From the NCBI RefSeq assembly GCF_040529185.1, contig NZ_CP159510.1, positions 2,976,001 to 3,040,000 of the forward strand: 64,000 nucleotides of DNA, given 5' to 3'. The stretch comes from Sporolactobacillus sp. Y61 (GTDB lineage: Bacteria; Bacillota; Bacilli; Bacillales; Sporolactobacillaceae). Below, in pieces: positions 1 to 64,000 of the stretch. The translations under genes and the position numbers were made by a program. Position 1 is the first letter of the stretch. The number at the start of each line of letters is the position of its first letter. The notes beneath the pieces were generated by a model. The model was not told the origin of the DNA. It saw only the letters and a list, made by a program, of their open reading frames with translations, and made no database searches.

Positions 1-1106
1 TTCTCTGCAATATCAGTTATCGCACGCACCATCTTCGCAATTTCCGACCTGGGAACGGTTGCATCTTCCAGAATCGTCGTCGGTTTAAGCCGGGCCAGGG
101 CACTCAGCGCTGTACGTCTGGCCGTGGCAAGTTGTTCAGCTTCTTCATCAGACGCGGCAAGGCGTACATCAACAGCATGTTCACTGCGGCAAATTTCGGC
201 GATTTTCTGAATATCGCGCTCAACGATCTCTTCAGGACCATCCTGTACGATCAACAGGATCGCTTTGGCTTCTGTCGGAAGTCCGATGTGCGCGAAGTCT
301 TCAACCGCCCGCAGCGTATCCTGATCAAGGAACTCGAGTGTAACCGGTATCATTTTATGAGCGATAATAGCAGAGACCGACCGGCCGGCCGACTCAATAT
401 CCTGATACAGCGCCAGAATCGTCTTTTTGGATTCAGGTTTGGGAATCAGTTTCAGTGTGGCTTCAGTAATCACACCCAGCGTGCCCTCCGATCCAACAAA
501 CAGGCGCGTCAGGTCGTAGCCGGCGACATCTTTTGTCAGTTTGCCTCCCGTACGGATCAGTTCTCCATTTGGCAGTGCAACCTGCAGAGCCATGACATAA
601 TCCCTTGTGACTCCATATTTCAGGCCGCGAAGTCCTCCTGAATTTTCACTGATATTTCCGCCGATTGTTGAGATTTTCATCGAACTGGGATCCGGCGGAT
701 AAAATAGCCCTTCCCTCTCAACCGTTTCACTGATGGTCTTTGTGATGACACCGGGCTGAACTGTAATCGTCAGATTCTCTCTGTCAATCTCAAGAATCTT
801 GTTCAGGTGCTTCAGAAGCAGGACGACGCCTCCTTTTGCGGGACACGTATCCGCACACAGGTTCGTACCGGAACCTCTCGAATAAACAGGCGTTCCTGTG
901 TCATTACAGAGTTTCAGAACCTGTGCCGTCTCTTCTGCAGATCTCGGAGAGACTACAAAATCCGGAAGCGACTGATAATTTGGTGTGGCGTCATAAGAAT
1001 AAACAAGCCTGCCGCTTGTGGATGCGTCGACGTTTTCCGTACCGACAATCTCTGCAAGCCTCTCTCTGATTCGTGACTGTTTTTTTAACCTTTTTGCAGA
1101 TGCCAT
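1..1106 (-). CDS. glcD: FAD-linked oxidase, glycolate oxidase GlcD type (3' end outside window)
   Basis: The frame is open from an ATG at 1106 to the window edge, giving 368 codons and no stop, so the C-terminal end is missing. A GGGAGGA site lies about 7 bases before the ATG. Visible features are the FAD-binding PCMH/VAO fold: SRGSGTNL near residue 80, then PPDPSS, TIGGNISENSGG and YGVTRDYV near residues 140-165, and GSEGTLGVITEATLKL near residue 200. These are typical of GlcD and D-lactate dehydrogenase-like subunits, which oxidise 2-hydroxyacids and pass electrons to FeS partners or quinone. The substrate (glycolate or D-lactate) cannot be fixed because the downstream partner gene lies outside the window. 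The family call is strong; the exact symbol is less certain. Confidence 0.85.
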   Translation of the reverse strand, partial: MASAKRLKKQSRIRERLAEIVGTENVDASTSGRLVYSYDATPNYQSLPDFVVSPRSAEETAQVLKLCNDTGTPVYSRGSGTNLCADTCPAKGGVVLLLKHLNKILEIDRENLTITVQPGVITKTISETVEREGLFYPPDPSSMKISTIGGNISENSGGLRGLKYGVTRDYVMALQVALPNGELIRTGGKLTKDVAGYDLTRLFVGSEGTLGVITEATLKLIPKPESKKTILALYQDIESAGRSVSAIIAHKMIPVTLEFLDQDTLRAVEDFAHIGLPTEAKAILLIVQDGPEEIVERDIQKIAEICRSEHAVDVRLAASDEEAEQLATARRTALSALARLKPTTILEDATVPRSEIAKMVRAITDIAE

Positions 1107-1149
1107 AAACTTTCCTCCCACAGCTTTTGTTTCCGCTTTCTCATGGTCT

Positions 1150-1178
1150 ATTATAATAATTACCGATCGGTATCGCCA
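1150..1178 (-). promoter_or_regulatory. Promoter with a 12-bp palindrome upstream of glcD
   Basis: A TATAAT -10 box (minus strand, 1150-1155) lies about 45 bases before the glcD start. The -35 region near 1173-1178 is weak. A perfect 12-bp palindrome, TACCGATCGGTA, occupies 1161-1172, in the spacer just upstream of the -10. This is a typical place for a repressor operator. The binding protein is unknown, since no regulator gene is adjacent inside the window. Confidence 0.45.
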
Positions 1179-1284
1179 TAAATAAGCCTGTATCCATGGT
1201 CGCGTTTACACTTATGATCGATCGAATGGAGGGTCGCGCCTCTTTCGCTTCAGTAACATGAAGAGGAACATGGCTTAACGAAAC

Positions 1285-1315
1285 AAAAAAACCGGGCCTG
1301 TTGAACTGACCCGGT
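1285..1315 (-). terminator. Rho-independent terminator of the copper operon
   Basis: On the minus strand ACCGGG, a 13-base loop and CCCGGT are followed directly by seven T residues. It sits about 80 bases after the copZ stop. Confidence 0.8.
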
Positions 1316-1392
1316 CTTGCACCTTCATTTATTCTTACCTGCACGGGCACGTCCTGCGCGCCCGAAAAACCCCCACTGACTGAAGCTTCCCT

Positions 1393-1602
1393 TTATTTAA
1401 CAACATCATAGCCCTGATCTTCAACCGCTGACTTCATCTGATCAAAACCAACTTTGGCATCATCATATTGAACATCGACCTTTCCGGATTTCAGATCAAC
1501 ATTAGCTGATGAAACGCCTTCGAGATCTTTCAGTGCTCCGGACACAGCCTTTTTGCAGTGTCCGCAGCTCATCCCTTTGACTTCAAGTGTTCTTTCTGCC
1601 AT
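1393..1602 (-). CDS. copZ: Copper chaperone CopZ
   Basis: A 69-residue heavy-metal-associated (HMA) domain protein. It binds Cu(I) through the GMSCGHC motif (residues 10-16) and hands the metal to the CopA pump. The whole protein is one ferredoxin-like HMA domain ending EDQGYDVVK, close to the B. subtilis CopZ pattern. I place the start at the ATG at 1602, eight bases after GGAGG; an ATG at 1605 and a GTG at 1611 also lie in frame, but the GTG abuts the ribosome site. It is the last gene of csoR-copA-copZ, 43 bases after copA, and is followed by a terminator. Expression should follow the CsoR-controlled promoter at 4435-4463. Confidence 0.93.
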   Translation of the reverse strand: MAERTLEVKGMSCGHCKKAVSGALKDLEGVSSANVDLKSGKVDVQYDDAKVGFDQMKSAVEDQGYDVVK

Positions 1603-1644
1603 CATACTCACCTCCTTTAATGGGTCATGGGATAAAACAACGGA

Positions 1645-4044
1645 TCAGATCTTCAAGCTTTTCAGTCTCAGACTGTTTGCGACGACGGATACAGAACTGA
1701 AGGCCATGGCGGCACCTGCTACCCATGGTGCGAGAAGACCGAGGGCAGCAACGGGTATGCCTATCGCATTATAAAACAGTGCCCAGAACAGATTCTGACG
1801 GATATTCTGCATCGTTTTCCTGCTCAGATCAAGCACTTTGGCCACATGAGTCAGGTCGCCTCCGACAAGGGTCACATCGGCTGCTTCTATCGCAACGTCT
1901 GTTCCGGTTCCAATGGCCATACCGATATCAGCGACAGCCAGTGCAGGGGCGTCATTAATCCCGTCCCCTACCATCGCGACCTTGAGTCCCTGCTTCTGAA
2001 GTTCTCGTACCTTATCAGCCTTTTCTCCAGGAAGAACTTCAGCATAAACATGATCGATCCCCGCCTTCCGGGCAATCGCCAGTGCTGTCCGTTCATTGTC
2101 TCCCGTAATCATGTAAACGCCTGTCCCACGTGCTTTCAGTTCTGCTATCGCTTTTTTCGATGAGGGTTTCAATGTATCGGCAACAGCGATGATCGCTGAG
2201 AGCTGGCCGTCAATTGAGACAAACATGACGGTTTTTCCATCATTTTCAAGCTGTCTGGCTTTTTCAGCAGCCGGCCGGAACGAAACCTTTTCCTGCTTCA
2301 TCAGGCGCCGGGTTCCGATGACCACCTTCCGGTCATCCACCCGTGCACTTATGCCGTAACCTGACCGGGCTTCAAAGTCCTCGACCGAAGGCATTTCATG
2401 TATCCCTTTTTCTTTCCCGAACGCCACAATGGCCTGGCCCAAAGGATGCTCACTAGAACTTTCTGCGCATACCACCATTTGGATGATCGACTGACGATCC
2501 AACTCGCCAAAAGTAAAGAGATCGGTCACCGCGGGTTTACCGTTCGTTATCGTACCTGTTTTATCCAGCATAACGGACTGGAGATTCTGTGCGGTTTCGA
2601 GAAATTCTCCGCCTTTAAACAAAATGCCGGCTTCAGCACCCTTACCTGTCCCAACCATGATCGAGGTTGGTGTAGCAAGCCCGAGTGCGCATGGGCAGGC
2701 AATCACGAGGACGCTGATTGCTGCAGAAAGAGCAGGCGCCAGTTCTCCCGGTCCCACAACTGAAATCCAGACAACAAAGACCAGTGCGGCAATCGATAAA
2801 ACGACAGGGACAAAAATGCCGGAAATATTATCCGCCAGTCTCTGTATCGGCGCTTTCGAACCCTGAGCTTCCTCCACAATCCGGACAATACCGGCAAGCA
2901 TGGTGTCTTTTCCGACTTTATCTGCCCTCATGACCAGTACCCCGTTCGTATTCATGGTCGCGCCGATCACCCGGTCACCATTCCTTTTCGTTACAGGAAT
3001 CGATTCACCGGTAATCATCGATTCGTCAACAGACGAAGTGCCCTCAGTTACCATGCCGTCAACCGGAATTTTTTCACCCGGTCTGACTTTCAGCAGATCG
3101 CCGGGGATAACCTGTTCAATGGGCACCTTTTTTTCTGAACCGTTCCTGATCAACGTGGCCTCTTTGGCCTGCAGGCCCGTCAATTCACGGATCGCGTCGG
3201 TAGTGCGTCTTTTCGCCCGCGCCTCAAAATACTTTCCCAGATGAACCAGCGTGATCAGAATCGCACTCGTCTCAAAATACAGTGACGGATGCATCAGCCC
3301 GGAAAACTGATAGCGGATTGTCTCCTCCACGCTGTAAAAATAGGCGGCGCTTGTCCCTGTTGCCACCAGCACGTCCATATTGGCACTTTTGTTTACCAGA
3401 GCCCGATAAGCCCCGCGGTAAAAAGGCCAGCCGATATAAAACTGGACAATACTGGCCAGTAGAAACTGAAACCATGGGTTCATCAGAAGCGCCGGTACCG
3501 GCAGGCCTGTGGCAAATGGCAGATGAACCACCATAGTATACAATAACGGGAGAGAGAGTACCGTGGATAATATGACTTTATTCCGTTTCTTCTTTAATTC
3601 TTTTATCCGGTCGTCATCGCCCGTATCTGCCTCAGGAACAGCTTTGTAACCCAGTTTTCCGACCTTTTCAAAAATAGTGTCCGGTCCTGTAAATCCCGGG
3701 ATATAATTTACGGTTCCCGACTCTGTTGCCAGATTAACCTGTGCAGATGTAACGCCCGGCATACGTGCTAATCCCTTCTCGATCCGCGCAGCGCAGGCGG
3801 CACAGGTCATTCCGCTGATCACCATGTCCAGACGTTTCTTTCTGACACCGTATCCCAGTTTTTCAATTTTCTCGATGATTTCATCAAGTGTGACTTTGTC
3901 TTCATCCACTATCACCCTTGCACTTTCCATAGCCAGATTGACGTTGGCATTGATCCCGTCCATCCTGTTGAGTACTTTCTCGATCCGGCTGGAGCAGGCA
4001 GCACAGGTCATTCCGGTTACACCGATGGTCATTTCTTTCTTCAT
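1645..4044 (-). CDS. copA: Copper-exporting P1B-type ATPase CopA
   Basis: A 799-residue Cu(I) efflux ATPase of the cytoplasmic membrane. Two N-terminal HMA domains each carry a GMTCAAC metal-binding motif (about residues 11-17 and 78-84). A membrane region follows, with the ion-translocating CPC in IACPCALG. Further markers are the phosphorylation loop [10 protein letters not shown], the SEHPLG nucleotide-binding motif and the hinge [10 protein letters not shown]. Length and order match B. subtilis CopA (about 800 residues). The ATG at 4044 is preceded by AAAGGTG at a spacing of about 8. It lies 20 bases after csoR and 43 before copZ in one operon. Role: copper detoxification with CopZ, under CsoR control. 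Confidence 0.96.
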
Positions 4045-4064
4045 GATCTACACCTTTTTATACT

Positions 4065-4412
4065 CTATTTATAGAACTGTTTCAGTACCTTAAGCAATTC
4101 GTCAATCTGCTCTGATCCGTGTCCCTCATCGATCGCCCGATAGACACAGGATTTTGTATGGCGTTCCAGTACTGAAAATCCAATTTTCTTCAGTGCAGCC
4201 TGGACGGCAGAAAGCTGGATCAGTATGTCAACACAATATCTGTCTTCTTCAACCATTTTCTGGAGGCCGCGTATCTGACCTTCCGCTCTTTTCAGACGGT
4301 TAATGATTTTTTGCTTTTCTTCTGAGGTCCTTGGCTGTGCCGGAGATTTATCCGGCTGCATCCGAAGTTCTTCGTCCCCAGGTGTGCAGTGGCAATCGTT
4401 GTGGTTGGTCAA
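4065..4412 (-). CDS. csoR: Copper-sensing repressor CsoR
   Basis: A DUF156/CsoR-family repressor that leaves the DNA when Cu(I) binds. The core runs from INRLKRAEGQIRGLQKMVE to the C-terminus. The Cu ligands of the C-H-C type are visible: Cys in DRYCVDIL, and His and Cys in the HTKSC segment. I choose a TTG start at 4412 (115 residues), because AAAGGGGGAG lies about five bases upstream; an in-frame ATG at 4430 precedes that ribosome site and would give 121 residues. The N-terminus is longer than in B. subtilis and carries HNDCHC, which could add metal ligands (inference). It is the first gene of the copper operon and its operator lies inside the promoter at 4435-4463. Confidence 0.92.
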   Translation of the reverse strand: MTNHNDCHCTPGDEELRMQPDKSPAQPRTSEEKQKIINRLKRAEGQIRGLQKMVEEDRYCVDILIQLSAVQAALKKIGFSVLERHTKSCVYRAIDEGHGSEQIDELLKVLKQFYK

Positions 4413-4434
4413 TACTTCTCCCCCTTTCATTGCT

Positions 4435-4463
4435 ATTTTACCCCTGCAGGGTATACAGGGCAA
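4435..4463 (-). promoter_or_regulatory. csoR-copA-copZ promoter with CsoR operator in the spacer
   Basis: On the minus strand, -35 TTGCCC (4458-4463), a 17-bp spacer and -10 TAAAAT (4435-4440) form a sigma-A promoter. The spacer contains TACCC, five bases and GGGTA (4439-4453), a perfect match to the core of the CsoR operator form seen upstream of B. subtilis copZA. A repressor bound here would cover both promoter elements, so autoregulation and copper induction are expected. Confidence 0.8.
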
Positions 4464-4564
4464 ATTCATGAAGAAAAAATGCTGACCGGGAGTCGGTGCC
4501 CCGGCTGACCCTTTTTTGCCCGCGCGCGTCATTGATCGCAGCATTTTATACTTGCTTAGCGGGC

Positions 4565-4596
4565 AAAAAAAACGTATACCACTTCTTCGGTATACG
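4565..4596 (-). terminator. Stem-loop with U-tract between glpD and csoR
   Basis: CGTATACC and GGTATACG (8-bp perfect arms, 8-base loop) are followed on the minus strand by eight T residues. It lies about 190 bases past the glpD end and could back up the terminator at 4740-4767. It could instead end a short unannotated transcript. No convincing gene lies between 4600 and 4740. Confidence 0.55.
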
Positions 4597-4739
4597 AAAA
4601 AAAACGGTATGATTCCCGGGCTGCCGGCCGGGTTATTTCATAATGGTCCGGAATCCGTTTCGCCTTCCGACAGGTCCCTGACATCGCCAGAAACTCAGTT
4701 GCCCGGATACGCTCATCCTTAAATTTTTTCTGCCTCACA

Positions 4740-4767
4740 TAAAAAAAATGCCCGGTTGCGGCCGGGC
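4740..4767 (-). terminator. Rho-independent terminator of glpD
   Basis: On the minus strand GCCCGG, a six-base loop and CCGGGC are followed by A and then eight T residues, 15 bases after the glpD stop. Confidence 0.85.
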
Positions 4768-4781
4768 GCAATGTCTGTGAT

Positions 4782-6475
4782 TCAGCTGATGACCAATTCA
4801 TCCGAACCGGCATTTTCCGTTCGAATTTCTGCTTCTGCAAACGCAGTTTCCAGCTCCTGCTTATAATGGTCCTGCTGTTTCTCATTCCAGTCCAGTTTCT
4901 CCGCCATGCAGGCGAGCACCGGGGCTGCCCATTTTTTCGCCCATTTAATATCAAACAGCGTTTTTCCTGTTCTTCGCGTGAAAAAGTCGACCGGTGAGCA
5001 GACCCTTTCATCCTGAAGAGAGTAATCAATCATCGCCAGAATTTCCCGGGCAGGTGCCGCTTCTCGGCCTCCGATTCATTTCCCTTAAATAAAGTATAGA
5101 GGAGATCAACATTGGTTCCGTATCGGTGCGCGAGTTCCGACGCTGTGTCGGCGGTTAAGCCAAGACGGACCCCTTCCGCTGTTTTCTCACGGATAAATGC
5201 CGGTAAATGAGCAGATCCTCCAAAATGGCCGCCGGAAAGGGGCGTATGAACGGTTCCACAGGCCGGGTAGTTGCGGCCATTCTCCCGGTGAAGCTGAGCA
5301 GTCACTTCATCAACAACGCGTTCTGCCATCTTCCGGTAACCGGTCAGTTTGCCTCCGGCTATAGAAATCAGACCTGAATCAGACAGGAAAATCTCATCTT
5401 TTCTCGATATTTCTGACGGTGACTTGCCCTCTTCCTGAATCAGCGGCCGGACGCCGGCCCAGCTCGATTCTACATCTTCCGGTGTCAGGTGTACCGTTGG
5501 AAACATCCCATTGATCGCATGAAGAATATAATCTCTGTCTGCGGCGGTTGGTTTCGGATCAATCGGCCGGGCCGAATAAGTGGTATCAGTCGTTCCGGCG
5601 TAGACCTTTCCATCCCGCGGGATCACAAAGATCATGCGTTTATCCCCGTTTGTGGTATCAAAGTAAATCGACTGATCCATCGGAAAACGCTGATGACTGA
5701 TCACGATGTGCACCCCTTTAGTCAGATGCAGATGTTTTCCTTTCTTTGAGTGATCCTTCTCGCGGATGGTATCCACCCATGGCCCGGCTGCATTTACGAT
5801 TTTTTTTGCATAGATCGCGTAGCTTTTCTCAGTGATTCTGTCCTTTACGCGAACGCCGGTCAGTTTATGGTCTGCATCGTAAATCAGATCCTCCACCCGG
5901 GCGTAATTGACGGCACGCGCCCCGCGGCTGACGGCTTCCTTCATGACTTCGATCGTTAGACGTGCGTCATCTGTCCGGTACTCTACATAATATCCTCCGC
6001 CGATCAATCCTTCCTTTTTAAGCAGTGGCTCTTTTTCCAGGGTCTCGTTGCGGTCAAGCATGATCCGCCGCTCACTCTTTTTGACACCGGCCAGATGATC
6101 ATATAATTTCAGCCCCATGGATGTTGAAAATCTGCCGAATGTCCCTTTTTTATAGATCGGCAGCAGCATTTTTTCCGGACGGGTGACGTGGGGTGCATTT
6201 TCATAAACAATGGCGCGCTCCTTCCCCACTTCAGCAACAATTTTTACTTCAAGCTGCTTGAGATAGCGCAACCCGCCGTGAACCAGTTTGGTTGAACGGC
6301 TGGAGGTCCCTCCTGCAAAGTCCTGCATATCCACAAGACCGGTATGCAGGCCGCGGACCGTTGCATCCAGTGCGATACCAGCACCTGTGATGCCCCCTCC
6401 AATAACGAACAGATCAAGCGGTTGTGCCGCCATCTGCTCCAGATCATGACTTCTTTCAAAAGTTGAGAATGACAT
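4782..6475 (-). pseudogene. glpD: Aerobic glycerol-3-phosphate dehydrogenase GlpD, split by a frame break
   Basis: The first part (6475 down to 5030) reads as a GlpD flavoenzyme: the FAD-binding VIGGGITGAGIALDA near residue 25, GGTSSRSTKLVHGGLRYL, and a long oxidase body. It then stops after HLPGKFWR. The C-terminal domain continues in another frame from about 5055 to 4782, starting REILAMIDYS and including SPVDFFTRRTG. Adding one base in the CCCGGG at 5045-5050 restores a single protein of about 564 residues, the usual GlpD length. The start ATG at 6475 has AGGAGG eight bases upstream. The enzyme oxidises glycerol-3-phosphate to dihydroxyacetone phosphate and reduces quinone. The break may be a consensus error (see findings). 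It sits downstream of glpK behind a leader terminator. Confidence 0.88.
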
Positions 6476-6555
6476 GTTACATTCCTCCTGATTCATCATA
6501 TTTCATATTATTACCGGTTTGATCCCAGTATCAGATCCATACATGCTACTGCGTC

Positions 6556-6615
6556 AAAAAAAGAGGACCGCAAGCATCACCTGTGTATGTGGTACACAGG
6601 CATGCAGCGGTCCTC
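6556..6615 (-). terminator. Strong stem-loop between glpK and glpD (terminator, possible GlpP-controlled leader)
   Basis: Nine-bp outer arms (GAGGACCGC/GCGGTCCTC) and an inner 8-bp stem (CCTGTGTA/TACACAGG) form one long hairpin. On the minus strand it is followed by TCTTTTTTT. It ends glpK transcripts. It lies about 80 bases before the glpD start, where B. subtilis glpD has the leader terminator overcome by GlpP. Both roles are compatible. Confidence 0.75.
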
Positions 6616-6660
6616 ACCTTCTCCATGGCCATTTTATGAACTTGTCATGACTGACTCCTG

Positions 6661-9058
<2,398 letters not shown>

Positions 9059-9124
9059 TCATTCTTCCCCCTCACGATCAATCAGTTTCGGAATGAATCT
9101 ATTCGGTCACAGCGGCCGGACACC

Positions 9125-9181
9125 AAAAAAAAGTCCACAACATCCTCTGCTGCATACCGGCTGCAGCAGATTTGTAGTGGA
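9125..9181 (-). terminator. Leader terminator upstream of glpF (putative GlpP target)
   Basis: Inner arms TCTGCTGCA/TGCAGCAGA (9 bp perfect) and outer arms TCCAC/GTGGA enclose a stem-loop followed by C and eight T residues on the minus strand. It lies between the promoter at 9226-9254 and the glpF start at 9058, so it must be read through for glpFK expression. GlpP-mediated antitermination at such leaders is established in B. subtilis; its action here is inferred. Confidence 0.78.
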
Positions 9182-9225
9182 AGACCCGATTCAACATTCC
9201 GTGAAGCATGAACTTGATACTTAGA

Positions 9226-9254
9226 ATCATAAGCGATAATGTAAGCGTTGTCAA
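9226..9254 (-). promoter_or_regulatory. glpFK promoter with overlapping cre site
   Basis: Perfect -35 TTGACA (9249-9254), 17-bp spacer and -10 TATGAT (9226-9231) on the minus strand. The sequence TGACAACGCTTACA (9240-9253) overlaps the -35 and matches the CcpA cre consensus at all but one position. Carbon catabolite repression of glycerol uptake is the expected result. Confidence 0.82.
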
Positions 9255-9310
9255 TAAAAAGACACAAAATAATTCTTCTTTTGTAACTTTTATCATTGCA
9301 GACTGTACTA

Positions 9311-9874
9311 TCAGCCATTAAAAAAAGGCCACAAGGACTGATTTGATGTGGATATGGCTGAAGCACCGGAATGAAAGGCCTGTTCAACTTCCTCATGGGT
9401 ACGAATCAGTCCGCCGGCAATCACAGGCTTCCCAAATTTTTCCCTGATCGCCCGGATCATCCCCGGAACCAGTCCCGGCAGAACTTCAACCATATCCGGG
9501 TTAATCTGCTCCATCAGATGATAACCGGTTTCGACGGATCGTGAATCGAGCAGAAAGATACGAAGGACCGTAACATAGCCACGCTTTTTGGCGATTTCAA
9601 GCACGCTTGAACGGGTAGAAATAATACCGGCAGGACGGATGTTCTGGCAGATGAATTCCGCTCCGCTGGCATCACTTTTCAGTCCCTGAATCAGATCGGC
9701 ATGGAGGAAAATATGTTTCTTTTTTCGTTTTCCCATCTGAATAAGTGAACTGATCTGCGAAATATGGCTGTCCAGCACGATGATGGTCTGAGCAGTTGAA
9801 TGTATGAGTTTTTCAAAATCTTTAACGCGATTCACAGCCGGAAGAATGCTCCGTTCGGCAATAAGATTCATCAT
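9311..9874 (-). CDS. glpP: Glycerol uptake operon antiterminator GlpP
   Basis: A 187-residue protein of the GlpP family, an RNA-binding antiterminator activated by glycerol-3-phosphate. The family signature GAEFICQNIRPAGIISTRSS is near residues 71-90, and the C-terminal IAGGLIRTHEEVEQAF and SNQSLW follow the TIM-barrel-like phosphate-binding end of B. subtilis GlpP. Two start codons stand side by side: ATG 9874 and ATG 9871; GGGGAGGA fits the second slightly better. It precedes glpF by 250 bases with its own leader in between. Its targets are likely the terminators at 9125-9181 and 6556-6615. Confidence 0.93.
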   Translation of the reverse strand: MMNLIAERSILPAVNRVKDFEKLIHSTAQTIIVLDSHISQISSLIQMGKRKKKHIFLHADLIQGLKSDASGAEFICQNIRPAGIISTRSSVLEIAKKRGYVTVLRIFLLDSRSVETGYHLMEQINPDMVEVLPGLVPGMIRAIREKFGKPVIAGGLIRTHEEVEQAFHSGASAISTSNQSLWPFFNG

Positions 9875-9912
9875 GAGTCCTCCCCACTCTATTTATATAT
9901 GTTCATCATAAC

Positions 9913-9940
9913 GCAAAAAAGCAGCTCAGGCAGCTGCTCT
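9913..9940 (-). terminator. Orphan terminator just upstream of glpP
   Basis: AGCAGCT, a five-base loop and AGCTGCT are followed by six T residues on the minus strand, 40 bases before the glpP start. No gene ends just before it, so it either ends a leader or small RNA or attenuates glpP. Confidence 0.65.
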
Positions 9941-9944
9941 TTGC

Positions 9945-10480
9945 GTTCATGAGTAAGTGAGGAGAGGAGAATCATGCAATAAAACTGTACCCCGTTCCGG
10001 TTGGAAAAATCCGACCCGTTGATGGTGTTGTGGCCTGCAATCCTGCAGGAGATTGAGCGCGTTCTTTCATTGCATATACAGTCCCGCTTCTCGGTCAGCA
10101 TGCCGCTTTTCAGCCTGCATTCTCCCGAGTGATTTCAGATCATATTCCTGTCCTTTTCAGTAATAGCGGTCAGCTCCGTTCCCGGCTGCCCCCGGTTTCC
10201 CGTGAGTGATTTCCCCATGTTCACTCAAATTCCGAAAACGAAGCCGTCCCGCCTCTGGTGAGTAGCATTGCTCCAGCAAACAGCAGAGTCACCAATAAAT
10301 TTAAATTGTTTTACGGAATGATCCTGAAACACAATCAGGAAAAACGGACTGTCTGCGGCCGCGGACTGTATCTGCAGTTCAGGAATGCCTCATCCTTCCT
10401 GCATCCTTATCATATCTGGTATGGACAATCATCGGCAATCGGTAAAATTGCAGATGTAATCGTTTAATTTGATAAAAAAG
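9945..10480 (-). other. Gene-free interval upstream of glpP
   Basis: About 530 bases with no convincing open frame: the 70-codon frame at 9889-10101 lacks a ribosome site and contains the terminator, and the 69-codon frame at 10258-10467 on the plus strand is likewise unsupported. I searched by eye for T-box, SRP RNA, tmRNA and RNase P signatures and saw none. A transcribed minus-strand leader or small RNA ending at 9913 is possible. Confidence 0.4.
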
Positions 10481-10483
10481 ATG

Positions 10484-10526
10484 AAAAAATGAATGTCTTT
10501 TCACCATTTTCCTGTGAAAAACATCC
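10484..10526 (-). terminator. Terminator after the SGNH esterase gene
   Basis: A TTTTCAC/GTGAAAA stem extended by GATGT/ACATT across one bulged base is followed on the minus strand by ATTTTTTC and a second T-run. It starts four bases after the stop codon. Confidence 0.6.
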
Positions 10527-10529
10527 GTT

Positions 10530-11099
10530 TCAGCCTTTTTTCTCAAGTTCATTAATTTTCTTCGTGATCAATCCCGAAAGAAAATCATAGCCCCGATCTG
10601 AGAAATGCAGTCCGTCAGAGAGAAGCTTGTCCGTATAATCTCCGTAAGCCCGCATCGCATGGTGAAGATCAATCAACGGCACCTTCCTGTCAGATGCAAC
10701 CCTTCTTACTCCCTCAGCATAAAGGGCAATCCGGCTGTTCGTCCTTTTCCCTGTCTGCCTTTCATCGATGATCGGAGAAGGCGTCAGCAGAATGCATCGT
10801 TCCGGTGAAATGGCCTGCACGATGCACTTCAGCTGGTCTGTAAACTGATCAAGGGGAATCCCTTTGTGGTAAGAAGAATCATTGGCACCAAAAAGGATGG
10901 TTGCTTTTTCAAAATCATGGCTGAGCACATCCTTATCCATCCTTCTGATCGCCCCGCTGGTGGTGTCACCGGACACGCCGGCATTGATGATTCTTTTCCA
11001 TCCAAGATCCGCTTTTAGTCTGTCAGTCAGCCGCGGGGTATCCTCGCAACCGTTCCATCCTGCTGTAATACTGTCGCCAAAACAAATCAATGTGTGCAT
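10530..11099 (-). CDS. SGNH/GDSL-family hydrolase
   Basis: A 189-residue esterase-like protein. The four SGNH blocks are visible: GDSIT (residues 8-12, nucleophile Ser), a Gly in NAGVSGDTT, GANDSS (about residue 71) and the C-terminal DGLHFSDRGY with the catalytic Asp-His pair (about residues 162-165). There is no signal peptide, so it acts in the cytoplasm. Substrates in this family include acyl esters, carbohydrate acetyl groups and lysophospholipids; nothing here fixes one. The ATG at 11099 follows AAGGAGG at a spacing of 9. It is probably monocistronic with a terminator at 10484-10526. Confidence 0.88.
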   Translation of the reverse strand: MHTLICFGDSITAGWNGCEDTPRLTDRLKADLGWKRIINAGVSGDTTSGAIRRMDKDVLSHDFEKATILFGANDSSYHKGIPLDQFTDQLKCIVQAISPERCILLTPSPIIDERQTGKRTNSRIALYAEGVRRVASDRKVPLIDLHHAMRAYGDYTDKLLSDGLHFSDRGYDFLSGLITKKINELEKKG

Positions 11100-11165
11100 T
11101 TATTTATTCCTCCTTCAGGGCTCTTCCGGCCCCAGGCACGCTGTCTGTTTCCATTTTATTTTTTC

Positions 11166-11309
11166 TTATAATATAATTAAATCATAAGCGTTAATATGAC
11201 CACGGTCGATACGGGTTTCTTTTGCAATCACGGTTTTCAGCCATTCTGATCCGTGATCTGCCGCCAGAAGGCATTTTCTTGCTACACCTCCCATTCCCAA
11301 TATTTTCAT
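11166..11309 (-). CDS. Possible small protein of 47 residues, unidentified
   Basis: An open frame from ATG 11309 to TAA 11166-11168, reading MKILGMGGVARKC at the start, a little like the opening strand of a nucleotide-binding fold. The only ribosome-site candidate is a weak GGGTGCGGGA. It could be a genuine short gene, the 5' stump of a decayed dehydrogenase, or chance. It lies upstream of the SGNH esterase on the same strand, and AT-rich sequence at its 3' end may carry the esterase promoter. Confidence 0.2.
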   Translation of the reverse strand: MKILGMGGVARKCLLAADHGSEWLKTVIAKETRIDRGHINAYDLIIL

Positions 11310-11616
11310 GTTTCCCGCACCCTTTCATCGTCCATATTACAAGATAACGGAGGATTGTATCCAGGGAGAATTTTCGATTGACATAGCTAATCCCGGTATT
11401 GCCTGTGGATGGATGCCGGTCCTGTATCCGTTTTCTGCGCGCTGTGTCCTTATTCCTGCCATTATCCAAAAGGCGCTGCGCTGAATAACAGGCAGAAACT
11501 AAGATCAGCAGTCCGGTCAAAGACAACAGAAAGGAGAAAATAATCGAAATTTTTGATTTATGTCCCTGATCTTTCCTATAATTAAAATATCTTATATGAA
11601 TGAGGCGAATTTTTTT

Positions 11617-12624
11617 ATGGAAACCACGACAATCAAAGGAACAGATCTCCATCCAACTCGGATTGCTCTGGGCACCTGGGCGATCGGCGGATGGATGTGG
11701 GGAGGTTCTGACGACAGAGAATCCATCAGAACGATTCACAAAGCTCTGGACAGCGGCATTGCAACGATTGGTACAGCACCTGCCTACGGTCAGGGCCATT
11801 CCGAAAAAGTTGTCGGACAGGCCATAAAAGAATATGGCCATCGTGAAGACATCGTTCTGGCGACAAAAGTATGTCTGGACTGGCAGGGAACCAATGTCTT
11901 TCGTAACGGATCTAAAGAACTGATCCACAGACAGATTGACGACTCCTTAAAACGTCTGGGAACGGATTACATCGATATTTATCAGGTACACTGGCCGGAT
12001 CCGCTCGTTCCGATTGAAGAGACAGCGGAAGCGATGGGAGAGCTGTACAAGGCTGGAAAAATCCGTGCCGTCGGGGTCAGCAATTTCACCGTTGATCAGA
12101 TGGAAGCATTCCATAAGGTGGCCCCGCTGCATACCGTGCAGCCACCCTATAATCTCTTTGAACGGGATATTGAACGGGATATCCTTCCCTTCAGTAAAAA
12201 GCACGGGATTGTGGCCCTGTGTTATGGCAGCCTGTGCCGGGGGATGCTGAGCGGGAAAATGACAGCTGACCGCAAGTTTAGTGGAGACGACCTTCGCCTG
12301 TCTGATCCGAAATTCAGGGCACCGCATTTCGCCCATTATCTGGCGGCAGTCGATGAACTGGCAAAACTTGCGAAGGATCGTTTTGGTAAATCCGTCCGCG
12401 CACTCGCCGTGCGCTGGATTCTTGATCAGACGCAGGATGGTATCGCTCTGTGGGGAGCGAGACACCCCGACCAGATTGCCGCGGCAACCGAAGTCGCTGA
12501 TTTTCATCTGGACGAAGAGACACTAAAAGATATTGATGCTATTCTGGCAAAACATATTAAAGAACCGATCGGTACGGAATTTATGGCTCCGCCGACCCGA
12601 AAAGAAGCAGAAGAAAGCAAATAA
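11617..12624 (+). CDS. Aldo/keto reductase with an altered catalytic position
   Basis: A 335-residue (beta/alpha)8 NAD(P)H-dependent oxidoreductase of the IolS-like branch. The start is ATG 11617 (METTTIKG), after a weak GAGG; the frame opens earlier but upstream residues do not fit the family. Of the catalytic tetrad, Tyr57 (in TAPAYGQGHSE), Lys84 (LATKV) and His125 (YQVHWPDP) are present. The Asp that precedes TA in this family is Gly52, because the codon at 11770-11772 is GGT rather than GAT. The phosphate-binding GVSNF and ALAVRWILDQ motifs are intact. Activity may be reduced, or the change may be a sequence error. It is followed by a terminator at 12648-12695. Confidence 0.88.
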   Translation: METTTIKGTDLHPTRIALGTWAIGGWMWGGSDDRESIRTIHKALDSGIATIGTAPAYGQGHSEKVVGQAIKEYGHREDIVLATKVCLDWQGTNVFRNGSKELIHRQIDDSLKRLGTDYIDIYQVHWPDPLVPIEETAEAMGELYKAGKIRAVGVSNFTVDQMEAFHKVAPLHTVQPPYNLFERDIERDILPFSKKHGIVALCYGSLCRGMLSGKMTADRKFSGDDLRLSDPKFRAPHFAHYLAAVDELAKLAKDRFGKSVRALAVRWILDQTQDGIALWGARHPDQIAAATEVADFHLDEETLKDIDAILAKHIKEPIGTEFMAPPTRKEAEESK

Positions 12625-12647
12625 CGGGCTTCATGCTGTCAGAATTC

Positions 12648-12695
12648 ACCGGCAATTTTCAGCGTCATCAAAGCGCTTCATTGCCGGTTTTTCTT
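12648..12695 (+). terminator. Terminator after the aldo/keto reductase gene
   Basis: ACCGGCAA and TTGCCGGT form an 8-bp stem around a 25-base loop and are followed by TTTTCTT on the plus strand. Confidence 0.72.
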
Positions 12696-12748
12696 AATTA
12701 AAAAATTATATCTGGAAAAATTAATAAAATGGAAGGTTGTTATCATTT

Positions 12749-13654
12749 ATGGATCATGTTCACTCGGTTGCTATAACGTCACAAAATATTCCAAGACAAC
12801 ATAAAGGACTGACAGTTCGCCAGTTTGTCTTCAGAATCCTGCTTATATGTATCGGTGTCACCCTTGATGCCATCGCCCTTGACGTCTTTCTTGTCCCAAA
12901 TCGGATCATCGACGGCGGTGTAGTCGGTATCTCTATCATGCTGGCACATTTAAGCAGATGGCCGCTCGGGCTGTTTCTTGTACTTATAAATATCCCTTTC
13001 TTTATCATCGGCTATAAACAAATGGGCAAAACGTTTACCATCAGTTCTGTCGTGGGGGTGACCCTGCTTGCTCTGTTAACCACGCTGTTTCATGATATAC
13101 CACGGTTCACCGACGATCTGCTTCTGGCAGCCGTTTTCGGCGGCATCATCATGGGGATTGGCGTAGGCCTGATTATTCGAAATGGCGGATCTTCCGACGG
13201 TACGGAAATTCTTGCTGTGATGTTCAATGAAAAAACGCCGTTTTCCGTCGGTGAGATTGTTCTGTTTGTAAATATCTTCATTCTCGGTTCTGCCGGTTTC
13301 GTTTTTGGATGGAATAACGCGATGTATTCATTGATTGCTTATTTCATTGCCTTTAAAATGATTGATATTGTGACTGAAGGTCTCGAATCTTCAAAGGCGG
13401 TCTGGATCATCAGCGACCTGCATCAGGAAATCGGGGATGCGCTGAATGACCGGTTAGGCCGCGGTGTGACCTTCCTGAATGGGGAGGGTGCCTACACGGG
13501 GAACGATAAAAATGTTATTTTCACTGTAATCAGTCGTCTTGAAGAGGCAAAAGTGAAAAACATTGTAGATTCAATCGATAAATCTGCCTTTCTGGCCATC
13601 AGCGATATCCACGACGTCAAAGGGGGACGTTTCAAGAAACGAAGCATCCATTAA
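12749..13654 (+). CDS. YitT-family membrane protein with DUF2179 domain
   Basis: A 301-residue membrane protein. The N-terminal half holds five to six hydrophobic segments of the YitT (DUF161) family, including FLVPNRIIDGGVVGIS and GGIIMGIGVGLIIRNGG. The C-terminal 80 residues form the soluble DUF2179 domain (GVTFLNGEGAYTG, ending HDVKGG). The molecular function of the family is not established; members are common in Firmicutes. I start at ATG 12749, although the nearest purine-rich GGAAGG is 12 bases upstream; a TTG at 12737 is in frame but abuts that site. Its stop overlaps the stop of the convergent MFS gene. Confidence 0.85.
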   Translation: MDHVHSVAITSQNIPRQHKGLTVRQFVFRILLICIGVTLDAIALDVFLVPNRIIDGGVVGISIMLAHLSRWPLGLFLVLINIPFFIIGYKQMGKTFTISSVVGVTLLALLTTLFHDIPRFTDDLLLAAVFGGIIMGIGVGLIIRNGGSSDGTEILAVMFNEKTPFSVGEIVLFVNIFILGSAGFVFGWNNAMYSLIAYFIAFKMIDIVTEGLESSKAVWIISDLHQEIGDALNDRLGRGVTFLNGEGAYTGNDKNVIFTVISRLEEAKVKNIVDSIDKSAFLAISDIHDVKGGRFKKRSIH

Positions 13655-14925
13655 TCAGAGCTTTTAGACCGGAGCCTTTTTCCCCTGGCTCCGGTTTTCT
13701 TATGACGCATTCTTGAAAGAAGGGTCGTTATGATCACCCAGCCGGCGTTCAGAAATAGAAGGGCGCTCGTTGAGAAGAAGACATAGCGGATGCCAAAGCT
13801 TCCGGCCATGTGACCACCCAGAAGTGATCCGCCAAGGGTGCCCAGAAATTGGGCAGACTGATTGTAACCGAATAGCCGGCCGGTTATTGCCGCAGGAGCC
13901 ATCTTCTTTACAATCGTGTTAATCGCAGGCAAGGTACCTGCAGTAGCCAGACCGAGCAGAAAGCGGAGAAAGGTCAATTGCCAGGGATTGGTCACAAATG
14001 CCTGAGGAACAAAAATCAGTCCTGTCAGCAGCAGGGAGAAAATCAAAATTCTGCGCGGTCCGATCCGGTCAGAGATCCTGCCCAGAAAGGGAGCTGCAAT
14101 TACGCTTGCCAGACCGGCAGCAGCCACAACAATGCCCGATATGATCTCCAGATGTTCATGGCCGGGTGCAAGAATCGTGACATATACGGTGATAATCGGC
14201 TGAATGGACATATTTGCCAGTTGAACCATGAATGTGGTAATGAAGAGCGAAAGAAATAAACCGATATGAGGGGTCATCCGAATGACTTTCCGGAAACCAG
14301 GCGTTTTTTCCTTTCTCAGCACTGTCTGCTCTCTGATCAGAAACAGTGAAGCAAGGAACGCGCAGCCCAGAAGCAGGCTCGTGTTGACAAACACCAGCCG
14401 CATACCCATGAAATCAGAGAGGACACCGCCAATCAGCGGTCCGATCAGGGAACCGCTGATCCCGCCCGTCGACAGGACACCAAGCGACCAGCCTGCATGA
14501 CTTCTCGGTGTCTGTGTCGCCACCAGAATGATGGATGCCGGAATATATCCGGAAACAAGCCCCATAATCAGTCGCATGACGAGAAGCTGATAGACGTTCT
14601 GGGCAAAAGCCATGCTGAAGACCACCAGACACATGCCAAGACTCGCCCGCAGCAGCATCGGCTTGCGTCCATACTTGTCGGCAAGCGAACCCCAGAGCGG
14701 TGAGACGATCGCAGAAACGAGAAATGTGGCACCGAAGATGATCCCTGCCCAGCGTTCGATTTCAGATGTACTGCTGACCCCGAGCTGTTTAATATAAAGC
14801 GGCAGGAAAGGAATAATCTGACTCATCCCTGCTGCAGTCGCAAAGGCGCCAAACCAGCATACATAAAGATTTTTCTTCCAGAGAGGGAGTGCCACAGAAG
14901 TTACCCGCTTTCTAACATATTTCAT
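13651..14925 (-). CDS. Major facilitator superfamily efflux transporter
   Basis: A 424-residue transporter with about 12 membrane segments. The MFS motif A appears as GSLADKYGRKPML after segment 2 and in degenerate form as GRISDRIGPRRI in the second half. A drug:H+ antiporter-type motif C region is visible as GGISGSLIGPLIGG in segment 5. This pattern fits multidrug exporters of the MdtG/YttB kind, but the substrate is unknown. The C-terminal tail is short and basic. The ATG at 14925 has only a poor ribosome site. The last codons overlap the stem of the YitT terminator at 13668-13698. Confidence 0.88.
   Translation of the reverse strand: MKYVRKRVTSVALPLWKKNLYVCWFGAFATAAGMSQIIPFLPLYIKQLGVSSTSEIERWAGIIFGATFLVSAIVSPLWGSLADKYGRKPMLLRASLGMCLVVFSMAFAQNVYQLLVMRLIMGLVSGYIPASIILVATQTPRSHAGWSLGVLSTGGISGSLIGPLIGGVLSDFMGMRLVFVNTSLLLGCAFLASLFLIREQTVLRKEKTPGFRKVIRMTPHIGLFLSLFITTFMVQLANMSIQPIITVYVTILAPGHEHLEIISGIVVAAAGLASVIAAPFLGRISDRIGPRRILIFSLLLTGLIFVPQAFVTNPWQLTFLRFLLGLATAGTLPAINTIVKKMAPAAITGRLFGYNQSAQFLGTLGGSLLGGHMAGSFGIRYVFFSTSALLFLNAGWVIITTLLSRMRHKKTGARGKRLRSKSSD
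13668..13698 (+). terminator. YitT gene terminator inside the 3' end of the MFS gene
   Basis: ACCGGAGCC, a ten-base loop and GGCTCCGGT (9-bp perfect arms) are followed by TTTCTT on the plus strand. The structure lies within the last 16 codons of the convergent MFS gene. Confidence 0.78.
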
Positions 14926-14943
14926 GCCGGATTTTTACCAGAA

Positions 14944-14971
14944 AGAAAAAGGCGCCTGCGAAAAAAGGCGC
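14944..14971 (-). terminator. Terminator between the first TerC gene and the MFS gene
   Basis: On the minus strand GCGCC, a ten-base loop and GGCGC are followed by CTTTTTCTTTC. It lies about 90 bases after the TerC stop and just before the MFS start. Confidence 0.55.
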
Positions 14972-15063
14972 GATTTCTACTCATATAGCCATTCAGTATT
15001 TTTTCACCGATGAATGTTATTATACTCCGAATGTCTTTTTTGTAAAGGACTGATCATCGTAAA

Positions 15064-15768
15064 TCAGACGGCATGATGTTGCTGTGCCCTTTTCCGCGCT
15101 GCTTTTTTCTGGGTTGCCCGTCCTGCCACAAGAATAACAACAGTGATCACTGCGACAACCGGCCATTCTACCCACTGCGTTGCGCTGCCCAGGGCCTCTT
15201 TGACAAAGGGTTCCGAGAAGAGCATACGGCCGGCAGTTACACCAAGTATTGCCGCACCAAGATAGATCAGCCAGTGATAGCGGTCGATCAGTTTCATGAT
15301 GATCGCACTGCCGCCCATCAGAAGCGGGACGCTGACCAGGAGTCCGATAACAACGAGAAGCGGATGATTACCCGATGCCCCGGCAACCGCAAGCATATTG
15401 TCAAGGCTCATCAGGGCATCGGCAAGAATGATCGTTCTGACGGCGCCCCAGATACTGTCTGCCGCTTTTACAGCCTTTGCCTGATTGTGGTCTTCCGGTT
15501 TCAGCAATCTGTAAGCGATCCAGACGAGAAGGATACCGCCAATAAAATGAAGCCCGGGAATCATCAGAAGATAAACAACGGTCACCGTGCACAGGATACG
15601 GATGATGACCGCACCGATTGTCCCGTAAAGAATGGCCCGTTTTCGCTGATCATCCGGCAGGCGACGTGCGGCCATAGCGATGACGACTGCGTTATCGCCC
15701 GCCAGAAACAGATCTATCCCTATAATAGCCAGAAATGATGACCAGAATGCAACAGAAAATATATCCAT
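15064..15768 (-). CDS. TerC-family integral membrane protein (first paralogue)
   Basis: A 234-residue protein with about seven membrane segments. The family signatures are IGIDLFLAGDNAVVIAMAA near the N-terminus and ADALMSLDNMLAVAGA in the middle; the acidic residues in these two motifs are thought to line the metal path. TerC proteins linked to yybP-ykoY riboswitches act in manganese export (established for relatives such as Alx, YceF and YkoY). The ATG at 15768 has GGAGG about 11 bases upstream. It lies downstream of a close paralogue (15944-16647) and the manganese riboswitch at 16736-16868. A stem-loop at 15815-15847 separates the two, so the second cistron may be partly uncoupled. Confidence 0.9.
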   Translation of the reverse strand: MDIFSVAFWSSFLAIIGIDLFLAGDNAVVIAMAARRLPDDQRKRAILYGTIGAVIIRILCTVTVVYLLMIPGLHFIGGILLVWIAYRLLKPEDHNQAKAVKAADSIWGAVRTIILADALMSLDNMLAVAGASGNHPLLVVIGLLVSVPLLMGGSAIIMKLIDRYHWLIYLGAAILGVTAGRMLFSEPFVKEALGSATQWVEWPVVAVITVVILVAGRATQKKAARKRAQQHHAV

Positions 15769-15814
15769 GAAAAGAAGTGCCTCCTCAATAATAAAATAAA
15801 ACTAACTGTCATAA

Positions 15815-15847
15815 TAAAATGCCTCTCCAACGTGTTTGCGGAGAGGC
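15815..15847 (-). terminator. Stem-loop between the two TerC genes
   Basis: GCCTCTCC and GGAGAGGC form an 8-bp perfect stem around an 11-base loop, followed on the minus strand by ATTTTATTA. The T-tract is weak, so partial termination or transcript processing is likely. Confidence 0.5.
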
Positions 15848-15943
15848 TGTTCATTTCGTGTCTCGTAAACCAGCGTTTAGTATAGGATTGGAAGGAAATC
15901 CCGTCAATGACAATCATAACATTTTTTCACATCATCCCGACTG

Positions 15944-16647
15944 TTAAATCGATTCCGTCTGTTCCGATTGCTCGATTTTCTGAGCTGCACGGGGGTGCCT
16001 GCTCTTCCATCCGAAATAAATGACTCCGGCGATGATGGCAGCGATAATCGGCCACTTAATCCATGAGAAGGCCGAAAGCCCGTCAATGATAAAATGCTCA
16101 GAAAAAATCATATTACTCGCAGTAAAAGCAAGGACGCCTGACCCGGCATAGGTGATCCAGGTATAACGATCCACCAGCTTCAGGAAAAGCGTACTGCCGC
16201 CCATGACAAGTGGAACACTGATCAAGAGTCCGATAATCACGAGCAGATAATTACCTCCGGCTGCACCACCAATCGCCAGGACATTGTCCAGGCCCATCAG
16301 GGCATCAGCCATGATAATCGTTTTAATCGCCGCACCCAGGCTGGCTTTCGCTTCAATATGCTTGCTCGACTGATGCGCTCTGAGCAAATTATAAGCAATC
16401 CAGACAAGAATGAGACCACCGACAAGATGCAGCCCGGGATCATCAGCAGCCAGACAACCGCCAGTGTAGCCACTGCCCGGATCACAACGGCACCCAGTGC
16501 CCCGTAAAGAATTGCGCGTTTCCTCTGATGTTCCTGAAGCCGCGCTGCAGCAAGAGCAATGACGATTGCATTATCGCCGGCCAGAATCAGGTCAATAGCA
16601 ACGATCTGCAGCAGTCCCGTCAGAAACTGGAGAGAAAAAATATCCAT
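15944..16647 (-). pseudogene. TerC-family membrane protein (second paralogue), split by a frame break
   Basis: The N-terminal part reads MDIFSLQFLTGLLQIVAIDL and continues to LLMIPG, closely matching the neighbour at 15064-15768. It then shifts frame at the CCCGGG at 16433-16438, and the rest continues in another frame as LVWIAYNLLRA, ADALMGLDNVLAIGGA and so on to 15944. One added base restores LLMIPGLHLVGG and a protein of exactly 234 residues, the length of the paralogue. The gene may therefore be intact in the organism. It is the gene directly under the yybP-ykoY riboswitch, so a role in manganese homeostasis is expected. The ATG at 16647 follows AGGAGGA. Confidence 0.88.
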
Positions 16648-16735
16648 TCACTCATCCTCCTGTAACTTTTAATCTTTTTTGGGCAAAATAAAAACAGTCT
16701 CTCCGACGTACGTACGACAGAAAGGCTGCGCGCAT

Positions 16736-16868
16736 GAAAAAACCTTTGCCCTTTCGTCCGTCCGAGGCAAAGGTCTGGCCAGCAGCAACATGGCTGCCAG
16801 AGAAAGCCGGGGATTATTCCCGTAATGACGGCTTTTCTCTTTCGGCTACTCCCCTTTAAAAGAGGCTA
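16736..16868 (-). promoter_or_regulatory. yybP-ykoY manganese riboswitch with intrinsic terminator
   Basis: The minus strand carries the conserved aptamer cores: AAAGGGGAGTAGCCG (about 16844-16858) and, after two helices, GGCCAGACCTTTGCC (to about 16766). The expression platform is a terminator made of ACCTTTGCC/GGCAAAGGT (16742-16750 and 16766-16774) followed by TTTTTT. Part of the conserved aptamer 3' segment is also the 5' arm of the terminator, so Mn2+ binding would favour read-through into the TerC genes. This is the established mode for the class. It lies 90 bases upstream of the TerC gene at 16647. Confidence 0.92.
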
Positions 16869-16884
16869 TTAAGTTAGTAATTTA

Positions 16885-16913
16885 ATTATACAGTCAGTCT
16901 CCGGATCTGTCAA
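16885..16913 (-). promoter_or_regulatory. Consensus sigma-A promoter for the riboswitch-terC transcript
   Basis: -35 TTGACA (16908-16913), 17-bp spacer and -10 TATAAT (16885-16890) on the minus strand, a perfect match to the consensus in both hexamers. The -35 ends ten bases from the liaR stop. Confidence 0.85.
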
Positions 16914-16922
16914 TAAGATAAA

Positions 16923-17573
16923 TCACTTTTTCTGATCTGGAAAGAGATGGTGCTGATAGGCATAAACAGCTGCCTGAGTACGATCCGAAACATTCAGCTT
17001 TCCCAGGATACTGCTGACATGCGTCTTAACCGTCTTTATGCCGATGAATAAAACCTTTGCGATTTCCGCATTACTCCTGCCATCGGCGATCAGTCTCAGT
17101 ACCTCCCGCTCTCTTTCTGTCAGCTGGTCAGAAAGAGCCGGCTGTCTGTGATATCCGGCAACGATTTTCTGAGCGACTTTGCCATCCAGAACCGTCTTAC
17201 CGTTATGCGCCTTATGAATCGCTTCAATAATTTCCTCAGCGGAAGACGTTTTCAATAGATAGCTGGTTGCCCCGGCTTTGATCGCCGGGAAGACCTGCTG
17301 ATCATCATAATAACTGGTCAGTATGATGATTTTACGTAAAGGATGCTTTGCGAGGATCTCTTTCGTCGCATCGATTCCGTTGCCGCGTTCCATAATCAGA
17401 TCCATTAAAATCACTTCAGGATCAAGCTGCTCACTCAGTTCAACACCCTGGGCACCTCCCGAAGCTTCTCCGACAACTTCGATGTCATCCTCTGTATCCA
17501 GACAGGCAATCAGCCCTTTTCGTACCATGTCATGATCATCAACAATCAGAACTTTAATTTTATCCTTTATCAT
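16923..17573 (-). CDS. liaR: NarL/LuxR-family response regulator, LiaR/VraR type
   Basis: A 216-residue regulator. The receiver domain has the acidic pair VDDHD, the phospho-acceptor Asp in VILMDLIM and the conserved Lys in YLLKT. The C-terminal LuxR helix-turn-helix reads LTEREREVLRLIADG, then SNAEIAKVLFIGIKTVKTHV. Its start overlaps the liaS stop by ATGA, so the two are translationally coupled. The context liaF-liaS-liaR identifies it as a cell-envelope stress regulator of the LiaR/VraR kind, responding to lipid-II-cycle antibiotics in relatives. Confidence 0.9.
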   Translation of the reverse strand: MIKDKIKVLIVDDHDMVRKGLIACLDTEDDIEVVGEASGGAQGVELSEQLDPEVILMDLIMERGNGIDATKEILAKHPLRKIIILTSYYDDQQVFPAIKAGATSYLLKTSSAEEIIEAIHKAHNGKTVLDGKVAQKIVAGYHRQPALSDQLTEREREVLRLIADGRSNAEIAKVLFIGIKTVKTHVSSILGKLNVSDRTQAAVYAYQHHLFPDQKK

Positions 17574-18604
17574 TCTGCCCGCCTCCCGTGAATCGGCACC
17601 CGTAAGTGGATGGACGTGCCTTCTCCCTGATGTGTTGTAAGTTGATAGGAACCGCCGATTTCCTCCGCACGCTCACGCATCGTCTTGAGTCCATATGATG
17701 CGATCTTTTCCTGATCCGGAGAAAAGCCCCGGCCATTGTCATAGATCGACAGGACAACAGACCCGTCGTCCTCCCTGAGACCCAGTTGCACTTTTGTCGC
17801 TTCAGAATGTCTGAGTGCATTAGAAAGCGCCTCCTGGCTCAATCTGAACAGATTATTCTCCACACCTTTCGTCATGCCGCTCACTTTTTCAATGCTGGCT
17901 TCAAAATGAATCGGCGTTTTCCCGTCCAGTTCCCGGATCAGACGACTGAGACCGTCGCTGATGGATTCATTATTCAGCCGGACGGGACGCAGATGTAAAA
18001 GCAAAGCTCTCATCTCACCCTGAGCTTTTCTGGCTATATCGGAAATGTCGGTGAGATTTTCTGCTGCTTTGTCCGGGTGAGAATGAATCATTTTCACCGC
18101 GGCCGATGCCAGCATCGACAGGGCAAAGAGCTGCTGGCTGACCGCATCGTGAAGATCCCGGGCAAGGCGCTGTCGCTCTTCTGTCACGGCTTCACTTCTG
18201 ATTCGGGCATTCATTTCGGTATTCTCATCTACCAGACGCTGCAGTGATTTAACCTGATGATCCATTTTATCGGCCAGATCGTTGAGCGACTGTTCGATTC
18301 TGCTCATCGAACCGCCGCTGCCGGTACGTATACGCGCTGATAATTTGCCTGCAGAGAGCGTTTTAATGTACAGGTCGATAGTCTGGAGCTGATTTCTTAA
18401 AAGGCGATAGTTCCGGATGGCGAATCCCGTTTGAACAACGAACTGCAGGACAAAACATGCACCTGAAGCCAGACTGCTGATCAGTAAAGCATCCGGATCC
18501 GGGCGATAAAAGAAGTAAATGCGAAACAGGATGAAAAGCACCACAGCTGAAGCAGCACTTAAAATGGCCTGATATTTAATGGTTTGAATATGATAATGAA
18601 ACAT
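17570..18604 (-). CDS. liaS: Sensor histidine kinase, LiaS/VraS type
   Basis: A 344-residue membrane kinase of the HPK7 (NarL-partner) class. Two hydrophobic segments occupy about residues 12-32 and 40-60, followed by a HAMP-like linker. The phospho-acceptor His lies in RQRLARDLHDAVSQQLFAL, and the ATPase domain has an N-box near ALSNALRHS and a G-box near DNGRGF. There is almost no extracellular loop, as in other intramembrane-sensing LiaS/VraS kinases. The ribosome site AGGTGTGATGA overlaps the liaF stop region; the stop overlaps liaR. It works with LiaF (negative modulator) and LiaR. Confidence 0.9.
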   Translation of the reverse strand: MFHYHIQTIKYQAILSAASAVVLFILFRIYFFYRPDPDALLISSLASGACFVLQFVVQTGFAIRNYRLLRNQLQTIDLYIKTLSAGKLSARIRTGSGGSMSRIEQSLNDLADKMDHQVKSLQRLVDENTEMNARIRSEAVTEERQRLARDLHDAVSQQLFALSMLASAAVKMIHSHPDKAAENLTDISDIARKAQGEMRALLLHLRPVRLNNESISDGLSRLIRELDGKTPIHFEASIEKVSGMTKGVENNLFRLSQEALSNALRHSEATKVQLGLREDDGSVVLSIYDNGRGFSPDQEKIASYGLKTMRERAEEIGGSYQLTTHQGEGTSIHLRVPIHGRRAE

Positions 18605-18610
18605 CTGTCA

Positions 18611-19402
18611 TCACACCTGATCAATGCTTAAATCGATGACCTGAAAATCGAACGTAAAATCGATTTTCCGGACCGCCTGATCATAATGAGCAGTTTGCCA
18701 GGAATAATTTCTCAAAACACCGCTCTGCTCTGCATCGTCTATTTTCACATCACCGACTTTGGCTCTGACTTCGACTCTGAATTCCAGATCATCAGGCATG
18801 GTTATTTTAATGTCACCCACCCATCCTGAGAGCCTGATCGGGATCGTTTCATCCGGAATGAATGCCTTTGTGAAGTCAAATGTATAACTGCCAATCCTGA
18901 CCCGCTCATTCATCGGTTTTGCCATCCAGTTCTCCTTTTGGTAAGCGGCATCGTTTACAAATGCCCGCTTTGTGTCCTTTTCACCCTCACCTTTTGTATT
19001 CCAGTCAAATATGATATGCTTTTTCCTCTGCTTATCATTGGAATAGCCTTTTTTAAATTTTATGGAATAATCCCGCTGAAAAAGCATCGAAAGTCCAAAA
19101 TAAATAATCAGGTAAGGCCACAGTTTCCAGAAATCCTGCCATTTAAAGATCAGATAACCATACTGATCGGCCAGCAGTAAACCACCGTAAATGAGAAAGA
19201 ACAGTCCGAAGAAGATATTCGGCCTTTTTCGATGAATGAGTGGAACGATAAGAAGCAAAACACCAAATAAAATGGCTAAATAGGGCAGGCCATCATCAAA
19301 AGTCGACATCATTTCCGGGGAAATAATATTCAAACTGTCCAGCATCCAGTATATACCCAGTACGATGATGATCAATGCGATGAGTATTTTCCCAAAAGAC
19401 AT
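18611..19402 (-). CDS. liaF: LiaF-like membrane modulator of the LiaRS system
   Basis: A 263-residue protein. Three or four hydrophobic segments fill the first 120 residues. A soluble C-terminal domain of the LiaF type follows (GWVGDIKITMPDDLEFRV, then VGDVKI). In B. subtilis LiaF is a specific inhibitor of LiaRS signalling; the same role is inferred from synteny. I start at ATG 19402 (MSFGKIL), with GGAAGGG nine bases upstream. An ATG at 19432 is in frame but has no ribosome site. It is the first gene of liaF-liaS-liaR and diverges from the ferritin-like gene. Confidence 0.85.
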   Translation of the reverse strand: MSFGKILIALIIIVLGIYWMLDSLNIISPEMMSTFDDGLPYLAILFGVLLLIVPLIHRKRPNIFFGLFFLIYGGLLLADQYGYLIFKWQDFWKLWPYLIIYFGLSMLFQRDYSIKFKKGYSNDKQRKKHIIFDWNTKGEGEKDTKRAFVNDAAYQKENWMAKPMNERVRIGSYTFDFTKAFIPDETIPIRLSGWVGDIKITMPDDLEFRVEVRAKVGDVKIDDAEQSGVLRNYSWQTAHYDQAVRKIDFTFDFQVIDLSIDQV

Positions 19403-19526
19403 AAAATCCAGCCCTTCCATGATCGAACTCATTTCTTCTGTATAATCTTACTATACCTGCTCCCCCGTCTCATTTCTACAGGCTCGAAACGGTATTTGCC
19501 TCCGCCCGGAGACGGATCGTCCATAT

Positions 19527-19588
19527 TGTTACAGTTATGCGACATCCGTCTGTAACACTTGGTGAATTTTTCCTGACTGGTTTATGAT
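19527..19588 (+). promoter_or_regulatory. Promoter with upstream inverted repeat for the ferritin-like gene
   Basis: A plausible promoter has -35 TTGGTG (19559-19564), an 18-bp spacer and -10 TATGAT (19583-19588). Directly upstream is a perfect inverted repeat, TGTTACAG (19527-19534) and CTGTAACA (19550-19557), with centres 23 bp apart, about two helical turns. This geometry suits a dimeric regulator. It does not match the PerR, Fur or Spx sites I know. Confidence 0.5.
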
Positions 19589-19636
19589 AAAGAAGTAACG
19601 GGCAAGATTTAAAAGTATAACGAAAGGATGATTCAT

Positions 19637-20071
19637 ATGGATAAAAAACTGCAGACCTTAGTCGATGGCCTGAACAAAGATCTGGCTGGTGAATATTCTG
19701 CGGTCATTCAGTACAATTATTATGCCACGACCGTATCGGGCCTGAATTACCAGATACTGAAGCCTTTTTTTGAAGCAGAAATTCCGGACGAACTTGGGCA
19801 TGCTGCATACCTGTCGGAAAAAATCGCTAATCTCGGCGGTGAGCCGACAACGGTCCCGGCACCGGTTAAAAAAGTCACCGAAGCTAAAGCCATGCTTGAA
19901 GAGGCACGTAAAGCAGAAGCGGATACGCTTGAGAATTACAAGCAGCGGCGCAGCCAGGCTCAGGAACTCGGCTTAATTGAACTCGTGGTTAAACTGGAAG
20001 ACATGATCGCCGATGAACAGAGTCATTTCGAAAAGCTGGCGAAGACGCTGAAAGATCCGCTTTTCGCCTGA
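19637..20071 (+). CDS. Ferritin-like (bacterioferritin/DUF2202-type) protein
   Basis: A 144-residue four-helix protein of the ferritin-like superfamily. The di-iron ligands expected in each helix pair are visible: Glu in LAGEYSAVIQYNYYA, the E-x-x-H pair in EAEIPDELGHAAYL, Glu in ADTLENYKQR and the E-x-x-H in IADEQSHFEKL. It may store iron or detoxify peroxide. I start at ATG 19637 (MDKKLQT), with AAAGGATGA upstream. An ATG at 19628 lies in frame but touches the ribosome site. It stands alone between the divergent lia operon and a shared bidirectional terminator. Confidence 0.85.
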   Translation: MDKKLQTLVDGLNKDLAGEYSAVIQYNYYATTVSGLNYQILKPFFEAEIPDELGHAAYLSEKIANLGGEPTTVPAPVKKVTEAKAMLEEARKAEADTLENYKQRRSQAQELGLIELVVKLEDMIADEQSHFEKLAKTLKDPLFA

Positions 20072-20082
20072 GCAGCATGTAT

Positions 20083-20113
20083 AAAAAGGAACGGTCGCGA
20101 CCGTTCCTTTTTT
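20083..20113. terminator. Bidirectional terminator between the ferritin-like gene and ecsB
   Basis: A 30-base perfect palindrome: AAAAAGGAACGGTCG joined directly to its complement, then an extra T. It has A-runs on one side and T-runs on the other in both directions, and serves the convergent genes on each side. Confidence 0.85.
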
Positions 20114-20132
20114 CTCTCTTCTCTTCAGCGTT

Positions 20133-21350
20133 TCAATGGTTTCGTTCGCCGCTTACCCTGCGCCTGATGTAAACCCAGGAGAAAATCAGACTGACAGCCA
20201 GTCCTGCAGCGAGAAATAATGGGAAGCCTGCCGGGGACCTGGCACCAATCGCTGCAAAGATGCTGAGCAGGAAGCTTTGTACCGACAGAAGAATAAAAAC
20301 AAACCGGACAAAGCTGTGCTGTCTGAATGCATCCGCAACAGGATACAGGCCGGTAAGTGCCTGAGGAAACGGATGCTTCCAAAGGGGTAAAAGCTGCAAT
20401 CCTGTCAGATAAACCACAGAACCGACAAGAAACGCGGTATAGTACCCGACAGGCAGCAGGCAGGCCAGACTTCCGATCAGCGTCAGACGTACGTACATCC
20501 CCAGATAATCGTCTGATCGGATAAACGTCTTCACAAACAGCTGCTGATAGACAGCGGATCGATTAAAAGAACGGACAGGAAAAAGACCACTGAGCAGTCT
20601 TCTTGCCTTCACTCGATGCCTCAGGCGGGGAACATCAGTAAACAAATTGGCAAATCGGAGAAAATGCATGGCCTGTCTCTCCTCCATCTCAATCACGCTT
20701 CCCCAGTTCAGAAGTCCGGAGTCAGCCTGATGGTGATACAGGAAGACAGAAGCCAGAATCATGACCAGGAGGCAGAACAAAACCGCGATCCACGGGAAGC
20801 GAAAAAAAGCCATTGAGAGCAGCAGAAAGGTCAGTCCCCAGCGCAGCAGTGTCAGCGGAAGCACATAGCGGATGAACTGCTCCTGCCAGTGGCAGTCAAT
20901 ATTCCAGGCCTTCGCAGCAAATACCGCCGCAATCACAATGATCCAGGACTGGATGGTTCCGCCTGAATGCATGTACAGCGGCGCTCCCACGAGAAGAATC
21001 AGAAACAGGACCAGACATTGCATGATAAAACTGTATACTCTGCTTTTCCTGAAATAGCCGGAAAGATGTGCCTCCATCGGAAGCAGAAAGACCTGGTCCG
21101 CGGGTCTGGTAAACGTCCGCACCGGCGAGCGAACCGAAAGAAGGGTCAGGACCGCACATAGAAGCAGTGCACCCGGAAATTCTGCCGGGAGCCCGTCCAG
21201 CCATTTTTTATAATAAAAGCTGCCAATAATGACCATGGCATAAAGGAAGAACATCAAACCGCTGTTCTTTCCAATCAGATTCCAGTACCTCAGCTGCATC
21301 TGAAAGTTATCGGAACAGCGCTTCTCCCACAGTTTACTCAGCTGAACCAT
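20133..21350 (-). CDS. ecsB: ABC transporter permease EcsB
   Basis: A 405-residue polytopic membrane protein with eight to ten hydrophobic segments. It has the EcsB family layout: N-terminal region WEKRCSDNFQMQLRYW, then paired hydrophobic segments such as FFLYAMVIIGSFYYKKW. It is translated from an ATG inside the end of ecsA (13-base overlap), so the two are coupled. In B. subtilis EcsAB affects protein secretion, intramembrane proteolysis by RasP and competence; the transported substrate is not established. A third gene, ecsC, is absent here. Confidence 0.9.
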   Translation of the reverse strand: MVQLSKLWEKRCSDNFQMQLRYWNLIGKNSGLMFFLYAMVIIGSFYYKKWLDGLPAEFPGALLLCAVLTLLSVRSPVRTFTRPADQVFLLPMEAHLSGYFRKSRVYSFIMQCLVLFLILLVGAPLYMHSGGTIQSWIIVIAAVFAAKAWNIDCHWQEQFIRYVLPLTLLRWGLTFLLLSMAFFRFPWIAVLFCLLVMILASVFLYHHQADSGLLNWGSVIEMEERQAMHFLRFANLFTDVPRLRHRVKARRLLSGLFPVRSFNRSAVYQQLFVKTFIRSDDYLGMYVRLTLIGSLACLLPVGYYTAFLVGSVVYLTGLQLLPLWKHPFPQALTGLYPVADAFRQHSFVRFVFILLSVQSFLLSIFAAIGARSPAGFPLFLAAGLAVSLIFSWVYIRRRVSGERNH

Positions 21351-22090
21351 TTTGTCTCGCCCCTAGCCACTGCCAGATAAATATTCTGCAGCGAAGCATT
21401 CGGATCACCATAACGGGCACGAATCTCATCCAGAGTCCCCTGAACGACAATTTTCCCCTCATGAAGAATGATGAAACGGTCACAGTACTGTTCTGCTGTC
21501 GAGAGAATGTGCGTCGACATCAGGATGGCCGCTCCTTCTTTTTTCATTTCAACCATCAGGTCAAGCAATGATTGAATGCCGAGCGGATCAAGACCGACGA
21601 ACGGTTCATCGACAATATACAGATCAGGCCGGACGAGAAAGGCACACATGATCATCACCTTCTGCCGCATCCCCTTGGAAAAATGGATGGGGAACCAGTT
21701 CAGCTTCTTTTCCAGATGAAACAGGCGAAGGAGTCTCCTGCTCCGCTTTTCAAAGCTGGTTTTGTCCAGATCATACGCCATCGCCGTTAGCTCGAGATGT
21801 TCCTTCAGCGTCATCTGTTCATACAGCTCGGGCATCTCCGGTACATAAGCCATCTTCTGCCTGTAGCCCGTCAGATTTTCCCGGATCGTCATCCCTTCGA
21901 CACGGATTTCCCCGTCAAAGGGATCGAGAAGGCCAAGTATATGCTTAATCGTCGTACTCTTTCCTGCACCATTCAGACCGACAAGGCCAACCAGTTCCCC
22001 GGGATTCACGTCAAACGAAATATCGTTCAGCACAGGGTGTTGGCGCGAATAGCCTCCGCTCAGATGGTTTACCGTTAAAACTTTTGTCAT
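21338..22090 (-). CDS. ecsA: ABC transporter ATP-binding protein EcsA
   Basis: A 250-residue ABC ATPase: Walker A GLNGAGKSTTIKHIL (about residue 38), a Q-loop near MAYVPEMPELYEQMT, signature FSKGMRQKV, Walker B LYIVDEPFVGLDPLG and the switch His in MSTHIL. It energises EcsB. The ATG at 22090 follows a weak AGGGATAGAG. The gene stands 29 bases after the large membrane protein at 22120-23793 and is likely co-transcribed with it. The EcsA assignment rests on pairing with EcsB and proximity to hit, as in B. subtilis. Confidence 0.93.
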   Translation of the reverse strand: MTKVLTVNHLSGGYSRQHPVLNDISFDVNPGELVGLVGLNGAGKSTTIKHILGLLDPFDGEIRVEGMTIRENLTGYRQKMAYVPEMPELYEQMTLKEHLELTAMAYDLDKTSFEKRSRRLLRLFHLEKKLNWFPIHFSKGMRQKVMIMCAFLVRPDLYIVDEPFVGLDPLGIQSLLDLMVEMKKEGAAILMSTHILSTAEQYCDRFIILHEGKIVVQGTLDEIRARYGDPNASLQNIYLAVARGETKWFS

Positions 22091-22119
22091 ATTGTCTCTA
22101 TCCCTGCTTTTTCTTTTAT

Positions 22120-23793
22120 TCAGGATCCGGTAAATTTGATTTTTTTCACAGATAAAATCTTTTCATCGGTATCGACATACTGAATCGACACCTGATCTCC
22201 CGTACGCATAAATACAGTATAAGGATTTTGCCGGGAAGAGACGGTAAAGATCTTTTCCTGACCTTTGAGCATGAACTGTGTCACCGTCTGATGCGACTCA
22301 ATATCCTGGTACCTGTAAATCTGGGTCACCGGCGCGCTCAGTTCCTTCAATAATGCCTGATCAGTCGGGGCGGCATCATCACTTGCTACGCGCGTCGCAA
22401 CGGTATATTTATAGTTGTCAAATAACGTCCGTTTATCGGTTTCCGCGCTGTAGACATTCTCGTTCTTTGCATGGATCAGCATAATCTCACGAAGCACATC
22501 GTTGGTGTCCATTAAGGGGACGACCCACGTCTTCTGCCCATAAATCGTGTACAGATTGGGAATGCCTGCTTCATATTTATTCTGCTTGAATGTCTTCTCC
22601 GCAACATTCATTGCCGATTTCCCATTGATTAAACCATTTGCACCGGAATAGTATATCATTTTTCCGGTCCGTGTATCGAGCATGGAATAGCCGACCATCG
22701 CGCCGCTGCCAGATTTTGGTCTTGTAAAATCCGTAAACCAGTTCAGAGCAAGTTTATGATTGAAAACGCCGTTCACCTCATCAGACTGAGACCATTCCGT
22801 CGGGCTTTTCACATCTTCCTGAGCAAAATGCCTGTTCCAGAACCCGTGGACATTTTCACCGTACCACCGATTCCATTGCTCTGCTATATTTGAAGGGATT
22901 GCCTGATCGATAAAAGCAGGTATGGCGTTCATCTTGTAATCTTTTATTCTTCCTGTTTCCGGATCGATAACAAACACACCCTGTACGTCGGGAATCTGAC
23001 GCAGCTTCTGATAATAACCATAAGCCATCACATAGTAAGGCTTCCCGGATTCGTCCGGTTCAAAACTGGGACGGAACAGTACCTGACGGGTATGGGAACT
23101 TCTGACATGTCGCTTCAGGTCCTCATTAAAATAGGCGGTCGGTACATATTTCATCTTGCTCTTTACAAGAGAAGCATTGGCATTTTCATTTTCTGCATTC
23201 ATCCGGATATAACCCGGGACCTGATGGCTGTTCATCCATTTAAAAAATCCGGTATACTCAATCGGTGTAACCCAGTACAGGTGTCCGTCAATTTTCTGCA
23301 GTGAGGTATGGCCAAGCTCATAATAAGAGACATGATCCAGTTCACCCAGCACTTTCTCACTTTTATAACGTGCATATTTTTCCGGGACAACCGGGATATG
23401 CTGCTCATCCATGGATATATCGTCTTTTTCCACAACCGTTGTCCGCTCTGCAACATAGTGATACTGCGCCCTGGTAATGGTTAAGGGATAAAGAAAATGA
23501 AGATAACAGAAAAAGAGAATCAAAATCACGCCCAGAGCAGGGGATATAGTGCCGAACCGCGTCCTGTAATAGGTAACATCCGCCACCAGGAAAATACCCC
23601 AGATCAGCGAACCATAGCTGAGAAACGCCTGCCAGGTCTGATCAACCAGCCCGAAATAAGACAGCACGAAGACGATCAGGAGGCCAAGGACGAGCCTGCC
23701 TGCCTGTGTCAGTATGAAAGCTTTTCGGCGGCGATATTTCAGCCAGACTGCAGGATTTAAAGTTAACGCAAGAAGGCTGAGTAAATAGATCAT
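22120..23793 (-). CDS. Large membrane protein of unknown function upstream of ecsAB
   Basis: A 557-residue protein. Four hydrophobic segments lie in the first 110 residues (about 1-18, 30-50, 57-77 and 85-105). A hydrophilic domain of about 440 residues follows and should be extracytoplasmic. The soluble part is rich in Tyr and has repeated DPETGRIKDYKMN-like and DTRTGKMIYYSG-like stretches, suggesting a duplicated PepSY/YycH-like beta fold; this is a guess from pattern only. I do not recognise the family. The ATG at 23793 has GGAGGAATCTC upstream, a strong site. It shares an operon with ecsA-ecsB, so a part in export or envelope quality control is plausible. Confidence 0.85.
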   Translation of the reverse strand: MIYLLSLLALTLNPAVWLKYRRRKAFILTQAGRLVLGLLIVFVLSYFGLVDQTWQAFLSYGSLIWGIFLVADVTYYRTRFGTISPALGVILILFFCYLHFLYPLTITRAQYHYVAERTTVVEKDDISMDEQHIPVVPEKYARYKSEKVLGELDHVSYYELGHTSLQKIDGHLYWVTPIEYTGFFKWMNSHQVPGYIRMNAENENANASLVKSKMKYVPTAYFNEDLKRHVRSSHTRQVLFRPSFEPDESGKPYYVMAYGYYQKLRQIPDVQGVFVIDPETGRIKDYKMNAIPAFIDQAIPSNIAEQWNRWYGENVHGFWNRHFAQEDVKSPTEWSQSDEVNGVFNHKLALNWFTDFTRPKSGSGAMVGYSMLDTRTGKMIYYSGANGLINGKSAMNVAEKTFKQNKYEAGIPNLYTIYGQKTWVVPLMDTNDVLREIMLIHAKNENVYSAETDKRTLFDNYKYTVATRVASDDAAPTDQALLKELSAPVTQIYRYQDIESHQTVTQFMLKGQEKIFTVSSRQNPYTVFMRTGDQVSIQYVDTDEKILSVKKIKFTGS

Positions 23794-23980
23794 GAGATTC
23801 CTCCAATTATCAAATGCATACTATTCTAATTAAATCAGAAGACGCGGATACATTCAAGAATATTTCGGAATGACGAGCGTATATTCTTTTCCCCTTCACG
23901 GAACATGAAGATGTGATAAAATAGAGTCAATTCTATAATTCTATTGAAATAAAAAGCCGGTAACAGAAAGGATGAAGATC

Positions 23981-24418
23981 ATGACGGAAGAGTCAGATTG
24001 CATATTCTGCAAAATCATACGTGGAGAGATCCCAAGTGCCAGAGTTTACGAAGATGAGGATGTATATGCCTTCCTTGATCTCGGTCAGGTGACAAAAGGG
24101 CATACGCTGATCATTCCGAAAGTCCATCAGAAAGATATATTTCATCTGAATCCGGATATAGCCGCCGGACTCTTCCGCCGCGTTCCGATGATTGCAGCAG
24201 CCATTAACAAAGCGTTCCATCCGGAAGGTATCAATCTGCTGAATAATAACGGATCGATTGCCGGGCAGAGTGTCTTCCATTATCATTTACATTTGATTCC
24301 GCGTTATGGCGATTCCGACACCTTTACCTTCGGCTTTAAGACGCATACGGATGACTACTCAAAGGAGCAGTTCGCTCATATCGCCGAAGAAATCGCGAAA
24401 AACATTGAAAAGCCGTAA
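23981..24418 (+). CDS. hit: HIT-family nucleotide hydrolase/transferase
   Basis: A 145-residue histidine-triad protein. CIFCKIIRGEIPSARVYED opens the fold, with two Cys of the zinc site. The triad is HYHLHLIPR near the C-terminus. Family members hydrolyse nucleoside phosphoramidates or AMP-linked compounds in the cytoplasm. I use ATG 23981 (MTEESD), with AAAGGATGA upstream; ATG 23972 is in frame but overlaps the ribosome site. Its position next to ecsAB, divergently transcribed, matches B. subtilis hit. Confidence 0.94.
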   Translation: MTEESDCIFCKIIRGEIPSARVYEDEDVYAFLDLGQVTKGHTLIIPKVHQKDIFHLNPDIAAGLFRRVPMIAAAINKAFHPEGINLLNNNGSIAGQSVFHYHLHLIPRYGDSDTFTFGFKTHTDDYSKEQFAHIAEEIAKNIEKP

Positions 24419-24538
24419 AAGACCTGTTTAGAAATATTGCATTTTCTGAGCATGACGTGTATATTATTGATTACACCTTGCAGCAGGCCGGTGGGGCACT
24501 GCTGGAGGAAAAAACAGCTTAGCTGAGGAGAGATTAGA

Positions 24539-25084
24539 ATGGAATTAAAGAAACTGATTATTGTTGGATTATTTTTAGCCATAGGAGCCGTTCTGCATGC
24601 GGTTGTGCCCGGGTTTTTCTTCGGAATGAAACCGGACTTGATGCTGGTTCTGCTCTTTCTTGCCCTGTACTTTTTTGCCGATTATAAATCCTTTCTCGCG
24701 ATCGGTCTTGCTGCCGGAATACTCGGCGCATTGACGACTTCGATGCCGGCCGGACAGATTCCGTCAGTGATCGATAAATTTACAACAACTGTCGCGGTAT
24801 TCTTCGCCTACCAGCTTATTGCATCAAAAATGGCAGGCAAAACGAAATATTTCACCTGCGTGGCTATCAGCTTTCTGGGAACGGCATTAAGCGGTGCTAT
24901 ATTCCTTGGCGCGATGATCCTGCTGATGAATGCTCCCCTGTCTTTTCCGACGCTGTATCTGGCACTCGTACTTCCTACGGCTGCCTTCAATATGGTCTGC
25001 GTCGCTTTACTCTACCCGATCATTATTCGCATCGCCCGGAGAAGCCAGTTGATTCAAAGTAAGCCCAAATCGTTAACACATTAA
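24539..25084 (+). CDS. trpP: Tryptophan transporter TrpP (YhaG)
   Basis: A 181-residue membrane protein with five to six segments, opening LIIVGLFLAIGAVLHAVVPG and containing FFGMKPDLMLVLLFLAL. This is the TrpP family, whose B. subtilis member takes up tryptophan and is repressed at translation by TRAP. Just before the start (24520-24538) the sequence has TAG, GAG, GAG and TAG, each two bases apart, and a further GAG upstream. This is the triplet pattern TRAP binds and it overlaps the ribosome site GAGGAGA. The repeat number is smaller than in classic sites, so TRAP control is only suggested. A CAGCAG/CTGCTG hairpin (about 24480-24504) lies just upstream. A terminator follows at 25104-25130. 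Confidence 0.88.
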   Translation: MELKKLIIVGLFLAIGAVLHAVVPGFFFGMKPDLMLVLLFLALYFFADYKSFLAIGLAAGILGALTTSMPAGQIPSVIDKFTTTVAVFFAYQLIASKMAGKTKYFTCVAISFLGTALSGAIFLGAMILLMNAPLSFPTLYLALVLPTAAFNMVCVALLYPIIIRIARRSQLIQSKPKSLTH

Positions 25085-25103
25085 CTCATAAAATGTCGTT
25101 GGT

Positions 25104-25130
25104 CCCTGCTGTTCAGCAGGGGCTTTTTTT
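25104..25130 (+). terminator. Terminator of trpP
   Basis: CCCTGCT, loop GTTC and AGCAGGG are followed by GC and seven T residues. Confidence 0.88.
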
Positions 25131-25234
25131 GATCCTGTTCAGCCAGGAGCAAGGGACATGAAGTGATAACAGATCATAAGTAGGGTATAATATAGTTAGT
25201 ATAAACAGAATACTTCACAAAGAGGTGACAGATA

Positions 25235-25639
25235 TTGGGTAAATTCCTGTCATATACCCTGGGCGCGATTATCGGTGGTGCTGTCGGTGGAACGGTGGTG
25301 CTGCTGACAACGCCTAAAAATGGTGCTGAAGTGAGAAATGAAATCAAAGCAAAAGCATCATCGATTCAGCAGCCCCTGAAAGATGCCGCAGACAATCTGG
25401 GTGTTGTAAAAGATCGGGTGATTGCTTTAAAAGATGACAGTGTTCCTGTTCTGAAATCAACGGTCTCAGATTTAGGCAGTCTGCTCAAAGAATGGAAAGA
25501 GGATGTTCAGCCTTATCTGACAAGAATCAAGAATAATGTTGTCCAGCTTGAAGCTGCAAAAGAGAAACTGACCAATAAACTGCAGGCACACTCCCCGGAA
25601 AAGAAACCGGGAGAGGAACAGACGCCACCCTCCCTCTGA
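25235..25639 (+). CDS. yhaH: YhaH/YtxH-family protein
   Basis: A 134-residue protein. The N-terminus is a glycine-rich hydrophobic segment, YTLGAIIGGAVGGTVVLLTTP (about residues 7-27, slightly longer than a signal). It is followed by a basic helical stretch (GAEVRNEIKAKA), the YtxH domain form, and then a long amphipathic helix and a Pro/Glu-rich tail. Members are membrane-anchored, often stress- or sporulation-linked, with no known activity. The start is TTG 25235 behind AGAGGTGA. Its place after hit and trpP matches yhaH of B. subtilis. Confidence 0.82.
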   Translation: MGKFLSYTLGAIIGGAVGGTVVLLTTPKNGAEVRNEIKAKASSIQQPLKDAADNLGVVKDRVIALKDDSVPVLKSTVSDLGSLLKEWKEDVQPYLTRIKNNVVQLEAAKEKLTNKLQAHSPEKKPGEEQTPPSL

Positions 25640-25648
25640 TTTGATAGG

Positions 25649-25684
25649 GAAACCCCTGGATGATTAACCATCCAGGGGTTTCTT
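25649..25684 (+). terminator. Terminator after yhaH
   Basis: A 14-bp perfect stem (GAAACCCCTGGATG and its complement) with a six-base loop. The T-tract is short and mostly inside the arm (GTTTCTTC), so strength is uncertain. Confidence 0.65.
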
Positions 25685-25737
25685 CAGTATTTCGACATCA
25701 GTATAAGCTGCTAGGACAGGCGCCAGTTGTTTCTTCA

Positions 25738-26969
25738 TCAGAAAGCCCAAAGTCCGTTTCGGAAAACCGGCTCCCATTTTCCGTCCGCTGTCTGGCCGTC
25801 AATATCAAGCTCAGCTGATCCAATCATAAAATCGACATGAACCAGGCTGTCATTTGCACCGTGCGCGTTCAATTCATCACGAGACATATCCGCCCCTCCA
25901 TCCAGACAGGTCGGATACGCTTTTCCGATCGCCAAATGACAAGATGCGTTTTCGTCATATAATGTCGTATGAAATACCATTTCCGATGCTGATATCGGTG
26001 AATCATCAGGTACGAGGGCGACTTCACCCAGGTAATGCGAACCTTCGTCTGTTTCGATCAGACGCCTGATGACTTTTTCACCCTGCTCTGCATGTACCTT
26101 TACGATACGCCCCTTTTCAAAGGTCAGAGACAGGTTCTCAATCAGAGTACCCCCATAAATCAATGGCCTGGTGCTCGTAACTGTCCCGTTCACACCGTTC
26201 TTATCCGGGAGAGTATAGACTTCTTCAGTCGGCATGTTGGCGACAAATCTGGCCCCGTTAGCTGCTGTCGAAGCACCGCCGTCCCAGTGATACAGTGGAT
26301 CAAATGCAATGTCAAGGTCCGTTCCCGGCGCATGATAATGAAGTTTCGTGTATTTTTTCTTATTCAGTACGGCCCGCTTTTTCGCCAGTGTATCCAAATG
26401 GGATTCCCACGCCTGAATCGGATCCTCCCGGTCAACACGGGTCATACGGAAGATCACATCCCAGAGATCGTTCATCGCCACCTCCCGTATTTTCCCCGGA
26501 AGAGCTTCTTCGCCCACTCTACAGTTGGATAAATCAGAATCGTCCAGCTGACACGGTCATTCATCCGATAATTATAATACGTATTCAGCGCCGTCCACAT
26601 AGCCTCCTGATTCAGTGCTACTTTATGAGGATCGATGCCGTCGGTCATGCCGATTCCGGTTGTACGGATATCAATACATGCTGCTCCCCGTTTGACAAGG
26701 GACTCAAGCATATCCGCTTTCCAGACTGGATACTCACGAATCACTTCTTCATTGGCATATTTCAGACGCATTCTGTCCAATTGATCATCCGTCCAGTTAA
26801 AATAGACGCGTTTCGCTCCTGCCTCATACGCCTTCCTCGTCACCATTCTCGCCAGTTCTCCGGCATCGATGGGAGATTTGACGATCACTTCCTGCCCCTT
26901 TTGCACATGCGCACCGACTTTGACCGCTAATTCCGCATATTTTTCTAGTTTTTGTAAAAATGTTTTCAT
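25738..26969 (-). pseudogene. ampS: M29-family aminopeptidase (AmpS type), split by a frame break
   Basis: The N-terminal domain (26969 to 26472) begins MKTFLQKLEKYAELAV and ends after WAKKLFRGKYGRWR. The catalytic domain continues in a different frame (about 26500 to 25738) with HLAIGKAYPTCLDGG and NDSLVHVDFMIGS, which carry the metal-ligand residues of the family. Adding one base to the CCGGGG at 26489-26494 gives WAKKLFPGKIREVAMND and a 410-residue protein, the normal AmpS length. It is a cytoplasmic metallo-aminopeptidase. The start ATG 26969 follows GGAGG by eight bases. The break may be a consensus error, since it shares its sequence context with the breaks in glpD and terC. Confidence 0.88.
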
Positions 26970-27066
26970 CCTCTTCGCCTCCAGTTGTGACGTTCGGTAA
27001 AACGTTTCCAATGCTTATTGTATCACGCATACCCGATGTTATAGCAAGTCCGTTCACAAGTCTGTA

Positions 27067-27687
27067 TCATTTGCCCTTGTCCTGCTGATGAACAGTAAAG
27101 GATACCTCATCCGGCAGATTAATCGTCTCTGCTCTGAGATACAGACCATCCTGTATCTTCACTTGAGTGAGGTTAATATATATTTCACGATGATTCGGGT
27201 TGATGACGACCCATTCCGGAAAATCCGTACCGGCTTTCAGAAAGCTTAATACCTCTTTATCCGGAAGGTTCAGGCTTCCAATTTTTACATCAGCTTCCTT
27301 TAATATAATGTCTCCATGACTGACTTTCGGATCAAAAGTCAGTGAGAAGGGAATACCAGTGAAGAGAAGCCGAAAATGGCCTTTCAACACAAGGTGTTTT
27401 CCGATCGTTACGTGATAAGTCAGACGATCATTCTCAGCGGACCTGATCTGATTGTTGATCAGCGATTCCAGTTGCTGCCTGTTTGCCTGTACAGTAAAAA
27501 TAGCCTCGCTCCTGCTCTTGTCATCCAGGTTGTCCTGCTGTATTTCCTTCTCTGAAGACCCGCCGGTAAGTGCAATGGTCAGAAAAAGTACCGCAGCGAG
27601 GATGAGCAGCAAGAGTACAAAAAAAGCTGTTTTCCAGAAATTTCTTTCTCTTTTCTGATGTCTTGCTTTTCTAAGACCTGTTAACAC
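27067..27687 (-). CDS. YpmS-family membrane-anchored protein (DUF2140)
   Basis: A 206-residue protein with one N-terminal membrane anchor (about residues 18-42, FFVLLLLILAAVLFLTIAL) after a basic cytoplasmic tail. An extracellular domain with VQANRQQLESLINNQI and FTGIPFSLTFDPKV is characteristic of YpmS. The function of the family is unknown. The start is GTG 27687, behind AGAGGGG at a spacing of about 9. It is divergent from prsA and lies upstream of ampS on the same strand. Confidence 0.8.
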   Translation of the reverse strand: MLTGLRKARHQKRERNFWKTAFFVLLLLILAAVLFLTIALTGGSSEKEIQQDNLDDKSRSEAIFTVQANRQQLESLINNQIRSAENDRLTYHVTIGKHLVLKGHFRLLFTGIPFSLTFDPKVSHGDIILKEADVKIGSLNLPDKEVLSFLKAGTDFPEWVVINPNHREIYINLTQVKIQDGLYLRAETINLPDEVSFTVHQQDKGK

Positions 27688-27998
27688 GCTTTATGCCCCT
27701 CTCAGGCTTAAATATCAGTGACGCATCCATTGTGTTTTGAAAACTCTTTTCGCATTAATTTATTATAGCTTATTTCCATCTCACGGCAAAAGGCGCTACT
27801 TCAATCTGTTCGCTCATTCTCGTTCAGAAAGGTCCTGCTGTTTTCCATTCTCGACAACCGCTCCTGTTTTCGGTTAGAATGGACAGTGTTAATTCAATCC
27901 GTCATTTCTCTTAAGAAAAAATAAGTGCGACGGATAAAAAAGCGTTCCTTCGAAAAACTGTAAGTAGAATGGAACAATTCATAATAGGAGTGGACATA

Positions 27999-28868
27999 GT
28001 GAAGAAACTGATTATCGTACTTACTGCGGTGCTCGTTCTCGCAAGCCTTTCCGCATGCGGAAACGGTGAGGGCAGTGCTGCTGTTGTAAAAACAGATAGT
28101 GGGAACATTACCAAAGCGGATTTCTACAATGAAATGAAAAAAACATACGGAGATCAGGTCCTTCAGAATCTTGTATTTGAGAAACTGCTTCAAGACAAGT
28201 ATAACGTGTCCGGGAAGGCCGTGGACAAAAAATATAATGAGGTCGTTAAGTCTTTCCCGAGCGAGCAGCAGTTTGAACAGGCACTTGCTCAAAACAATCT
28301 GAAGAAAAGTCAGTTTAAACGTCAGATCAAAGATTCTCTGATGATGACCAAAGCACAGCAGGAAGGAATCAAAGTCTCAGATAAGGATCTAAAGGATTAT
28401 TTTAATAAGAATGCGAATCAGCTGGTTGAGCTGAAAGCCAGTCATATCCTGGTTCAGGATAAGAAGACAGCAGATAACCTGGTCAAACAGTTAAAGGGCG
28501 GTGCCGATTTCGCTGAACTTGCGAAAAAGAACACAATCGATACAGCCACAAAAAATGCCGGCGGCGAACTGGGCTGGTTCAAGCAGTCCACCATGGTTCC
28601 AGAATTCAGCAATGCAGCCATGAAACTGAAAGTCGGCCAGATCAGCAGTCCTGTCTACTCTAAGACGGACGGTGGATACCATATTATCAAGCTTGAGGGT
28701 AAGCGTGATGATTATAATTCGCTCAAATCGTCTGCAAAAGAAGCGTATCTGGCAAGCAAACAGAAATCACAGAGTGAAGTCATGCAGAAACTGATTAAAG
28801 AGGCCAATATAAAAGTAGAGGATAAAGATTTCAAAGATCTATTCAATAATGCGTCGGCAGCTCAATAA
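27999..28868 (+). CDS. prsA: Foldase lipoprotein PrsA (peptidyl-prolyl isomerase)
   Basis: A 289-residue lipoprotein. The signal peptide ends in the lipobox LSAC, with Cys at about residue 19. The parvulin domain includes ASHILVQDKKTADNL, FAELAKKNTID, GGELGWF and a closing GYHIIKLEGKR. It is anchored outside the membrane and helps exported proteins fold. The start is GTG 27999, with AGGAGTGGA upstream; the frame opens earlier but that part lacks a signal peptide. The neighbouring CssRS and EcsAB fit a protein-export region. It ends in the bidirectional terminator at 28897-28940. Confidence 0.95.
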   Translation: MKKLIIVLTAVLVLASLSACGNGEGSAAVVKTDSGNITKADFYNEMKKTYGDQVLQNLVFEKLLQDKYNVSGKAVDKKYNEVVKSFPSEQQFEQALAQNNLKKSQFKRQIKDSLMMTKAQQEGIKVSDKDLKDYFNKNANQLVELKASHILVQDKKTADNLVKQLKGGADFAELAKKNTIDTATKNAGGELGWFKQSTMVPEFSNAAMKLKVGQISSPVYSKTDGGYHIIKLEGKRDDYNSLKSSAKEAYLASKQKSQSEVMQKLIKEANIKVEDKDFKDLFNNASAAQ

Positions 28869-28896
28869 AGTATCACTTCAATCAGTACCAAAACCG

Positions 28897-28940
28897 AAAA
28901 AAATCCCAAAGCCACATCTACATGGCTTTGGGATTTTTTC
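28897..28940. terminator. Bidirectional terminator between prsA and yhaL
   Basis: AAAAAATCCCAAAGCCA and its exact complement (17-bp arms, 8-base loop) carry A/T tails on both sides. The right arm forms part of the last codons of yhaL. Confidence 0.88.
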
Positions 28941-29208
28941 CTTTATGACGCCGTTGTTTCTCTGCCTCAATACGTTTCATATAGACATTTCCCTGTGTTT
29001 CCACCCATTCCTGATCCACTTCCTTATCCTGTCTAGAAAAGGAAAAGGCCTGGTAGCCGCTGAACAGAATGCCGGCAAGTAGCAGATACACCCACCAGTC
29101 CACACTTTCCATTGCGGTCAATACCGGATCAGTCATACCGAACTGTTGCATCATGAAGAGTAAAAAAAGCAGGGCAACAGCATAAAGTGAACGTCTTGCC
29201 TGTTTCAT
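28918..29208 (-). CDS. yhaL: YhaL-family sporulation protein
   Basis: A 96-residue membrane protein with two hydrophobic segments (about residues 8-22 and 38-53). The family core is WWVYLLLAGILFSGYQAF, then DQEWVETQGNVYMKRIE, matching B. subtilis YhaL, which is linked to sporulation. The N-terminal segment is extra compared with the shorter B. subtilis protein. The ATG at 29208 follows GGGAGGCGG. The last codons lie inside the shared terminator. Its place between prsA and yhaM is conserved. Confidence 0.83.
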   Translation of the reverse strand: MKQARRSLYAVALLFLLFMMQQFGMTDPVLTAMESVDWWVYLLLAGILFSGYQAFSFSRQDKEVDQEWVETQGNVYMKRIEAEKQRRHKGKNPKAM

Positions 29209-29305
29209 TTTTCCGCCTCCCGCATAAATGATAGATAAGGATACCGTTTCGTATCACGAAGCCTGTACCCTATCTCTATGCGGAAGTCTGGACAATTAGA
29301 CGTCT

Positions 29306-30301
29306 TCAGTCGTGCTTTTCAGAGTCCGATGAAAGTTTTTCCTGTTCTTTTTCTTCAGCCTGATCAAATGACGGTCTGTACAGAGAACGATTATCCATTG
29401 CAAAAATCCGTTCTGAGAATTCACCCGGGCGTGTCTTTCGAATCGCCCGTGTCATAATATTAATCTTCGCATCCATGTCATCCAGAATATGAAGGATTTC
29501 CGCTTCTTTAAACATCGGCGGTTTCGGACTCCCCCATTCAGGATGTTCATGATGACTGAGCACCATGTGCTGCAGCAGCAGCACTTCCTCTTTATCCTCG
29601 ATATCCAGCTCTTTTGCCACCTCACCGATCTCATCGACCATGATTGAGATATGCCCGATCAGGTTTCCTTCAAGGGTATAACGTGTCGCGGTCACTCCGG
29701 ATAATTCTTTCAATTTCCCCATATCATGCAGGATAATACCTGCATACAGAAGATCACTGTTGATTTCCGGATATAACTTCACAACCGATCTGGCCAGCTC
29801 CAGCATGCAACATACATGATAGGCCAGCCCGGACAGGAAATTATGATGGATGCGTACCGCTGCCGGATATTCAAAAAAAGACTGATGATGCTTTTTGAGC
29901 AAGGCCCGCGTCAGCCTCTGAATCACCGGATTTTTTATATCGAATAAAAACTGGGTGATTTTGTCTTTCAGCTCATCTGCCGAAACCGGTGCAGCCATGA
30001 CAAGTTCGGATTTATCTATTGCATCACGCGCATCCGCCATGCGGATATTGCGGATCTTGAATTGATTTCTCCCGCGGAATGTCGTGATGTCGCCTTCTGC
30101 CAGAACGACCACTCCGGTGACATAGTTTTTTTCATCCTCGGGAGTCGAGCCCCAGAGTTTCGATTCAATGTCCCCTGTTTTATCCTGAAGAATTAGCGTG
30201 AGGAAGGGTTTACCGTTACTAGCCGTCCCGCGTTTGACTGATTTGATCAAAAGAAAATCGCGAACATGCTCGCCCTCCTTATAGAATGCAATACCTTTCA
30301 A
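29306..30301 (-). CDS. yhaM: 3'-5' exoribonuclease YhaM
   Basis: A 331-residue nuclease. An N-terminal OB-fold occupies about residues 10-90 (LTLILQDKTGDIESKLWG). The HD domain follows, with metal ligands in HHNFLSGLAYH, ILHDMGKLKEL and LSHHEHPEWGSP. It degrades RNA and single-stranded DNA in the cytoplasm. The start is TTG 30301 with AAAGGGATGAT upstream. It closes the minus-strand run yhaO, yhaN, cssR, cssS, yhaM, although spacing suggests separate promoters. Confidence 0.93.
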   Translation of the reverse strand: MKGIAFYKEGEHVRDFLLIKSVKRGTASNGKPFLTLILQDKTGDIESKLWGSTPEDEKNYVTGVVVLAEGDITTFRGRNQFKIRNIRMADARDAIDKSELVMAAPVSADELKDKITQFLFDIKNPVIQRLTRALLKKHHQSFFEYPAAVRIHHNFLSGLAYHVCCMLELARSVVKLYPEINSDLLYAGIILHDMGKLKELSGVTATRYTLEGNLIGHISIMVDEIGEVAKELDIEDKEEVLLLQHMVLSHHEHPEWGSPKPPMFKEAEILHILDDMDAKINIMTRAIRKTRPGEFSERIFAMDNRSLYRPSFDQAEEKEQEKLSSDSEKHD

Positions 30302-30365
30302 ATAGAATCATCCCTTTCTGATCAACAGACGATCACTCGTTAACCTTTCAATAGCATGTTATATT

Positions 30366-31742
30366 TTATCGCTCTTCCTCCGGCAATACCCCGTCCGGAG
30401 GTGCAGGAAGGGTGATCACAAAAGCAACGCCCTCTGCCAGGTTCCTTGCGGTGATGCTGCCGCCATGAGAATGGACAATCCGGCTGACAATCGCCAGTCC
30501 GAGCCCAAACTGACCTTTTTTCCCTTTTTCAAAGGGGCGGAACATGGATGTCAGCTGGTTATCCGGAATGTGTTCCCCATCATTTTCAATCGAAATCCGC
30601 GTCTCATGACCTGATCCAACGGCTTTCATCGTGATCCTTTTTTTGGCGTAGCGCAGCGCATTTTCCACCAGATTTTCGCAAACGGTCTGAAGCTGTTCTC
30701 TGTCTCCCCAGACCACTGTTTCTTCACCTTCAATGTCAATGGTGATATCCGGACGCTGAACCCCCAGACGTTCCCTGATTCGGACGGCAAGATCACCGAA
30801 CCGAATCAGGTGATAATCAATGGTCTGACCGCTTAAAGAATCAAACCGGGTAAAGTCAAGCAGTTTTTTCACCTTTGTCTCCATCTGTTCCGCTTCATTA
30901 ATGATGACGTCGATAGAATCATCCAGATTTCCCCGGGGATAAATTTTGTCTTTTACAGACTGGGCATAACTGTGAACCACCATAATCGGGGTCTTCAGTT
31001 CATGAGAGGCCTGCTGCAGAAATACCTTTTGCGATTTATCGTATTTGATCAGGTTGCGTCTCATCTTCTCAAACTGAGAAGACAGGCGTTCAAATTCTTC
31101 ATCACCTTTCCATTCAAATGGTTTTTCCCAGTTCAGACGCGAAATTTCTTCGAAACGTCTTCCTAATATATCCAGAGGACGCTTTAAATATCTTGCCAGC
31201 CAGAAGGAAATAAACAGACTGAAAATCCCGACAACGATAAATATATAAATCATGCGTGTCCAAAGTTCATGCATCAGTTCTTTCGGGTATGTATCCCACA
31301 TATAGGACACGAGATACGCATGGCCGAGATTATCAGTAACCTTTCTGACCACATAATACAATGTCGCACCCTGATATTCCAGCTCGTACCGCTTTACGTT
31401 CACATTCTGGCTGACCAAATCCCGCCTGATCCGTTTATAAACTGAAGGCTGACGAATCAGATTACCATACAGCTGATCATATGATCCGTCGATAATCACA
31501 TTGCCAACAGCTTTAGCCGCCTGCTGACGGTCCAGTTCCGTTTTCGAGTCTCCGATTCCATAATTTCCTCTGCCCTGATACAGCGTCTCCTGTACATATT
31601 CAATCGTATCAAAGGAATCCTCCCGCAAGGCACTTTTTATCATAAAAGGATAAACAATGGATGTCACAACACCGATCAGCAGGATCAGCAAAGCAAAAGA
31701 AAGCCAGATACGCTTGGTCAGTGTCCACCTTATCCGAATCAT
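30366..31742 (-). CDS. cssS: Secretion-stress sensor histidine kinase CssS
   Basis: A 458-residue kinase with two membrane segments (about residues 12-33 and 165-187), an extracytoplasmic sensor domain between them and a HAMP region. The H-box is QASHELKTPIMVVHSYAQS. The ATPase domain has VENALRYA and FRPFEKGKKGQFGLGLAIV. The stretch SVKDKIYPRGNLDDSIDVI closely follows B. subtilis CssS, which senses misfolded exported protein and induces htrA-type proteases. Its start overlaps the cssR stop by one base. Proximity to prsA supports the assignment. Confidence 0.85.
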   Translation of the reverse strand: MIRIRWTLTKRIWLSFALLILLIGVVTSIVYPFMIKSALREDSFDTIEYVQETLYQGRGNYGIGDSKTELDRQQAAKAVGNVIIDGSYDQLYGNLIRQPSVYKRIRRDLVSQNVNVKRYELEYQGATLYYVVRKVTDNLGHAYLVSYMWDTYPKELMHELWTRMIYIFIVVGIFSLFISFWLARYLKRPLDILGRRFEEISRLNWEKPFEWKGDEEFERLSSQFEKMRRNLIKYDKSQKVFLQQASHELKTPIMVVHSYAQSVKDKIYPRGNLDDSIDVIINEAEQMETKVKKLLDFTRFDSLSGQTIDYHLIRFGDLAVRIRERLGVQRPDITIDIEGEETVVWGDREQLQTVCENLVENALRYAKKRITMKAVGSGHETRISIENDGEHIPDNQLTSMFRPFEKGKKGQFGLGLAIVSRIVHSHGGSITARNLAEGVAFVITLPAPPDGVLPEEER

Positions 31743-32419
31743 CAGGACACAACCCTGTATCCGGAACCGTAAACTGTTTCAAGAGAAAGTCTGCTCAGTT
31801 TTCTTCTGATCCGTCGTACCACATCATCGACTGCGCGATCAGATCCTACATAATCTTTTCCCCATACTTCTTTCAGAATTTCTTTCCGTGATTTCGCCAC
31901 ATTGGCATTTTCTACCAGATAAAGGAGAACATCGAATTCTTTGGTCGTCAGATCGATGACATGGTCTTCTTCATCAAAGACTTTTCGTCTGACCACATCA
32001 ATCTGATATTTGGATATCACAAGCATACTCTCATGTATCCCGTTACCGTACACGCGATGTAACAATTTTTTTGCGCGGATAACCAGTTCTTTGGGCAGAA
32101 AAGGCTTCGCCAGATAATCATCACTTCCGAGCTCGAGTCCGATGATTTTATCCAGATCCTGGTCCCTCGCTGAAATAAATATTACCGGTTGTTCTGAATG
32201 ATTCTCTTTAATTTTTTTTAACAGATCATAACCATTCATGCCCGGAAGCATAATATCGAGTATCCACAGGTGGACACCATTATGCATATATTTCACAGCT
32301 TCTTCAGCCGTATGAAATACGGAAACCTCCCAGCCTTCTTTTTCCATATAAGCTTTAAGGATTGATGCCAGGGTTTCTTCATCTTCTACCAAATTAATTT
32401 TAAAAGTCGTTTCATCCAT
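31742..32419 (-). CDS. cssR: Secretion-stress response regulator CssR (OmpR family)
   Basis: A 225-residue regulator. The receiver domain reads LVEDEETLASILKAY, with the phospho-acceptor Asp in HLWILDIMLPGMNGYDLL and Lys in DYLAKPFLPKEL. The winged-helix domain includes LTTKEFDVLLYLVE and DDVVRRIRRKLSRL. Segments PVIFISARDQDLD and GLELGSDDYLAKPFLP match B. subtilis CssR more closely than other OmpR regulators I recall. It is coupled to cssS. The start at ATG 32419 has a poor ribosome site. Confidence 0.86.
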   Translation of the reverse strand: MDETTFKINLVEDEETLASILKAYMEKEGWEVSVFHTAEEAVKYMHNGVHLWILDIMLPGMNGYDLLKKIKENHSEQPVIFISARDQDLDKIIGLELGSDDYLAKPFLPKELVIRAKKLLHRVYGNGIHESMLVISKYQIDVVRRKVFDEEDHVIDLTTKEFDVLLYLVENANVAKSRKEILKEVWGKDYVGSDRAVDDVVRRIRRKLSRLSLETVYGSGYRVVS

Positions 32420-32491
32420 TACTGATCCGTCCCTGTTCGTTCATTATTTACGCTTTTCTTTAATAAATTATATCATGAGGACACCCCTGTT

Positions 32492-35278
32492 TCATATTGT
32501 CGGGACCTCTTTAGAGAGCGAAATAACGTATTCCGGATGGTCATGCAGAAATGCGGACTGATGACAGGTAAACAGAATCACCTGGCGTTTTTGCGCCATT
32601 TTCTCAATCAGATGGTAAACCCGTCTGGTTCTCAGGGCATCAAATTCCGCGAAACCTTCATCGATGATCAGAGGCAGGGTTTCCCGCCCGCTAAAGGCAT
32701 CTGTCAGGGCAAAACGCAGAGAAAGATACAGTTGCTCCGCGGCTCCGCGGCTGAGCTGTTCCGCGCGTACAGGGCTTCCGTCATCCTGCACAGCGAGGAA
32801 CCCGTCGGAATCTTCAAGGCGCAGCGCTTTATATTTTCCTGAAGTAATATATTTAAAATACCGGCCTGCCTGATCCAGTACCCCGGGCAGGCGTTCTTTC
32901 CGGTACAGATCTTTTGCTTTCCTGATTGCCCATTGTGCCATGCGCAGAGAGGCCCATTTCCGCGCTTTTTCGCCGGCTTCCGTACGCAGTGCTTCATAAT
33001 GGTCCAGAGTGTCCCGGTAAGTGTCATCCGCCACAAGGCTCTGACGCTCGGCCTGTCCTGCAATCAGATCCGCTCTCGCTTTTTTGAGCCGACTGTCGAT
33101 TTCTTCCGTCTGATCCCGAAAACTCTCCTCCGAGGTATCAGCCCATTTTCCACTGTCAAGAGCGTCAATATAAATCCTCAGCTGTTCTTCGGAACCTGCA
33201 GTTTCGATCATGTCCAGATGTTTTTTCTCTTTTTCTTTCTGCAATTCACGGTGATGAACATGCTTCTCCGCTGCCTGAAGGAACTGTTCCTCCGATTCGG
33301 CACCTGCTTTTTCGAACAGATCATGGGCAGCCGCTGTCAGTTTTTCCAGCTTGGAAAGCAGGCGCTCTTTCTGTTTGACATATAACATCCTGTTTCGTTT
33401 CAGTTCATCAATACGACTGCCCTTTTTCTTTTCCCTGTCAAGAATCTGCTCGAGAAAAGTAATATCCCCTTCAGGAAGGCCAAGCCGTCCGGTCAGGTCT
33501 GATTTCTCAGATTCAAAAAGCCGGTGCTCCCCGAGCCTCTCCGTGATTCTTTTTTCAAGCGTCCGGATCTTGTCAAGCAGTATCCGTGCTTCACCTTCCA
33601 GTCGAACGGCCTCTTCTGCAAAATCAGGGGCAATACCTTTATATCCCCGGTCATTCAGCCAGGCAATAAGTTCCCGCTCTCTTTGATCACGTCCATGGCC
33701 GGCTTCTTCTGCTGCCTGTTGTTTTGCTTTATCAAGCCGTCCCGCGTCAGCCAGTTGCTTCATCCGGAATCTGAACTCTGCGTCATCCGGTCCCGTACCT
33801 TCCCGGCTCTCAGATCTGCCTTCTGAAAATCGCCGGCCCATGACAACCACAATACCAGGAATCAGACCGAAGGCAAAGAAGAGCACGCCCGCAGAGGGGG
33901 TAATCAAAATAGAGACAAGGACTGAAAGCAGGACAAGTACCGCCGCACCTGCTAAATAAGTGAAACGGCTGATTTTCGCCTGCCTGCCGCCTCTCCTGTC
34001 TGCGCGATCGCCCCCGGAAGCTGATGCCCGTTGTTGCTGTACTATTTTCACTTGATCTGCCAGCTGTCTGACTGCCTCACTCTGATTTTCCCGGATGTCA
34101 TCTGCTCTTCTTTTCTCTTCTGCCGCCTTTTTCCACAGTTCCGATTTCTCTTTAAACGTCTTCAGAAATGACAGACTCACATCTGCCGAAGCCACACGGG
34201 AGTCGTCCCAATCCGGCCCCAGGCGTCTCACGTGCTGCCGGTAAGCCGATTTCTTTTCCGCAAGTTCCTCATGCAGCCGGCGGACTTCACCCATATTCTG
34301 CTCATCACGCACAGCTGAACGGAACAGGGTTGTCAGTCTGCCCTCTTCAGCCAGCCAGTCTGTCCGGACAGACAGGGCGCCAATCTGATCACCTGTCTCT
34401 CGGATCTGCTCCTCCCGTTCGGAGACTTCCCGTTCCAGCGTATCTTTTTGTCTGCGTATGTCCTCATAACGCGCCTTTCCGTCTTCCGGGAAGGGGCGGA
34501 CCGGGCCGAGCTTCCTGATCTCCGCGTCAATTGCACGGGCGCGGATGATCAGGGGCCTGATTGCAGTAAAAGCGGTCCAGTCGCGGTAGCGGGTCTGTAC
34601 TTCCTTTTTCTCCGTTTCGCATTTTTTAATCGTTTCCTTAAGCTGTCTGATTCTCTCTTCCAGCTCGAGAAAGTCAGACAGTTTCTGTTCCCATTTTCCT
34701 ATTTTTGCCCCCGTGGCATCAAGTTCACGGAAAAGACGGTTCAGATCGGGATTCTTACCGCCCTTTTTAAACAGTTCGCCACATTTTTTAGCCAGCTGCT
34801 GTTCCAGCTCAGTTAACACCTGGGTACCGGTCATACCTGCACCCAGGAGCAGATCGTTCAGATCGGACGGTCTTTTCTTCTCAATCCCCTGAAGGCCGGT
34901 CAGGTCGAAGCAGAATACATTCTGATAAAGCAGACGGTCGACCCCGGTCAGCCATTTTCCGAGATCAGCTTTCTGATCGCCGATGAGCAGCTGCGGACGT
35001 CCGTTGTCCGTATAGGTTCGCTTAAGCCGGCAGAGCCGCCCGTCATCAGAAGTAAAAAGCACAGTTCCACCTGTCAGATTTTCATCGCCTTCATCCATCC
35101 ATCGACTCATTGCATTTTTCTGGGGAAAGCCAAAAAGTATCGCCAGGAGAAATTGCATGATTGTCGATTTACCTGACTCATTCTCGCCATAGACAACGGT
35201 CAGTGCCTGGCCGGTCAGATGGATTTTCTGCCTCTCAAAACGGCCGAAACGGTCGATTTCCAGTGATTTAATCTTCAT
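32492..35278 (-). CDS. yhaN: YhaN, SbcC/RecF-like coiled-coil ATPase
   Basis: A 928-residue SMC-like protein. N-terminal Walker A GENESGKSTIMQFLLA (about residue 35). A signature-like LSRGAAEQLYLSLRFAL and Walker B LPLIIDEGFAEFD lie at the C-terminus. Between them run long heptad-rich helices, interrupted near the middle by a hydrophobic stretch (about 33870-33960), as in B. subtilis YhaN. It pairs with the YhaO nuclease as an SbcCD-like complex acting on DNA ends. I start at ATG 35278 (MKIKSLEIDRF); the frame is open further upstream inside yhaO, but the family begins here. It overlaps yhaO by 11 bases. Confidence 0.9.
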   Translation of the reverse strand: MKIKSLEIDRFGRFERQKIHLTGQALTVVYGENESGKSTIMQFLLAILFGFPQKNAMSRWMDEGDENLTGGTVLFTSDDGRLCRLKRTYTDNGRPQLLIGDQKADLGKWLTGVDRLLYQNVFCFDLTGLQGIEKKRPSDLNDLLLGAGMTGTQVLTELEQQLAKKCGELFKKGGKNPDLNRLFRELDATGAKIGKWEQKLSDFLELEERIRQLKETIKKCETEKKEVQTRYRDWTAFTAIRPLIIRARAIDAEIRKLGPVRPFPEDGKARYEDIRRQKDTLEREVSEREEQIRETGDQIGALSVRTDWLAEEGRLTTLFRSAVRDEQNMGEVRRLHEELAEKKSAYRQHVRRLGPDWDDSRVASADVSLSFLKTFKEKSELWKKAAEEKRRADDIRENQSEAVRQLADQVKIVQQQRASASGGDRADRRGGRQAKISRFTYLAGAAVLVLLSVLVSILITPSAGVLFFAFGLIPGIVVVMGRRFSEGRSESREGTGPDDAEFRFRMKQLADAGRLDKAKQQAAEEAGHGRDQRERELIAWLNDRGYKGIAPDFAEEAVRLEGEARILLDKIRTLEKRITERLGEHRLFESEKSDLTGRLGLPEGDITFLEQILDREKKKGSRIDELKRNRMLYVKQKERLLSKLEKLTAAAHDLFEKAGAESEEQFLQAAEKHVHHRELQKEKEKKHLDMIETAGSEEQLRIYIDALDSGKWADTSEESFRDQTEEIDSRLKKARADLIAGQAERQSLVADDTYRDTLDHYEALRTEAGEKARKWASLRMAQWAIRKAKDLYRKERLPGVLDQAGRYFKYITSGKYKALRLEDSDGFLAVQDDGSPVRAEQLSRGAAEQLYLSLRFALTDAFSGRETLPLIIDEGFAEFDALRTRRVYHLIEKMAQKRQVILFTCHQSAFLHDHPEYVISLSKEVPTI

Positions 35279-36551
35279 TTTCTGCGGAGCCTGCCGGACT
35301 CCTCCGCCCCCTTTCAGCTGCTCCTGAGGCAGATCCGGGAAACAGAGATTCAGCCAGAATCTGTTCTGCTTCTGCTTTGATACGGGCAGCTGTTTCTTCA
35401 TCAGGCGCATCAAGATAACGCCTGCCCAGCCGATGCTGAAGCAGCGGACTGAGCGCTTCATTGATCGCCTGGTCACTTTCAATCAATCGAAAAACATCAC
35501 CGAGGAAATGCGGGCTCTTAAGGATCTGACCCGGCTCCCACTGCTGCATAAAGCGAACCACACCGCTTAGCAGCCACACAAAATCATCCCGATATGTTTC
35601 ATCCTCATTCATCGCATCAAGCAGCTCCTGAAATAGCTCCTCAGTACCCTCAAAATGTTGATCTGATCCGGCAACTGACAGATCAAGGAGGAGAAATACA
35701 CCGGTTTCATCCGTCCGCCGCATCTCCTCTCTGATTTGACCGATTTTCACCTCAAGCGTGTCTGCGGTTAATTCCCCCTGAATGGAGATCCCTTTTCGCA
35801 TCCAGATAATGTCCGCTGTCGGGCAGAAGCGCACATGTGCTTCCATGCCATTCAGCTCGACGCAGGAGACCCCTTTATCGCCGGTTTCCTTAACCGAAAG
35901 ACCCTGGGTATCTCCCGGGTACCATACTGGCAGTTCAGGGGAGAGCTGCATTCGTTTGTGTATATGCCCGAGCGCCCAGTAATTAAAATCCTTTTCTGTC
36001 AGATCTTTCAGCGAAAACGGGGCATACGTATCTTCCCTGTTACCCTTTAGAAGGGCACCATGCAGGATGCCAATATGGTAATCGGCACCGTCTTCCTTTT
36101 GATAACGCGCTGCCATGTTATCCCTGACTCTGCGCTGGCGATAGCTGAATCCGTACAGATGCACACGCTCCCCGTTCTTTTTTTGAAAGGGAATCATTTC
36201 CGGTTTATCAGAAAAAACATGCACATTTTCGGGAAGCCTCAGGTGATTCCAGGGATCATCCAGATGATCATGATTTCCAAAAACAAGGTATACGGGGACA
36301 GAAGCTTCACTCAGCTTCTTCATCGCATGGATAAAACGATGCTGCGCTGTAATGCTTCTGTGACTGCTGTCGAAAATATCCCCGGCAATAATCAGAAAAT
36401 CAGCCCGTTCTGAAAGCGTAATGTCCACCATCTTATCAAGTGCTTTAAATGTACTGTTCCTGACCCGTTCATGAAGAGGGCGCGGAAGATCTGATAACCC
36501 CTCGAACGGCCTGTCCAAGTGCAGGTCAGCTGCGTGAATAAACCGAATCAT
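35268..36551 (-). CDS. yhaO: YhaO, SbcD/Mre11-like nuclease
   Basis: A 427-residue calcineurin-like phosphoesterase. All metal-binding blocks are visible: AADLHLDRP, IAGDIFDSSH, VFGNHDHLDDPW, ILHGALL and ALGHIHKR. These mark the Mre11/SbcD family. The partner ATPase gene yhaN follows with an 11-base overlap. I start at ATG 36551 (MIRFIHAADLHLD), with a GAGGAAGAGGAAAGG run directly upstream; an ATG at 36575 is in frame but precedes this ribosome site. Confidence 0.92.
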   Translation of the reverse strand: MIRFIHAADLHLDRPFEGLSDLPRPLHERVRNSTFKALDKMVDITLSERADFLIIAGDIFDSSHRSITAQHRFIHAMKKLSEASVPVYLVFGNHDHLDDPWNHLRLPENVHVFSDKPEMIPFQKKNGERVHLYGFSYRQRRVRDNMAARYQKEDGADYHIGILHGALLKGNREDTYAPFSLKDLTEKDFNYWALGHIHKRMQLSPELPVWYPGDTQGLSVKETGDKGVSCVELNGMEAHVRFCPTADIIWMRKGISIQGELTADTLEVKIGQIREEMRRTDETGVFLLLDLSVAGSDQHFEGTEELFQELLDAMNEDETYRDDFVWLLSGVVRFMQQWEPGQILKSPHFLGDVFRLIESDQAINEALSPLLQHRLGRRYLDAPDEETAARIKAEAEQILAESLFPGSASGAAERGRRSPAGSAENED

Positions 36552-36691
36552 CCTTTCCTCTTCCTCCTCGCTCATTTGCTTTTTATTTTACCATACTTTA
36601 TCAAGTCATACGATCACATGTTCTGTTAAATCATCAAACCTGTTTTTCTGAACCTTTTCCCCGCAAAAATTCCGTGTTTTCTTAAAATATG

Positions 36692-36716
36692 TAAAAAAGC
36701 CCCGTTTTCGGGGCCT
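36692..36716 (-). terminator. Terminator of the HAD phosphatase gene
   Basis: GCCCCG, loop TTTT and CGGGGC are followed by six T residues on the minus strand, 13 bases after the stop. Confidence 0.9.
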
Positions 36717-36728
36717 GAATAAGTTCTG

Positions 36729-37568
36729 TTATAAACGTACGCGCAGCTGCTTGCGGAAAACTTCTTTTATCATGTAAGCCACACCGTTCATATCATTGGA
36801 ACGGGTGATCCAGTCGGCCTTCGCCTTCACTTCCTTCGACGCATTTCGCATCGCCACACCAAGACCCGCTTTTTCAATCATCTCTGCATCTTCAGGGCCG
36901 TCACCGACAGCCACAATCTGATGAAGCGGTACACCCAGCTGTCCTGCAAAGAAAAGCAGTCCGTTAAATTTAGATGTTCCCTGCCGTACCAGTGTCAGGT
37001 CAGATGGCGATTCTCTTCTGACGTCAAGTGAGGGGAAATAGTCCCCCATCGCTTTTTCAATCTCATCCATCACCGTCTCATCCTTCAATTTTATCTTCAC
37101 ATCCGTTGCTCCTTCGTAATTCTCAAGGAGATACTGACTGAGCGTATCTACATAAGTAACCGGATAAAAAAGCGGTTCGTTCATGCCGATGGTCATCTTT
37201 GCAATCAGATTTTTCTGACGGGGCCGGTTACTGATCGACAGCCTTTCGTGGGAAATCTGAATCTGACACGGATACGTCTCAAGAAATTCCACAAGCTGAA
37301 TCAGTACACTGTGATCCATTTTGCTGGTATATACCGGGTGATCCATTGATGAGGAGACAAATGCGCCATTGTGTGCGATAATCGGATGATTCAGCTTTAG
37401 CGTGCGGGCAACCCTGGCCGCTGAATGAAAATGCCTTTCGGAAACCAGAGTAACAATAATCCCCTTCTTTTTTGCATAAGAAACAGCTTCCTTCGTCTGC
37501 CGGTCAAGCCGGTTATTCCCGTTTAAAAGAGTCCCGTCGATGTCAAGAGCCAGTAAGCGATATACCAA
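36729..37568 (-). CDS. yhaX: Cof-type HAD-IIB phosphatase, YhaX-like
   Basis: A 279-residue haloacid dehalogenase-family hydrolase. Motif I is LALDIDGTLLN (nucleophile Asp), motif II lies in VTLVSERH, and motif IV is VAVGDGPEDAEMIEKAG. The C2-type cap fits the Cof subfamily, which dephosphorylates sugar phosphates and cofactor phosphates. The start is TTG 37568 after GGGGGAGGA. The symbol rests on synteny with B. subtilis yhaX beside yhaN-yhaO and yheB. The ordinary Thr/Ser of motif II is not obvious from the sequence. Confidence 0.82.
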   Translation of the reverse strand: MVYRLLALDIDGTLLNGNNRLDRQTKEAVSYAKKKGIIVTLVSERHFHSAARVARTLKLNHPIIAHNGAFVSSSMDHPVYTSKMDHSVLIQLVEFLETYPCQIQISHERLSISNRPRQKNLIAKMTIGMNEPLFYPVTYVDTLSQYLLENYEGATDVKIKLKDETVMDEIEKAMGDYFPSLDVRRESPSDLTLVRQGTSKFNGLLFFAGQLGVPLHQIVAVGDGPEDAEMIEKAGLGVAMRNASKEVKAKADWITRSNDMNGVAYMIKEVFRKQLRVRL

Positions 37569-37661
37569 GGTCCTCCCCCTTTTTGGAATCCATTCGTTAC
37601 CTCATTCCTGTTGAAAGCTTATGTCACGTTAACAGCAAATAGAACAAGGTCTCTTGTCCGG

Positions 37662-38804
37662 TCAGGATAGGAGAATCATCAGGACCCCCTGGATGACACC
37701 GATGAGCCCGCCAAGCAGATAACCCAGGTTGACAATCATATTCAATTCTTTTTTCATAAGGGAAAAAATCATATGTTCCAGTTCTGAAAGGGAAAGCCGG
37801 TTCACCTGATCGGATACCATATCCTCCAGTTGAAAAGCCTCCAGAATTGATCCGATATGGGCGGCTGCTACCGATAAAAATCCTGCCAGCATAGTGGGAA
37901 CAAGATCCAGAATCTGACTTCTGACCGGAGAGGTGATTTGCTGCACGGGCTGATTCATCATCGAATGGCCGGTCAAAACACGCCGGACCACTTTGGCGAC
38001 GCCATCAGACACTGTTCCGGCGTCCACACCCAGCCTGTCCAGAATGTCAGCGGGAGTCTGTTCTCTGAGTCCGGCTGCTTTCTCTCTGAGAAATTTCAGG
38101 ACTTTATGTCGCACCTCAGAAGATCCGGCGAACTGCAAGACCACAGGATAAAGGCGCTCTGTCAGATGGCTCCCGCCAATCAGCTTCAGGGAAAGTTCAC
38201 CAAAGAACCCCCGGCTGTGGATAAATGACGTGATGCTCTCTTCAATCAGCGTTCTTCCCTTTTCGGTTTCCAGATTATGTAATAATGCGTCAACGATAAG
38301 ATCCGATAGATCCGGAAGGCGGCGTTCCAGCATCTGAAAAGTCTGCTCCGGAAGCAGGGTGTGAAGCTTTTTATCCCGGTTCGCATCCAGAAAGGCCTGT
38401 ATGAGTGTCCTGCTCAGCTGATTCACAGCGTCCTCAAGGTGAAGAGCCTGTCCGGTTTTCAGATGCAATCCGTCCAGCACGTCCTGCACTGTCCGCTTAC
38501 TGTCCAGAAAAAAAGAGACCTTTTCAACCGCCCGTCTGCTCAGCAACTTTACGAACCCGGTATCCGTTAATTTATTTTTAATCCCTTTCGCAGTGACCAG
38601 GTGCCGCATCACGAGCTGACCCAGCTTTACCCCGATATCCTTGCGGCGTCTGGGGATCAGACCAGGAGTAAATGGCAGTTTCCATTTCCCGATATAAATC
38701 GACTGAAAAGGGTGGAAAAGCATTTTAATCGCCAGCAGATTGGTCAGCCCGCCGACCAGCGCACCGGTCATCACAGGGATAAAAATCTGATAAAATGTAT
38801 GCAA
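37662..38804 (-). CDS. yheB: DUF445-family membrane protein, YheB-like
   Basis: A 380-residue protein. Hydrophobic segments lie at both ends: residues 8-30 (GALVGGLTNLLAIKMLF) and the C-terminal LGYLLGGLIGVIQGVLMIL. A long helical middle separates them. The family motif PFTPGLIPRRRKDIG is near residue 45. Function is unknown; in B. subtilis it lies beside yheA and yhaX. The start is TTG 38804 with AAAGGAAG upstream. It is followed within 95 bases by the HAD gene. Confidence 0.85.
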   Translation of the reverse strand: MHTFYQIFIPVMTGALVGGLTNLLAIKMLFHPFQSIYIGKWKLPFTPGLIPRRRKDIGVKLGQLVMRHLVTAKGIKNKLTDTGFVKLLSRRAVEKVSFFLDSKRTVQDVLDGLHLKTGQALHLEDAVNQLSRTLIQAFLDANRDKKLHTLLPEQTFQMLERRLPDLSDLIVDALLHNLETEKGRTLIEESITSFIHSRGFFGELSLKLIGGSHLTERLYPVVLQFAGSSEVRHKVLKFLREKAAGLREQTPADILDRLGVDAGTVSDGVAKVVRRVLTGHSMMNQPVQQITSPVRSQILDLVPTMLAGFLSVAAAHIGSILEAFQLEDMVSDQVNRLSLSELEHMIFSLMKKELNMIVNLGYLLGGLIGVIQGVLMILLS

Positions 38805-38876
38805 GGCACGACTTCCTTTTTCCGACAGACTCTGCTCTTATTTTAACAGAGAGAAAAGACGATGCCTATAGATAAA

Positions 38877-38896
38877 GGAGCGGCAGATGCCGCTCC
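38877..38896 (-). terminator. Stem-loop after the spore protein gene
   Basis: GGAGCGGCA and TGCCGCTCC are almost contiguous (tight loop), with TTTATC following on the minus strand. The T-tract is weak. The stem could also protect the transcript's 3' end. Confidence 0.55.
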
Positions 38897-38930
38897 CATT
38901 TAATTTTACTATTGACAGAGCATACTTTTT

Positions 38931-39125
38931 TTATTTCTGGAAACCGCCAAACTGAGACTGTGCCTGCGCAACCAGCCGCTTCGTAATTTCGCCTCCGACC
39001 GAACCATTCGCTCTTGAAGTGGTATCCGGTCCAAGGTTTACGCCGAATTCGCCGGCAATTTCTGCTTTCATCTGATCAAGCGCCTGCTGTACACCTGGCA
39101 CGACTAACTGATTTGAATTTGCCAT
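38931..39125 (-). CDS. Alpha/beta-type small acid-soluble spore protein
   Basis: A 64-residue SASP that coats and protects spore DNA. The GPR protease cleavage region is [11 protein letters not shown], and the DNA-binding conserved block is [14 protein letters not shown] start at ATG 39125 ([11 protein letters not shown]), with GGAGGTGA five to six bases upstream; a GTG at 39134 falls inside this site. Presence of the gene shows an endospore former. A forespore sigma-G promoter is expected upstream, but I could not pick one out with confidence. Confidence 0.94.
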
Positions 39126-39246
39126 GTGTTTCACCTCCCTTGTAAGCCTATTTTGCTCAGCACCTGATTTCTATATTCCCAAAAAGCCTGGTAATTTTTT
39201 GAAATCAATGAACCAGCAATTGGCTAAAAGAAGTGATGATCGCACT

Positions 39247-39795
39247 TTATGCTACAGGCCTGAGTTCACCGGTTAACGGATCAATAACAAGGCCGTATAC
39301 CGGAGTATCATCCGGAAAGAGTGGATGGTTTTTTACAATATCGACACTGTCTTTTACCTGATCGGCTACGTCATCAAATCCGCCCAGCCACTGATCAGGC
39401 TGAATTCCGGCATCTCGCACTTTTTCAAAATTGTGATCACTGACTCCGCGTTTTTGCATGTCTGCACCCATTTGACTGCCATGGAGTCCATGCATACCGC
39501 AGTCTGTGTGACCAATAATATAAACAGCTTCAGAACCAAGTTCGTAAACAGAGACAAGAATGCTCTTCATTACACTGCTATAGGGCCCTTCCACCATGGC
39601 TCCGGCAGATTTGATCATAATCGCATCACCGTTTTTTAAATGCAAAGCCCGCGGCAGCAGCTCGATCAATCGGCAATCCATACAGGTGACTACCGTCATT
39701 TTTTTGACAGGCTTTCCTCCGGCTTCAAAGGGCACGTACCCTTTATTTTCAACAAATTTTTTATTATCAGCCAAAAGATCCTCAAGCTGTGACAA
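39247..39795 (-). CDS. Beta-class carbonic anhydrase
   Basis: A 182-residue zinc enzyme interconverting CO2 and bicarbonate. The zinc ligands and catalytic pair are visible in TCMDCRL (Cys-x-Asp/Cys-Arg) and IIGHTDCGMHGL (His-x-x-Cys). The chain resembles the short YtiB/YbcF branch of Firmicutes. I place the start at TTG 39795, eight bases after GGAGG; the frame is open to 39858 but no ribosome site supports a longer form. It appears monocistronic. Confidence 0.87.
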   Translation of the reverse strand: MSQLEDLLADNKKFVENKGYVPFEAGGKPVKKMTVVTCMDCRLIELLPRALHLKNGDAIMIKSAGAMVEGPYSSVMKSILVSVYELGSEAVYIIGHTDCGMHGLHGSQMGADMQKRGVSDHNFEKVRDAGIQPDQWLGGFDDVADQVKDSVDIVKNHPLFPDDTPVYGLVIDPLTGELRPVA

Positions 39796-39960
39796 CGTCC
39801 ATCCCTCCAGATTCAGTCTATCATGAATGACTGTAAAGAAACGCCCGCTGACCGGCAAGTCTTTGACACAGCCAGAGACTTATTTTATTGATGCTTTTTT
39901 GAAATGTTACACGTGCTTAAAGTATAAAAAAATTCAGCAGATGAATCCAGCCGGTTGCTC

Positions 39961-39995
39961 AAAAAAAGCCGCCCTCCGATTGCGGAGGACAGCTT
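39961..39995 (-). terminator. Terminator of the cold-shock gene
   Basis: A CCTCCG/CGGAGG stem, extended with mismatches, is followed by seven T residues on the minus strand, 17 bases after the csp stop. Confidence 0.8.
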
Positions 39996-40011
39996 TTTCA
40001 GAAAATCCGGA

Positions 40012-40215
40012 TCACAGCTTTGTCACGTTAGCGGCCTGCGGTCCACGGTTGCCATCGACTACTTCAAATTGAACGGCCTGACCTTCGTCAAGCGTCTTGA
40101 AGCCGTCGCCCTGAATCGCACTGAAATGTACGAATACATCATCATTTTCGCCTTCAACTTCAATAAAGCCGAATCCCTTGTCCGCGTTAAACCATTTTAC
40201 TGTACCTGTTTTCAA
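40012..40215 (-). CDS. cspB: Cold-shock protein (CspB/CspD family)
   Basis: A 67-residue OB-fold RNA chaperone. RNP1 is KGFGFI and RNP2 is VFVHF, with TVKWFN at the start and [10 protein letters not shown] at the end. It binds single-stranded nucleic acids and relieves RNA structure in the cold. The start is TTG 40215, nine bases after GGAGG. A long leader lies upstream (see 40216-40685). Which of the several Firmicute csp paralogues it is cannot be decided from sequence alone. Confidence 0.94.
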
Positions 40216-40685
40216 AAAGAAAACCTCCTAAAGTTAACTAAAAATATTTTATATATGCGCATGTTTTATCCGAGAGGCGTCTGCCGGAAACCGGAGATTC
40301 TGCCCATGTCAGTAAAAAATTCACATATCGTAAAGATTGTCAATAAAAAATCTCCACATTGATCATTCTTTGCGACACGTGAATCATAAATGTCCTGATT
40401 TATCATACGAATAATCAAATTTGAGCCTAACATAAACGAACAAAAACAAAAGCATCATTACACATTCCGGCGCCGAAACAACGAAAGCCCTACCTCTCTT
40501 CCATCCTTACGGTTCCTCTGACCGAGCCAGTATGATTCAGCGCAATATCCCCTGATATTTCATACTATCCCTCAATCCATTTTTCAGAAAGACAGTATAT
40601 CCATTTCACCGGACAGGCGAAACGAATATTCTTATCATTCACATTAGGCCATTACTATACTATACGCAATAAAGGAAAATGTCAA
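40216..40685 (-). promoter_or_regulatory. Strong promoter and about 440-base leader upstream of the cold-shock gene
   Basis: On the minus strand -35 TTGACA (40680-40685), 17-bp spacer and -10 TAGTAT (40657-40662) form a good sigma-A promoter. A second TTGACA lies near 40336-40341 but lacks a clear -10. No gene lies between the first promoter and the csp start, so the transcript would have a leader of about 440 bases. Long structured leaders are known for cold-shock genes. A separate small RNA is possible. Confidence 0.5.
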
Positions 40686-40717
40686 CAGCATCACCGTATT
40701 TCCCGGTCACGGGCTGA

Positions 40718-41173
40718 TCATTTTTCCTGAAGTAACTTCAGGATCTGCTCGAGATCCTCGATCTTTCTGGCAAAGAGCAGGACGTGGCGGCGATCGGTGT
40801 CGATCACAAGTACGCCATCTTTGGACAGCCTCATGTTCTTGATACTATCGTATTCAATGAACTGAAAGCCATAAAGGAATCCTGTCTCCTTAAAGCGTGC
40901 TTTCGGTGTATGGACAAAGGCATAAAGCAGAAGCAGCCCCGCAAGGATAAGCAGCAGCAGGTTAATAGTAGCACTGTTATTCTGCAGCCGATTGGATATA
41001 TAGAGAATGACAACCAGTACGGCGAGAATAAACTGGTCAACAAAACTTCTCTTCCTTAATCTGACAGTGAGTACCGTCTTCCCTTTTATCCATATGCTCA
41101 CGCATTCATCATAGATCAGATAAGCGGTATAACCGGCGATGATTATTAATAAAACAACCAGAGTCAGGGTCAT
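40718..41173 (-). CDS. DUF986 (YobD-like) membrane protein of the mannose PTS operon
   Basis: A 151-residue membrane protein with three hydrophobic segments (about residues 4-22, 48-66 and 72-90) and a cytoplasmic tail containing IEYDSIKNMRLSKDGVLVID. This strongly resembles E. coli YobD, which sits next to manXYZ. Its function is unknown. It follows EIID by 93 bases, with a perfect 12-bp hairpin in the gap. The ATG follows CGGAGG. Its presence supports a mannose-type PTS. Confidence 0.85.
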   Translation of the reverse strand: MTLTLVVLLIIIAGYTAYLIYDECVSIWIKGKTVLTVRLRKRSFVDQFILAVLVVILYISNRLQNNSATINLLLLILAGLLLLYAFVHTPKARFKETGFLYGFQFIEYDSIKNMRLSKDGVLVIDTDRRHVLLFARKIEDLEQILKLLQEK

Positions 41174-41228
41174 TTTTTATCCTCCGTTTTTTCTTCAAAC
41201 CGGATTTTAAAAACAGATCTTATAATAC

Positions 41229-41254
41229 AGGGATCGACAGGTCCTGTCGATCCC
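41229..41254 (-). other. Perfect hairpin between EIID and the DUF986 gene
   Basis: GGGATCGACAGG and its exact complement are separated by one base. The hairpin is not followed by a T-run on the minus strand (CTGTATTATAAG follows), so it is more likely an mRNA-processing or stabilising element or a partial terminator. Confidence 0.55.
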
Positions 41255-41266
41255 CGTAAGCCTCAT

Positions 41267-42127
41267 TTATTTAAAGAAGTGTACCCAGTAACCAAGAATG
41301 CCGATGACAAAGAAGCCAAAGATAATCCACAGTGGATTGACTTTCTTTCTCAGCAGCCACATGCAGATAAAGGTGAGCAGCAGTGGTACGATTCCCGGCA
41401 TCAGCTGATCGAGGATATTCTGTACGGTCGTTACCGTATATTTACCGGTTTCCGGATTTTTTACACGTGATAAAACAACCGGGATGTTCACTGTTGTCCA
41501 TTTATTGACCAGGGCACCCATCACAAACAGGCCAAGAATTGAGGCGCCTTCAGTCAGCTTCTGCAGAAGACCTCCACCCATGTCGGAGACGACATCGACA
41601 CCTTTTCTGTAACCATAAGCGACGCCCCACCATCTGAAGCCAAGACGCAGAACATTCCAGAGGACGAAGAAGAGAATCGGCCCAAGAATGTTACCGGACA
41701 TAGCAATTCCGGCGCCCAGTGCAGCGAGTACCGGACGGGCGGTACCCCACCAGATCGGGTCACCGACACCTGCGAGCGGCCCCATAAGGCCAACCTTTAT
41801 TCCGTTAATCGCTGCGTCATCAACCGGTTTTCCATTCGCTTTTTCTTCTTCAAGTGCAAGCGTCACACCAAGAATCGGTGCTGTCATCATCGGTGTTGTA
41901 TTAAAAAATTCATTATGACGCTTCATCGCCTGTTTGCGTTCTTCACTTCCGGCCGGATATAACCTTCGAATGGCCGGTGTCATTGAAAAGGCAAAACCCA
42001 GTGCCTGCATGCGTTCAAAGTTCCAGGATCCCTGGTGTAAATTTGATCTGACGAATACCCAGAACAAGTCACGTTTTGTCAGTTTTTTTACGCTGCCGTT
42101 TGCAGCAGCTGCAGTTTCGTTACTCAT
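41267..42127 (-). CDS. manZ: Mannose-family PTS EIID component
   Basis: A 286-residue membrane protein. The N-terminal KLTKRDLFWVFVRSNLHQGSW and MQALGFAFSMTPAIRRLYP motifs are EIID-Man signatures. GPLAGVGDPIWWGTARPVL marks the central loop. One C-terminal segment (IIFGFFVIGILGYWVHFF) ends the protein. With EIIC it forms the sugar channel for mannose, glucose and related sugars. It lies 14 bases after EIIC. The EIIA-EIIB-EIIC-EIID order with separate EIIA and EIIB is LevDEFG-like. Confidence 0.94.
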   Translation of the reverse strand: MSNETAAAANGSVKKLTKRDLFWVFVRSNLHQGSWNFERMQALGFAFSMTPAIRRLYPAGSEERKQAMKRHNEFFNTTPMMTAPILGVTLALEEEKANGKPVDDAAINGIKVGLMGPLAGVGDPIWWGTARPVLAALGAGIAMSGNILGPILFFVLWNVLRLGFRWWGVAYGYRKGVDVVSDMGGGLLQKLTEGASILGLFVMGALVNKWTTVNIPVVLSRVKNPETGKYTVTTVQNILDQLMPGIVPLLLTFICMWLLRKKVNPLWIIFGFFVIGILGYWVHFFK

Positions 42128-42141
42128 GAGATTAACCCCCT

Positions 42142-42954
42142 TTAGTCCAGTTCATCGTCAAGGTCATCATCTGAAGAACCTGAATTACTATTTCCCGATG
42201 TTGCTGCAGCCGGTTTATTGTACTTCGGACTCAGCTGAATATAGACAATGGCAAGGACCAGACCGATGACGCCCAGGGCAACCAGATTGAAGTCGGTAAA
42301 TGCAGCGACGACAAATCCAAGGAAGAAGAACGGCATCAGGTAACCGGCGCGCATCATATTAATCACCATTGCATAACCTACAACGACGATCATACCACCT
42401 GCAACATTCAAACCACCGGTGACAACATCAGGAATGGCATTGAGCATATCTTTGACTGCCGATGTACCAACAGTTGCGAAAACAATGATGGCCGGAATCG
42501 AAATACGCAGTGCCTGAAGAAACAGGGCGGATATGTGCAGCCAGTCCATGGCACGCAGATTTCCTGTTTCCGAAGCGCGGTCGGCACCATGCTGAAAACC
42601 AACGGTAATGGTACGAACCAGAATCGTCAGTACCTGACCGGCGGCAGCCAGCGGAATCGCAAGCGCAATACCTGTTCCAATATCCTGATTTCCGGCGATA
42701 ACCAGAATGGTTGAAATGATTGAAGCCAGTGCCGCATCGGGTGCGACAGCCGCGCCAATATTCATCCAGCCCAGCGCGATCATTTCCAGTGTACCGCCGA
42801 TCATAACACCTGTCGTCATATCTCCAAGGACCAGGCCGATTAATGTACAGGCTATCAACGGTCTGTGCGTCTGAAATTCATCCAGAATCGACCCCATCCC
42901 GACGATGCTTGACACTAAAAAGACGAGGATAATCTGAATCACAGAAACATCCAT
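42142..42954 (-). CDS. manY: Mannose-family PTS EIIC component
   Basis: A 270-residue membrane protein with seven to eight segments. It contains MGSILDEFQTHRPLIACTLIG and GAAVAPDAALASIISTIL, typical of EIIC-Man. The C-terminus is an acidic Ser/Asp-rich tail. The start ATG 42954 has GGAGGGG at a spacing of 8; the GTG directly before it is less suitable. It pairs with EIID downstream. Confidence 0.94.
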   Translation of the reverse strand: MDVSVIQIILVFLVSSIVGMGSILDEFQTHRPLIACTLIGLVLGDMTTGVMIGGTLEMIALGWMNIGAAVAPDAALASIISTILVIAGNQDIGTGIALAIPLAAAGQVLTILVRTITVGFQHGADRASETGNLRAMDWLHISALFLQALRISIPAIIVFATVGTSAVKDMLNAIPDVVTGGLNVAGGMIVVVGYAMVINMMRAGYLMPFFFLGFVVAAFTDFNLVALGVIGLVLAIVYIQLSPKYNKPAAATSGNSNSGSSDDDLDDELD

Positions 42955-43014
42955 CACTTTCCCCTCCTAAAAACAGGATGATTTATGGTAATATTTCATT
43001 TAACCCTATTTCAA

Positions 43015-43512
43015 TCAGCTTTCCTTTTCTTCCACTTTTTTCAGAAGTGGCATAATATCCCCCTTATTATCCGAGGGCACTTTTCTTAATTCGAGTTCAA
43101 TCTGCCGATCATGTAATGTATGAAACGCTTTGATGTCCTCAGGGCCGACAGCAACAGCATTGGTGATCATCGTTTTTCCTTCCGAATAAGCAATGCTTCC
43201 AATATTTATTGAATGAATCGGCACACCCTGTTCGATCATGCGAAGAACATCAGTCGGGTTTGTAAAAAGAAGCATGACCGGGTCCCTGGCATATTTTGGA
43301 TTATTGTAGACCCTTACAGCTTTATCTACATCCACGACGTGTGCCGATACACCAGGAGGAGCAACCTGTTTTAATAAAGTGCTGCGAACCTTATCCTTTG
43401 CCACATCGTCATTCACAACAATCAACCGTTTGACACCGGTTTCCTTTGTCCAGACTGTGGCAACCTGACCATGAATCAACCGTGAATCCACTCTTGCTAA
43501 TTTGATAATCAT
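43015..43512 (-). CDS. Mannose-family PTS EIIB component
   Basis: A 165-residue cytoplasmic protein. The phosphorylatable His lies in RVDSRLIHGQVATVW (His about residue 14). The rest follows the EIIB-Man/Lev fold (VNDDVAKD, IPIHSINIGSIAYSEGKT). It accepts phosphate from EIIA and passes it to the sugar bound at EIIC-EIID. It overlaps EIIA by one base (TAATG), so they are coupled. Confidence 0.94.
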   Translation of the reverse strand: MIIKLARVDSRLIHGQVATVWTKETGVKRLIVVNDDVAKDKVRSTLLKQVAPPGVSAHVVDVDKAVRVYNNPKYARDPVMLLFTNPTDVLRMIEQGVPIHSINIGSIAYSEGKTMITNAVAVGPEDIKAFHTLHDRQIELELRKVPSDNKGDIMPLLKKVEEKES

Positions 43513-43943
43513 TAAAAATCATCCTCTCCTGAATCGTTTTCAGCTTCACCCAGTGTCTTATTCAGGGACTTAACCCCTTCAACTGCTGTTTGACTCATTT
43601 CATCCACCAGTGCTTCCAGATTAAGTGAATCCCTTTTAGAGAAACATTCAATCAGCATGGGCAGGCTGAGTCCCGTAATGACATCCATATTTTCCTTGCC
43701 GGCTGCGAAATTTGATGCTGCATTGAACGGGCTTCCACCAAACAGATCAACCATGAAAAGCAGTCCATCGCGAACATCCAGTCCGTGCAGCGCTTCCTCG
43801 TATTTTCTCTTTAGATCATCCGGTCCTTCTCCCGGAGAAAAGGTGACGGTCGCCACATTTTCCTGTTTGCCAAAGATCATTTCGGCCGACTTGACAATCT
43901 CACGGGAAAAAGCACCGTGCGTGGCGATGATAAGCGCTATCAT
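43512..43943 (-). CDS. Mannose-family PTS EIIA component
   Basis: A 143-residue cytoplasmic protein with the active His in IIATHGAFSREIVKSAEMIFG (about residue 9). DLFGGSPFNAASNF is the second family landmark. It takes phosphate from HPr. It is the first gene of the operon, which starts at the sigma-54 promoter at 43988-44004. The acidic C-terminal tail is short. Confidence 0.94.
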   Translation of the reverse strand: MIALIIATHGAFSREIVKSAEMIFGKQENVATVTFSPGEGPDDLKRKYEEALHGLDVRDGLLFMVDLFGGSPFNAASNFAAGKENMDVITGLSLPMLIECFSKRDSLNLEALVDEMSQTAVEGVKSLNKTLGEAENDSGEDDF

Positions 43944-43987
43944 TTTTCACCCCTCCTTCCATTCGTATCAGCTGTACACTTTTAATA

Positions 43988-44004
43988 AGCAATTTCCATG
44001 CCAG
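43988..44004 (-). promoter_or_regulatory. Sigma-54 (-24/-12) promoter of the mannose PTS operon
   Basis: The minus strand reads CTGGCATGGAAATTGCT, matching the -24 GG and -12 GC elements with the right spacing. It lies about 45 bases before the EIIA start. The neighbouring activator with a GAFTGA motif is the expected partner. Confidence 0.88.
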
Positions 44005-44014
44005 TTTATGTATT

Positions 44015-44059
44015 AAAAAAAAAGACATCAGGAACCCTTTGATAAAAGGGCGAGATGTC
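44015..44059 (-). terminator. Terminator of the LevR-type activator gene
   Basis: Outer arms GACATC/GATGTC and inner CCCTTT/AAAGGG form a stem followed by nine T residues on the minus strand. It separates the activator gene from the sigma-54 promoter just downstream. Confidence 0.88.
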
Positions 44060-44065
44060 CTTACA

Positions 44066-44136
44066 TGTATCCCTGTTGATACACTTTTCCATAAAAATAA
44101 TATAAAAGTCTGTCCGTCAGAACGTGTGCTGATACA
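44066..44136 (-). promoter_or_regulatory. Candidate upstream activating sites for the LevR-type regulator
   Basis: TGTATC, six bases and GATACA (44066-44083) form an inverted repeat. TGATACACT occurs at 44077-44085 and again at 44130-44138. These lie about 70-140 bases upstream of the sigma-54 promoter, the usual enhancer distance. The same TGATACACT core occurs near the activator gene's own start (47028 and 47086-47099). Binding by the activator is inferred. Confidence 0.55.
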
Positions 44137-44170
44137 CTATCCGGCCTTAAACAGTGATTTAATACACTGA

Positions 44171-46999
44171 TTATTTTGTCTGATCGTTCGTATTCTGAAG
44201 AGCCATACTGAATTCATCCTGAAGCAGGTCGACAAGATAATACAGTTCTTCATCAGAGAGGTGGATCTTCAGCTCCTTATCTATAACCTCTGATGCCTTT
44301 CTCACCTTTTTCAGCCATTCTCTTTTTTCATCCGAAACCGGTCCGGAATAATGAAGTACGTCACCGGATATGGCCCTCTCCAGTGCAAAGGCGGTATGCA
44401 CCACAATGCGCAGGGTGGCCGTATTCTTGAGATGGACAGACCATACTCTTTCCAGCTGATGACAGAAATGGAGCAGAGTCGGAATCGCACGCCATGGATT
44501 TAAATAAGTCAGCATCTTCTTCAGACTGTCCTCACAGAGACTGCGTACAATTTTATTGGAATCTTTCTGGCCGGTCACTTTCTGGCCCTGCAACGCTTTT
44601 TCCATAATCGACTGGCCTTCACCTTCGATAAAATGCTCCAGTGAAATAAAAGGAGCTGCAATATTCGGCTTTTTCACGCCAATGGACGCAATGATATGAT
44701 ATTTTTTTCTCAGTTCCTGTGCCTGCTGATTAAGGTTCAGGATCGAAAGCGGAATCACTTTAATGGGTTCATCGGTTAAATCGTTTAAGTAGGATCGGAT
44801 GAGTTCTTCAATCTTGCGGGCTGTCCCCTGTCCGCTTGAACAGATGGTCAGAATCGCTTTCTTTTTCCCCTGCATCCGTTCGGAATGGCTGATCACTTCA
44901 TCTTCTTCCGTACGTTCAGGATTTTTCAGAGAGTCATAAATCCCAGGCAAATCCATATCAAGAAAATTCGCTTTTCGAACAGCATCCAGGACCATGGGTG
45001 TGGACACCTGGTCAATCGACTTAATCGGGATACCGGACCGTTCCTGGATCTTATCCTCAGAATAATACAGGGAACCCATATCGACCAGCATCAGTACACC
45101 CTCTCCATGATCAACGGTTTTCACCGCAGCGACAATCTCGTTCAGGATAACATGAAAACTGACATCAAGGGGCATATCCACTGCTTTGACATTGTAATCA
45201 CCCAGCAGTTCGCATGTCACACTGACCATGGACGATGCGGTACTGTCCCCATGGGTCGCAACTACAATTCCTACCTTGCCTTTATTATTCAGCTCCTTAG
45301 CCGAGTCCAGAAGAATAGCCAGATACATGATTTCAATTTTCGGCAGTGTAAGATTAAATTTATCTTCAATGACTTCTTTCATTTTTGTTGCAACGAGATA
45401 TTCATCCGCCTGTTCATCAATCAGTCTGTCATGGGGGGAAGGCATGCCCGCCGCAGGCCGGTTCTTTCTTTTCAACAACCCATCTAAATGCAGACTGATG
45501 AAATATAGGAATTTGTCATTAAACGTCCGGTTCAGCATGCTTTCGGCCAGTGATCGTAATTCTTCAGCCAGATTCATGACCCTTTTGTCAACCAGTTTGG
45601 CCAGTTTCCTGTTCGGGCTCTTGGAAATCTGCTGATAGAAACTCTTAATGTGGATTTTAATATCGGTTGCAACGAACCGGTTGATTTCAGCCGGATCCAC
45701 ATTCTCCTGCTTGAGCAGATTGGCCTTATCCTCAATAATTTTGTACATGTCAAAAGGAAGTTCATATACATCGTCTTCGACAAGATCTTTACTTCCCTCT
45801 CCGGTAATGACTGTGGTCTGTCCCACCACGTTAGATATCAGCTCATTTTCCTTCACATTCCTTGAGATCAGACTAAAGCCTTCCTTCATCTCCTGAGGAA
45901 GCATTTTCAAATGAAGGTCTACGAATGGTTTGTCCATGCTGTCCAGAAATCCCTGAGCACAGACGAACTGAATATTCGATTTTAGCTGACCGACATTCCC
46001 GAAGGTCACACTGCCGATCAGGGCTTTGATCACATTTTCATCCACTTTTATTTCTTTATGAATCCTCCTCGCTTCCTTGGAAAGCAGGTATTTTGTCAGA
46101 TCCACTTTCTCTTTTGCCTGACGTTCATGAAAGGAGGGCATGGTAATCGTAATCGGAATGCGCCGTAAAAACGTGTTTAAGAAAGAGGAGGATGGATCTT
46201 CGGTCGTTGCCGAGATGATCAGGACATGCGCCTGTCTCCTTTTGTCGGTCTCACCGAGCCTGTTGAAGTGCCCCGTATCCATAAAATAGAAAATCATTTC
46301 CTGTCCTTCCGGAGGCAGGCGGTGCACTTCATCCAGAAACAGGATGCCGCCGTCAGCCTTTTCAACAAGTCCCTGCTTATCCGTTTCTGCGCCTGTGAAA
46401 GCCCCTTTCACATGACCAAAGATCTGTGAAATCAGAAGCTGCGGATTGTTATAATAATCTGCACAATTGAAGACGACAAACGGCGAGTCCTCATCCATCC
46501 TCTTCATATATTTTGCGTAGCTGTGCATCATGTGAGCAAACAGCGTTTTCCCTGATCCCGTCGGTCCGAGAATTAATGTATGGAGCCCGCGCGGCGGGTA
46601 AACAACAGCCGCTTTGGCCTGACCGGTAATTTTTTTCAGACTGCCGTCTGAGCCGATCAGAAGACTGAAAGGATCTTTATTTTTCTCGATATCGGCAGGT
46701 TTTTTAGCAAGATACCGTTCTTTAAGCGAAGGAATATCCAAAATCGTCTGGTCGACGATCGTTCCAAAATTATTACGTACAGTGTCTCTGGGAATATAGA
46801 GCACGGGACGCTGTTTGATTTTAATCACCTGTCCGGACCGTACAAGATTGTTCAATTCCATACTGACATTGTTGCGCAGTATATTCAGATCATCAGAAAG
46901 TTCCTTTGCCGAAAAGCCTTCTTTCTCAAGAAGCTGTTTTTTTGTCAGCTCCTCACATTTATTCTTCAGTCGCTGATAAATCCGGTCGATCCGTTTCAA
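44171..46999 (-). CDS. levR: Sigma-54-dependent PTS activator, LevR/ManR type
   Basis: A 942-residue regulator. An N-terminal helix-turn-helix (about residues 1-70) precedes an AAA+ domain with Walker A GPTGSGKTLFAHM, the sigma-54 contact loop GAFTGA and Walker B ILFLDEVHRL. A first PRD domain covers about 430-540. An EIIA-Man-like domain has VATHGDSTASS (about 580), and an EIIB-like domain has CSSGQGTARKIE (about 740). A second PRD with VHTAFALER ends the protein. PTS phosphorylation of the His residues should set its activity. The start is TTG 46999 behind GGAGGTG. It likely drives the mannose PTS operon; the sugar inducer is not known. Confidence 0.93.
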   Translation of the reverse strand: MKRIDRIYQRLKNKCEELTKKQLLEKEGFSAKELSDDLNILRNNVSMELNNLVRSGQVIKIKQRPVLYIPRDTVRNNFGTIVDQTILDIPSLKERYLAKKPADIEKNKDPFSLLIGSDGSLKKITGQAKAAVVYPPRGLHTLILGPTGSGKTLFAHMMHSYAKYMKRMDEDSPFVVFNCADYYNNPQLLISQIFGHVKGAFTGAETDKQGLVEKADGGILFLDEVHRLPPEGQEMIFYFMDTGHFNRLGETDKRRQAHVLIISATTEDPSSSFLNTFLRRIPITITMPSFHERQAKEKVDLTKYLLSKEARRIHKEIKVDENVIKALIGSVTFGNVGQLKSNIQFVCAQGFLDSMDKPFVDLHLKMLPQEMKEGFSLISRNVKENELISNVVGQTTVITGEGSKDLVEDDVYELPFDMYKIIEDKANLLKQENVDPAEINRFVATDIKIHIKSFYQQISKSPNRKLAKLVDKRVMNLAEELRSLAESMLNRTFNDKFLYFISLHLDGLLKRKNRPAAGMPSPHDRLIDEQADEYLVATKMKEVIEDKFNLTLPKIEIMYLAILLDSAKELNNKGKVGIVVATHGDSTASSMVSVTCELLGDYNVKAVDMPLDVSFHVILNEIVAAVKTVDHGEGVLMLVDMGSLYYSEDKIQERSGIPIKSIDQVSTPMVLDAVRKANFLDMDLPGIYDSLKNPERTEEDEVISHSERMQGKKKAILTICSSGQGTARKIEELIRSYLNDLTDEPIKVIPLSILNLNQQAQELRKKYHIIASIGVKKPNIAAPFISLEHFIEGEGQSIMEKALQGQKVTGQKDSNKIVRSLCEDSLKKMLTYLNPWRAIPTLLHFCHQLERVWSVHLKNTATLRIVVHTAFALERAISGDVLHYSGPVSDEKREWLKKVRKASEVIDKELKIHLSDEELYYLVDLLQDEFSMALQNTNDQTK

Positions 47000-47051
47000 C
47001 TGGCAGGCACCTCCATCTCAAGAAAAGTGATACACTCCTGTTCTTCATTCA

Positions 47052-47101
47052 GGTAAACGCTTTAACATAATTTCATTCTATCATAAAGTGTATCAACACG
47101 T
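47052..47101 (-). promoter_or_regulatory. Control region of the LevR-type gene: cre-like site and TGATACACT motif
   Basis: The minus strand has TTAAAGCGTTTACC (47052-47065), matching the cre consensus at 12 of 14 positions. Upstream, CGTGTTGATACACTT (47087-47101) repeats the motif found before the sigma-54 promoter. CcpA repression and autoregulation are both plausible. Confidence 0.45.
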
Positions 47102-47203
47102 GTTTTAATCCAATATACTTATATTTCATTATAATCATGATATAAATCATTGTGTTTACTTGGCATAACACTTATAGTTACTTATATGAGAGGAGGAAAT
47201 ACA

Positions 47204-47977
47204 GTGTATCAGGAGGAACGGCTGGTCAGAATACTTGAACGTTTAAAAAAGCGCAAGACCCTGTCAGTCAGTGATATTTGCCTGAACTATCACGTCTCAC
47301 GCGACACCGCAAGAAGAGATATCATCAAGCTGACTGACCAGGGGGCGGCTATTCGGACGCGCGGAGGGATCGCGCTTCCTGAATTTAAAGAAACCCTTCT
47401 TGCTTACCGGGACCGGCTGCAGAATTATTCCGCAGAAAAAATCAAAATAGGCTCTGCGGCACTCAAATATCTGCGAAAACGGGGGTACTATTTTTTAAAT
47501 GCTTCCACAACTGTTTCCTGTATGGCAAAGGCACTGAATACTGAATCTGTCATTTATACCCATTCCCTTGACGTTGCTGAAATTCTGTCCAACCAGACAA
47601 AAACCGCTGTTTCGTTATTTGGCGGCGCTCTGAATACGGCAAACAGATACTTCTTTGACGCAAAGACACTGCAGCAACTGCTTCGGATCCATTTTGATGC
47701 CGCCTTTCTCGGGACGGCGGGTATTACTTCAGATGGTTTTTATTACGATGATCAGGATGATGCAGCCGTTAATGAGACCGTATCCACCCGTGCCGGCCGG
47801 ACGATAGTCCTTGCAGAAGACAATAAATTTTTAAAACACAGTCGGTTCAGAGGCCTGGACTGGGAACAGGTCGACATGATCATTACGAATACAAAGCCCC
47901 CTTCCGCCTTTTTACTGAAAGCTGGCGAAGCAGGCACACAAATCATAATGACGGGAGAAGAAAAAAATGACCATTAA
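47204..47977 (+). CDS. DeoR-family transcriptional regulator
   Basis: A 257-residue repressor. The N-terminal helix-turn-helix is VSDICLNYHVSRDTARRDI, then TRGGIALP. The C-terminal sugar-phosphate-binding DeoRC domain has SLFGGALNTANRYF and FLGTAGITSDGF. The start is GTG 47204 (VYQEERLVRIL), with AGGAGG seven bases upstream. Its stop overlaps the start of the HAD gene by 11 bases, so the two are coupled. It probably responds to a sugar phosphate. It is divergent from the LevR-type gene and could regulate that system or its own operon. Confidence 0.88.
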   Translation: MYQEERLVRILERLKKRKTLSVSDICLNYHVSRDTARRDIIKLTDQGAAIRTRGGIALPEFKETLLAYRDRLQNYSAEKIKIGSAALKYLRKRGYYFLNASTTVSCMAKALNTESVIYTHSLDVAEILSNQTKTAVSLFGGALNTANRYFFDAKTLQQLLRIHFDAAFLGTAGITSDGFYYDDQDDAAVNETVSTRAGRTIVLAEDNKFLKHSRFRGLDWEQVDMIITNTKPPSAFLLKAGEAGTQIIMTGEEKNDH

Positions 47978-48782
47978 ACTCATTTTCAGTGATATCGATG
48001 GAACACTGCTTAACTCCCGGCACAGGATCAGTCCCCTAACGCGGGAAGCCATACAGAAAGTGTCACAGAAAAATATTCCGTTTATTCTTGTTTCGGCACG
48101 TATGCCAGGCGGCATCCTCCCTATTCAGGATGAACTCGGTATCCGGCAGCCCATCGTATGTTACAGCGGGGCACTGATTCTGGATACACCTGATTCCGCA
48201 AGACCGGATCAGCCGCTCTTGAACATCTCCATGGACAGTCATATGGCGGGCCAAATTTACCGGCTCGTCTGTACATTCCCGTCCATCAGTTTCAGTGCCT
48301 ATCGTATGAACCAATGGCTGGTTCGCTCTTCCGACAATCAGTGGATTGAGCAGGAACATCATATTGCCCGTACGCCTTTTAAAATATTTGATTTCGAAGG
48401 GCAGCCATCCTTTTATCCGCCGGTCAACAAGATCCTCTGTATGGGACCCCCGGAAGACATCCTCGCTCTTGAAACACAACTGGCAAAAGAAAATCTGCCG
48501 GCATCCTTTTACAGATCAAAACCGACTTATCTCGAAATTACCGCACGAAACGCCCGTAAATCGGCAGCCCTTGCCTTCCTGATGAAGCACTTTCATGTGA
48601 AAAGGGAAGAAACACTCGCCTTTGGAGATAACTTTAATGATGCAGATATGCTGCAATTCGCGGCAACCGGTATAGCAATGGACAATGCTCCGGCTGAGGT
48701 GAAAAAGTCAGCAGACCGGGTGACCGTATCAAACGATGAAGACGGTATCGCAGAGAGTCTGAGGGAACTGCACCTGATTTAA
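47967..48782 (+). CDS. Cof-type HAD-IIB phosphatase
   Basis: A 271-residue hydrolase. Motif I is LIFSDIDGTLLNSRHR, motif II FILVSARM and motif IV LAFGDNFNDADMLQFAATG. The cap includes YLEITARNARKSAALAFLM, normal for Cof proteins such as sugar-phosphate phosphatases. It is translated from an ATG inside the deoR-like gene. A regulator and HAD phosphatase pair suggests detoxification or recycling of a phosphorylated sugar. The substrate is unknown. Confidence 0.88.
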   Translation: MTIKLIFSDIDGTLLNSRHRISPLTREAIQKVSQKNIPFILVSARMPGGILPIQDELGIRQPIVCYSGALILDTPDSARPDQPLLNISMDSHMAGQIYRLVCTFPSISFSAYRMNQWLVRSSDNQWIEQEHHIARTPFKIFDFEGQPSFYPPVNKILCMGPPEDILALETQLAKENLPASFYRSKPTYLEITARNARKSAALAFLMKHFHVKREETLAFGDNFNDADMLQFAATGIAMDNAPAEVKKSADRVTVSNDEDGIAESLRELHLI

Positions 48783-48786
48783 AAGT

Positions 48787-48827
48787 AAAAATCCGGCATA
48801 CCTCATTCGGGTAATAGCCGGATTTTG
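48787..48827. terminator. Bidirectional terminator between the HAD gene and the zinc-ribbon gene
   Basis: AAAATCCGGC and GCCGGATTTT form 10-bp perfect arms around a 19-base loop, between two convergent genes. Confidence 0.8.
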
Positions 48828-48831
48828 TCCA

Positions 48832-49167
48832 TTAATCAAAAATGTCACCAAGCATATCCATGACTGATTTTTTCTTTTTCCTTCGCGGATAGTATCCCTT
48901 TTTTCTTCGGTCATCATAATGGTCATGGTCATGGCCATAACGCCCGTAATCCCGCCTGTCGTGCCTGTCGTAATGATCGTCAAAGTCATCATCATCACGG
49001 TCGTACCACTCATTGAACGGTTCCCTTACCTCTTTCACTCTCCGCGATATCTTGTCCAGCTCACCACGGTCAAGCCAGACCCCCTTGCAGTTCGGACAGA
49101 GATCAACCAGGACACCGTCTCTTTCTACTTCTTTCATTCTTACATCTTCACAAACAGGACAATTCAA
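48832..49167 (-). CDS. Zinc-ribbon (zf-TFIIB) protein with charged His/Asp-rich tail
   Basis: A 111-residue protein. The first 40 residues form a TFIIB-type zinc ribbon, MNCPVCEDVRMKEV and VDLCPNCKGVWLDRGEL, with four Cys ligands. The rest is of low complexity, rich in Asp, His, Arg and Tyr, ending KKSVMDMLGDIFD. Proteins of this type are common in bacteria and have no firm function. The tail could bind metal. The start is TTG 49167 after AAAGGGG, with somewhat long spacing. Confidence 0.82.
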   Translation of the reverse strand: MNCPVCEDVRMKEVERDGVLVDLCPNCKGVWLDRGELDKISRRVKEVREPFNEWYDRDDDDFDDHYDRHDRRDYGRYGHDHDHYDDRRKKGYYPRRKKKKSVMDMLGDIFD

Positions 49168-49263
49168 TGTATCGCGCCCCTTTCCGGAGTTTTACATGAT
49201 AATCCACAATTTAATTATAACAAAAGATCTTGTTATGCGCTTACAAAGGCATTAAATTGGTAC

Positions 49264-49302
49264 AAAAATCCCGCTAAGGTACCATTTCCTTAAGCGGGAT
49301 TT
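49264..49302 (-). terminator. Terminator of the murQ-murK transcript
   Basis: AAATCCCGCT and AGCGGGATTT, extended by AAGG/CCTT, are followed by T residues on the minus strand. It lies just after the namZ remnant. Confidence 0.78.
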
Positions 49303-49313
49303 ATATCTGTCAT

Positions 49314-49484
49314 TTTTCCTGCATGAAGGGGCAGTACAGGATGATTATAAAATAAGTCAATCGTTGACCGCATCCGATGATCTAAACCTGTCATATTGGT
49401 CAGAAGACCTATCCGTTTCCCCTACAACAGCTTAAGCTGTTCCTGAAGGAGTATTTCAACCCCTGGGTCAACTACTGTCGATTT
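49314..49484 (-). pseudogene. namZ: Remnant of NamZ (YbbC, DUF1343) exo-N-acetylmuramidase, N-terminal part
   Basis: Read on the minus strand, the first part gives DPGVEILLQEQLKLL and then an in-frame TAG (49422-49424). After it come GKRIGLLTNMTGLD and STIDLFYNHP. This is the start of the DUF1343 family: GID, LL, then GKRIGLITNP and a SxVDxLxxxP-type helix in B. subtilis NamZ. The rest of the gene (about 350 codons) is missing, and no ribosome site or start is obvious. It sits about 45 bases after murK, where namZ could have been an operon member. A nonsense codon plus truncation marks it as dead. Confidence 0.75.
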
Positions 49485-49529
49485 TAATCAACAGTAGTAG
49501 ATAAATCTCATATTGTGATTGTAAATCCA

Positions 49530-50462
49530 TTACAATTGCTTCTTTAAAAGTTCCGAAATCTGATCATTCGATTGTTCCCACTCGTTTAGACACCTGGCCA
49601 TCGATCCCCAGACCGGCGGACATACCGGAAACACAAATGAACGATTCATTTGCTGAAGAACCCTTTGCCTGATCAGGATGCATTTCCACACACCGCCGGT
49701 CAGAACGACCTGAGGCGGTGTATCAAAATGTTCCAATCCATTTCCAATCAGCTGGATGAGCTGATCTGCCGCCTTATCCAGTATCTTTCGGGCACATGAA
49801 TCACCGAGTTCTGCAGATTCAGCAACAAGCGGAACCAGACCGGCTATCTTATCTTTCCTGGCCTGATAGACGATCGGAATGATGTCCGGAATAGCCGTAA
49901 CCTGAAAGTAATCTTTCACCTGGCTGGTTAATGCTGTCGCAGGCCGTCTTCCATCATATTCCATCAGCACTTGACGAATCGTTTCACGTCCGATATCATA
50001 TCCGCTTCCCTCATCACCAAACAGAAACCCCCACCCACCAATACGAAATGACCGACCATCTTCATGTAAGCCATAGGCAATGGACCCTGTACCTGCAATG
50101 ACAACCATTCCCGGTTTTCCGTCCGTCCCACTCCACAACGCGTTCATCGCGTCATTTCCAACCTGAAGATGAGTGATGTCTGCCGGACAGGCAGCCTGAA
50201 TGCTTCTGGTCAGTCGCTGAGTCAATGCAGGATGATCGGCTCCGGACAATCCCGCGAAACAGCCTTGAAGGCGAATCACCCTTTGACCGTCGAATAATAT
50301 TGAAAAAAGCTTTCGAAAATGATCGGTAACCTGATCGAAAGACATGCCATTTGGATTGGTACCCGCTCCGATTGCACGAGAGAGAATTTTGCCGCTATTC
50401 GAAAAGAGGACTGCATCTGTTTTCGTCCCGCCACCGTCAATCGCCAGATAAATCTTTTTCAA
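49530..50462 (-). CDS. murK: MurNAc/GlcNAc kinase (BadF/NagK-like ATPase), probable MurK
   Basis: A 310-residue ASKHA-family kinase. The phosphate-1 motif is LAIDGGGTKTDAVLF, phosphate-2 VIAGTGSIAYG, and GGWGFLFGDEGSGYDIGR is the sugar and metal site typical of N-acetylhexosamine kinases. The adenosine motif is VVLTGGVW. Because murQ is the adjacent upstream gene, phosphorylation of MurNAc (as shown for Clostridium MurK) as well as GlcNAc is likely. The start is TTG 50462 with GAAGGTG at a spacing of about 9. A namZ remnant and a terminator follow. Confidence 0.87.
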   Translation of the reverse strand: MKKIYLAIDGGGTKTDAVLFSNSGKILSRAIGAGTNPNGMSFDQVTDHFRKLFSILFDGQRVIRLQGCFAGLSGADHPALTQRLTRSIQAACPADITHLQVGNDAMNALWSGTDGKPGMVVIAGTGSIAYGLHEDGRSFRIGGWGFLFGDEGSGYDIGRETIRQVLMEYDGRRPATALTSQVKDYFQVTAIPDIIPIVYQARKDKIAGLVPLVAESAELGDSCARKILDKAADQLIQLIGNGLEHFDTPPQVVLTGGVWKCILIRQRVLQQMNRSFVFPVCPPVWGSMARCLNEWEQSNDQISELLKKQL

Positions 50463-50494
50463 ACAATTGCACCTTCTTCCAGCTGATTCTTTGC

Positions 50495-51400
50495 TTAATT
50501 TTGCTGGTTTTCTGTATTCAATGCTTTCCGAATAAATCCATCTGTCAATCTGAGGCGATCAAGCGCTTCGCTCAGCGGGCAGTGAAGGAGAAGCATAACG
50601 ATCGCTGCCTTAACATTTTGCCGTGAATCAGCGTAATACTTCTCCGCGGTCGCGAGGTCAGCACCGGTGGCCTCTGCAATGATGCGTTTTGAACGTTCAA
50701 CAAGTTTCGCATTGGTTGGCTGCACATCAACCATTAAATTTTTATAGATCTTCCCCTGACCAATCATCGAAGCCGTCGAAATCATATTCAGAACCATTTT
50801 TTGAGACGTTCCGGCTTTCAATCTCGTTGAGCCGGTCAGCACTTCCGGTCCGGTCTCCACTTCGATCGCTACATCGGCAAACTTGCTGATTTCGGCGTCA
50901 CAGTTACAGCTGATACTGGCGGTAGGTACACCAATCTTGCGGGCATAGCGCAATCCGCCAATAACGTAGGGCGTCCTGCCACTGGCCGCGATACCGATGA
51001 CGTAATCCCTCTCTGTCAGTTTGCTGGTTATTAAGTCTGACTCGCCTAACTGTTCATCATCCTCCGCTCCTTCAACAGCCTCAATCAAAGCACGATCCCC
51101 ACCGGCGATCAATCCGATGACCTGGCCAGGAGGTGAACTAAAGGTCGGAACACATTCTACAGCATCCAAAACACCGAGTCGTCCGCTTGTCCCAGCGCCC
51201 ATATAAATTAACCGTCCTCCCGAATGCAAGGATCGAATTGCTTGTTTCACAACCTGTTCAATTTTTCCCAGCTCTTTCTCCACTGCAAGAGGCACACTCC
51301 GGTCCTCAAGATTCATGCAGCGTAATATCTCATAAATACTCATCTTGTCGAGGTTTGTTGTCTTCGTGTTTCTGGCTTCTGTCGTCAGTTTATCCAGCAT
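50495..51400 (-). CDS. murQ: N-acetylmuramic acid 6-phosphate etherase MurQ
   Basis: A 301-residue SIS-domain lyase that cleaves the lactyl ether of MurNAc-6-phosphate to give GlcNAc-6-phosphate. Signatures are GGRLIYMGAGTSGRLGVLDA (substrate loop), GPEVLTGSTRLKAGTSQK, and the catalytic Glu in AVECVPTF. Length is normal. The start is ATG 51400 with AAGGATGG upstream; a TTG directly before it is the alternative. It lies 33 bases before murK. A stem-loop at 51438-51471 just upstream may separate it from the serine-hydrolase transcript. Confidence 0.95.
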   Translation of the reverse strand: MLDKLTTEARNTKTTNLDKMSIYEILRCMNLEDRSVPLAVEKELGKIEQVVKQAIRSLHSGGRLIYMGAGTSGRLGVLDAVECVPTFSSPPGQVIGLIAGGDRALIEAVEGAEDDEQLGESDLITSKLTERDYVIGIAASGRTPYVIGGLRYARKIGVPTASISCNCDAEISKFADVAIEVETGPEVLTGSTRLKAGTSQKMVLNMISTASMIGQGKIYKNLMVDVQPTNAKLVERSKRIIAEATGADLATAEKYYADSRQNVKAAIVMLLLHCPLSEALDRLRLTDGFIRKALNTENQQN

Positions 51401-51428
51401 CAAAAAACCATCCTTTTGGAAACTCTTA

Positions 51429-51471
51429 TTAAAAGCTGAAAGTCCTGACCATCGGACTTATCAGGACTTTC
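51429..51471 (-). terminator. Stem-loop upstream of murQ
   Basis: GAAAGTCCTGA and TCAGGACTTTC (11-bp perfect arms, 12-base loop) are followed on the minus strand by AGCTTTTAATAAG. It could terminate the transcript from the serine-hydrolase gene or attenuate murQ. Confidence 0.55.
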
Positions 51472-51509
51472 ATTTGACATGGCGTGCTCAAAGAGATCTG
51501 CCCCGCATG

Positions 51510-51669
51510 TTACCGCTTGTCATTAAGCTCTTTAGAGAAGGTGGCGTACGCTTTCCATGGATGCGCGCCTGCCTTCTTATAAAAATCAAGAAGCTGTGTC
51601 CAGTTAATGACGATATGCTTTAATCCGCGCTGGCCAAGATACGCCAAACGCCCCTGATCAAACAGTTTT
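51510..51669 (-). pseudogene. C-terminal gene fragment, unidentified
   Basis: On the minus strand, in a frame different from the serine hydrolase, a protein-like stretch of about 50 codons runs to TAA 51510-51512. It contains LAYLGQRGLKHIVINWTQ, then FYKKAGAHPWKAYATF. It has no start codon and its frame is blocked by a stop a few codons upstream inside the hydrolase gene. The composition is unlike random intergenic sequence. An acetyltransferase-like end (compare ybbJ in the B. subtilis mur cluster) is possible, but I do not recognise it. It appears to be the tail of a lost gene. Confidence 0.45.
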
Positions 51670-52725
51670 GTCCTGCTCTGTCCATTCTTTCATCGCCAGA
51701 TTGACAAAGATTCGGCGAATACGATTCATATTAATCTGACGGCTGATATGGACCCGATTGCTCAGCAAGATAAAACCGAGATTTGCAACAGGATCAATCC
51801 AGAAAAACGGACCCGTAAAACCTGTATGACCATAACTTTCTTTCGAGACAAAGTATCCACCCGGAGAAAAGCGGTCGTCTACCAGTTGCCAGCCAATCCC
51901 GCGATTTTTGCCTAGTGATTTTGTGTAATTTCTTCTGCTCATCCGCAATGTTGCGGGAGATAGAAAGTAAGCTCCCGAATCGGTCCTGCCTTCATTCATC
52001 AACATACGGACATAGATTTTTAAATCATGGAGATTTGAAAACAAACCGGCATGGCCGGAGACACCTCCAAAATAAAAGGCATTCTCATCATGAACTTTTC
52101 CCCATTGGTAATGTCCCACTTTCGGCATCCATTCTGTCGGCGCAATCATCCGCAAATCCGCCTTCGGATTGAAACCCGTGCTGGTCATTCCCAACGGCTG
52201 GAAAACGTGTCCGTCAGCGAATACATCGATCGATTGCCCGGTCAGGCGTTCAACCAGAAAGCCGAGCAAAATGAAGTTCAGATCACTGTAGACGACCTGC
52301 TTACCTGTTAATGTGTTCAGGGAAAGAATATATCTCAGTACCTCCTGTTTGCTCCAGCCATATTGGTAAAAAGGAACTGAAGCCGGGAAACCGCTCGTAT
52401 GTGTCAGAAGATCCCTTAAAGTCAGATCACTGTTCGCCTCGTCCGGGAAAAACAGCTGAACCGGATCATCAATGTCCAGTTTTCCCTGCTCCAATAGCAA
52501 TAATAGACTTGGCAAGGTCGCACAAACCTTCGTCAACGAGGCAAGATCAAACAGAGTATCAAGAGCCATTGGAATCTTCTCATCTTTATGAGTGTAGCCG
52601 ATAGCATTTTCAGCAAGCGTCGATTGCCGATTAATCACTGCGTAGACTGCTCCAGGGATTTGATGGGCGCATACCTCATCTGTTAAAAATTGGTCAATTG
52701 ATTTATAGGATGGAAAATTCATCAT
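51658..52725 (-). CDS. Serine hydrolase of the class C beta-lactamase family
   Basis: A 355-residue protein with the penicilloyl-serine transferase motifs: SLTK (Ser63-x-x-Lys66), YSDLN (Tyr146) and HTGFTG near residue 305. There is no signal peptide, so a cytoplasmic location is likely. The mur gene neighbourhood suggests a role like B. subtilis AmiE (YbbE), an N-acetylmuramoyl-L-alanine amidase of this fold. This protein is shorter than AmiE, so the link is contextual. ATG 52725 and ATG 52722 stand together behind AGGAGCATA. It follows the RpiR-type gene by 10 bases. Confidence 0.82.
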   Translation of the reverse strand: MMNFPSYKSIDQFLTDEVCAHQIPGAVYAVINRQSTLAENAIGYTHKDEKIPMALDTLFDLASLTKVCATLPSLLLLLEQGKLDIDDPVQLFFPDEANSDLTLRDLLTHTSGFPASVPFYQYGWSKQEVLRYILSLNTLTGKQVVYSDLNFILLGFLVERLTGQSIDVFADGHVFQPLGMTSTGFNPKADLRMIAPTEWMPKVGHYQWGKVHDENAFYFGGVSGHAGLFSNLHDLKIYVRMLMNEGRTDSGAYFLSPATLRMSRRNYTKSLGKNRGIGWQLVDDRFSPGGYFVSKESYGHTGFTGPFFWIDPVANLGFILLSNRVHISRQINMNRIRRIFVNLAMKEWTEQDKTV

Positions 52726-52735
52726 TATGCTCCTG

Positions 52736-53593
52736 TCACTTCACTCGAAAACTATTTTTAATTGCATCCAGCGACCGATTCAAATATTTCAGCGACGATT
52801 CGTATTGATGGCCCGCTACCGCCAGATAGATAATATCAACCAGATTAAGTTGAACGATTCGCGAAGTGGTCGCCGCGCTTCGGACATCCGATTCCGTCGA
52901 CACAATCCCAATTTGAAAATCGACAAGTTGACCAAGCGTATTATTCCCGTATCGGGTAATCCCGATCGTTTTCGCGCCTGACTGCTTAGCAGCTTTGATG
53001 CATTCGATCGTCTGGTAGGTTTCTCCGGAGTTGGAGAAAGCAACGGCAACATCACCGCTCGTTAAGGTGACCGCCGACATCAGCTGCAAATGATTATCGG
53101 CGTAGGCAGTACAAGCCTTATTGATACGCATAAACTTCACCTGCGCGTCGCAGGCAACCAGCTGTGACGCCCCCGTTCCGAAAAAGTCGATTCGATGTGC
53201 CCTTTCGATCAAATCTATGGCCTGCTGCAGCTTCTGAATATCGAGCACTTTCAGGGTTTCATTAATCGAAAAGATCGTGTTGTTTGAGACTGATGCAACG
53301 ACCGTAGGAAGATCACTGTTTGGGTTGATCTCTTTATATTCATCGCCAGTCGACGAAGAATCCTTCAGATCTCCGGCCACGCACAGCTTCAGCTCCTGAT
53401 ATCCTTTCATTCGGAGCGTTTTGCATAGACGAATAATTGCCGACTGGCTGGAACCACTTGCCTCTGCCAGCTCACTAACGGTCATCTGAAGCATTTGTTC
53501 AGGATGATCCAGTGTGAATTTTGCCGCCTTTTGTTCAGATGGATTTAATGCCGGATAGGATTGTCTGAGTCTGGCTAAACCGCCTTTTAACAT
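52736..53593 (-). CDS. murR: RpiR-family regulator, MurR-like
   Basis: A 285-residue regulator. The N-terminal HTH_6 domain includes MTVSELAEASGSSQSAIIRL. The C-terminal SIS domain (about residues 125-260) has IDFFGTGASQLVACDAQVKFM and VAVAFSNSGETYQTIECI, and should bind a phosphosugar. Beside murQ and murK it is likely the MurNAc-6-phosphate sensor of the cluster. The ATG at 53593 follows AAGGTGATGA. It is the first gene of the regulator-hydrolase pair. Confidence 0.87.
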   Translation of the reverse strand: MLKGGLARLRQSYPALNPSEQKAAKFTLDHPEQMLQMTVSELAEASGSSQSAIIRLCKTLRMKGYQELKLCVAGDLKDSSSTGDEYKEINPNSDLPTVVASVSNNTIFSINETLKVLDIQKLQQAIDLIERAHRIDFFGTGASQLVACDAQVKFMRINKACTAYADNHLQLMSAVTLTSGDVAVAFSNSGETYQTIECIKAAKQSGAKTIGITRYGNNTLGQLVDFQIGIVSTESDVRSAATTSRIVQLNLVDIIYLAVAGHQYESSLKYLNRSLDAIKNSFRVK

Positions 53594-53632
53594 GTCATCA
53601 CCTTATCTTACGTTCAGCTCATGCCAATTTTT

Positions 53633-53860
53633 TTAAACACCTTGATTGACCGCAACTGCCGCGACCTTACGAACTTTCGGGAAGAAGCATGCGCTTGCCC
53701 CTTCGCCTTCAGCAGTCAACTCCGGACGCTTATCCCGGCAGACAGGTTGACTGAACGGGCATCGATCGGCGAAAAGACATCCGGCCGGCTCCTGAACACT
53801 TTGCCTGAATTGCGAAGTCGTAAATGAATTTCCCGTTGCGTTATATGGGCTTTTAGGTGC
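53633..53860 (-). pseudogene. Remnant of an oligopeptide ABC transporter ATPase (OppD/DppD type), C-terminal end
   Basis: On the minus strand a frame ending at TAA 53633-53635 reads QEPAGCLFADRCPFSQPVCR, then DKRPELTAEGEGASACFFP. This is the Cys-rich zinc/FeS-like C-terminal motif of Opp/Dpp ATPases (P-x-GC-x-F-x-x-RCP...C). The ATPase core is absent, and no start or ribosome site exists. Such transporters carry muropeptides or oligopeptides and are common near mur genes in Bacillus relatives. It is a third decayed member of this cluster. Confidence 0.72.
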
Positions 53861-54465
53861 ACCGGAAGAAATCGGGTGGTAATAATAGACTGTTTGAATT
53901 TTGCGTTGTTATTATTGTTGGATGAAAATTAGCGCACGCAGTCATTGAAAAAGCCCACACGTCAGGTAGATCGCCCGATTGAATTTGTCCCCCCTGAAAA
54001 GATGTCATGTTCAAGTCTTACGGATCCATAATTGAACATTAGGAATATAATATTTTATGCCAGATTCACTCGGCATATGTAAAATATTATTTCAATGATT
54101 AGCTACATTTTAGTTTTCCCCGTGTATTTTGTCCATGGAATTGTCAGGTTTTCTAGCATATTATTTTCAGAAAATTAAAAACACATCAAAATTTTGTACT
54201 TAAAAACCTTCAATTGCCTGAAAAAGCACAGAAAATTGAAGGTAAGAATTATGATGATTCTCGTATTTACTTTTCTATTTTTACAGTCAGTCCGGATGCA
54301 CTGCCTCCCGGTTCTACTCCGTTTCCTGCTACTTGTTAGCAGGTTTGCTATCAACAAGAACTTCCGAGACATCCACCTATAAAACTGACAGGTATTGGCA
54401 TATCCTGCTTGCTCCCTGTCCAGGCGGATTTACAGCATTTCACTACTCGCATCAGCCTGAATAAG
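53861..54465 (-). other. AT-rich gene-free interval with inverted repeats
   Basis: No convincing open frame on either strand. It contains several inverted repeats, including AATAATA/TATTATT near 53881 and an AT-rich imperfect hairpin near 54047-54090. The region lies between the Opp and GH31 remnants and looks like a decayed gene field. Confidence 0.45.
54197..54243 (-). terminator. Terminator-like hairpin downstream of the GH31 gene
   Basis: ACCTTCAATT and AATTGAAGGT (10-bp perfect arms, 18-base loop) are followed by TTTTAAG on the minus strand. It lies about 300 bases past the GH31 stop. Confidence 0.5.
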
Positions 54466-54466
54466 G

Positions 54467-54496
54467 TTTGATGTAAATCGGACAGATATCAAGCGG
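54467..54496 (-). pseudogene. Short remnant of a second GH31 glucosidase gene
   Basis: Thirty bases match the intact GH31 gene at 54936-54965 with two differences. The fragment encodes PLDICPIYIK in the same frame, and both differences (CTT/CTC, GAT/GAC) are synonymous. Flanks do not match. The pattern points to the last scrap of a diverged paralogue or ancestral copy rather than a recent duplication. Confidence 0.55.
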
Positions 54497-54539
54497 CAAT
54501 GTCTGCCGATCGTTTATTTTGAATTATATATGATCATCC

Positions 54540-56933
54540 TTATTCTTTACATGTTACGCGGATCTTCGAGACATCTGTTCCCACAGTAAATGAAGTGTTA
54601 CCGTTATTCGTCACAAAGGGTACAGGAACGCCGTCCGCCAGAATCTTTTCAGGTGCGGTCTGATTCAGGATCAATGTGATGGACTGATAAGACGGATCAT
54701 ATTCCGAATGCGCTAAAGTCTGTTTAATGGATACGCCCCTGCCATCATGACTGACTTCCCATGTATAGAGATTATATACCCCTTTCCGGTAGTCGAAGCT
54801 TTCCCCGTCATCCTGATAATGGGTATAGGTGGCAGCTGATCCTTTATCCGGAAGATAGATATCCAGAGTGAGCCGGTCTATCTTCTTTTCACCGATATAA
54901 TTTTGTACCGGGTAAAGCGGGATAAAGCTTCCTGCTTTGATGTAAATCGGACAGATGTCGAGCGGTGTTTCTCTGGTGATGTACTGTCCACCATCATATT
55001 TCTCCTTCGTCCAGTAATCGATCCAGCTGTCCCCTTCCGGAAGGTAAACGAGGCGTGCCTTTGCTCCCTGTTCAACAACAGGTGCAATAAGGAGAGATTC
55101 TCCGCACAGAAATTCATCATTGATCTCATAAGTCTTCGGATCATTCTGATAGTGCAGCAGGAGCGGCCGGATCACAGGAAGTCCGGTTGATTCTTCGTCG
55201 TGCAGAATGTCATACAGATACGGAATCAGCTGATACCTCAGTTTAATGTATTTTCTGTTGATCGCTTCCGTCTGTTCATCAAACGCCCAGGGTTCCTGGT
55301 CACGCGTGAAAATGCTGGAGTGGTTACGAAACAGCGGCGTGAACGCACCAACCTGAACCCAGCGAGAGAGTAGTTCAGCCGAGCAGTCCCATCCGAATCC
55401 GCCGACATCGGTCCCGCAGAAAGCAATACCGCTCAGGCCGAGATTCATCAGCATCGGAAGAGACATCCTCAGGTGTTCCCACATACTCTGATTGTCACCT
55501 GTCCAGACGGTTGCATATTTCTGCGTTCCTGCGTAACAGGCACGGGTGATAACAAAGGGGCGTTTGCCTGTCGCCTTTTTCAGTCCCTCGTAGGTCGCCT
55601 GAGACATATAATGACCATAGACATTGTGAATTTCGCGGTGATCCGTTTCGACTCCATCGTGATGAAAAACGACATCGTCCGGCAAAGGTCCTTTAAAACT
55701 GGCCGGCTCATTCATGTCATTCCAGATACCCGCTACCCCTGTATCCGTCATGATTTTCTGATTGGCTGCCCACCAGTCTCTCACTTTCTGATTTGAAAAA
55801 TCAGGATAGAGCGCATCACCGGGCCAGACGCGGTTGACATAAGGGATCCCATCTTTGTCCGTCGCAAAGTATCCATTTTTCATTCCTTCATCGTAAACCG
55901 TGTATCCCCTGTCCTTTTTTACGCCCGGATCAATGATCGTCACGACTTTGTAGCCTTGCGCTTTCAGCTCTGCCAGCGTTTTCGCCGGATCTTCAAATTT
56001 CTTCTTATCCCATGTGAACACACGGTACCCGTCCATGTAATCGATATCAAGATGCAGAACATCACATGGAATATCCTTTTTGCGAAAGGTATCGGCAATC
56101 TCCCGCAGCCTGCCCTCCGGTGTATAAGCCCAGCGGCTCTGCTGATAACCGAGCGTCCACATCTGCGGGAGAGGCGTCGTTCCGGTCAGAAACGTATAGT
56201 TACCGACTACCTTTTTGACAGACGGTCCAAAAATAAAGTAATAATTCAGATCACCGTCTACAGCACCAAAAGAATAATAGTCACTGTTTTCCTTACCAAG
56301 ATCGAAGACCGTCTCATAGGTGTTATCGAAAAAATAACCGAATGCCTGTTTATCTTTTAAGGTGATGAAAAAGGGGATTGATTTGTACATTTTTTCAAAA
56401 CGTTCCACGTGCGGACTGGCGTCGTCGGTATTCCACATCCTGTAATGGTACCCTTTTTTATTCAGAGGGCCTGTTTTTTCGCCGAATCCATAAAAGTATG
56501 TGTTCTTCTCCAGTTGCTTCTTCACGCTAATTTTAAACCTGTCCGACTCTTTTTCCAGTTTGTGCCCTTCTTCAGCCGCAAGTTCCAGTCCCGCTCCGGA
56601 TCCCCGACGAATAAAAGCCGTACCCTGACCCCGGTAATCGGCACTGAGCAGGTGGCCCTCCAGATCGTAAATATCCACCTTGAAAGTATCCGAGATCTGA
56701 ACAATAAGCGTCTCTGTCTGAAGGACTACCCTGCCGTCCTCCTGCCTGACCGTAAAAACTCCGGGATGTGGATGAAGATCTTCAATCGCCTTTGAAGGCC
56801 GTTGTTCTGCAGCAAACGGTGCAAAAAATCGAATAATTGATGGCGTGATGACCTCGATGCTTACTGTTTTATCTTCAAATTCGATATCAATGGTACTGCC
56901 TTTTTGCTTAAATGCCTGTAATTTTCCAAACAT
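54540..56933 (-). CDS. Alpha-glucosidase of glycoside hydrolase family 31
   Basis: A 797-residue enzyme. The catalytic nucleophile Asp is in GIWNDMNEPASF and the acid/base Asp in VWTGDNQSMWEHLRMS. PCDVLHLDIDYMDGYRVFTW precedes them in the (beta/alpha)8 barrel. An N-terminal beta domain and C-terminal domain complete the normal length. There is no signal peptide, so it hydrolyses imported alpha-glucosides (maltose or isomaltose type) in the cytoplasm. I start at ATG 56933, right after GGAGGGATCC; the frame continues upstream without a ribosome site. The palindrome at 56956-56969 suggests LacI-family control. Confidence 0.93.
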   Translation of the reverse strand: MFGKLQAFKQKGSTIDIEFEDKTVSIEVITPSIIRFFAPFAAEQRPSKAIEDLHPHPGVFTVRQEDGRVVLQTETLIVQISDTFKVDIYDLEGHLLSADYRGQGTAFIRRGSGAGLELAAEEGHKLEKESDRFKISVKKQLEKNTYFYGFGEKTGPLNKKGYHYRMWNTDDASPHVERFEKMYKSIPFFITLKDKQAFGYFFDNTYETVFDLGKENSDYYSFGAVDGDLNYYFIFGPSVKKVVGNYTFLTGTTPLPQMWTLGYQQSRWAYTPEGRLREIADTFRKKDIPCDVLHLDIDYMDGYRVFTWDKKKFEDPAKTLAELKAQGYKVVTIIDPGVKKDRGYTVYDEGMKNGYFATDKDGIPYVNRVWPGDALYPDFSNQKVRDWWAANQKIMTDTGVAGIWNDMNEPASFKGPLPDDVVFHHDGVETDHREIHNVYGHYMSQATYEGLKKATGKRPFVITRACYAGTQKYATVWTGDNQSMWEHLRMSLPMLMNLGLSGIAFCGTDVGGFGWDCSAELLSRWVQVGAFTPLFRNHSSIFTRDQEPWAFDEQTEAINRKYIKLRYQLIPYLYDILHDEESTGLPVIRPLLLHYQNDPKTYEINDEFLCGESLLIAPVVEQGAKARLVYLPEGDSWIDYWTKEKYDGGQYITRETPLDICPIYIKAGSFIPLYPVQNYIGEKKIDRLTLDIYLPDKGSAATYTHYQDDGESFDYRKGVYNLYTWEVSHDGRGVSIKQTLAHSEYDPSYQSITLILNQTAPEKILADGVPVPFVTNNGNTSFTVGTDVSKIRVTCKE

Positions 56934-56955
56934 CCGGATCCCTCCATCCTTGAAT

Positions 56956-56969
56956 AGTAAACGTTTACT
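56956..56969 (-). promoter_or_regulatory. LacI/CcpA-type operator before the GH31 gene
   Basis: AGTAAACGTTTACT is a perfect 14-bp palindrome with a central CG, the hallmark of LacI/GalR-family operators. It is 23 bases before the start codon. A weaker cre-like AATGAAAGCGATTTATT lies just upstream (about 56974-56990). No LacI-family gene lies in the window. Confidence 0.65.
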
Positions 56970-57032
56970 CAATAAATCGCTTTCATTAGCATGATAGCAC
57001 AGCACCCAATCAGTGACAACAAACGGATAAGA

Positions 57033-57076
57033 GAAAAATCAGGACCTGATACCGATCATTGATATCAGGACCTGAT
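57033..57076 (-). terminator. Terminator of the PTS IICBA gene
   Basis: ATCAGGACCTGATA and its complement (14-bp perfect arms, 11-base loop) are followed by TTTTTC on the minus strand, about 38 bases after the stop. Confidence 0.88.
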
Positions 57077-57113
57077 TGATGACGACGATTAAATTGGAGA
57101 CCGAGAGGATCAG

Positions 57114-59036
57114 TTATTTCCGGCGTGCCTGATAGAGCTGGGTTTTTCCGGCAATAGCTCTGTCCGGCTTTTTCCATTCAATGGTGAATGCGTGATCCAT
57201 ACTGTTGGTCACGACCATGATGCTCAGATCAGATTTTGCCTGACTGCGGATGATGTCCAGATCCCCTTTAATGATTCTCTGTCCGACAGAAACATGATCG
57301 CCTGCCTTTACAAATGTCTGAAACCCTTCACCCTTAAGGTTCACGGTATCAATCCCGATGTGAACAAGAATTTCTTCTCCAAGTCGTGTCCGTATACCAA
57401 AAGCATGTTTTGTTTCAGCTAATTGAACCAGCTCTCCCTCTGCCGGTGCAACAAAAATACCCTCTTCAGGTCGGATGGCGATCCCTTGCCCCATCATGCC
57501 CTGTGAGAAAACTGGGTCCGGCACGTCAGTTAAAGGTACGAGTTCACCTGTTGCAGGGGCAAAGACCCGCTCCGTCCCGTTTTCAGGATGACTTTTCCCG
57601 CCCTCTTTCGAATGGGCAGGATTCGATGGACGGCCAATCATCTTTTTCAATGCATCCGCAACAAATTCCACCTCAGTCCCGATGATAATCTGGAGATTTC
57701 TTTTATCAATTCTGAAGACACCACGCACTCCTGTACGTTTTATCGACTGTTCATCAACCTGCGAGGTATCGTTCAGTTTCAGTCTCAGACGGGTAGTACA
57801 GTAATCAATCTGATCAAGATTACGGTCCCCGCCAATGCCGTCAAAGATTTTTTCAGCCATAAATTGGTATTTGTCCTGAACCGTGTTTCTTTTTGAATCA
57901 ATCTCTGCCTGATCACTAACCGTACCTGGGCCTGAAAAAGCGAATAAACTTTCATCTCCACGACCGGGCGTTTTAATATCAAATTTTTTAATTGCCCAAT
58001 AGAAAATAACAAAATAGATAAGGAAGAAGACCAGCCCGATGGGAATCAGCTCCCAGGCTCTTGTCCCCTGGGTAAAATTCAGCATGAAGTCGATTGCTCC
58101 GGCGCTGAAACTGAAACCCAGCTTAATTCCGAGCAGATTGGTGATCAGGCCGGATAAACCGGCGAGCAGAGCATGAACCACATACAGAGGATAGGCGAGA
58201 AACATGAATGAAAATTCGATGGGTTCGGTTATCCCGGTCAAAAACGCCGTCAGCGCAACGGAAAGCATCATGCCAAAAGTCTCTTTCCGTCTGTCTTTTT
58301 TCGCGGTCAGAACCATTGCCAGTGCAGCACCGGGAAGCCCGAACATCATGATCGGAAAGAAGCCGACCTGGTACGTTCCGGCACTTGGGTCACCCGCGAA
58401 AAAGCGGTTAATGTCCCCCGTCGCTTCATGGAACGTTCCGAAACCAAACCACAGATAAGTATTCAGAACATGATGCAGACCGGTTGGGATCAACATGCGG
58501 TTGGCAAATCCAAAAACAGCTGCACCAAGTGCACCCGCTGAGGTAATCCAGCCATTCACGCTATCCAGGATGTTCTGAATGTAAGGCCAGATCAGACCGA
58601 AAAGCAGGACGAGCAGGATCGCAGCCACTGCATTAACCAGAATAGCCACATGCCTCCCATTGAAATAGGGGTTTCCTGTAAATTTATCATATAATCGGTT
58701 GTAAAGGATCGGCGTAAATAATCCGGCGATGAATCCGGCAAAGACGCCCATGTTAATCGTTTTATCCACACCTGTCGCGCCAAAATTCAGGATGAAATAC
58801 ACAATGGCTCCGCTGATTGCGGCAGATCCGCTTCCATCCTTAGACAGACCTATGGCAATGCCCATCGCAAACAGTAAAGCCAGGTAACTGAACAGGGCAT
58901 TCCCTCCGGCGTTGATAAACGGAATATTCCAGACATCACCTGCGCCCAGCCTGTTCAGAAGACCGGCCGCAGGAAGAACTGCGATCGGCAGCATTAATGA
59001 TTTACCTAATCGTTGCAGACTACCCAAACCTCTCAT
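57114..59036 (-). CDS. nagE: PTS EIICBA of the glucose superfamily, N-acetylglucosamine type
   Basis: A 640-residue three-domain transporter. EIIC (about 1-370) has PIAVLPAAGLLNRLG, LIPTGLHHVLNTYLWF and INRFFAGDPSAG, which favour GlcNAc over glucose specificity. EIIB (about 395-470) holds the phospho-Cys in DYCTTRLRL. EIIA (about 495-640) has the active His in ILVHIGIDTVNLKG. It is followed by a terminator and then the GH31 gene under its own operator. It begins 16 bases after a truncated EIIC-like gene. GlcNAc uptake would join the MurNAc pathway at GlcNAc-6-phosphate. Maltose-type specificity is the main alternative. Confidence 0.88.
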   Translation of the reverse strand: MRGLGSLQRLGKSLMLPIAVLPAAGLLNRLGAGDVWNIPFINAGGNALFSYLALLFAMGIAIGLSKDGSGSAAISGAIVYFILNFGATGVDKTINMGVFAGFIAGLFTPILYNRLYDKFTGNPYFNGRHVAILVNAVAAILLVLLFGLIWPYIQNILDSVNGWITSAGALGAAVFGFANRMLIPTGLHHVLNTYLWFGFGTFHEATGDINRFFAGDPSAGTYQVGFFPIMMFGLPGAALAMVLTAKKDRRKETFGMMLSVALTAFLTGITEPIEFSFMFLAYPLYVVHALLAGLSGLITNLLGIKLGFSFSAGAIDFMLNFTQGTRAWELIPIGLVFFLIYFVIFYWAIKKFDIKTPGRGDESLFAFSGPGTVSDQAEIDSKRNTVQDKYQFMAEKIFDGIGGDRNLDQIDYCTTRLRLKLNDTSQVDEQSIKRTGVRGVFRIDKRNLQIIIGTEVEFVADALKKMIGRPSNPAHSKEGGKSHPENGTERVFAPATGELVPLTDVPDPVFSQGMMGQGIAIRPEEGIFVAPAEGELVQLAETKHAFGIRTRLGEEILVHIGIDTVNLKGEGFQTFVKAGDHVSVGQRIIKGDLDIIRSQAKSDLSIMVVTNSMDHAFTIEWKKPDRAIAGKTQLYQARRK

Positions 59037-59052
59037 GGCTTTTCCCCCCTTT

Positions 59053-59568
59053 TTAGTTCATATGTGCCAGGACAATCTGTGCGACAAACGCCCCTAGAAA
59101 AAGGGCATAGACACTCGTGATAATCGGAACAAAACGTCTTCCTCCGAAAAAGGCGAGCCATTCAGGCAGGTGAATGTTATAAAACTTGTTATATAGCCAG
59201 CCGGCAGTGATTCCGGTAATACAGGCACAGAGGAAGAAGAAGCTGAGAGTCGAAGCTGTCGATCCCCCAATCTGAATCGGTGTGATCATGTTAAAAACGA
59301 GTTTTGACTGAATGATAGAGGTCAGAGAAGCGCAGAAAACCAGATAGCCGACACAGCCGGCAAGTGCTGAAGCACCGCTGTTATCACGGGAAATACCTGC
59401 AGCAAGGCCGACAGATAAGGTAAACGGAAGAAAGAAACCGAATGTGTCCGCCACACCTTTGAATCCCCCGAAACCGGTCAATGCAAGTAATTGGAAGAAG
59501 GCGTAAATGATAACGGCAAGTGCAGGATAGACCAAACCGGCAGCGATGCGTTTATAAATCTTCTTCAT
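59053..59568 (-). CDS. Half-length PTS EIIC-like membrane protein
   Basis: A 171-residue membrane protein matching only the N-terminal half of a glucose-superfamily EIIC: LAAGISRDNSGASALAGCVG near residue 55 and GWLYNKFYNIHLPEWLAFFG near residue 125. It then ends LFLGAFVAQIVLAHMN. The substrate-binding second half is missing. The start ATG 59568 has a good GGAGGGAA site and the frame is clean, so it is expressed or only recently truncated. It stands directly before the full IICBA, in the same direction. It may be a remnant that lost its end by deletion, or an accessory half-transporter. Confidence 0.75.
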   Translation of the reverse strand: MKKIYKRIAAGLVYPALAVIIYAFFQLLALTGFGGFKGVADTFGFFLPFTLSVGLAAGISRDNSGASALAGCVGYLVFCASLTSIIQSKLVFNMITPIQIGGSTASTLSFFFLCACITGITAGWLYNKFYNIHLPEWLAFFGGRRFVPIITSVYALFLGAFVAQIVLAHMN

Positions 59569-59877
59569 TTTTACATTCCCTCCTGATGACTATTTTTAAT
59601 AATATGAACCTCTGTCTCCTTTCCTGTAACTTTATCTGACAGCTCTGTTTGAAAAATGATAAATCAATTCTATTTTATACCAAAAAAAGAAGGCAGGACG
59701 GAAAATCAGACAATCCGTTTCATATATTGTCATTTTTATTAACAGGCGAAAGAATGCCACACAGTGATGTGAGAAGTACACTGATGTACACACAAAAAGG
59801 GCTGACCGGGGCCGGGGTAAATGCTTTTTCTGCGCACAGGCCGTGTTGGGGGGCAGGATGAGCCTGCACCATCGATT
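59569..59877 (-). other. Upstream region of the PTS operon
   Basis: A 300-base interval with no gene. A likely -10 TATAAAAT lies near 59671-59682 on the minus strand; the -35 is weak. I see no GlcT-type leader terminator. The GC-rich segment 59795-59860 has no recognised structure. Confidence 0.4.
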
Positions 59878-60432
59878 GGCTGATATATTCTGAGATTGGC
59901 TGAATTAGCCGAGATTCGGCTGATATACCCTTAAGACGGCTGAATTAGCTGAGATTCGGCTGATATACCCTTAAGACGGCTGAATTAGCTGAGATTCGGC
60001 TGATATACTCTGAAACCGGCTGAAATAACTGAGATTCGGCTGATTTATTCTGAAACCGGCTGAAAAGCCGAGATTCCCCTGATTTATTCTGAGATTGGCT
60101 GAATTAGCTGAGATTCGGCTGATATATTTTGAAACCGGCTGAAAAGCTGAGATTCGGCTGATATACTCTGAAACCGGCTGAATTAGCCGAGATTCGGCTG
60201 ATATATTCTGAAACCGGCTGAATTAGCCGAGATGCGGCTGATATATCCTGAAACCGGCTGAATTAGCCGAGATGCGGCTGATATATCCTGAAACCGGCTG
60301 AAAAGCCGAGATTCCCCTGATTTATTCTGAAACCGGCTGAATTAGCTGAGATTCGGCTGATTTATTCTGAAACCGGCTGAATTAGCTGAGATTCGGCTGA
60401 TATATTCTGAAACCGGCTGAAATAGCCGGTTC
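59878..60432. repeat. Tandem array of about 14 copies of a 40-bp two-part repeat
   Basis: The unit is GGCTGATATATTCTGAAACC followed by GGCTGAATTAGCCGAGATTC. Both 20-base halves start GGCTGA, so this hexamer recurs about every 20 bp, close to two helical turns. I count 14 units between 59878 and 60432; several are 39 bases long because of a one-base shortening in the second half. Units 2 and 3 are identical, units 10 and 11 nearly so, and two units begin CCCTGA instead. The second half can fold as CGGCT, GAATT, AGCCG. Frame stops (TGA in every half) exclude a protein repeat. It lies between the fadE terminator and the PTS promoter region. Confidence 0.95.
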
Positions 60433-60440
60433 GCTGCCAC

Positions 60441-60481
60441 AGGGAAAACGCACATTCCATTTCAGAATGTGCGTTTTCCCT
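60441..60481 (-). terminator. Stem-loop terminator after fadE
   Basis: AGGGAAAACGCACATTC and its exact complement (17-bp arms) enclose a 7-base loop, 18 bases after the fadE stop. The T-tract lies within the arm (GTTTTCCC), so it may act more as a 3' stabiliser than a strong terminator. Confidence 0.7.
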
Positions 60482-60499
60482 GAACTACAGTGGCGCCTG

Positions 60500-62278
60500 T
60501 CAGGTGAGATACTTTCCTGCTTCTGCGACGCGTTGACCAATCTGCATTTTCAGTTTTAATGAGTCAATCGGCAGCTGCACAGCCACCTCGTCCAGAGTGA
60601 TCAGCCGCCCGGTCAGCGTTTCCCCTTTTTCGAGATAGGCCAGTACTTTTTTAGCCAGAGATGTGACTTTTTCAAAACATTCATGAACATACACCTTCAT
60701 CATGTCGCCTGTAAGCACATCCGGCCGTCTGTCTTCTTTTCCCTGTATTTGCATGGACCGGATCAGGACCGATTCCATCGTATAGACAGCGATCATCATG
60801 TCACTAAAGTATTTTATCAGCAACTGTTCCTGCTGCAGTTGCTGGTCGAACTTACGGGTTGCAAGTCCGAGGACATACAGCAAGATCTTTTTCGAGGCGG
60901 CAACGAGATATTCCTCTGTGCCGGATGCTCCGGGCGCCGGTTTTTTCCGGATGAGTGCTTCGATATCGGATTCGAGTGTGCCCAGCATGCGAAGCAGCGG
61001 TAATTCTCCTTTTGCGGCCTTTTTCAGAAGTGTGCTGCTGATGACCAGCCGGTTGATTTCGTTTGTCCCTTCAAAAATCCGGTTGATGCGGGAATCACGA
61101 TAGATTCGTTCAATTTTATATTCGGAAATGAAACCATAGCCGCCATGGATCTGAACCCCTTCGTCAGCTACAAAATCCAGGGTTTCCGAACCCAAAACCT
61201 TGTTGATTGAACATTCGATAGCGTATTCAGCAATGCCGCTTGCAGACCGTTTCCCCGAGTCCGGACTATTGTAGTCAAGCGTTGCGAGGGATTGATCGAT
61301 TAGCCCGGCTGTGCGATAAATTACACTTTCCAGCGCATAGGTCCGAATGTTCATGTCTGCCAGTTTTTCCCGGATCAGAGGAAAACTGGCGATCGGTCTG
61401 CCGAACTGTTCCCGTTCATTTGCGAACTTTGTGGAGAGCACGATGGCTTCTTTTGCTGAGCCAAGCGCGAGCGTGGCGAGCTTGAAGCGGCCGATATTCA
61501 AAATGTTAAATGCAATCACATGCCCCCGTCCGGCCTCACCAAGCAGATTCCCGGCAGGTACTCGGACATCTTCGAGGATGACCGGACGAGTCGACGAACC
61601 CTTGATACCCATTTTCTTTTCTTCAGGTCCGAGACTGACCCCGTCCCAGTTCCGTTCAACAATAAACGCTGAAAAACCCTTCCCGTCAATTCTGGCATAA
61701 ACAATGAAGATATCGGCGAATCCGGCATTCGTGATAAATTGCTTTTCTCCGTTCAGCACGTAGTATTTTCCATCATCCGACAGTCGCGCGGTCGTCTTCG
61801 CGCTGAGTGCGTCCGACCCGGACGAGGGTTCAGTCAGGCAGTAGGCAGCGATTTTCGTGCCTGCCGCAAGTTCAGGCAGATATTTTTTCTTCTGATCCGG
61901 ACTGCCGAAAAACACAATGGGCAGCGTGCCGATCCCGGTATGGACCGATGCCGACAGGGCAAAAGATGAAGCTTTTGCCAGTGATTCATTAATCAGGGTC
62001 GCACTGACTTTATCCAGGCCAAGCCCTCCGAACGCTTCCGGCACATCGGCGCTGAGCAGTCCGAGTGATCCGGCCTCTTTCAGTAAACGAAGCGTCAGTT
62101 CATAGTCCAGTCCCTCAATTTTCTGATCGTGCGGCACAACCGATTTTTCAATAAACTGCCGTGTGGTCTCTGCCATCATCATCTGTTCTTCCGTGAAGCC
62201 TTCCGGTGTCACAGCACCGCCGGGTGATTCGGTAAACAAAAAGGCCGCACCAAAAGCTCCCTTTCTTTTTAGAGTCAT
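60500..62278 (-). CDS. fadE: Acyl-CoA dehydrogenase, FadE type
   Basis: A 592-residue flavoenzyme, long-form like B. subtilis FadE. The N-terminal helical part is followed by AYCLTEPSSGSDALSAKTTA (flavin loop) and the second signature GYGFISEYKIERIYRDSRIN with the conserved RD pair. The catalytic Glu is probably in FEGTNEINRLV. A C-terminal helical extension of about 170 residues is typical of this branch. It catalyses the first step of fatty-acid beta-oxidation. I start at ATG 62278 (MTLKRKGAFG), with AGGGAAGAGG upstream; the longer frame to 62431 overlaps fadF. Confidence 0.93.
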   Translation of the reverse strand: MTLKRKGAFGAAFLFTESPGGAVTPEGFTEEQMMMAETTRQFIEKSVVPHDQKIEGLDYELTLRLLKEAGSLGLLSADVPEAFGGLGLDKVSATLINESLAKASSFALSASVHTGIGTLPIVFFGSPDQKKKYLPELAAGTKIAAYCLTEPSSGSDALSAKTTARLSDDGKYYVLNGEKQFITNAGFADIFIVYARIDGKGFSAFIVERNWDGVSLGPEEKKMGIKGSSTRPVILEDVRVPAGNLLGEAGRGHVIAFNILNIGRFKLATLALGSAKEAIVLSTKFANEREQFGRPIASFPLIREKLADMNIRTYALESVIYRTAGLIDQSLATLDYNSPDSGKRSASGIAEYAIECSINKVLGSETLDFVADEGVQIHGGYGFISEYKIERIYRDSRINRIFEGTNEINRLVISSTLLKKAAKGELPLLRMLGTLESDIEALIRKKPAPGASGTEEYLVAASKKILLYVLGLATRKFDQQLQQEQLLIKYFSDMMIAVYTMESVLIRSMQIQGKEDRRPDVLTGDMMKVYVHECFEKVTSLAKKVLAYLEKGETLTGRLITLDEVAVQLPIDSLKLKMQIGQRVAEAGKYLT

Positions 62279-62357
62279 GTTCCTCTTCCCTTCTGAAATG
62301 GTCTTAAACCGTGCTGCATGTCTGCCGGGCAGCAGGGCTTCTGCGGGTCTTCCGATA

Positions 62358-64000
62358 TCAGGCCTGCTCTGCTCCAAATACCGATTCTGCAAGAAGTTCT
62401 GCCACATCCCGGGTCCGGACTTGCTGATCAACGCCCTTTAACCTGGTCCCGTCGTCCATCATCGTCAGACAGTAGGGGCAGGCGCTGCTGATGGTGTCCG
62501 GCCTGACTTCAAGCGCCTGCTCTGTTCGTGCCAGATTGATGCGTTTGCCGGCTGTCTCCTCCATCCACATCATGCCGCCCCCGGCTCCGCAGCACATCCC
62601 GTTTTCACGGGACCGTTTCATTTCTGCCAGCTCAACGCCCGGAATCGCTTTCAAAATAGCCCGCGGCTGATCATACACGCCGTTGTATCGGCCCAGATAA
62701 CAGGAATCGTGGTAGGTGATTCGTTCATTGACCGGATGTTCTGGTTTCAGGCGGCCGTCCCGGATCAGCTGATCCAGCAGCTGGGTATGATGCAGCACCT
62801 CGGCCTGCAGCCCGAATTCCGGATACTCATTTTTAAATGTATTAAACGTATGCGGACAGGCTGTAACGATTTTTTTCACGTTGTATTTTTCAAAGACTGC
62901 GATATTTTCCTGACACAACTGCTGAAATAAAAACTCATTACCCAGACGGCGCGCGGTATCACCGGAACTTTTCTCCTCATTGCCGAGCACGGCGAAGTTG
63001 ACACCGGCAGCCTGGAGCAGGCGGATAAAGGCGCGTGTGATCCGGATACTGCGGTTGTCGTAGGAGCCCATGCTGCCGACAAAAAAGAGATAGTCGAAAT
63101 CAGGATGCTCTTTCACCGTGGGGACTTCCATGCCGTCGATCCAGTTTGCCCGGTCATTGCGGCTCATGCCCCACGGATTGCCCTGGCGCTCAATGTTCTG
63201 CATGGCCCTCTGTCCCTCCTGAGGTACTTTTCCTTCAGTCAGAACCAGATAGCGGCGCAGATCAATAATTTTATCCACATGCTCATTTGCGACCGGACAT
63301 TGATCTTCACAATTACGGCAGGTGGTACAGGCCCAGATTTCCTCCTCGGTAATCACATCGCCGATCAGCTGCAGATCTTCAGCCGACCGGTCCGACGTCT
63401 TTCCCCACGAGAAGTGCTGCCAGTGGAGAGTGGGACGGATATCTGTGACCGGCCCGGCCGTCCCGGTTGCCTCGCCGGATAGCGGCTGGTCCGCGTCTTC
63501 CCGGGCTGCCGCTTCCTGAGACAGCGGGTTTCCCGGCCAGGTGCCCGGGTAATGGCGCTCCATCTGAACCGCATGCACCGTTTTCTTTGTCAGATCGACG
63601 GGGATCCAGGGCGACTTTGACGTGACCGCCGAGCCTTTTTCCGTTAAATGATCACGCATTTTCGTGATCAGGTGCATCGGCGAGAGAAACTTGCCGGTCG
63701 CCGCGGCCGGACACATATTGGTACAGCGCCCGCACTCCACACAGGCATACAGATCAAGGAGCTGCTTTCGCTCAAAATCCTCAATTCGACCTGCCCCAAA
63801 CGACTCTGCCTCTTCGTTTTCAAAATCAATCGAACGCAGCCTGCCGTCAGGATCGGTGCGGTGCAGAAAGATATTGAGCGGAGCGGTAATCAGATGAAAG
63901 TGCTTGGACTGCGGAACATACAGGGCAAAAGCGAGCAAAATCAATAGATGCATCCACCAGGCGATGTAATAAAATGCTGTTGCCGCCTCCTGTGACAGGC
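62358..64000 (-). CDS. fadF: FeS oxidoreductase FadF/HdrD-like with membrane N-terminus (5' end outside window)
   Basis: The frame is open to the right window edge; the first in-frame ATG (63951-63953) is internal because a hydrophobic membrane stretch continues upstream of it. Two [4Fe-4S] motifs, CVECGRCTNMCP and CTTCRNCEDQCPV, precede two CCG-type Cys-rich domains (SCYLGRYNG and MCCGAGGG). B. subtilis FadF has the same layout, with an N-terminal membrane domain, and is thought to pass electrons from acyl-CoA dehydrogenase and ETF to quinone. fadE follows 79 bases later in the same direction, a natural pair. Confidence 0.9.
   Translation of the reverse strand, partial: LSQEAATAFYYIAWWMHLLILLAFALYVPQSKHFHLITAPLNIFLHRTDPDGRLRSIDFENEEAESFGAGRIEDFERKQLLDLYACVECGRCTNMCPAAATGKFLSPMHLITKMRDHLTEKGSAVTSKSPWIPVDLTKKTVHAVQMERHYPGTWPGNPLSQEAAAREDADQPLSGEATGTAGPVTDIRPTLHWQHFSWGKTSDRSAEDLQLIGDVITEEEIWACTTCRNCEDQCPVANEHVDKIIDLRRYLVLTEGKVPQEGQRAMQNIERQGNPWGMSRNDRANWIDGMEVPTVKEHPDFDYLFFVGSMGSYDNRSIRITRAFIRLLQAAGVNFAVLGNEEKSSGDTARRLGNEFLFQQLCQENIAVFEKYNVKKIVTACPHTFNTFKNEYPEFGLQAEVLHHTQLLDQLIRDGRLKPEHPVNERITYHDSCYLGRYNGVYDQPRAILKAIPGVELAEMKRSRENGMCCGAGGGMMWMEETAGKRINLARTEQALEVRPDTISSACPYCLTMMDDGTRLKGVDQQVRTRDVAELLAESVFGAEQA

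Follow-up and report, generated by a model that had tools for sequence, protein, structure and literature searches.

Introduction

Several kinds of repeated DNA lie between bacterial genes. REP and BIME elements are dispersed, intergenic, variable in number and found preferentially at gene ends, the REPs themselves being palindromes. The iterons of plasmids and phages are direct repeats of near 20-22 bp that are bound side by side by one protein. Prokaryotic satellites are tandem repeats of 10-200 nt present in at least four copies (Subirana and Messeguer 2019; PMC6749651). As presented in the parts of that survey used here, some of them are species-specific and scattered within one genome, and the dispersal of non-coding satellites is called rare in bacteria. 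TAACTGA direct repeats have been described in Beggiatoaceae, Cyanobacteria and Bacteroidetes, and in the sections of that paper drawn on here their reader is given as not known (PMC4679880).

Here we compare with these systems a tandem array from the chromosome of Sporolactobacillus sp. Y61 (genome G000). The window that we analysed is a stretch of 64,000 nucleotides of this chromosome (NZ_CP159510.1). Judging from sequence comparison, we give an even chance to the array being one of a dispersed, species-tuned family of putative multivalent binding platforms.

Results

The array in the window

An earlier note on this DNA had pointed to a 40-bp tandem repeat with GGCTGA every 20 bp. The repeat is real: Tandem Repeats Finder returned 555 bp with a period of 40, 14.0 copies and 88% matches, and 26 exact GGCTGA cores follow one another in steps of 20 bp with an occasional 19 bp (Table 1). 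Each of the two units with a CCCCTGA core spans 39 bp. AGCC or AGCT shortly 3' of the core gives small hairpins at 13 places. Higher-order repeats are present as well.

The array fits the description of a prokaryotic satellite, since it has four or more tandem repeats of regular length in the range of 10-200 nt. Its steps of 19-20 bp also lie within the ~17-22 bp of iteron-type direct repeats. It does not consist of contiguous heptamers of the TAACTGA type, and near-identical repeats with unique spacers were not found in it. Only a core of 6-7 bp and an A/T stretch are kept, and spacers recur inside the array, which agrees with the earlier view that it is not CRISPR. The same note had held that the array cannot code. 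On the plus strand this agrees with 19-21 stops per frame; the strict form fails, because one minus-strand frame is open over 83 codons, and so the absence of coding is likely rather than strict.

The array sits between tandem genes, both on the minus strand, and the acyl-CoA dehydrogenase has its best named relative in Sporolactobacillus sp. THM7-4 (70% identity). As regards linked cas genes, the nearest genes checked (three to one side of the array, two to the other) were PTS, dehydrogenase and iron-sulfur genes or were left unscanned. The strong hairpin beside the array has no T run after it and was missed by the terminator rule that we used.

Table 1. Coordinates of the features in the window and of other repeats found in Bacilli
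Feature	Position	Strand	Remarks
PTS EIIC-like gene	59053..59568	-	start ~305 bp from array
Tandem array	59874..60428	+	14 units of ~40 bp, paired 20-bp half units starting (Y)GGCTGA
Variant core CCCCTGA, first of two	60076..60082	+	
Variant core CCCCTGA, second of two	60314..60320	+	
Strong hairpin, ~18 bp	60440..60482	.	beside array at acyl-CoA dehydrogenase gene end; from sequence and fold
Acyl-CoA dehydrogenase gene	60500..62431	-	end ~70 bp from array; start codon uncertain
51-53-bp array	L085:10005-10733		
51-53-bp array	L229:1611-1871		
51-53-bp array	L268:13579-13839		
51-53-bp array	L081:9355-9564		
51-53-bp arrays	L234:9453-10540		second L234 array in open frame of 181 codons
51-53-bp array	L232:11206-11476		in open frame of 514 codons
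Repeat of period 67	L058:13437-13708		resembles a CRISPR array by repeat sequence

Outside the array, GGCTGA occurs 65 times in the window against 74.9 expected (s.d. 8.9), and an enrichment of single cores was thus rejected. This count bears on the idea that a methyltransferase, restriction or similar defence system recognises the core as its word, with the arrays as concentrated targets or decoys. A short asymmetric core that differs between related species recalls such words. However, single cores are neither enriched nor depleted, and methylation needs no two-turn spacing; we regard this explanation as most improbable.

Arrays with a common core on the chromosome

The chromosome of G000 carries at least 13 intergenic arrays (the window array, L128-L138 and L343) with a common core, (Y)GGCTGA followed by an A/T stretch, and with spacers and flanks that are unlike. 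The genome yielded 16 matches in a DNA search, the window array included. A triple-core pattern hit it 164 times, compared with 6 times for the reversed control; a sequence-model search added one further array. Chains comprise 8 to 53 units; L129 is split into pieces of 8 and 6 units. Single steps range from 16 to 23 bp, and the mean step across the 13 arrays is 19.5-21.0 bp. Different routes lead to this mean: 18+21+21+21+21 in L137, 20+21 in L136 and 20+21+21+21+19 in L132. The core agrees between the arrays, and the A/T stretch 3' of it agrees more loosely.

The neighbouring genes are ordinary and unrelated to one another, and a common neighbouring gene was therefore rejected. Likewise, no shared flanks were found among the 13 arrays, apart from two parts of one array, so that a common mobile element was rejected as well and the common terminal or flanking sequence of a MITE is missing from them. 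A Pfam search of the surroundings of 11 of these arrays and of the window's own found no replication initiator gene, some small ORFs being without a family. The arrays scanned thus lack the adjacent initiator of an iteron.

Core and spacer between two strains

A second genome of the same species, G220, comes from an independent assembly, a draft of about 70 contigs. It carries arrays at eight of the G000 loci, and unit numbers differ at all eight (exact cores in G000/G220: 26/23, 24/23, 15/12, 13/26, 10/6, 26/15, 51/42 and 21/12). Nine locus pairs were tried. Seven have both flanks 86-100% identical and one was compared on one side only (98%); the ninth, L138/L209, was dropped as not orthologous, its flanks being only 51% identical. 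The G220 arrays L208 and L211 lie near contig ends. At the site of the window array, flanks 86% and 99% identical enclose the 23 exact cores of G220. Since an independent assembly of the same species holds the array between matching flanks, the array is not the assembly artefact that the earlier note had reckoned with.

In the matched segments only 4 of 1079 core bases differ between the strains, against 308 of 2313 spacer bases; the A/T part differs at 37 of 713 bases and the pyrimidine before the core at 21 of 179. The comparison excludes segments whose mismatch exceeded 35%, and it assigns core classes by the exact cores in G000. Since one strain alone supplied the definition of the cores, the core rate is perhaps understated about two-fold; the contrast between core and spacer persists even so. 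Of the functions that the earlier note had proposed, an expanding satellite is borne out by the changed unit numbers at all eight loci and by the higher-order repeats. A protein-binding array gains indirect support, the core being far more constrained than the spacer and the core version being tied to the genome.

Neutral slippage alone, acting on a chance repeat that nothing reads, would account for higher-order repeats and for changes in unit number. It does not fit a core and a spacer that change unequally, nor one core version at unlinked loci without shared flanks, and we consider it improbable.

Core versions across the genus

A search of the relatives for the repeat showed that 14 of the 15 genus genomes contain at least one triplet of a related core at 19-23-bp spacing. 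The cores (GGCTGA, GCTGGTAAA, GRYCGAT, CTGATAAA and GTTGATAAA) mostly differ from genome to genome and align by eye as variants of about GRYYGRTAAA. Besides the 164 GGCTGA triplets of G000, there are 138 in G220 (control 3), 7 in G008 and none in the 12 other genomes. GCTGGTAAA triplets number 52 in G009 and 0 in the other 14 genomes, and all 19 array clusters fetched from G009 have exact 21-bp steps. ATCGRYC, the other strand of GRYCGAT, forms triplets in 10 of the 15 genomes, with controls of 0 throughout: 50 in G010, 19 in G007, 18 in G012, 13 in G003, 8 in G013, 6 in G011, 5 in G009, 2 in G005 and 1 each in G002 and G004. None occur in G000, G220, G001, G006 and G008. The CTGATAAA pattern gave 5 triplets in each of G004 and G006, and GTTGATAAA gave 1 in each. 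G002 has only one triplet and G005 only two, and in G001 no triplet of any version tested was found.

The exclusivity of the core is not absolute, since G009 holds two kinds and G004 and G006 several. This incompleteness in the three genomes counts against the binding platforms. The patterns GCTGGTAAA, CTGATAAA, GTTGATAAA and ATCGRYC were picked after inspection of loci. A sequence-model search found matches in 10 of the 15 genomes; those in G001, G002, G007 and G010 are marginal, 1-2 in each, and the genus counts given here therefore rest on the pattern searches.

We compared one site, behind the atp operon, in 13 of the 15 genomes (all except G005 and G006), judging by eye ~420 bases after the last ORF. 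Long GGCTGA arrays occupy it in G000 (51 exact cores) and in G220 (42; placed from the strain comparison and gene position). G009 has a short array of its own GGCTGGTAAA core there, in the same orientation as in G000. At this site G008 shows two GGCTGA units; G010 carries a small number of units with its ATCGGTC-type core on the other strand. In the stretch viewed, no array was found in G001, G002, G003, G004, G007, G011, G012 and G013. That the same site has the GGCTGA core in G000 and GGCTGGTAAA in G009 argues for binding platforms tuned to the species. The distribution suggests that arrays at this favoured place grew from small seeds, each with the core of its own genome. The opposite orientation in G010 points to a separate origin; together with the eight genomes without an array there, it indicates that no single array is indispensable. 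L131 (G000) and L346 (G009) have a flanking gene in common, with 83.5% identity over 170 residues, and may represent a second array site common to the two genomes.

Arrays beyond the genus

G231, a genome from another family of the same order, gave 101 triplets of the core CGCTCGGGT (control 0). Its 16 fetched loci hold 19 array clusters, in which almost every step is 21 bp or a multiple of 21 bp (exceptions 10, 51, 59 and 64), a spacing of which they are no test because the pattern used fixes it. Seven G231 arrays, aligned in a register that the period defines, replicate the contrast between core and spacer independently: neighbouring units differ at 18 of 1035 positions in the core and at 243 of 1035 in the spacer. 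Arrays of ~20-22 bp with other cores were found in Sporolactobacillus THM7-4 (L010), two Fictibacillus (L063, L078), Rossellomorea (L068) and the genome of L263, and in G017, G028, G038, G049 and G141, where the patterns likewise fix the spacing and provide no test of it. Of the 299 genomes from the order, 4 contain triplets of GAGCAAAA.

We also scanned 135 Bacilli stretches (2.11 Mb) for any period from 8 to 70 bp; the sample is not random, 80 stretches having been chosen by their acyl-CoA dehydrogenase gene and 55 taken from contig starts. The scan returned five arrays near 21 bp. Open frames of 107-151 codons contain three of the five, as a 21-bp period by itself permits. Three short-period repeats lie in long open frames, seven rows near 52 bp were found in six stretches, and one repeat of 67 bp resembles a CRISPR array. 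The shuffled control returned no array of any period.

A second class of tandem array in Bacilli repeats every 51-53 bp, roughly five turns of the helix, with palindromic arms in some units (Table 1).

Spacing, folding and genomic position

The earlier note had called the array helically phased. This holds between neighbours, whose mean phase error is 0-51 degrees per step at 10.5 bp; it does not hold for the whole window array, which is incoherent at 10.5 bp per turn (R 0.07; best period 9.93 bp). Coherence at 10.5 bp over whole arrays was rejected for the long G000 arrays, and the short arrays L129, L130 and L138 reach R 0.72-1.0. A/T alternation at 10.5 bp looked promising in raw spectra, but was not significant, with a combined p of 0.087 against a block-permutation null in 10 families, an eleventh having been dropped for too few units. 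The incoherence of the long arrays and this p value speak against binding platforms. In their favour, the two-turn spacing places neighbouring cores on nearly one helix face, which suits side-by-side binding of one protein.

The fold of the window array's core strand is better than that of shuffled sequence (z -11.4 over 651 nt with 20 shuffles; z -5.5 over 300 nt). Of 12 G000 arrays, the window's and five others fold clearly better than shuffled sequence, at z -2.3 to -5.5; another four give no folding signal at all (z -0.7 to 0.3). Thus the small hairpins described in the earlier note exist in the window array but not in all arrays, and a hairpin as a feature common to all was rejected. The six well-folding arrays leave room for an RNA or hairpin role, in which the arrays would be transcribed and the repeated word would bind an RNA-binding protein or a small RNA. 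However, the orientation of the core relative to neighbouring genes is mixed, four of the 12 arrays lack the signal, and no Rfam family exceeds its threshold (tsr1 22.1 bits, threshold 235; ceN108 20.4, threshold 50). We hold an RNA function to be quite improbable.

A simple ORF caller gave genes on both sides for 34 of 35 arrays, of which 17 are flanked by convergent, 13 by tandem and 4 by divergent genes, L343 and the G231 locus L284 being left out. The background is 65 convergent gaps of 362 (gaps of at least 150 bp in 55 stretches). A terminator is adjacent to 7 of 12 arrays in G000, 12 of 15 in G231 and 4 of 8 others, figures that are descriptive only, having no background count. Such a position at gene ends would suit an architectural or boundary role.

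Shared flanks of ~100-250 bp enclose six arrays of G009 and at least eight G231 loci, which indicates that some spread occurred by a carrier element, but not in G000.

At L274-L276 and L280-L284 of G231, a MITE-like element with imperfect inverted ends, seen by eye, contains a 21-bp array. In G009, the identical-unit arrays of L346, L351, L353 and L361 end abruptly at sequences common to contig pairs, as if an insertion sequence had jumped in. In L351, the end of an adjacent hairpin is copied into the units as well.

The main rival explanation is a selfish satellite of no use to the cell, in which a candidate nickase, transposase or recombinase would recognise the core and drive amplification and spread. 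The core would then be kept because only units bearing it get copied. Unit numbers that vary between strains are consistent with this, as are the shared flanks in G009 and in G231, with their MITE-like, imperfectly inverted ends, and the freshly amplified identical units in G009; the G000 arrays, without shared flanks, speak against it. The bias toward convergent genes does not decide the matter, because either harm avoidance or function could give it. We judge a selfish satellite unlikely, though it deserves serious weight.

Discussion

A common core at unlinked loci without shared surroundings, a spacer that changes and core versions that differ between sister species are best explained by a reader acting in trans. 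We propose that a putative sequence-specific DNA-binding protein reads the core. It would occupy nearly the same helix face at neighbouring sites and so cover or bend the stretch, and the arrays, often at convergent gene ends, would shape the chromosome or mark a boundary on it; the role may be to absorb supercoils, to delimit transcription or replication, or to position the chromosome. Units would amplify by unequal exchange. The specificity of the reader may drift between species and the arrays follow, because slippage and unequal exchange would respread the better-bound units.

More tentatively, and with confidence well short of even, we suggest that satellite arrays dispersed in the genomes of Bacilli co-evolve with a conserved putative DNA-binding protein, the arrays having a core of the species' own, two turns apart, at many gene ends. 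The cores GGCTGATAAA, GACCGATAAA, GTCGAGCAAAA (Sporolactobacillus THM7-4) and CCCGAGCGAAA (G231, other strand) would all derive from a single ancestral word, their alignment across genera having been made by eye only.

Compared with the known systems, the arrays resemble REP and BIME elements in dispersal, intergenic place, variable number and position at gene ends. A REP is a palindrome, whereas the cores of these arrays have a direction, and some of the arrays lack hairpins. Iterons are alike in repeat length, but the arrays stand at many chromosomal loci with ordinary neighbours. A likeness to MITEs, in the repeated flanks, is confined to part of the G231 and G009 arrays and does not extend to the window array or its 12 relatives. 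With TAACTGA repeats, as that paper describes them in the sections used here, the arrays share a fixed intergenic word in the same direction at many loci (PMC4679880). Those repeats, however, are contiguous 7-bp units without spacers, whereas the cores here are 19-20 bp apart; they also lie mostly just upstream of start codons, with one word in distant lineages, unlike the arrays here. In the parts of the satellite survey drawn on, there is no class in Bacilli with a fixed core and variable spacer of 20-21 bp such as we find (PMC6749651).

The earlier note had considered that identical arrays in many genomes might already be described. Related arrays do occur in 14 of the 15 genomes, but open-licence PMC papers gave no description of fixed-core, variable-spacer arrays of 20-21 bp with species-specific cores. 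Fixed-core arrays are a variety of bacterial satellites not described in the open-licence PMC literature searched. A satellite class at gene ends, with a core kept within a species and varying between species, would indicate an undescribed chromosome-associated factor in Bacilli. It would also make a simple model, in bacteria, for the joint evolution of satellite DNA and its reader. A co-evolving array and reader would be a bacterial counterpart of fast-evolving satellite-reader pairs such as those of eukaryotic centromere repeats.
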